DNA of 14,480 nt, taken from positions 1-14,480 of the forward strand of contig JALLAZ010000723.1 in NCBI GenBank assembly GCA_036939755.1. Reading direction: 5' to 3'. Of the stretch, positions 1 through 14,480 are shown in pieces; the stretch's first letter is position 1, and every line of letters starts with the position of its first letter. A program made the translations under genes and the position numbers. This DNA comes from Stephanodiscus triporus (taxonomy: Eukaryota; Bacillariophyta; Thalassiosirophyceae; Thalassiosirales; Thalassiosiraceae). Under the pieces are notes generated by a model that had not been told where the DNA came from, did not search any database, and was given only the letters and a program-made list of their open reading frames with translations.

Positions 1-70
1 GGGGGGGGGGTCGTCGGCGGGGGGGGGGGAGGAGGAGGAGGGCGCGGGGGGGGTGGAGGGAGGCATCGAG
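1..70. repeat. G-rich low-complexity tract at left edge
   Basis: Runs of 8 to 13 G alternate with GGA steps, so the plus strand has clear potential to form G-quadruplexes. The frame of the downstream ABC transporter stays open through this tract to the window edge, giving a Gly/Glu-rich reading. An upstream coding part therefore cannot be excluded, but the tract looks like leader or low-complexity DNA. Long G runs are also prone to sequencing error. Confidence 0.6.
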
Positions 71-3000
71 ATGGATTCGGCCTTCGTCAAGAACCTGAAC
101 GCGTTCCTCGGGACACTGGGCGACGACGCCGTCGTCGACCTGATGCTGCCGTCGATGGAGGTGCGACTACGCGACGTGTCGTACAGGGTACCGCGCCTCG
201 ACGACGGCGCGGGCAACAGGAACAGGATACACACCCTATTCAACTCGTCGCCGCTGTACACGATATCGAAGTTTGTCAAGGGACTGCGAGCGGGGGGCGG
301 CAGGGATCGACCCGAGAGTACAATACTCGTCGAGGAGGTCCTGTCGGGCATCAACCTCGTCCTGAGGCCGAGGCGGATGTACCTGATCCTCGGTCCGCCC
401 CTCTCCGGCAAGACCTCGCTCCTGAAGGCGATCGCGGGCATGCTCCCGCATGGATCGTTCAAATCCGGATCGAAGTCGGGGGGGTATTGCGAGGAGAGGT
501 ACGTCTCGGGACGGATCGCGTACAACAACCTCGTTTGTTCCGGGGAGGGTGCCGAAATATCCCATCGCACCCTTTTCCGTAACCTCGTCGCCTTCGTGAG
601 GCAGAGCGACTTTCACGCCCCCCGCCTCACCGTGGCGGAGACGTTACTGTTCTCCGGCAGCTGCAAGGACGAGGCCGTTAGGAAGAATAAGAAGGGCACG
701 TCGACGGACGGGAAGGTCGGCCTGACGTTGGAGGGGTTGGGATTGACTCACGTTCAGGACACGTACGTCGGTAACGAGAAGATTCGAGGCGTGAGCGGCG
801 GCCAGAGGAGGAGGGTTACCCTCGGAGAGATGATGGTGTTCGACACGCCGCTGCTTTGCGGCGACGAGATTTCGACGGGTGAGTGTATTTTCTCCCGTTT
901 CCCCCCCCTCTCTTGTTACGGATTTGTACGAACTGCCGAGTTTATTCAGTGCGAACGTTTGAATGCTTATTTTGGCATGTTATTTCAATCGGACAGGATT
1001 GGACACTGCGTCCACAATTGAAATCCTTAGCATACTGAGCTACGTCACCCGCGTCATGAAGCGAATTACGGTCGTATCTCTCCTCCAACCGAGTCCCGAG
1101 GCCGTATCTCTTTTCGACGAAGTCATTCTGCTCAGCGATGGTGGTCGCATCATCTTCGCTGGGCCCACAGAAATGGCGTGCGACTATTTCCGAGGCTTAG
1201 GCTACGCGCAACCTGATTCGATGGATGATGCGGACTACCTATTGGCCGTTGCCAGCTCGGACAGGAAGCGTCTGTACCGAGGAGACTCGAGCGAGAAGCC
1301 TGAATTCTTGCCCTCCTTTCATGCGGATTATTGTCGTCCCAGAATCATCAAAGACCAGCAGGAGGGATGGGAACGAGATTGGGCGGCAGCGATTAAGGAA
1401 GGCCGCCCGACCAACGACGGGATAGATCGCTTCATAAAAAAGTACCAAAATCCATTCTGGACATCCGTTCGATTGAATCTTGGGCGTTCATTCATCCTTT
1501 GGACGCGCGATAGGATCTTCATCCGTGCAAGTTTGATCAAGAACATCGCGATGGGCCTATCTGTCGGATTCGTGTTCTTGAATACCGACATGAACTCTAG
1601 TTTCTTTGGCGTGCTGTTTCAAGGAAATTTGGTGCGACTAAGGAGGCCTTGGCCTAATGTTGTGTGTCATACATGCTATTCGCGCCATTAACCCAAACTC
1701 GGCAATCTTACACCATTTTTTCGTACTCTATGTAGTTCATCATGCTCGGCGCAATGACGTCTTCTCCCGAAAAGCTGGACGATCGTGCGATCTTTTACAA
1801 GCACGACGACCTTAATTTTTATCCCGCACTGAGTTACGTGATTGGCCAATCCTTGGCATCTATCCCACAAATGATGATCGATGTCCTACTTTTTGGAACC
1901 TTTGTATACTGGATGGTTGGCTTTGTCGCGTCAGCGAAAGGATTTCTTTTAGTGAGTTTGCGGTGATTTGTTGCGATTTGTTTTTCTTCGTTCTTCATAC
2001 ATTTTGTTAATGATGTCGCTGCTCTCTCTTTTGCATCGCTCGACCGACCAAAAGTATTTGGCGCTCTTTTTCTCGTTCACCTTCACTTGCGGCCAGATGT
2101 TTGGGCTTTTGGCATCCGTGGCACCTAGCAAATCTGCAGTTCAGGCTGGTGGCGCCGTCCTCCTGTTGTTGAATGTACTATTTTGCGGGTACATCGTCAG
2201 CCCAAGTGTGATACCAGATTACTTCATTTGGCTGTATTGGATGGCGCCCTTGGCGTGGGTTTACCGTGCATTACTTCTCAATGAATTCTTAAGCGATGAT
2301 TATGCGGATGGAATAGGGGAGGAAATTCTGGCGACAAACGGCTTCCTCTATCAAAGCAGAATAGGACTACAGCCGTTTACAAGGGACTGGATAGCATATT
2401 GCTTCGCCTATCTGTTCTCATTCCTCATTTTGTGCATGTTGGCATCGGCGGCATGTCTTCACTACCTACGCATGGAACCCAAACCAAATAGAGTACTAGG
2501 TATGCCTGGAATTGAAGAAAAGGAAGATGAAATTGAGGAGGAAAGTGGCAATGCAACCTTCATTCCGGTGACTTTGTCGTTCAAGGATTTGAGCTACGAA
2601 GTCAAGGCATCTACTGGATCGGACAAACTTCGTTTACTCAACAACGTCAGTGGAGTGTTCTCGGCAGGACGCATGTGCGCATTGTAAGTCCCTCCCCGAT
2701 CTTGATGCAGTCATTTCAGCAGAGGTAATCCTGCGCTCTTACTGCACTTTATTTCCTTCTCAACTCAGAATGGGTGAAAGTGGTGCGGGAAAGACTACGC
2801 TGTGAGTGTCAGATCAAGTGCGCGTGCAGTTTTTGATTGCGCTATCGTCAGCACTTATCGTTTAATGTGGACTCCTTGTTATCTTCTTCAGAATGGATGT
2901 CATAGCCTTAAGAAAGGGTTGTGGCAATATTCGTGGTGACGTACTATTGAACGGTTTTCCTCAAGAACCAATCAGTTTCCGAAGATGCTCGGGCTATGTT

Positions 3001-5073
3001 GAACAGTTTGGTGAGAAATGAAGAAGACTTCCGATTGTCGTTGTTTTGCTTCTCGTTATCCTCGTATATTGATCTTGTTCGCCCAATGTTAGACGTTCAA
3101 TCGGCTGAACTTACAGTGAGAGAAACAATCCTTTTTTCGGCCCAACTTCGACTCGATGCGACGAATCCTGTTTATGATAAGCCTGGAGGGCTTGATGAGC
3201 ACATTGACTCCATCATCAAAGTTCTTGAGCTGACGAAAGAAGCTGACATCTTGGTTGGAAATGAAGAAGACGGAGGATTGACATTTGAACAGAAAAAAAG
3301 GCTATCAATTGCCGTCGAGCTGGCAGCTAGTCCGTCTATTGTATTTCTTGATGAACCCACATCTGGTTTAGATGCGCGAGCTGCTATTCTTGTGATGAAA
3401 GCTCTAAGGAAGATGTGCGATACAGGACGCACTGTTGTCGCTACCATTCACCAGCCCTCCTCTGCTGTATTCGACATGTTTGATGACCTACTCCTCCTTA
3501 AGAAAGGCGGGGAGGTGGTATTCTTTGGAGATTTGGGAGCTTGCAGTTGTAACCTTGTTGCATACTTCGAGACTCTTGGTGCTACACATATTAACAAGGG
3601 AGAAAACCCTGCAACTTGGATGCTCAATGTATTAAGTGAAAAGATCATGGTCAATGGAGAAAAGGGCGAGAATGAAGCATTAGATTTTGCCAAAGCCTGG
3701 ATCGACTCATCAAATTATTTGGACCTCCGTCGACGATTAGCCGAAGCATTAGATTCGCAAGATGAAAGTTTGGAAATTAAGTATAAAACTGAATTCGCCG
3801 TCAACTGGTTCAAAAGGGACAATTTGGTGAGTTTTGCCGGACGCCATTGATGTTGCTGCATTTTTTTGTGCATTCTCATGAAATCATCAATTCATTCCCA
3901 CTGTATCGTATCGCAGATGGCACGTCGACTTGTAACAATTTATTGGAGAAGTCCTGCGTACAACTTATCACGAATGGTATGTATCTTTTGTCTATAAAGA
4001 GTTCTCCAGCAATAGTTATCCTAACTGTTTGGCATCGGCTTGTTCTCTGTAGGTGCTATCAATGATAATTGCGTTGCTGCTGGGCAGTGTTTTCATACCT
4101 ATTCGGAAAAACGACATCCTCACGGAGGCAGAGATAACTTCTATGCTTTCTACAATATTCATCTCATTCATCATTATTGGAGTACTCTCAATAACTTCTG
4201 TGCTACCAGTAATGCTTTCCATCCGAGACATGTATTACCGCCATAAAGCAGCGGGTATGCTCAATAGTAGATCAGTGGGCCGTGCACTTGCAACAGCTGA
4301 AAAGTGGTTCATCCTCCTGTCGAGCCTCCTTTTCAGCGTCATTTTTTTACCTTGCAGTGGAATATTCACTAATCCTGGTCGGACTTTGCTTGGACGGTTT
4401 ACGGAAGCCGCTATTTTTTGTGGCTTCTTTGCCTTCAACACAGCAATTTACTCGTATAGTGGTACGTTGTTTTGTTCGTTACAATTCCTTTTCGGTTTAC
4501 AATTCTATCTCAACTTAACTGTGTCCGTTTGCTCCGTTTTCTCAATTCCTAAGGCCAACTTTTCATGTGCTTGGTCAGGGGGCCTGGGACAGCCCAAATC
4601 TTAGCGAGCTGCTTCATCGGAATCAACAATTTCTTCTCTGGCTTAATTGTACGTCCGCAACAAATGAGTAAGTTAATGAAATTATTTCTATTTCAGCGTC
4701 ATTTGTCGTTGAAGTTTCTCACACCACCTAACATTGCTTTGTACTTAATGTAGCTGGATTTTGGCAAATCACATATTGGATTAACCCTGGCCATTTTGTT
4801 TACGAAGGCTTGTGCATGTCCATGTTTAGATCAGATCGTAGATTCGTTGTCGTGGGCGAAGGGTCCGATTACTATCTCCCACTCGACTGTAATAGCAATT
4901 TAATTGATGGTGTTTGTGAAGTGAGTGTACCCACATATGTGAACGCCTTCTTTGGTGGCTTGTTTAGTGAAAGCCATCTTACTAGGAATGCCTGCATTTT
5001 GGGCGGAATTCTGGCCGTGGTTCGTATATTAACGTTTGTGGCGTTAAGATTCTTCACTTATTCTGGGAAATGA
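71..5073 (+). CDS. Full-size PDR/ABCG-type ABC transporter, 11 exons
   Basis: ATP-driven membrane exporter of the pleiotropic drug resistance type, probably in the plasma or an internal membrane; substrate unknown. My exon model is 71-878, 997-1631, 1736-1951, 2055-2683, 2769-2801, 2892-3010, 3093-3826, 3917-3976, 4053-4461, 4554-4667 and 4754-5073. All ten introns are GT-AG, 76 to 118 bp, and keep frame, giving about 1358 aa, normal for the family. The order is NBD1, TMD1, NBD2, TMD2. NBD1 has Walker A GPPLSGKTS (about 108-116), signature VSGGQ (241-245) and Walker B with D265-E266; its switch position is Gln (LLQPS). NBD2 has Walker A GESGAGKT (765-772), a degenerate signature LTFEQ (876-880), D900-E901 and switch His933. 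This asymmetry is usual in PDR pumps. Each TMD shows about six hydrophobic segments, and TMD2 carries the ABCG-like YYRHKAAGM. The first ATG is at 71; the frame is open further left. The 5' exon is far more GC-rich than the 3' exons. Confidence 0.92.
2769..2801 (+). other. 33-nt micro-exon encoding the NBD2 Walker A loop
   Basis: Exon 5 of the ABC transporter is only 33 nt. It is flanked by introns of 85 bp (2684-2768) and 90 bp (2802-2891), both GT-AG. It encodes ten whole codons, MGESGAGKTT, plus one base and two bases of the split leucine codons on each side. The P-loop of the second ATPase thus sits alone in one exon. Skipping it would keep the reading frame (33 is a multiple of 3) but remove the ATP-binding loop. 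Confidence 0.85.
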
Positions 5074-5336
5074 CGAACACGGAGTTCAATCGTTGGTGTG
5101 CTTCACTGGGCATATTCGGACAATGGTATCTAGTCTGTGCATGCCCATAGATCTTGATAGGCCATTAAGTGTATGGTACCAATAACCGAGTGAAAAGGAA
5201 GCTTTTCCCTCCAACTAAAGTAAAGTCTATTTCATTTCACTCACACATCATAATAACTAGATACGATACCACGAACAAAAGCTTCGATGTTGCTTATGGT
5301 CGGTCAGATGGCGATATTGACGACGCGGCATTCTCC
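5074..5336. other. Convergent intergenic region (3' ends of two genes)
   Basis: The 263 bp separate the stop of the ABC transporter from the stop of the fusion gene on the other strand. It must hold both 3' UTRs. I see no ORF of note and no AATAAA signal. A short hairpin, GAAAAG-gaag-CTTTTC, lies near 5193-5208. Confidence 0.6.
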
Positions 5337-8300
5337 TTATAAGTCCTCGGGGGGTTCTTCGGCGGACAGGACGTTCTTCGTAACATCATTGAAGTGCGAA
5401 CTAGCAGAGGACAACGACACGGACCTTCCCACAAGTGCCTCGACAGCACTGACCAAAGCCGAAGCGTCAAATCCGTACTCTTGCATGAGATAACTGCAGC
5501 TAGCGCCATGGGCATAGACCCCGGGTATGCCCAGACGCATCAGCCTCCTTCCAACACCATGCCCAGCAAGAACCTCGGCCGCGGCCGATCCAATGCCTCC
5601 AATAATGTTATGGTTCTCCATGACAATGATCCCGTACTTGGTCTTCCTGGCTGCCTTGACAATGGTGTCTGCTGGGAAAGGCACCAAAGTTGACAGATGA
5701 ACATGATGGATCGATACGCCCATTTTGGTAGTAGCCTTGAGCGCCTCCTCAGTGCAGATACCGCTGGTCACAAGTGCCACGTCGCTTCCGTCCGACAAGA
5801 GACGTGGCACGCCAAATTGCATGGGGGACGTCTTAGGAAAGAGTCGTGGTACCTGGCCCCTCCACATGCGAACATAAACAGGACCATCGATGGATTCGGC
5901 CACGTCCAGCACAGATTCCACTTCAGTCGCATCGCCGACTTCCAAAATGCGCATGTTGGGAATTGCCCTCATGAGTGCAACATCATCAATGGCCTGATGG
6001 GTGACGCCGCCGGGCGTTGTCAAGCCTGGCAAGAATCCCAGCAGCCTCACTGGTAAATTCGGCACCGCAATCGACATGGCGACCTGATCGAACGGCCGTC
6101 GGGTGACAAACACCGCAAAGGTATGGATGTAGGGATGATAGCCTTCCCTCGCCAAGCCTCCGGCAAAACTCATCATGTTCTGCTCAGCCATGCCAAGGGA
6201 CATGTACTGGCTGGGAAGCTCGTCGCGCAGCAGATCCGCTTCGCAGGAGGACGTCAGGTCTGCCGTCAGGACGATGGCCTGAGGGTGGAGCCTGGCCCAC
6301 TGCACAAGCTGTCTACGGTGGGGCATCGACACCATCTCAGTGCCCCTGCAGTCGCAAGCCGTAACTGCCGCCTCCGGTTCGTCCATACCCACACTGGCCT
6401 TCTTTTTGGCGGGTCCTGACAGTTCCATCATATCCATTCTGCGTTTCGGGGGGACAGCTCCTTCTTCTGTTAAGACCTCCGCCTTCTTCTCTTCCTCAAT
6501 CACGAGTTCTGGAGTCCCTTGGTAATGATGGTCATCTTCCATTCCAATTGTCATTTGGGCCAGAACCTCTGCCCAGACCTTCTTCTCATTGTCATCTTTG
6601 AACCGAACGTAATGCAGTTTAGGATGCTTCTTCAGCAACGGCAGCCCATGGCATGGATCCGTGTAGCATAGTACGACTGTGGGCAGTGATGTGTCGCGAC
6701 CGTGGGAGGTTCCATTGACGGCGGCTTCGATGGCTGCAACATTGTGTCCATCAACTTCCCTAACGATTGCACCAAATGAAGATATTTTTTGAGCCAAATT
6801 TCCAGCTTTGGTATCGTCTGGCATTTTGCCATCGCATTGCTGCCCGTTGACATCGACGACAGCAACGAGGTTTCCAATCCTGTGAAAGACGGCCGCCGCA
6901 ATTGCCTCCCAGGTCTGACCTTCCTGGAACTCGCCATCCGACATGTACACGACGACCCGTCCTGTGTGTCCTTTCAGATTCCTTGCGTGGGCAATGCCGG
7001 CAGCCTGGCTCAGTGCCTGTGCAAGGCTTCCTGCCGTGACGGCTGCATTGACGTCAGAACGACCAAAACGATACATGGTGGGTTTCAGTGGCGCCAAGAT
7101 TCTGGGAACGATTATCGAATCCCAAGCAAACAAAAACGTACCGTGTCCAGGAGAATGTTCTGCACCAATCAGCTCCACGGTGCTTCCGTCTTTGTTGTAG
7201 CTACGGAATGCAGCAATATCCAGTCGGCCGAGTTCGACAAGCAGCGAGTAGAGAACCAGTGCATAGTGAACGGGTGAAAAGATGAGACGATCCAAGTGAG
7301 GATCATTGAAGTCGCCGTTGTGTCCTTCTCCTGTAATCGTTGGTATGCCTGGCCCCGGAGAGCCTCGGAACGGACCAGGGACGCCAGACACAATGCTCGG
7401 TCCCAAATTAAGTGCACGAAGATACAGCGTGGCGAGGGTCTCGGCCGATGAGCAGGCTTGGCTCAAGTATCCACCATTGTTTTTAAGGGTGTACTGCAAA
7501 ACGCGACGTCGCACGGCTAGGGCGGTTCTCTCGACGTCTCGAATGGAAGGACGGGCGTCCCTGGCTGGAAGCTTTTCTGGGAATGGGGCCACGGCGCCAA
7601 TCGTATCATCTCCAAGAGCGGCGTACGGTTTGTCTCTACCAGCACAATGTGCGAACAGTTTGGCATCGAATTCCAGATCAGGACCCTGTTCTAGGAGAGA
7701 GCCACCAATAAGAAGAAGAAGATCTTCTCCGAACGTTCGGCGCATGTCATCGACTCTATCTAGTTTCATACCTCCTGCGGGGGATGGAAAGACGGGCTCA
7801 AACCGTCCCATGGGTCGACGGCATGCGTCGGCGACGGCTTCGCATTCCGCACGTGAAAACTGAAATCGGCCCGATGAGTTGGGAAAGATGACAGCGTCTC
7901 CTCCGCATAATCTTGGTAGAACCCCGAACAAGAACTCGTGAGAGAGTCCACGTGGGTGATGATGGACGCCATTCCCCCCCCCGGCGGGATCGATGTCACC
8001 GGTGCCATCGTCGTCGGTATGCAGCCATCCACCCAACATTGCCGGGTGAACAAGAATAGGCAGCCGGAAGCTCGGATCCGCGGCCAGTTCTCGAACCACA
8101 TCCCATCCGACGATGCCGGGAAGAACCATGACAGCTCCGGCGCCAACCTCCTTGGCGTATCGAGCACGTTGTAAAATCTTCCCCGCGGGCGAATTCAAAC
8201 ACGGGGCGTACAGGCATTTCTTGTTGGTTTCCGCATTCGCTCTCTGGACTGCCTGGGCGCAAAGCCTGACCCGTTCTTCGAACGGCGCCCATACCTGATT

Positions 8301-8858
8301 CGCCAGTCCGTGGTCGTCCTTGATAATGTCCATCCCTCCCCTGGCGAGCGCGTACGCCATGTCGGCGAATTCCCGCGCCGACTTGCCCATGGGTTTTAGG
8401 GCGGTGCATAACAGAGGTGCTTGGGGGACGCCCACCAAGTCTCGCAGGCCCTGAATACCAAACTTTGGACCGGGAAACATCGTAGTATCGTCCGTCAAGT
8501 GATGGCTGAGCGTCACCATCGCCACCGAAACGCCCTTCTTGAGCGACGTGTTCCCGAACACAACGTTCAAGAATTGCGTAAGTTCGCCTCCCGCGGTATC
8601 GTTGGGAAACCCGGCCGTCACGCGATAGGTCCCCCTCGAGAGCTCCTTGATGGATTCTACCGTCCCGACGGTGTACTCCTCGACTTGCTTGACGGCATCG
8701 ACCTGACCCGGAAGCTCGACGGTTTGTTCCAAACACAGTTCTCTCGCCAGTTTGCGAGCGTGGGCCAAGGAATCGGCCTCCATCACGTAGTCTACCCAGA
8801 ACCTTTCGGGATGGGGAGACGTGCAGCTCTTGTTTGATGAGAGACTTGGGTTACTCAT
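5337..8858 (-). CDS. RuBisCO-like protein (form IV) fused to transketolase
   Basis: One uninterrupted 1173-aa frame with ATG at 8858. Residues about 15-408 are a RuBisCO large-subunit-like fold: LKPMG (K155, matching K175 of spinach RuBisCO), IKDDHGL (K180 and D182 match K201 and D203; H183 replaces E204), VHPAM (H271 matches H294, but P272 replaces R295), FPNSSGRF at the loop-6 position without the catalytic Lys334, then SPAGGM and LIGGSLL at the phosphate-binding strands. This is a form IV protein, not a CO2-fixing enzyme. After a short linker, residues about 439-770 are the transketolase TPP domain: SPVHYAL (H531), AGSLAQAL, SDGEFQEG (D641) and DVNGQ (N671), with G-to-S in GDG. A charged linker (about 772-838) leads to the pyrimidine domain: GMAEQNM with presumed catalytic E892, HTFAVF, GVTHQ (H954), then the C-terminal domain (NHNIIGGIG). 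No signal or transit peptide and no SKL tail is seen, so probably cytosolic. No introns, unlike its neighbours. The architecture suggests two consecutive sugar-phosphate steps; the substrate is unknown. Confidence 0.93.
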   Translation of the reverse strand: MSNPSLSSNKSCTSPHPERFWVDYVMEADSLAHARKLARELCLEQTVELPGQVDAVKQVEEYTVGTVESIKELSRGTYRVTAGFPNDTAGGELTQFLNVVFGNTSLKKGVSVAMVTLSHHLTDDTTMFPGPKFGIQGLRDLVGVPQAPLLCTALKPMGKSAREFADMAYALARGGMDIIKDDHGLANQVWAPFEERVRLCAQAVQRANAETNKKCLYAPCLNSPAGKILQRARYAKEVGAGAVMVLPGIVGWDVVRELAADPSFRLPILVHPAMLGGWLHTDDDGTGDIDPAGGGNGVHHHPRGLSHEFLFGVLPRLCGGDAVIFPNSSGRFQFSRAECEAVADACRRPMGRFEPVFPSPAGGMKLDRVDDMRRTFGEDLLLLIGGSLLEQGPDLEFDAKLFAHCAGRDKPYAALGDDTIGAVAPFPEKLPARDARPSIRDVERTALAVRRRVLQYTLKNNGGYLSQACSSAETLATLYLRALNLGPSIVSGVPGPFRGSPGPGIPTITGEGHNGDFNDPHLDRLIFSPVHYALVLYSLLVELGRLDIAAFRSYNKDGSTVELIGAEHSPGHGTFLFAWDSIIVPRILAPLKPTMYRFGRSDVNAAVTAGSLAQALSQAAGIAHARNLKGHTGRVVVYMSDGEFQEGQTWEAIAAAVFHRIGNLVAVVDVNGQQCDGKMPDDTKAGNLAQKISSFGAIVREVDGHNVAAIEAAVNGTSHGRDTSLPTVVLCYTDPCHGLPLLKKHPKLHYVRFKDDNEKKVWAEVLAQMTIGMEDDHHYQGTPELVIEEEKKAEVLTEEGAVPPKRRMDMMELSGPAKKKASVGMDEPEAAVTACDCRGTEMVSMPHRRQLVQWARLHPQAIVLTADLTSSCEADLLRDELPSQYMSLGMAEQNMMSFAGGLAREGYHPYIHTFAVFVTRRPFDQVAMSIAVPNLPVRLLGFLPGLTTPGGVTHQAIDDVALMRAIPNMRILEVGDATEVESVLDVAESIDGPVYVRMWRGQVPRLFPKTSPMQFGVPRLLSDGSDVALVTSGICTEEALKATTKMGVSIHHVHLSTLVPFPADTIVKAARKTKYGIIVMENHNIIGGIGSAAAEVLAGHGVGRRLMRLGIPGVYAHGASCSYLMQEYGFDASALVSAVEALVGRSVSLSSASSHFNDVTKNVLSAEEPPEDL
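6345..6545 (-). other. Charged low-complexity linker inside the transketolase part
   Basis: Codons about 772-838 of the fusion protein, between the TPP-binding and pyrimidine-binding domains, are rich in Glu, Asp and Lys and contain a basic patch PPKRR and a PAKKK patch. It falls where many bacterial transketolases are split into two subunits, so it may be the scar of an older fusion of two subunit genes. The basic patches could act as a nuclear signal, but that is speculative. Confidence 0.6.
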
Positions 8859-9010
8859 GGCGATCTTCCTTGGGTTCGGGCAAGATTTGGCAGCAGTAGT
8901 ATGCTGCGCTTTGGGGCCGATTCAGACGAAGAGGAAGAGGATGGAGAACGGAGTGTGTTACTGAGTTCTGGTTGCGGGTTGAGGTGAAGGTTTATGAGAG
9001 ATAGATGAGA

Positions 9011-9028
9011 ACTCTGATCACTCTGATC
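9011..9028. repeat. Tandem 9-bp repeat ACTCTGATC x2 in the divergent promoter
   Basis: Two exact head-to-tail copies of ACTCTGATC are followed directly by a partial third (CTCTGG, from 9031). Such a short array between divergent genes could be a factor-binding site; no known motif is recognised. Confidence 0.55.
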
Positions 9029-9106
9029 TGCTCTGGTTGGCTCGTTTTTTTGTACTGATTTCCTACGTGTCTCGTGTGTATTTCATTTTTGGCTAAAAAA
9101 AATCCA

Positions 9107-9130
9107 CCGTCCGTCCCACGAGACGGGCGG
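9107..9130. repeat. GC-rich inverted repeat about 90 bp before the ALG11 start
   Basis: CCGTCCGTC and GACGGGCGG can pair over 9 bp (one G-T wobble) around a 6-nt loop. It is likely in or near the ALG11 5' UTR and may be a binding site or an RNA hairpin. Confidence 0.5.
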
Positions 9131-9220
9131 AAGGCGGGAAGTCAGAAAGAGCTAGAGTAAGTTCGTACTGCCAGCTGTCCGTGCTCCCTCAACGAGGAGT
9201 GACGCTCGACGTCCTGCGCC

Positions 9221-11193
9221 ATGTCCGCCGTCCAAACGACGGCGTCGTCCGCCGCGCCGGATACCGAATATTTCTGGCACCTCGCGAGGGCGTCCCTCCT
9301 CGCCGCGGTCGCGACAGCGTTCCTGATCTTCCATCAGGCTCGGCACTCGTTCCACGAGGTCCGCGAGGCCTTCGTGGCCCATATGCGACGGACGAATCGC
9401 GACGGGGCCGTCGTCGTCGCCGCCGCCGCCGCCTCGGCCGCGAAGAAGAAGAACGCCAAGAGCACCAAGAGGAGGAATTCGAAGGACGATAGCGGCGGCG
9501 GCGACGACGACGACGTCGGGATGTTCGTCGTCGGATTCTTCCACCCTCGCTGCTCCTCGGGTGGCGGGGGGGAGAGGGTGCTATGGAAGTCCATCCAGGC
9601 CCTCGGCGAGCTGAGGGAGGGGAAGTTGGCGACGAAACGACGACGAGGGGCCAGGATGACTGCGACGAGTCCTCCTTCCTCCTACTCGAGCGACGTCCTC
9701 GCGAATTGCAAGAACCTGTGCGTGGTGGTGTACACCATCGACGAGCCGTCGGACGATTACGACAGGAGGACGATGGACGACGTTCGGACGCGATTTTCCA
9801 TCGTCTTGCCCTCGTCCCTGCCCGTGCACTTCGTCCACCTTCACGAACTGAAACACTTCCTGGGTGAGTATATTTATTATTGCGACCTCTTTCGTGCGTT
9901 TCCTCACGCCGAAGGAACCGATGCGCCGCGCCTCGCCTCGCCTCGCCTCGCCCCCCCCCGACGCCACGTGTTTTTTTTTCATCGCATTCGTTCCTCTCGC
10001 GTCCTCCGGCCCGGAATCCAGACGAGCCGAAACGCCTGACGTTGATCGCGGAGTCGTGGGGGACCGCGAGGCTGGCGTATCACGCCCTCGGCGCGGTCAA
10101 TCCGCACGCGTACGTCGACACGACGGGATGCGCCTTCACGTTCCTCGTCGCGAGGGTCCTGGCGGGGTGCAGGGTCGGGACCTATGTCCACTATCCGACG
10201 ATCAGCGCGGACATGCTCTCCCTCGTGCGGGAGCGACGGCCGTCGTACAACAACGGGGCGGAGATCGCGTCGGATCCGATGGCGTCTCGACTGAAGTTGG
10301 CGTACTACGCCGCGTTCGCCGTCTGCTACGGCCTCGTCGGCGGCCTGGCCGACCTGGTCATGGTGAATTCGAATTGGACGAGGGGGCACATCGAACGCCT
10401 GTGGAAGTTGGCGGGGAAGATACGCGTCGTGTTCCCCCCGGTCGACACGAGGAGCGTCCGGGACTTCCCGATTACGGGTCGGGAAAGAATGATTATTTCC
10501 ATCGGGCAATTCCGACCCGAGAAGGACCACGCCCTGCAATTGAGATCCTTCGCCAAACTCCTCGAAATTCATGATGGGGCCATGAGGGAGGTCGGCGTCA
10601 CGCTCGTATTGATCGGAAGCTGCAGGGGAGCGAACGATCGACGGAGAGTTGACGAGCTGCGGGAGCTCGCGAGGGAATTGCAGGTGGAGGATCGCGTGAA
10701 ATTCGTGTTAAATCAGCCATACTCTGTGGTGAGGGATTACCTACGCAGGGCGAGCGTGGGCATACACACAATGTGGAACGAGCATTTCGGCATCGGCGTC
10801 GTCGAGATGATGGCCGCGGGCCTGGTCACTGTCGCGCACGATTCCGGTGGACCTAAATCAGACATCATCCTCCGACCGTGGGATTTTGAGAACGACCACT
10901 CGCAGACATTGTCGGGCGGCGATATGCCGACAGGATGCTTGGCGAGCACCATGGACGAATACGCCGCGATGATGTACGAAATTTTCAAAAGGGACGGATC
11001 GTCGGATGAAGTATTGAAGGGCGTGAGAGAAGCTGGGAGGAAATCCGCGGAACGATTCTCGGACGAAGAGTTCATGGATTCCTTCAAGGAGGCGGTGCTG
11101 TCATCCTCGCTATTCGAAACCGGAGATGCCAATCTCCTCCTTCGTTTTGCAATATTCGTAGTCGTAATGGCAGTACTAGTACGTTACTTTTGA
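9221..11193 (+). CDS. ALG11: GDP-Man:Man3GlcNAc2-PP-dolichol alpha-1,2-mannosyltransferase
   Basis: Adds the fourth and fifth mannose to the dolichol-linked N-glycan precursor on the cytosolic face of the ER. Exons are 9221-9863 and 10022-11193, with a 158-bp GT-AG intron splitting an Asp codon; the product is 604 aa, somewhat longer than yeast or human ALG11 as I recall them. Seen in the sequence: an N-terminal membrane anchor (about 23-38); the ALG11 hallmark FFHPRC (106-111) followed by GGGGERVLW (114-122); the GT4 family nucleotide-sugar region IGQFRPEKD (375-383); and the E-x7-E motif with E468 and E476 in EHFGIGVVE. The protein ends in a hydrophobic stretch and RYF. Extra length comes from an Ala/Lys/Asp-rich insert at about 62-98 that interrupts the N-terminal domain before the hallmark. 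The gene ends 58 bp from the stop of the convergent plastid-protein gene. The identification rests on several family motifs and is firm. Confidence 0.93.
9931..9979 (+). repeat. Microsatellite and homopolymers in the ALG11 intron
   Basis: Four copies of CCTCG (9931-9950) are followed by nine C (9951-9959) and later nine T (9971-9979). They form a long pyrimidine-rich stretch upstream of the intron acceptor at 10020-10021. This is probably both the polypyrimidine tract and a length-variable locus. Confidence 0.7.
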
Positions 11194-11251
11194 TGGTGTG
11201 ACCGGCGAACCATTCAATCTCTCAATATCACCACCCAGAGGATTTTCGCCC

Positions 11252-11872
11252 CTACTCCTTCACTCCCGTCACAGGCCGTTCGAACAGCAAGACCACCTCG
11301 TTCGTGCGACTCGCTTCGTTGCTTACGAGGGCCTCAACTACCGCGTCCCATTTACCCGCCTTCATAACGTCGAACATCGAACACTGCCAACTGATGCCGC
11401 CGCTGAACGACATGGCGGTGGTGATGACGCCGTCCCCCCGGGGCAGGCCGAGCGTCCACCGGCTCGTGTAACGCAGGACGTCGCCGACCTTCTCCCCGCC
11501 CGGTCCGTCCTTGGTGCACATCGCGAAGTTGTCTTTGGGCTCGACGTTCAGGCCGAAGGGCACGGAGTATCGAACCTCGACGAGCTCGCTCGGGACGTCG
11601 AGGACTGACTTGAATTTCATCTGTGCTATCAGCTCCTCCCGTCCGGGTAGCTTGACTGTGAGTTCGAAGGAGTCGTTCGCGGCCATGAAAGGCGCGGGCG
11701 ATGACGACGAACGCGACGGCGATGTTTCCCCACCGCGGCTTACGCGTCGCATCGATGGAGGGACATTGTTCGTCAGTGGGGGAGCGAGAAACGCTGAGGC
11801 GAATGGGATGGCGGAGAGGAATGCCGTTGAGATGACGAGGGCTGCTGCGGCGGCTAGGGTACAGGGCGTCAT
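11252..11872 (-). CDS. Plastid-targeted protein of unknown function
   Basis: A 206-aa product from the first in-frame ATG (11872). The N-terminus is a clear signal peptide (hydrophobic about 6-24) ending in ASA|F at residues 25-28. Diatom plastid preproteins carry such an ASAF-type motif with aromatic F at +1. It is followed by a Ser/Pro/Arg-rich, acid-poor stretch (about 28-64) typical of the transit peptide. I infer import into the complex plastid. The mature part (about 140 aa) is soluble-looking, mixed in character, with only two Cys (119 and 164) and conserved-looking blocks such as LGLPRGDGV and FSGGISWQC. I do not recognise its family. The frame is open further upstream to 11989 but without an ATG. 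It has no intron. The promoter carries three bZIP-type sites about 110 to 140 bp before the ATG, which hints at light or CO2/cAMP control. It is convergent with ALG11. Confidence 0.72.
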   Translation of the reverse strand: MTPCTLAAAAALVISTAFLSAIPFASAFLAPPLTNNVPPSMRRVSRGGETSPSRSSSSPAPFMAANDSFELTVKLPGREELIAQMKFKSVLDVPSELVEVRYSVPFGLNVEPKDNFAMCTKDGPGGEKVGDVLRYTSRWTLGLPRGDGVITTAMSFSGGISWQCSMFDVMKAGKWDAVVEALVSNEASRTNEVVLLFERPVTGVKE

Positions 11873-11979
11873 TTCGACAAGCGGTCGTAAAGCTCTATTA
11901 CTTCCAGGGACTCTCTCTAGGTGTAGATTGCACGATAGTAGATTTCTCTCTCCTTCCTCTTCTCTCCCAAATTTTTGTT

Positions 11980-12008
11980 GTGACGTCACTGACTCATCTC
12001 CTGAGTCA
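11980..12008. promoter_or_regulatory. Cluster of CRE/CCRE and AP-1-like palindromes
   Basis: GTGACGTCAC (11980-11989) is a perfect 10-bp palindrome containing the CRE core TGACGTCA. It is followed at once by TGACTCA (11990-11996) and, after 5 nt, by its reverse complement TGAGTCA (12002-12008). All are classical bZIP half-site pairs. They lie 108 to 136 bp upstream of the minus-strand plastid-protein ATG. In Phaeodactylum, TGACGT/ACGTCA elements bound by a bZIP factor mediate CO2/cAMP repression of a carbonic anhydrase gene; similar control here is an inference. Confidence 0.6.
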
Positions 12009-12420
12009 CACAGACAGTTGATACCAGTCCGTTTTCAGTATGTGTGTCATGATACACTCTACCTTTTACGGACTTGAGGCGGAGTAGACAAGGACGTCAA
12101 CGACGACGGCGACGGCGGCACATTGTCGTCGCGGTCATGACGGAGGGATGCTTCTTTTGGTGGGCATTGGTTCGACATCTCGTTGTGCTGCTTGAGTTCT
12201 AGCTAGGTACGTTACTTATGAATTGGGGTGGTCTTGATGGTGGTGGTGGTTGGTGCTGGTCGTGTTCGGGAGTGTCGAGCGGTCTTCTCTTCTCTCACAA
12301 CAACAAAAGTCGCCGCCGGCCGAAGCTCATAACGTTTTGATAACGCACTCTTTGGCATACGCTTCATTCGCATACTGCAAACTCCTCGTGCTGTGCTCAC
12401 ATCCTCTCGACTAGTATAAT
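12009..12420. other. Intergenic region upstream of the Cys-rich gene
   Basis: I see no gene in these 412 bp. They hold another ACGTCA half-site (12094-12099), a short inverted pair of CGACGAC and GTCGTCG near 12100-12135, and a GGTGGT-rich patch (about 12226-12256). TATAAT directly abuts the downstream ATG (12415-12420), too close to be a TATA box. The promoter of the plus-strand Cys-rich gene is presumably within. Confidence 0.5.
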
Positions 12421-12768
12421 ATGAAGACTTGCATCCTCACTCTTGCTTTCGTCCTGGCCGGTGCTGGCGTGTATGCCCAGCAGGTGAACCCATGCATAAT
12501 TTGCCGGAATGGTGCCACATCTGGGGATGATTTTGCCCCTTATGCTGATGTTGGGGATCATACGACGAGTGCGGAACTCATCGATGCTGCCAAGCTTTCA
12601 GAGAAAGGAACCAAAAGTTGTGCATGGGCTGAGAATTTTGAGCAGTTATATTGCTGCCCCACTGAACCTGAGAAACCCTGCATTATTTGCCCAAATGGAG
12701 CCACAGCTGGTGATTATTATGTCCCGCCAGGGCAGGTCATGATAGGGGGTCCGGTGGAAAAAATGTGA
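12421..12768 (+). CDS. Small secreted Cys-rich repeat protein, probably truncated
   Basis: A 115-aa product with a clear signal peptide (hydrophobic about 5-18, likely cut after VYA at residue 19). The mature part starts with a roughly 60-residue repeat: CIIC (C25, C28), NGATSGDD, AELIDAAK, C67 and CC (C78, C79). A second repeat begins with CIIC (C87, C90) and NGATAGDY but stops after about 18 matching residues. The tail that follows, GQVMIGGPVEKM, has no counterpart in repeat 1, and the stop falls in a hairpin. I recall similar CxxCxNGxT repeat proteins as common lineage-specific secreted proteins of diatoms; role unknown. In repeat 1 a Ser (S50) sits where I would expect a Cys before AELI. 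The gene may be a truncated copy, or it may continue through an unseen intron, although no matching exon is visible in the next few hundred bases. Confidence 0.6.
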   Translation: MKTCILTLAFVLAGAGVYAQQVNPCIICRNGATSGDDFAPYADVGDHTTSAELIDAAKLSEKGTKSCAWAENFEQLYCCPTEPEKPCIICPNGATAGDYYVPPGQVMIGGPVEKM

Positions 12769-12786
12769 TTTTTTCAAATACCCCCC
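12744..12786. repeat. Two-tier hairpin spanning the stop codon of the Cys-rich gene
   Basis: The inner arms GAAAAAAT and ATTTTTTC (12757-12764 and 12768-12775) pair perfectly around a 3-nt loop. Outer arms GGGGGT (12745-12750) and ACCCCC (12780-12785) pair beyond an internal bulge. The TGA stop (12766-12768) lies in the loop region. It may mark a repeat-element boundary or a 3'-end structure. Confidence 0.6.
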
Positions 12787-12898
12787 AGACCACTTCTGAG
12801 TGTTTTAAACTGCTCTACTATGTACCAATATGATATCCTGAAAGTTTGGTTGGAAAAAATTGACCAGAACCCACCCGTTGTGTGCCCCAAACATTAAA

Positions 12899-12899
12899 N
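12899..12899. other. Ambiguous base (N)
   Basis: The only undetermined base in the window, inside the repeat-rich noncoding region just before the first 74-bp repeat. It suggests weak or conflicting read support here. Confidence 0.9.
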
Positions 12900-12905
12900 G
12901 AAGTT

Positions 12906-12979
12906 CTCATATACATGTGGAAGATGCCAATTGAGTATTGGGATATGTTTCCATCTCTAAGTTGGCCGTTGGTGCTACC
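12906..12979 (+). repeat. Diverged 74-bp direct repeat, copy 1
   Basis: Aligns without gaps to 13096-13169 with 57 of 74 positions identical by hand count. The shared core includes AAGATGCC, AGTATTGGG and GGCCGTTG. The period is 190 bp. No coding frame is kept. Confidence 0.75.
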
Positions 12980-13095
12980 ACAGTATTTTTAGCACAAGCT
13001 AGCACACAGCTAGCAAATATACACACCCTGCTGTTAGTGTGTATTGCCATGTTAAAACTACGAGCCAGTGAGACATAAAAATCATGGGGATTATT

Positions 13096-13169
13096 CCCAT
13101 ACACTTGAGGAAGATGCCCCTAAAGTATTGGGGCATGGTTTCATCTTTAAATGGGCCGTTGTGGCTACC
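13096..13169 (+). repeat. Diverged 74-bp direct repeat, copy 2
   Basis: Partner of copy 1. The 116 bp between the copies contain a GCTAGC pair (about 12999-13015). The two copies may be remnants of a degraded mobile element or an old duplication. Confidence 0.75.
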
Positions 13170-13228
13170 GAGCGTCGGACACCATGGTGGGGGTGGGGTT
13201 TTACAAAATGGCGGGAACAAAATTATAT

Positions 13229-13261
13229 GTAGGAATTCAGTACATCCTACGTAGGAATTCA
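13229..13261 (+). repeat. 22-bp-spaced direct repeat GTAGGAATTCA
   Basis: Two exact 11-bp copies (13229-13239 and 13251-13261) flank a short segment; the palindrome CCTACGTAGG (13246-13255) overlaps the second. A G run follows. It resembles a target duplication or element end, but no element body is identified. Confidence 0.6.
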
Positions 13262-13262
13262 A

Positions 13263-13581
13263 CGGGGGGGGTCAAACAACAACTAATATCTATTAATATT
13301 AACTCTTAACTTGTTATGGTGATGATGGCCTCCTTGCGCTGTCGCCACCATCCTCCCCCCTCTCCCGTTCACTGTGATGGATTGTTGTGTAGTTGTTGTG
13401 GCCGTCGTTGTTGTCCCCCCTTCTCGTTCTCATCGTGATGTTGTGAGGGGCTTCTTTTTACTTCGCCACACTCCCCCCTCTCCCCCCACTGTTGCTGCCA
13501 TCGGCTGTTGTCGTTGCCGTCGTCATTGTCATCGTCTTCTTCTTCGTTGTCGTCGTCTTCTTCCCCCTCATGCATCATCAT
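13263..13581. other. Low-complexity GTT/GTC and C/T-rich DNA
   Basis: About 320 bp made largely of GTTGTT, GTCGTC and CCCCCC tracts with strong strand asymmetry (few A on the plus strand). Short open frames on both strands give only Val- or Asp-rich low-complexity peptides, so I call no gene. Confidence 0.65.
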
Positions 13582-13803
13582 AATTTGATTGTTGTGTTTC
13601 CTCTCGCCCCCTTTTCTCGCCGGCCATCATCGTCCGACCACGCCGCACCGTCCTCCTTGATCGCAGGCGCTCCGCCTTCCCCTCGTTGCCTCCCGTATCC
13701 CCTCCTGTGGTTGTCTTGTATCTGCGCCCTCGCAGCGTAATCGTCCCCCCCCCCGTTGTCGCGTCGTCGGCGCCTCGCGGATGCGCCGCACCCCAACGTT
13801 GGC
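13582..13803 (+). repeat. Tandem repeat unit 1 (222 bp)
   Basis: Begins AATTTGATTGTTGTG and ends ACGTTGGC. It shares with unit 2 the blocks CCGTCCTCCT, GCTCCGCCTT, TTGCCTCCCGTA, a poly-C run and GTTGTCGCGTCGT. It is longer than unit 2 because of two extra segments of roughly 37 and 41 bp. Confidence 0.75.
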
Positions 13804-13948
13804 AATTTGATTGTTGTGTTTTGGGGGCGCCGCGCCGTCCTCCTCGATCACAGATGCTCCGCCTTTCCCTCTTTGCCTCCCGTAATCGCCCCCCCCCCCG
13901 TTGTCGCGTCGTAGGCGCCTTGCAGATGCGCTGCACCCCGACGTTGGC
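13804..13948 (+). repeat. Tandem repeat unit 2 (145 bp)
   Basis: Same start and end blocks as unit 1, with a run of 11 C in its centre. The period of 145 is not a multiple of three, so the repeat is unlikely to encode a protein. Confidence 0.75.
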
Positions 13949-14045
13949 AATTTGATTGTTGTGTTTTGGGCGGCGGCCTCAAACGCCCCGTCGCTTGGTG
14001 TCGTGGTGAGCGCGGTGCATCGTCGCGCTCCCCCTCCCCCCCCTG
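13949..14045 (+). repeat. Tandem repeat unit 3 (partial)
   Basis: Starts with the same AATTTGATTGTTGTG block directly after the ACGTTGGC end of unit 2, then diverges within about 30 bp. It retains only loosely similar C-rich sequence. The right end is approximate. Confidence 0.55.
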
Positions 14046-14480
14046 CCATCTTCCCTGTCACCAGCGTTAGCTACCTCATGTCGGAGTTGGCGTTGGTGGA
14101 GATGACCGCGGTGGAAACGGCGGGGGGATCAAGGGTACTGTGGCACCAAGGGCATCGGCGCGGTGCTCGACGTCAGCATCGGGGGCGTCGACGGAGCCCG
14201 AAATTGCGCGAGAAATTGCTCTCGGCGTCTGCGGCGTCTAAAAAAAAACGAACGCGCGGGCGTTCGATCTCGCACGCTGATGGCAGCTTGACCCCTTAGG
14301 GAAGATGGTTCGCTGGGGGGGAGCTCTAGGATGGGGGGGGGAGGGGGGGGAGGAGGCACGAGGCTGCGGCTTCATCGTGTTATTTTTTATCCAGAAAAGA
14401 TGGTTTTTTACGCTTGTGCGTCAGATATCTCAGCAGGGGCACACACTAGAAAAAAACAGGCGATGTTAGAACATCACAAA
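14046..14480. other. Right-edge region without an assignable gene
   Basis: A GC-rich open stretch on the plus strand, ending at 14299, includes a frame starting ATGTCGGAG (14079) that yields a basic peptide of unknown family with a KKKRTRGR patch. A Pro-rich minus-strand frame overlaps it. I recognise neither. Beyond 14300 lies a G-rich tract, then AT-richer sequence. A 5' exon of a gene running off the window is possible. Confidence 0.4.
14314..14356 (+). repeat. G-rich tract with G-quadruplex potential
   Basis: Several runs of 7 to 10 G separated by short spacers, similar in make-up to the tract at the left edge of the window. Confidence 0.6.

Follow-up and report, generated by a model that had tools for sequence, protein, structure and literature searches.

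Methylthioadenosine (MTA) is a by-product of polyamine synthesis. Among the closest known systems is the MTA-isoprenoid shunt, known from Rhodospirillum rubrum and Rhodopseudomonas palustris, which combines a RuBisCO-like protein (RLP) of the DeepYkr type with a cupin-type methylsulfurylase of 1-methylthioxylulose-5-phosphate (MTXu-5-P). RLP1 of R. palustris is reported to be a 5-methylthioribulose-1-phosphate (MTRu-1-P) 1,3-isomerase, which yields MTXu-5-P (PMC5893883). In Tetrahymena, two enzymes of methionine salvage are reported to be fused as MtnBD (PMC3698126, PMC6302742).

The window analysed here (14,480 nt of Stephanodiscus triporus contig JALLAZ010000723.1, assembly GCA_036939755.1) carries on its minus strand a gene in which an RLP is joined to a transketolase (Table 1). 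The region 5337-8858 forms a single minus-strand ORF of 1173 aa, and its plus strand shows stops throughout. All domains scored above the Pfam cut-offs, namely RuBisCO_large (residues 134-261, 78 bits), Transketolase_N (605-761, 52 bits), Transket_pyr (851-1003, 77 bits) and Transketolase_C (1020-1133, 55 bits), which bears out the preliminary description of a eukaryotic protein made of a form IV RLP and a complete transketolase-type module. The same description had read all 1173 codons as one continuous frame. This has to be revised, since 33 of them are an in-frame intron (GTACGT...TGCAG, phase 1) and two exons give a spliced product of 1140 aa. The intron has a GC content of 46% versus 56% in the exons, and the insert it encodes is absent from all 54 relatives (among 63) that match a pattern of the flanking motifs. 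The counterpart of the linker in the orthologue P0004 (residues 420-444) is disordered in the predicted structure.

Table 1 Features of the RLP-transketolase fusion gene (positions in the window)
Feature	Position	Strand	Basis
Whole gene, RLP-transketolase fusion	5337..8858	-	ORF, Pfam, spliced alignment
Exons	8858-7142 + 7042-5337	-	spliced protein 1140 aa
In-frame spliceosomal-type intron, 99 bp	7043..7141	-	motif and alignment with relatives
RLP half, about residues 18-415	7614..8807	-	Pfam RuBisCO_large; match to 3qfw
KDDH motif, residues 180-183	8310..8321	-	common to 3qfw and cupin-linked RLPs
Variable linker between RLP and transketolase, about residues 410-438	7545..7631	-	alignment
Transketolase N (ThDP-binding) module, split by the intron	6534..7538	-	Pfam; motif alignment
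AEHSPG motif, in place of GHP (His103) of ordinary transketolase	7146..7163	-	alignment; family signature
Transketolase pyrimidine-binding domain with GMAEQ catalytic Glu and GFLPG..TPGG..HQ signature	5850..6308	-	Pfam; motif alignment
Transketolase C-terminal domain	5460..5801	-	Pfam

According to precomputed annotation, RuBisCO_large and transketolase domains occur together in 21 of 63 related proteins (52-70% identity), four of them from named diatoms. One fused relative, P0011, is the translation of an MMETSP transcript. Another, P0009, is CCRYP_003137-RA and comes with a MAKER line; we take the prefix to stand for Cyclotella cryptica and the line, by its format, to denote two exons backed by transcripts. 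Because the arrangement is shared by these relatives, one of them a transcript translation, the fusion is confirmed as real: a chance frame is excluded and an assembly join is unlikely. A second match in the genome, C36 (L002), was rejected as a second fusion copy, as it reads as a plastid-type DXS. No entry of the viral_contigs database matched the six peptide patterns made from the query; these catch close relatives only, and within this reach there is no sign of a viral copy. Neither the fusion nor the bacterial cluster presented below was found described in the literature searched, as far as its accessible text goes. This agrees with the earlier claim of an undescribed layout, and a previous remark on an RLP-transketolase neighbourhood is possible.

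By sequence, the best structural match of the RLP half is 3qfw (225 bits versus 128 for the best MtnW), whose record title names an RLP of R. palustris. The predicted structure of P0004 matches it as well (TM 0.89 of target, 2.8 Å). The preliminary description had proposed trees with known RLP families, and such a tree was built for the RLP half: the diatom rows cluster with transketolase-linked, cupin-linked and 3qfw rows, and MtnW falls outside this clade. The motif K[D/E]DH is present in 55 of 56 transketolase-linked and in all 13 cupin-linked RLPs, and in the form KDDH in 13/13 diatom rows, whereas MtnW has KDDE (rows under 300 aa, L004 and L012, were left out of tree and motif count). Based on these sequence and structure comparisons the RLP half is assigned to the DeepYkr-type RLPs, with the RLPs of R. 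palustris and R. rubrum as its closest relatives rather than MtnW or RuBisCO. The use of KDDH as a group-defining residue is a finding of the present analysis and not a published criterion. An identity as MtnW enolase was rejected by score (180 and 135 bits versus NCBIfam cut-offs of 409 and 514), by motif and by tree position.

The transketolase half comprises all three transketolase domains, the thiamine diphosphate (ThDP) motif, which reads SDGE where ordinary transketolase has GDGE, and the catalytic Glu. The predicted structure retains the fold and domain order of transketolase, and human transketolase reaches TM 0.76-0.79 of target. DXS structures reach only 0.47-0.50, and an identity as DXS was rejected (148 bits versus an NCBIfam dxs cut-off of 466, and a different domain arrangement). 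Phosphate-side residues are kept in the alignment. The equivalents of yeast His30, His103, His469 and Asp477, to which we ascribe contacts with donor and acceptor hydroxyls, are changed in 18 of 18 aligned rows (5 from diatoms, 13 from RLP-linked bacterial proteins). The transketolase half lacks several substrate-contact residues of the ordinary enzyme. AEHSPG and GFLPG are signatures of the RLP-linked transketolase family, and all 14 other split transketolases of the same genomes are without signature and without RLP.

In bacteria the counterpart of the RLP adjoins a transketolase encoded by two genes (TKN-TKC). Rhizobial-type plasmids show the order mtnK-mtnA-TKN-TKC-RLP, and in Ponticoccus the order is phosphorylase-deaminase-mtnA-oxide reductase-TKN-TKC-RLP. 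An MTA-salvage gene is present at 21 of 54 RLP-positive loci, mtnA at 14 of them, compared to 1 of 26 RLP-negative loci; the flanks of the remaining 33 RLP-positive loci hold no salvage gene. At one of the 21, L078, the support is a distant amidohydrolase only. The 11 loci counted as mtnP are matches to a phosphorylase query, 4 being MTAP-like and 7 scoring better as purine nucleoside phosphorylase; as these 7 all carry mtnA, the total of 21 is unchanged. Of the 80 loci, 50 entered the genome-wide tests, namely L076, L077 and 48 of the 54 that are RLP-positive. MtnA is encoded in 48 of these 50 carrier genomes (missing for L054 and L075) versus 9 of 14 control genomes. The dioxygenase of the universal pathway exceeds the cut-off in 2 of 50 carriers, which is mild evidence because the controls also reach only 2 of 14. 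Since the RLP-transketolase pair often lies beside MTA-recycling genes, the fusion probably catalyses two successive salvage steps.

RLPs of this group pair with either an RLP-linked transketolase or a methylsulfurylase-type cupin. Fourteen of 385 genomes bear the cupin, and in the 13 strong ones it adjoins the RLP. Signature transketolases occur in 3 of the 385 (one being the centre) and do not overlap with the 13, which is a weak test of exclusion. Inside the diatom clade, P0052, which derives from a single 6-kb contig, is an RLP fused to a methylsulfurylase-type cupin. Pfam detects no cupin domain in the fusion protein, and a search of the S. triporus genome, run without positive control, found no cupin-type methylsulfurylase.

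Taken together, we consider the fusion rather likely to be a bifunctional MTA-salvage enzyme that centric diatoms acquired from bacteria and that carries out the first two of the following steps. The isomerase activity and the order of steps are predicted. By kinship with its relatives, the RLP half would isomerise MTRu-1-P to MTXu-5-P. Gene context and pocket residues suggest that MTXu-5-P would then be handed to the transketolase half, and the direct hand-over proposed earlier is retained in so far as successive use of one ketose phosphate is a natural inference from the fusion. ThDP would attack C2, and cleavage of C2-C3 would release glyceraldehyde-3-phosphate and leave the methylthio-bearing two-carbon unit as an adduct of the cofactor. 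In a third step, comparable to the loss of water in phosphoketolase, the adduct may lose methanethiol to give acetyl-ThDP, released as acetate or acetyl phosphate. Taken alone, this elimination with release of an acetyl unit is a tentative proposal to which we give somewhat less than even chances. A little more tentative still is the general view that the RLP-transketolase pair forms a further shunt for MTA disposal to glyceraldehyde-3-phosphate, methanethiol and an acetyl unit via a ThDP-dependent C-C/C-S lyase, which several bacterial phyla would share and which centric diatoms would have taken up in the form of a single fused enzyme. A minority of the loci have an aldolase/short-chain dehydrogenase in common, which makes a further or parallel step possible and speaks against the ordinary end products of step three. 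In the S. triporus draft genome, where introns break matches, neither a convincing MTA phosphorylase nor a convincing MtnA was found, with weak IF-2B matches only for the latter; the failure to find MtnA weighs against MTA salvage. So do the 33 RLP-positive loci whose flanks hold no salvage gene, the two carrier genomes in which MtnA is missing, and Vibrio nigripulchritudo, where the RLP-transketolase pair lies next to FGGY kinases and mtnA is absent.

The pair might instead serve mainly 5'-deoxyadenosine salvage, in which 5-deoxyribulose-1-phosphate would be converted to 1-deoxyxylulose-5-phosphate and cleaved by the transketolase half to glyceraldehyde-3-phosphate and an acetaldehyde-level unit. 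The altered donor pocket would accommodate H or SCH3 at C1 equally, the clustered deaminases also match a 5'-deoxyadenosine deaminase model, below its cut-off, and MtnK, MtnA and MTA-type phosphorylases/deaminases are reported to be able to act on 5-deoxy sugars as well (PMC8102628, PMC10986504). However, the cupin that RLPs of this group have as their other partner is related to MTXu-5-P methylsulfurylase, which requires a sulfur substrate, and BisC-type S/N-oxide reductases sit in several transketolase clusters. We regard this route as unlikely. Equally unlikely in our view is a transketolase half that omits methanethiol elimination, either as a true two-substrate transketolase transferring the methylthio C2 unit to an aldose phosphate or by releasing methylthioacetaldehyde. 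The retained fold, domain order and phosphate-side residues would suit it, as would the occurrence of methylthioacetaldehyde as an intermediate in the DHAP shunt (PMC5893883). Against it, thiolate beta-elimination from the methylthio adduct should be chemically easy, and the RLP-linked family has Gly at the position of yeast Asp477, a residue that contacts the alpha-hydroxyl of the acceptor.

The preliminary description had favoured breakdown of a branched sugar such as apiose or apionate, or a related salvage route. This reading was not upheld and is now highly improbable. OiaX (3-oxo-isoapionate-4-phosphate decarboxylase) was rejected as identity of the RLP half (71 bits versus an NCBIfam cut-off of 700), 3qfw is nearest, the clusters contain methylthioribose genes (mtnK, mtnA, phosphorylase, deaminase), the 14 other split transketolases lack both signature and RLP, and in the annotated plasmid regions around bacterial relatives no gene carries an apiose or apionate annotation. 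In its favour, OiaX is an RLP and apulose-4-phosphate transketolase is split, and in Vibrio nigripulchritudo an RLP (KEDD, not KDDH) and a transketolase lie beside FGGY kinases and sugar transport genes, without mtnA. Least probable of all is an artefact in which assembly or a chance open frame joined neighbouring genes: the S. triporus gene is known here from genomic DNA alone, but order and junction are identical in the 21 of 63 relatives, one from a transcript, and the frame is uninterrupted through the linker.

If MTA salvage by the fusion is right, a function would be given to a widespread bacterial cluster whose proteins so far bear no annotation beyond 'RuBisCO large subunit C-terminal-like' or 'transketolase C-terminal domain-containing', MTXu-5-P would be a branch point at which either a cupin or a transketolase can serve as second enzyme, and a eukaryotic alga would use a bacterial sulfur-salvage pair as a single polypeptide. 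If the more tentative shunt to methanethiol holds too, the fusion would perhaps handle the MTA load from the silica-forming long-chain polyamines of diatoms, which would then be a direct, O2-independent marine source of methanethiol. MTA salvage by the fusion would bear on how marine phytoplankton produce methanethiol and on the recruitment of RLPs.

Compared to known systems, the fusion shares with the MTA-isoprenoid shunt the RLP group (3qfw, KDDH) and, by inference, the first reaction, and its bacterial relatives share the upstream enzymes MtnP/MtnK and MtnA. It differs in its second enzyme, a transketolase-type ThDP enzyme instead of a cupin, in its single polypeptide in diatoms, and in a predicted product other than 1-deoxyxylulose-5-phosphate. 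With split-chain (6yak/6yaj) and human transketolase it has in common the fold, the domain order, the ThDP and phosphate-side residues and the catalytic Glu, whereas the replaced His30, His103, His469 and Asp477, SDGE, AEHSPG with GFLPG, and the fused RLP set it apart from ordinary transketolase. Like MtnW, the RLP enolase of Bacillus methionine salvage, it would place a form IV RLP in methylthio-sugar metabolism, but it carries KDDH instead of KDDE, reaches 134-180 bits where the MtnW cut-offs lie at 409-514, and leaves MtnW outside its clade. OiaX and AptA/AptB likewise comprise an RLP and a split transketolase, but as separate enzymes of different branches; the OiaX score is far under its cut-off and the gene context differs. 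Tetrahymena MtnBD, too, unites two methionine-salvage enzymes in a eukaryote, but its enzymes belong to the universal O2-dependent pathway and have no kinship to RLP or transketolase.

The draft genome holding the fusion gene has 21.65 Mb in 1324 contigs. The gene consists of a single open frame of 1173 codons, in which the Pfam domains RuBisCO_large, Transketolase_N, Transket_pyr and Transketolase_C follow one another. Alignment revealed a 33-residue insert without counterpart in the orthologues, which was absent from all 54 relatives matching the flanking-motif pattern (63 relatives scanned) and whose coding stretch has a GC content of 46%, compared to 56% for the exons. From these sequence features it is predicted to be an in-frame intron, and the spliced protein to comprise 1140 aa. 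The preliminary description of one continuous frame is thus retained with regard to the joining of a RuBisCO-like protein (RLP) to transketolase (TK) domains, but not with regard to these 33 codons. The intron length is divisible by three and stop-free; it is located in a substrate-side loop directly after AEHSPGH, and a retained-intron form would keep the frame with 33 added residues in this loop. The C-terminal -EDL, a conserved tail, is common to the window and 26 of the 32 first-listed relatives; bacterial chains end with -EAL (L005, P0032, P0037) or -ESL (L078). For the neighbouring ABC transporter and ALG11 genes of the window no functional link to the fusion was seen.

Positions of features in the window and in related loci
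Feature	Sequence	Positions	Strand	Remarks
Fusion gene, open frame	window	8858-5337	minus	
Predicted in-frame intron	window	7043-7141	minus	99 nt, GTACGT to TGCAG, phase 1
C-terminal -EDL	window	5340-5348		
ABC transporter with ABC2 membrane domains	window	about 2-4600	plus	neighbour, intron-broken
ALG11 mannosyltransferase gene	window	9221-11193	plus	neighbour, at least 2 pieces
IF-2B-domain gene	L087, same genome	1381-3019	minus	sole MtnA-related match in this genome
BisC-type S/N-oxide reductase	L105	6752-9028		
BisC-type S/N-oxide reductase	L106	5580-7892		
BisC-type S/N-oxide reductase	L126	4649-6919		by annotation alone
Cupin	L076, Spirochaetes	about 7914		
Cupin	L077, Spirochaetes	about 7215		

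The same fusion, which the preliminary description had proposed to seek in other diatoms, is indeed present there. Precomputed annotation assigns RuBisCO_large and transketolase domains together to 21 of 63 relatives (52-70% identity), including proteins named by source as Thalassiosira profunda (P0006), T. exigua (P0016), Cyclotella atomus (P0012) and Skeletonema marinoi (P0025), CCRYP_003137 (P0009), whose prefix we take to denote C. cryptica, and an MMETSP transcript translation (P0011). Trees of the RLP and of TKC, the second gene of the bacterial split transketolase (TKN-TKC), place the window gene inside the diatom fusion clade, which makes the Thalassiosirales its likely source. No description of the fusion or of the bacterial cluster was found in the available parts of the literature searched, mostly outside subscription journals (including PMC8102628, PMC8914248, PMC10986504, PMC7895386, PMC8307300); the available part of PMC6302742 mentions diatom polyamines and the cupin route without the term 'transketolase'.

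The closest solved structure to the RLP half by sequence is 3qfw (225 bits), followed by MtnW proteins (≤128 bits). A model of the diatom orthologue P0004 (29-row alignment, mean pLDDT 74.9, pTM 0.55, values below 50 in linker 420-444 and stretch 754-789) matched 3qfw, titled Rubisco-like protein from Rhodopseudomonas palustris, with a TM score of 0.89 of target at 2.8 Å. Since 2qyg in the same structure list is titled R. palustris rlp2, we infer that 3qfw is RLP1. In the accessible part of PMC5893883, RLP1 (RPA2169) is described as a 5-methylthioribulose-1-P (MTRu-1-P) 1,3-isomerase yielding 1-methylthioxylulose-5-P (MTXu-5-P), and the cupin RPA2170 as the enzyme acting after it. Of the 56 TK-linked RLP rows, 55 contain the motif K[D/E]DH (the exception being Vibrio locus L086), as do all 13 cupin-linked rows, all 13 diatom rows and 3qfw, whereas both MtnW rows read KDDE.

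A related protein of 757 aa encoded on a single 6-kb contig (P0052) carries the RLP (69% identity) fused to a cupin instead. Its tail matches 3ibm (97 bits), 3kgz (66) and 3jzv (66), the latter named Rru_A2000, presumably the R. rubrum MTXu-5-P methylsulfurylase. In the RLP tree P0052 falls inside the diatom clade (100/100) beside the TK-fused P0005 (98/79). Among 385 Alphaproteobacteria the cupin occurs in 14 genomes, with the RLP adjacent in all 13 with strong matches; the 14th has two weak matches and no adjacent RLP. Plasmid NZ_CP091853 carries an RLP-cupin pair, too. Split transketolases (E <1e-60) were detected in 17 of the 385 genomes. Three of them, one being the centre genome, show the signatures AEHSPG and GFLPG, with the RLP adjacent in 3/3 and mtnA in 2/3; the remaining 14 had neither signature nor RLP within the fetched stretch. 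Adjacency and partner swap therefore suggest that the RLP performs a first step, with cupin or TK as alternative second step, so that the cupin substrate would indicate the RLP product. In two Spirochaetes loci lacking the RLP, a cupin (35-36% identity to the P0052 tail) follows TKN-TKC at the usual place of the RLP.

Scanning GTDB genomes with sequence patterns yielded 200 stretches encoding relatives. Among the best 80 of these, 54 contain the RLP, directly after TKC in 46, downstream at a distance of 375-702 bases in 4 and upstream in 4 (L005, L009, L011, L078). At least one methylthioadenosine (MTA) salvage gene (mtnA, mtnK, mtnP-type phosphorylase, MTA-type deaminase; flanks ≤6 kb, many of them truncated where the contig stops) was present in 21/54 RLP-positive loci (for L078 only a distant amidohydrolase) versus 1/26 RLP-negative loci. 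These 21 span at least Pseudomonadota, Actinomycetota and Chloroflexota by record titles. The mtnA gene itself flanks 14 of the 54; by our estimate, chance alone would place the one mtnA of a several-Mb genome inside such a stretch of 15 kb at well below 1% of loci. Annotated plasmids of Rhizobium, Ensifer, Mariluticola and Pararhizobium have the order mtnK-mtnA-TKN-TKC-RLP with a sugar ABC transporter. The Ponticoccus order is purine nucleoside phosphorylase, amidohydrolase, mtnA, molybdopterin oxidoreductase (BisC-like, score under model cut-off), TKN, TKC, RLP. MtnA is encoded in 48/50 carrier genomes tested (46/48 RLP-positive; controls 9/14), therefore nearly all tested carriers should be able to make MTRu-1-P; the O2-dependent dioxygenase step is found in few of them (over cut-off in 2/50, but in only 2/14 controls as well, so that its rarity is mild evidence).

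Besides transport, regulation and mtn genes, a single enzyme group recurs (greedy ORFs, 84 loci), namely a short-chain dehydrogenase cluster in 16 loci, with aldolase/dehydrogenase fusions in rhizobial-type clusters, therefore a dedicated downstream or parallel step is possible in some lineages. BisC-type reductases adjoin TK in marine and other proteobacteria, RLP present or absent, with further matches in L014, L017, L018 and L019; these neighbours suggest that methylthio sugars are used as their sulfoxides. RLP-less TK relatives have as neighbours a BisC-type oxidoreductase and an FGGY kinase resembling xylulokinase (L106, L126 by annotation, L014, L019), which would fit phosphorylation of a sulfur-bearing xylulose and its direct use by TK.

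Some observations count against a role in salvage: no salvage gene was seen nearby in 33 of the 54 RLP-positive loci (best 80 of 200), and in Vibrio nigripulchritudo the RLP-TK pair lies in a different sugar setting. In the draft genome of the window no convincing MtnA (an IF-2B domain match only) or MTA phosphorylase (a phosphorylase-superfamily protein only) was found, nor a convincing match for dioxygenase, MtnC, MtnB or cupin. The absent upstream enzyme counts against salvage and the absent universal pathway for it; since the genome is a draft and introns break matches, both weigh little. By eye, an open frame upstream of the IF-2B gene resembles a Nudix hydrolase.

We favour a bifunctional MTA-salvage enzyme. 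Judged from its relatives, the RLP half would convert MTRu-1-P to MTXu-5-P; ThDP of the TK half would then attack C2 and cleave C2-C3, yielding glyceraldehyde-3-P and a methylthio-hydroxyethyl-ThDP carbanion, as gene context and pocket residues indicate. These two steps together appear reasonably probable. More tentatively, on chemical reasoning, β-elimination of methanethiol may give acetyl-ThDP, to be released by hydrolysis or phosphorolysis.

Candidatus Achromatium palustre branches as sister of the diatoms in the TKC tree (97/87). Its cluster has the gene order of the fusion, RLP-TKN-TKC, with an overlap between the RLP stop and the start of TKN, unlike the 50/54 RLP-positive loci with the RLP last. 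The RLP tree does not recover this sister; it groups the diatoms with a Rhizobiales/Acidobacteria/other group (82/79) and leaves Achromatium without resolved placement. Acquisition as a collinear cluster is therefore no more than plausible.

The P0004 model resembles human transketolase (TM 0.76-0.79 of target) more than DXS (0.47-0.50). The TK half retains the catalytic Glu, the SPxHYA His and the phosphate-side Ser and Arg residues; its ThDP motif reads SDGE versus GDGE. At the position aligned to Arg359, where the alignment is unsure, the window has Met, but the four remaining diatom rows have Arg. Yeast His30, His103, His469 and Asp477 presumably contact the substrate hydroxyls. Compared to the yeast enzyme, His30 is replaced by Tyr, His469 by Leu, Asp477 by Gly and the GHP motif of His103 by IGAEHSPG, and all four changes occur in 5/5 diatom and 13/13 RLP-linked bacterial rows aligned. 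The lost C1-hydroxyl contact would fit a donor carrying SCH3 or H at C1.
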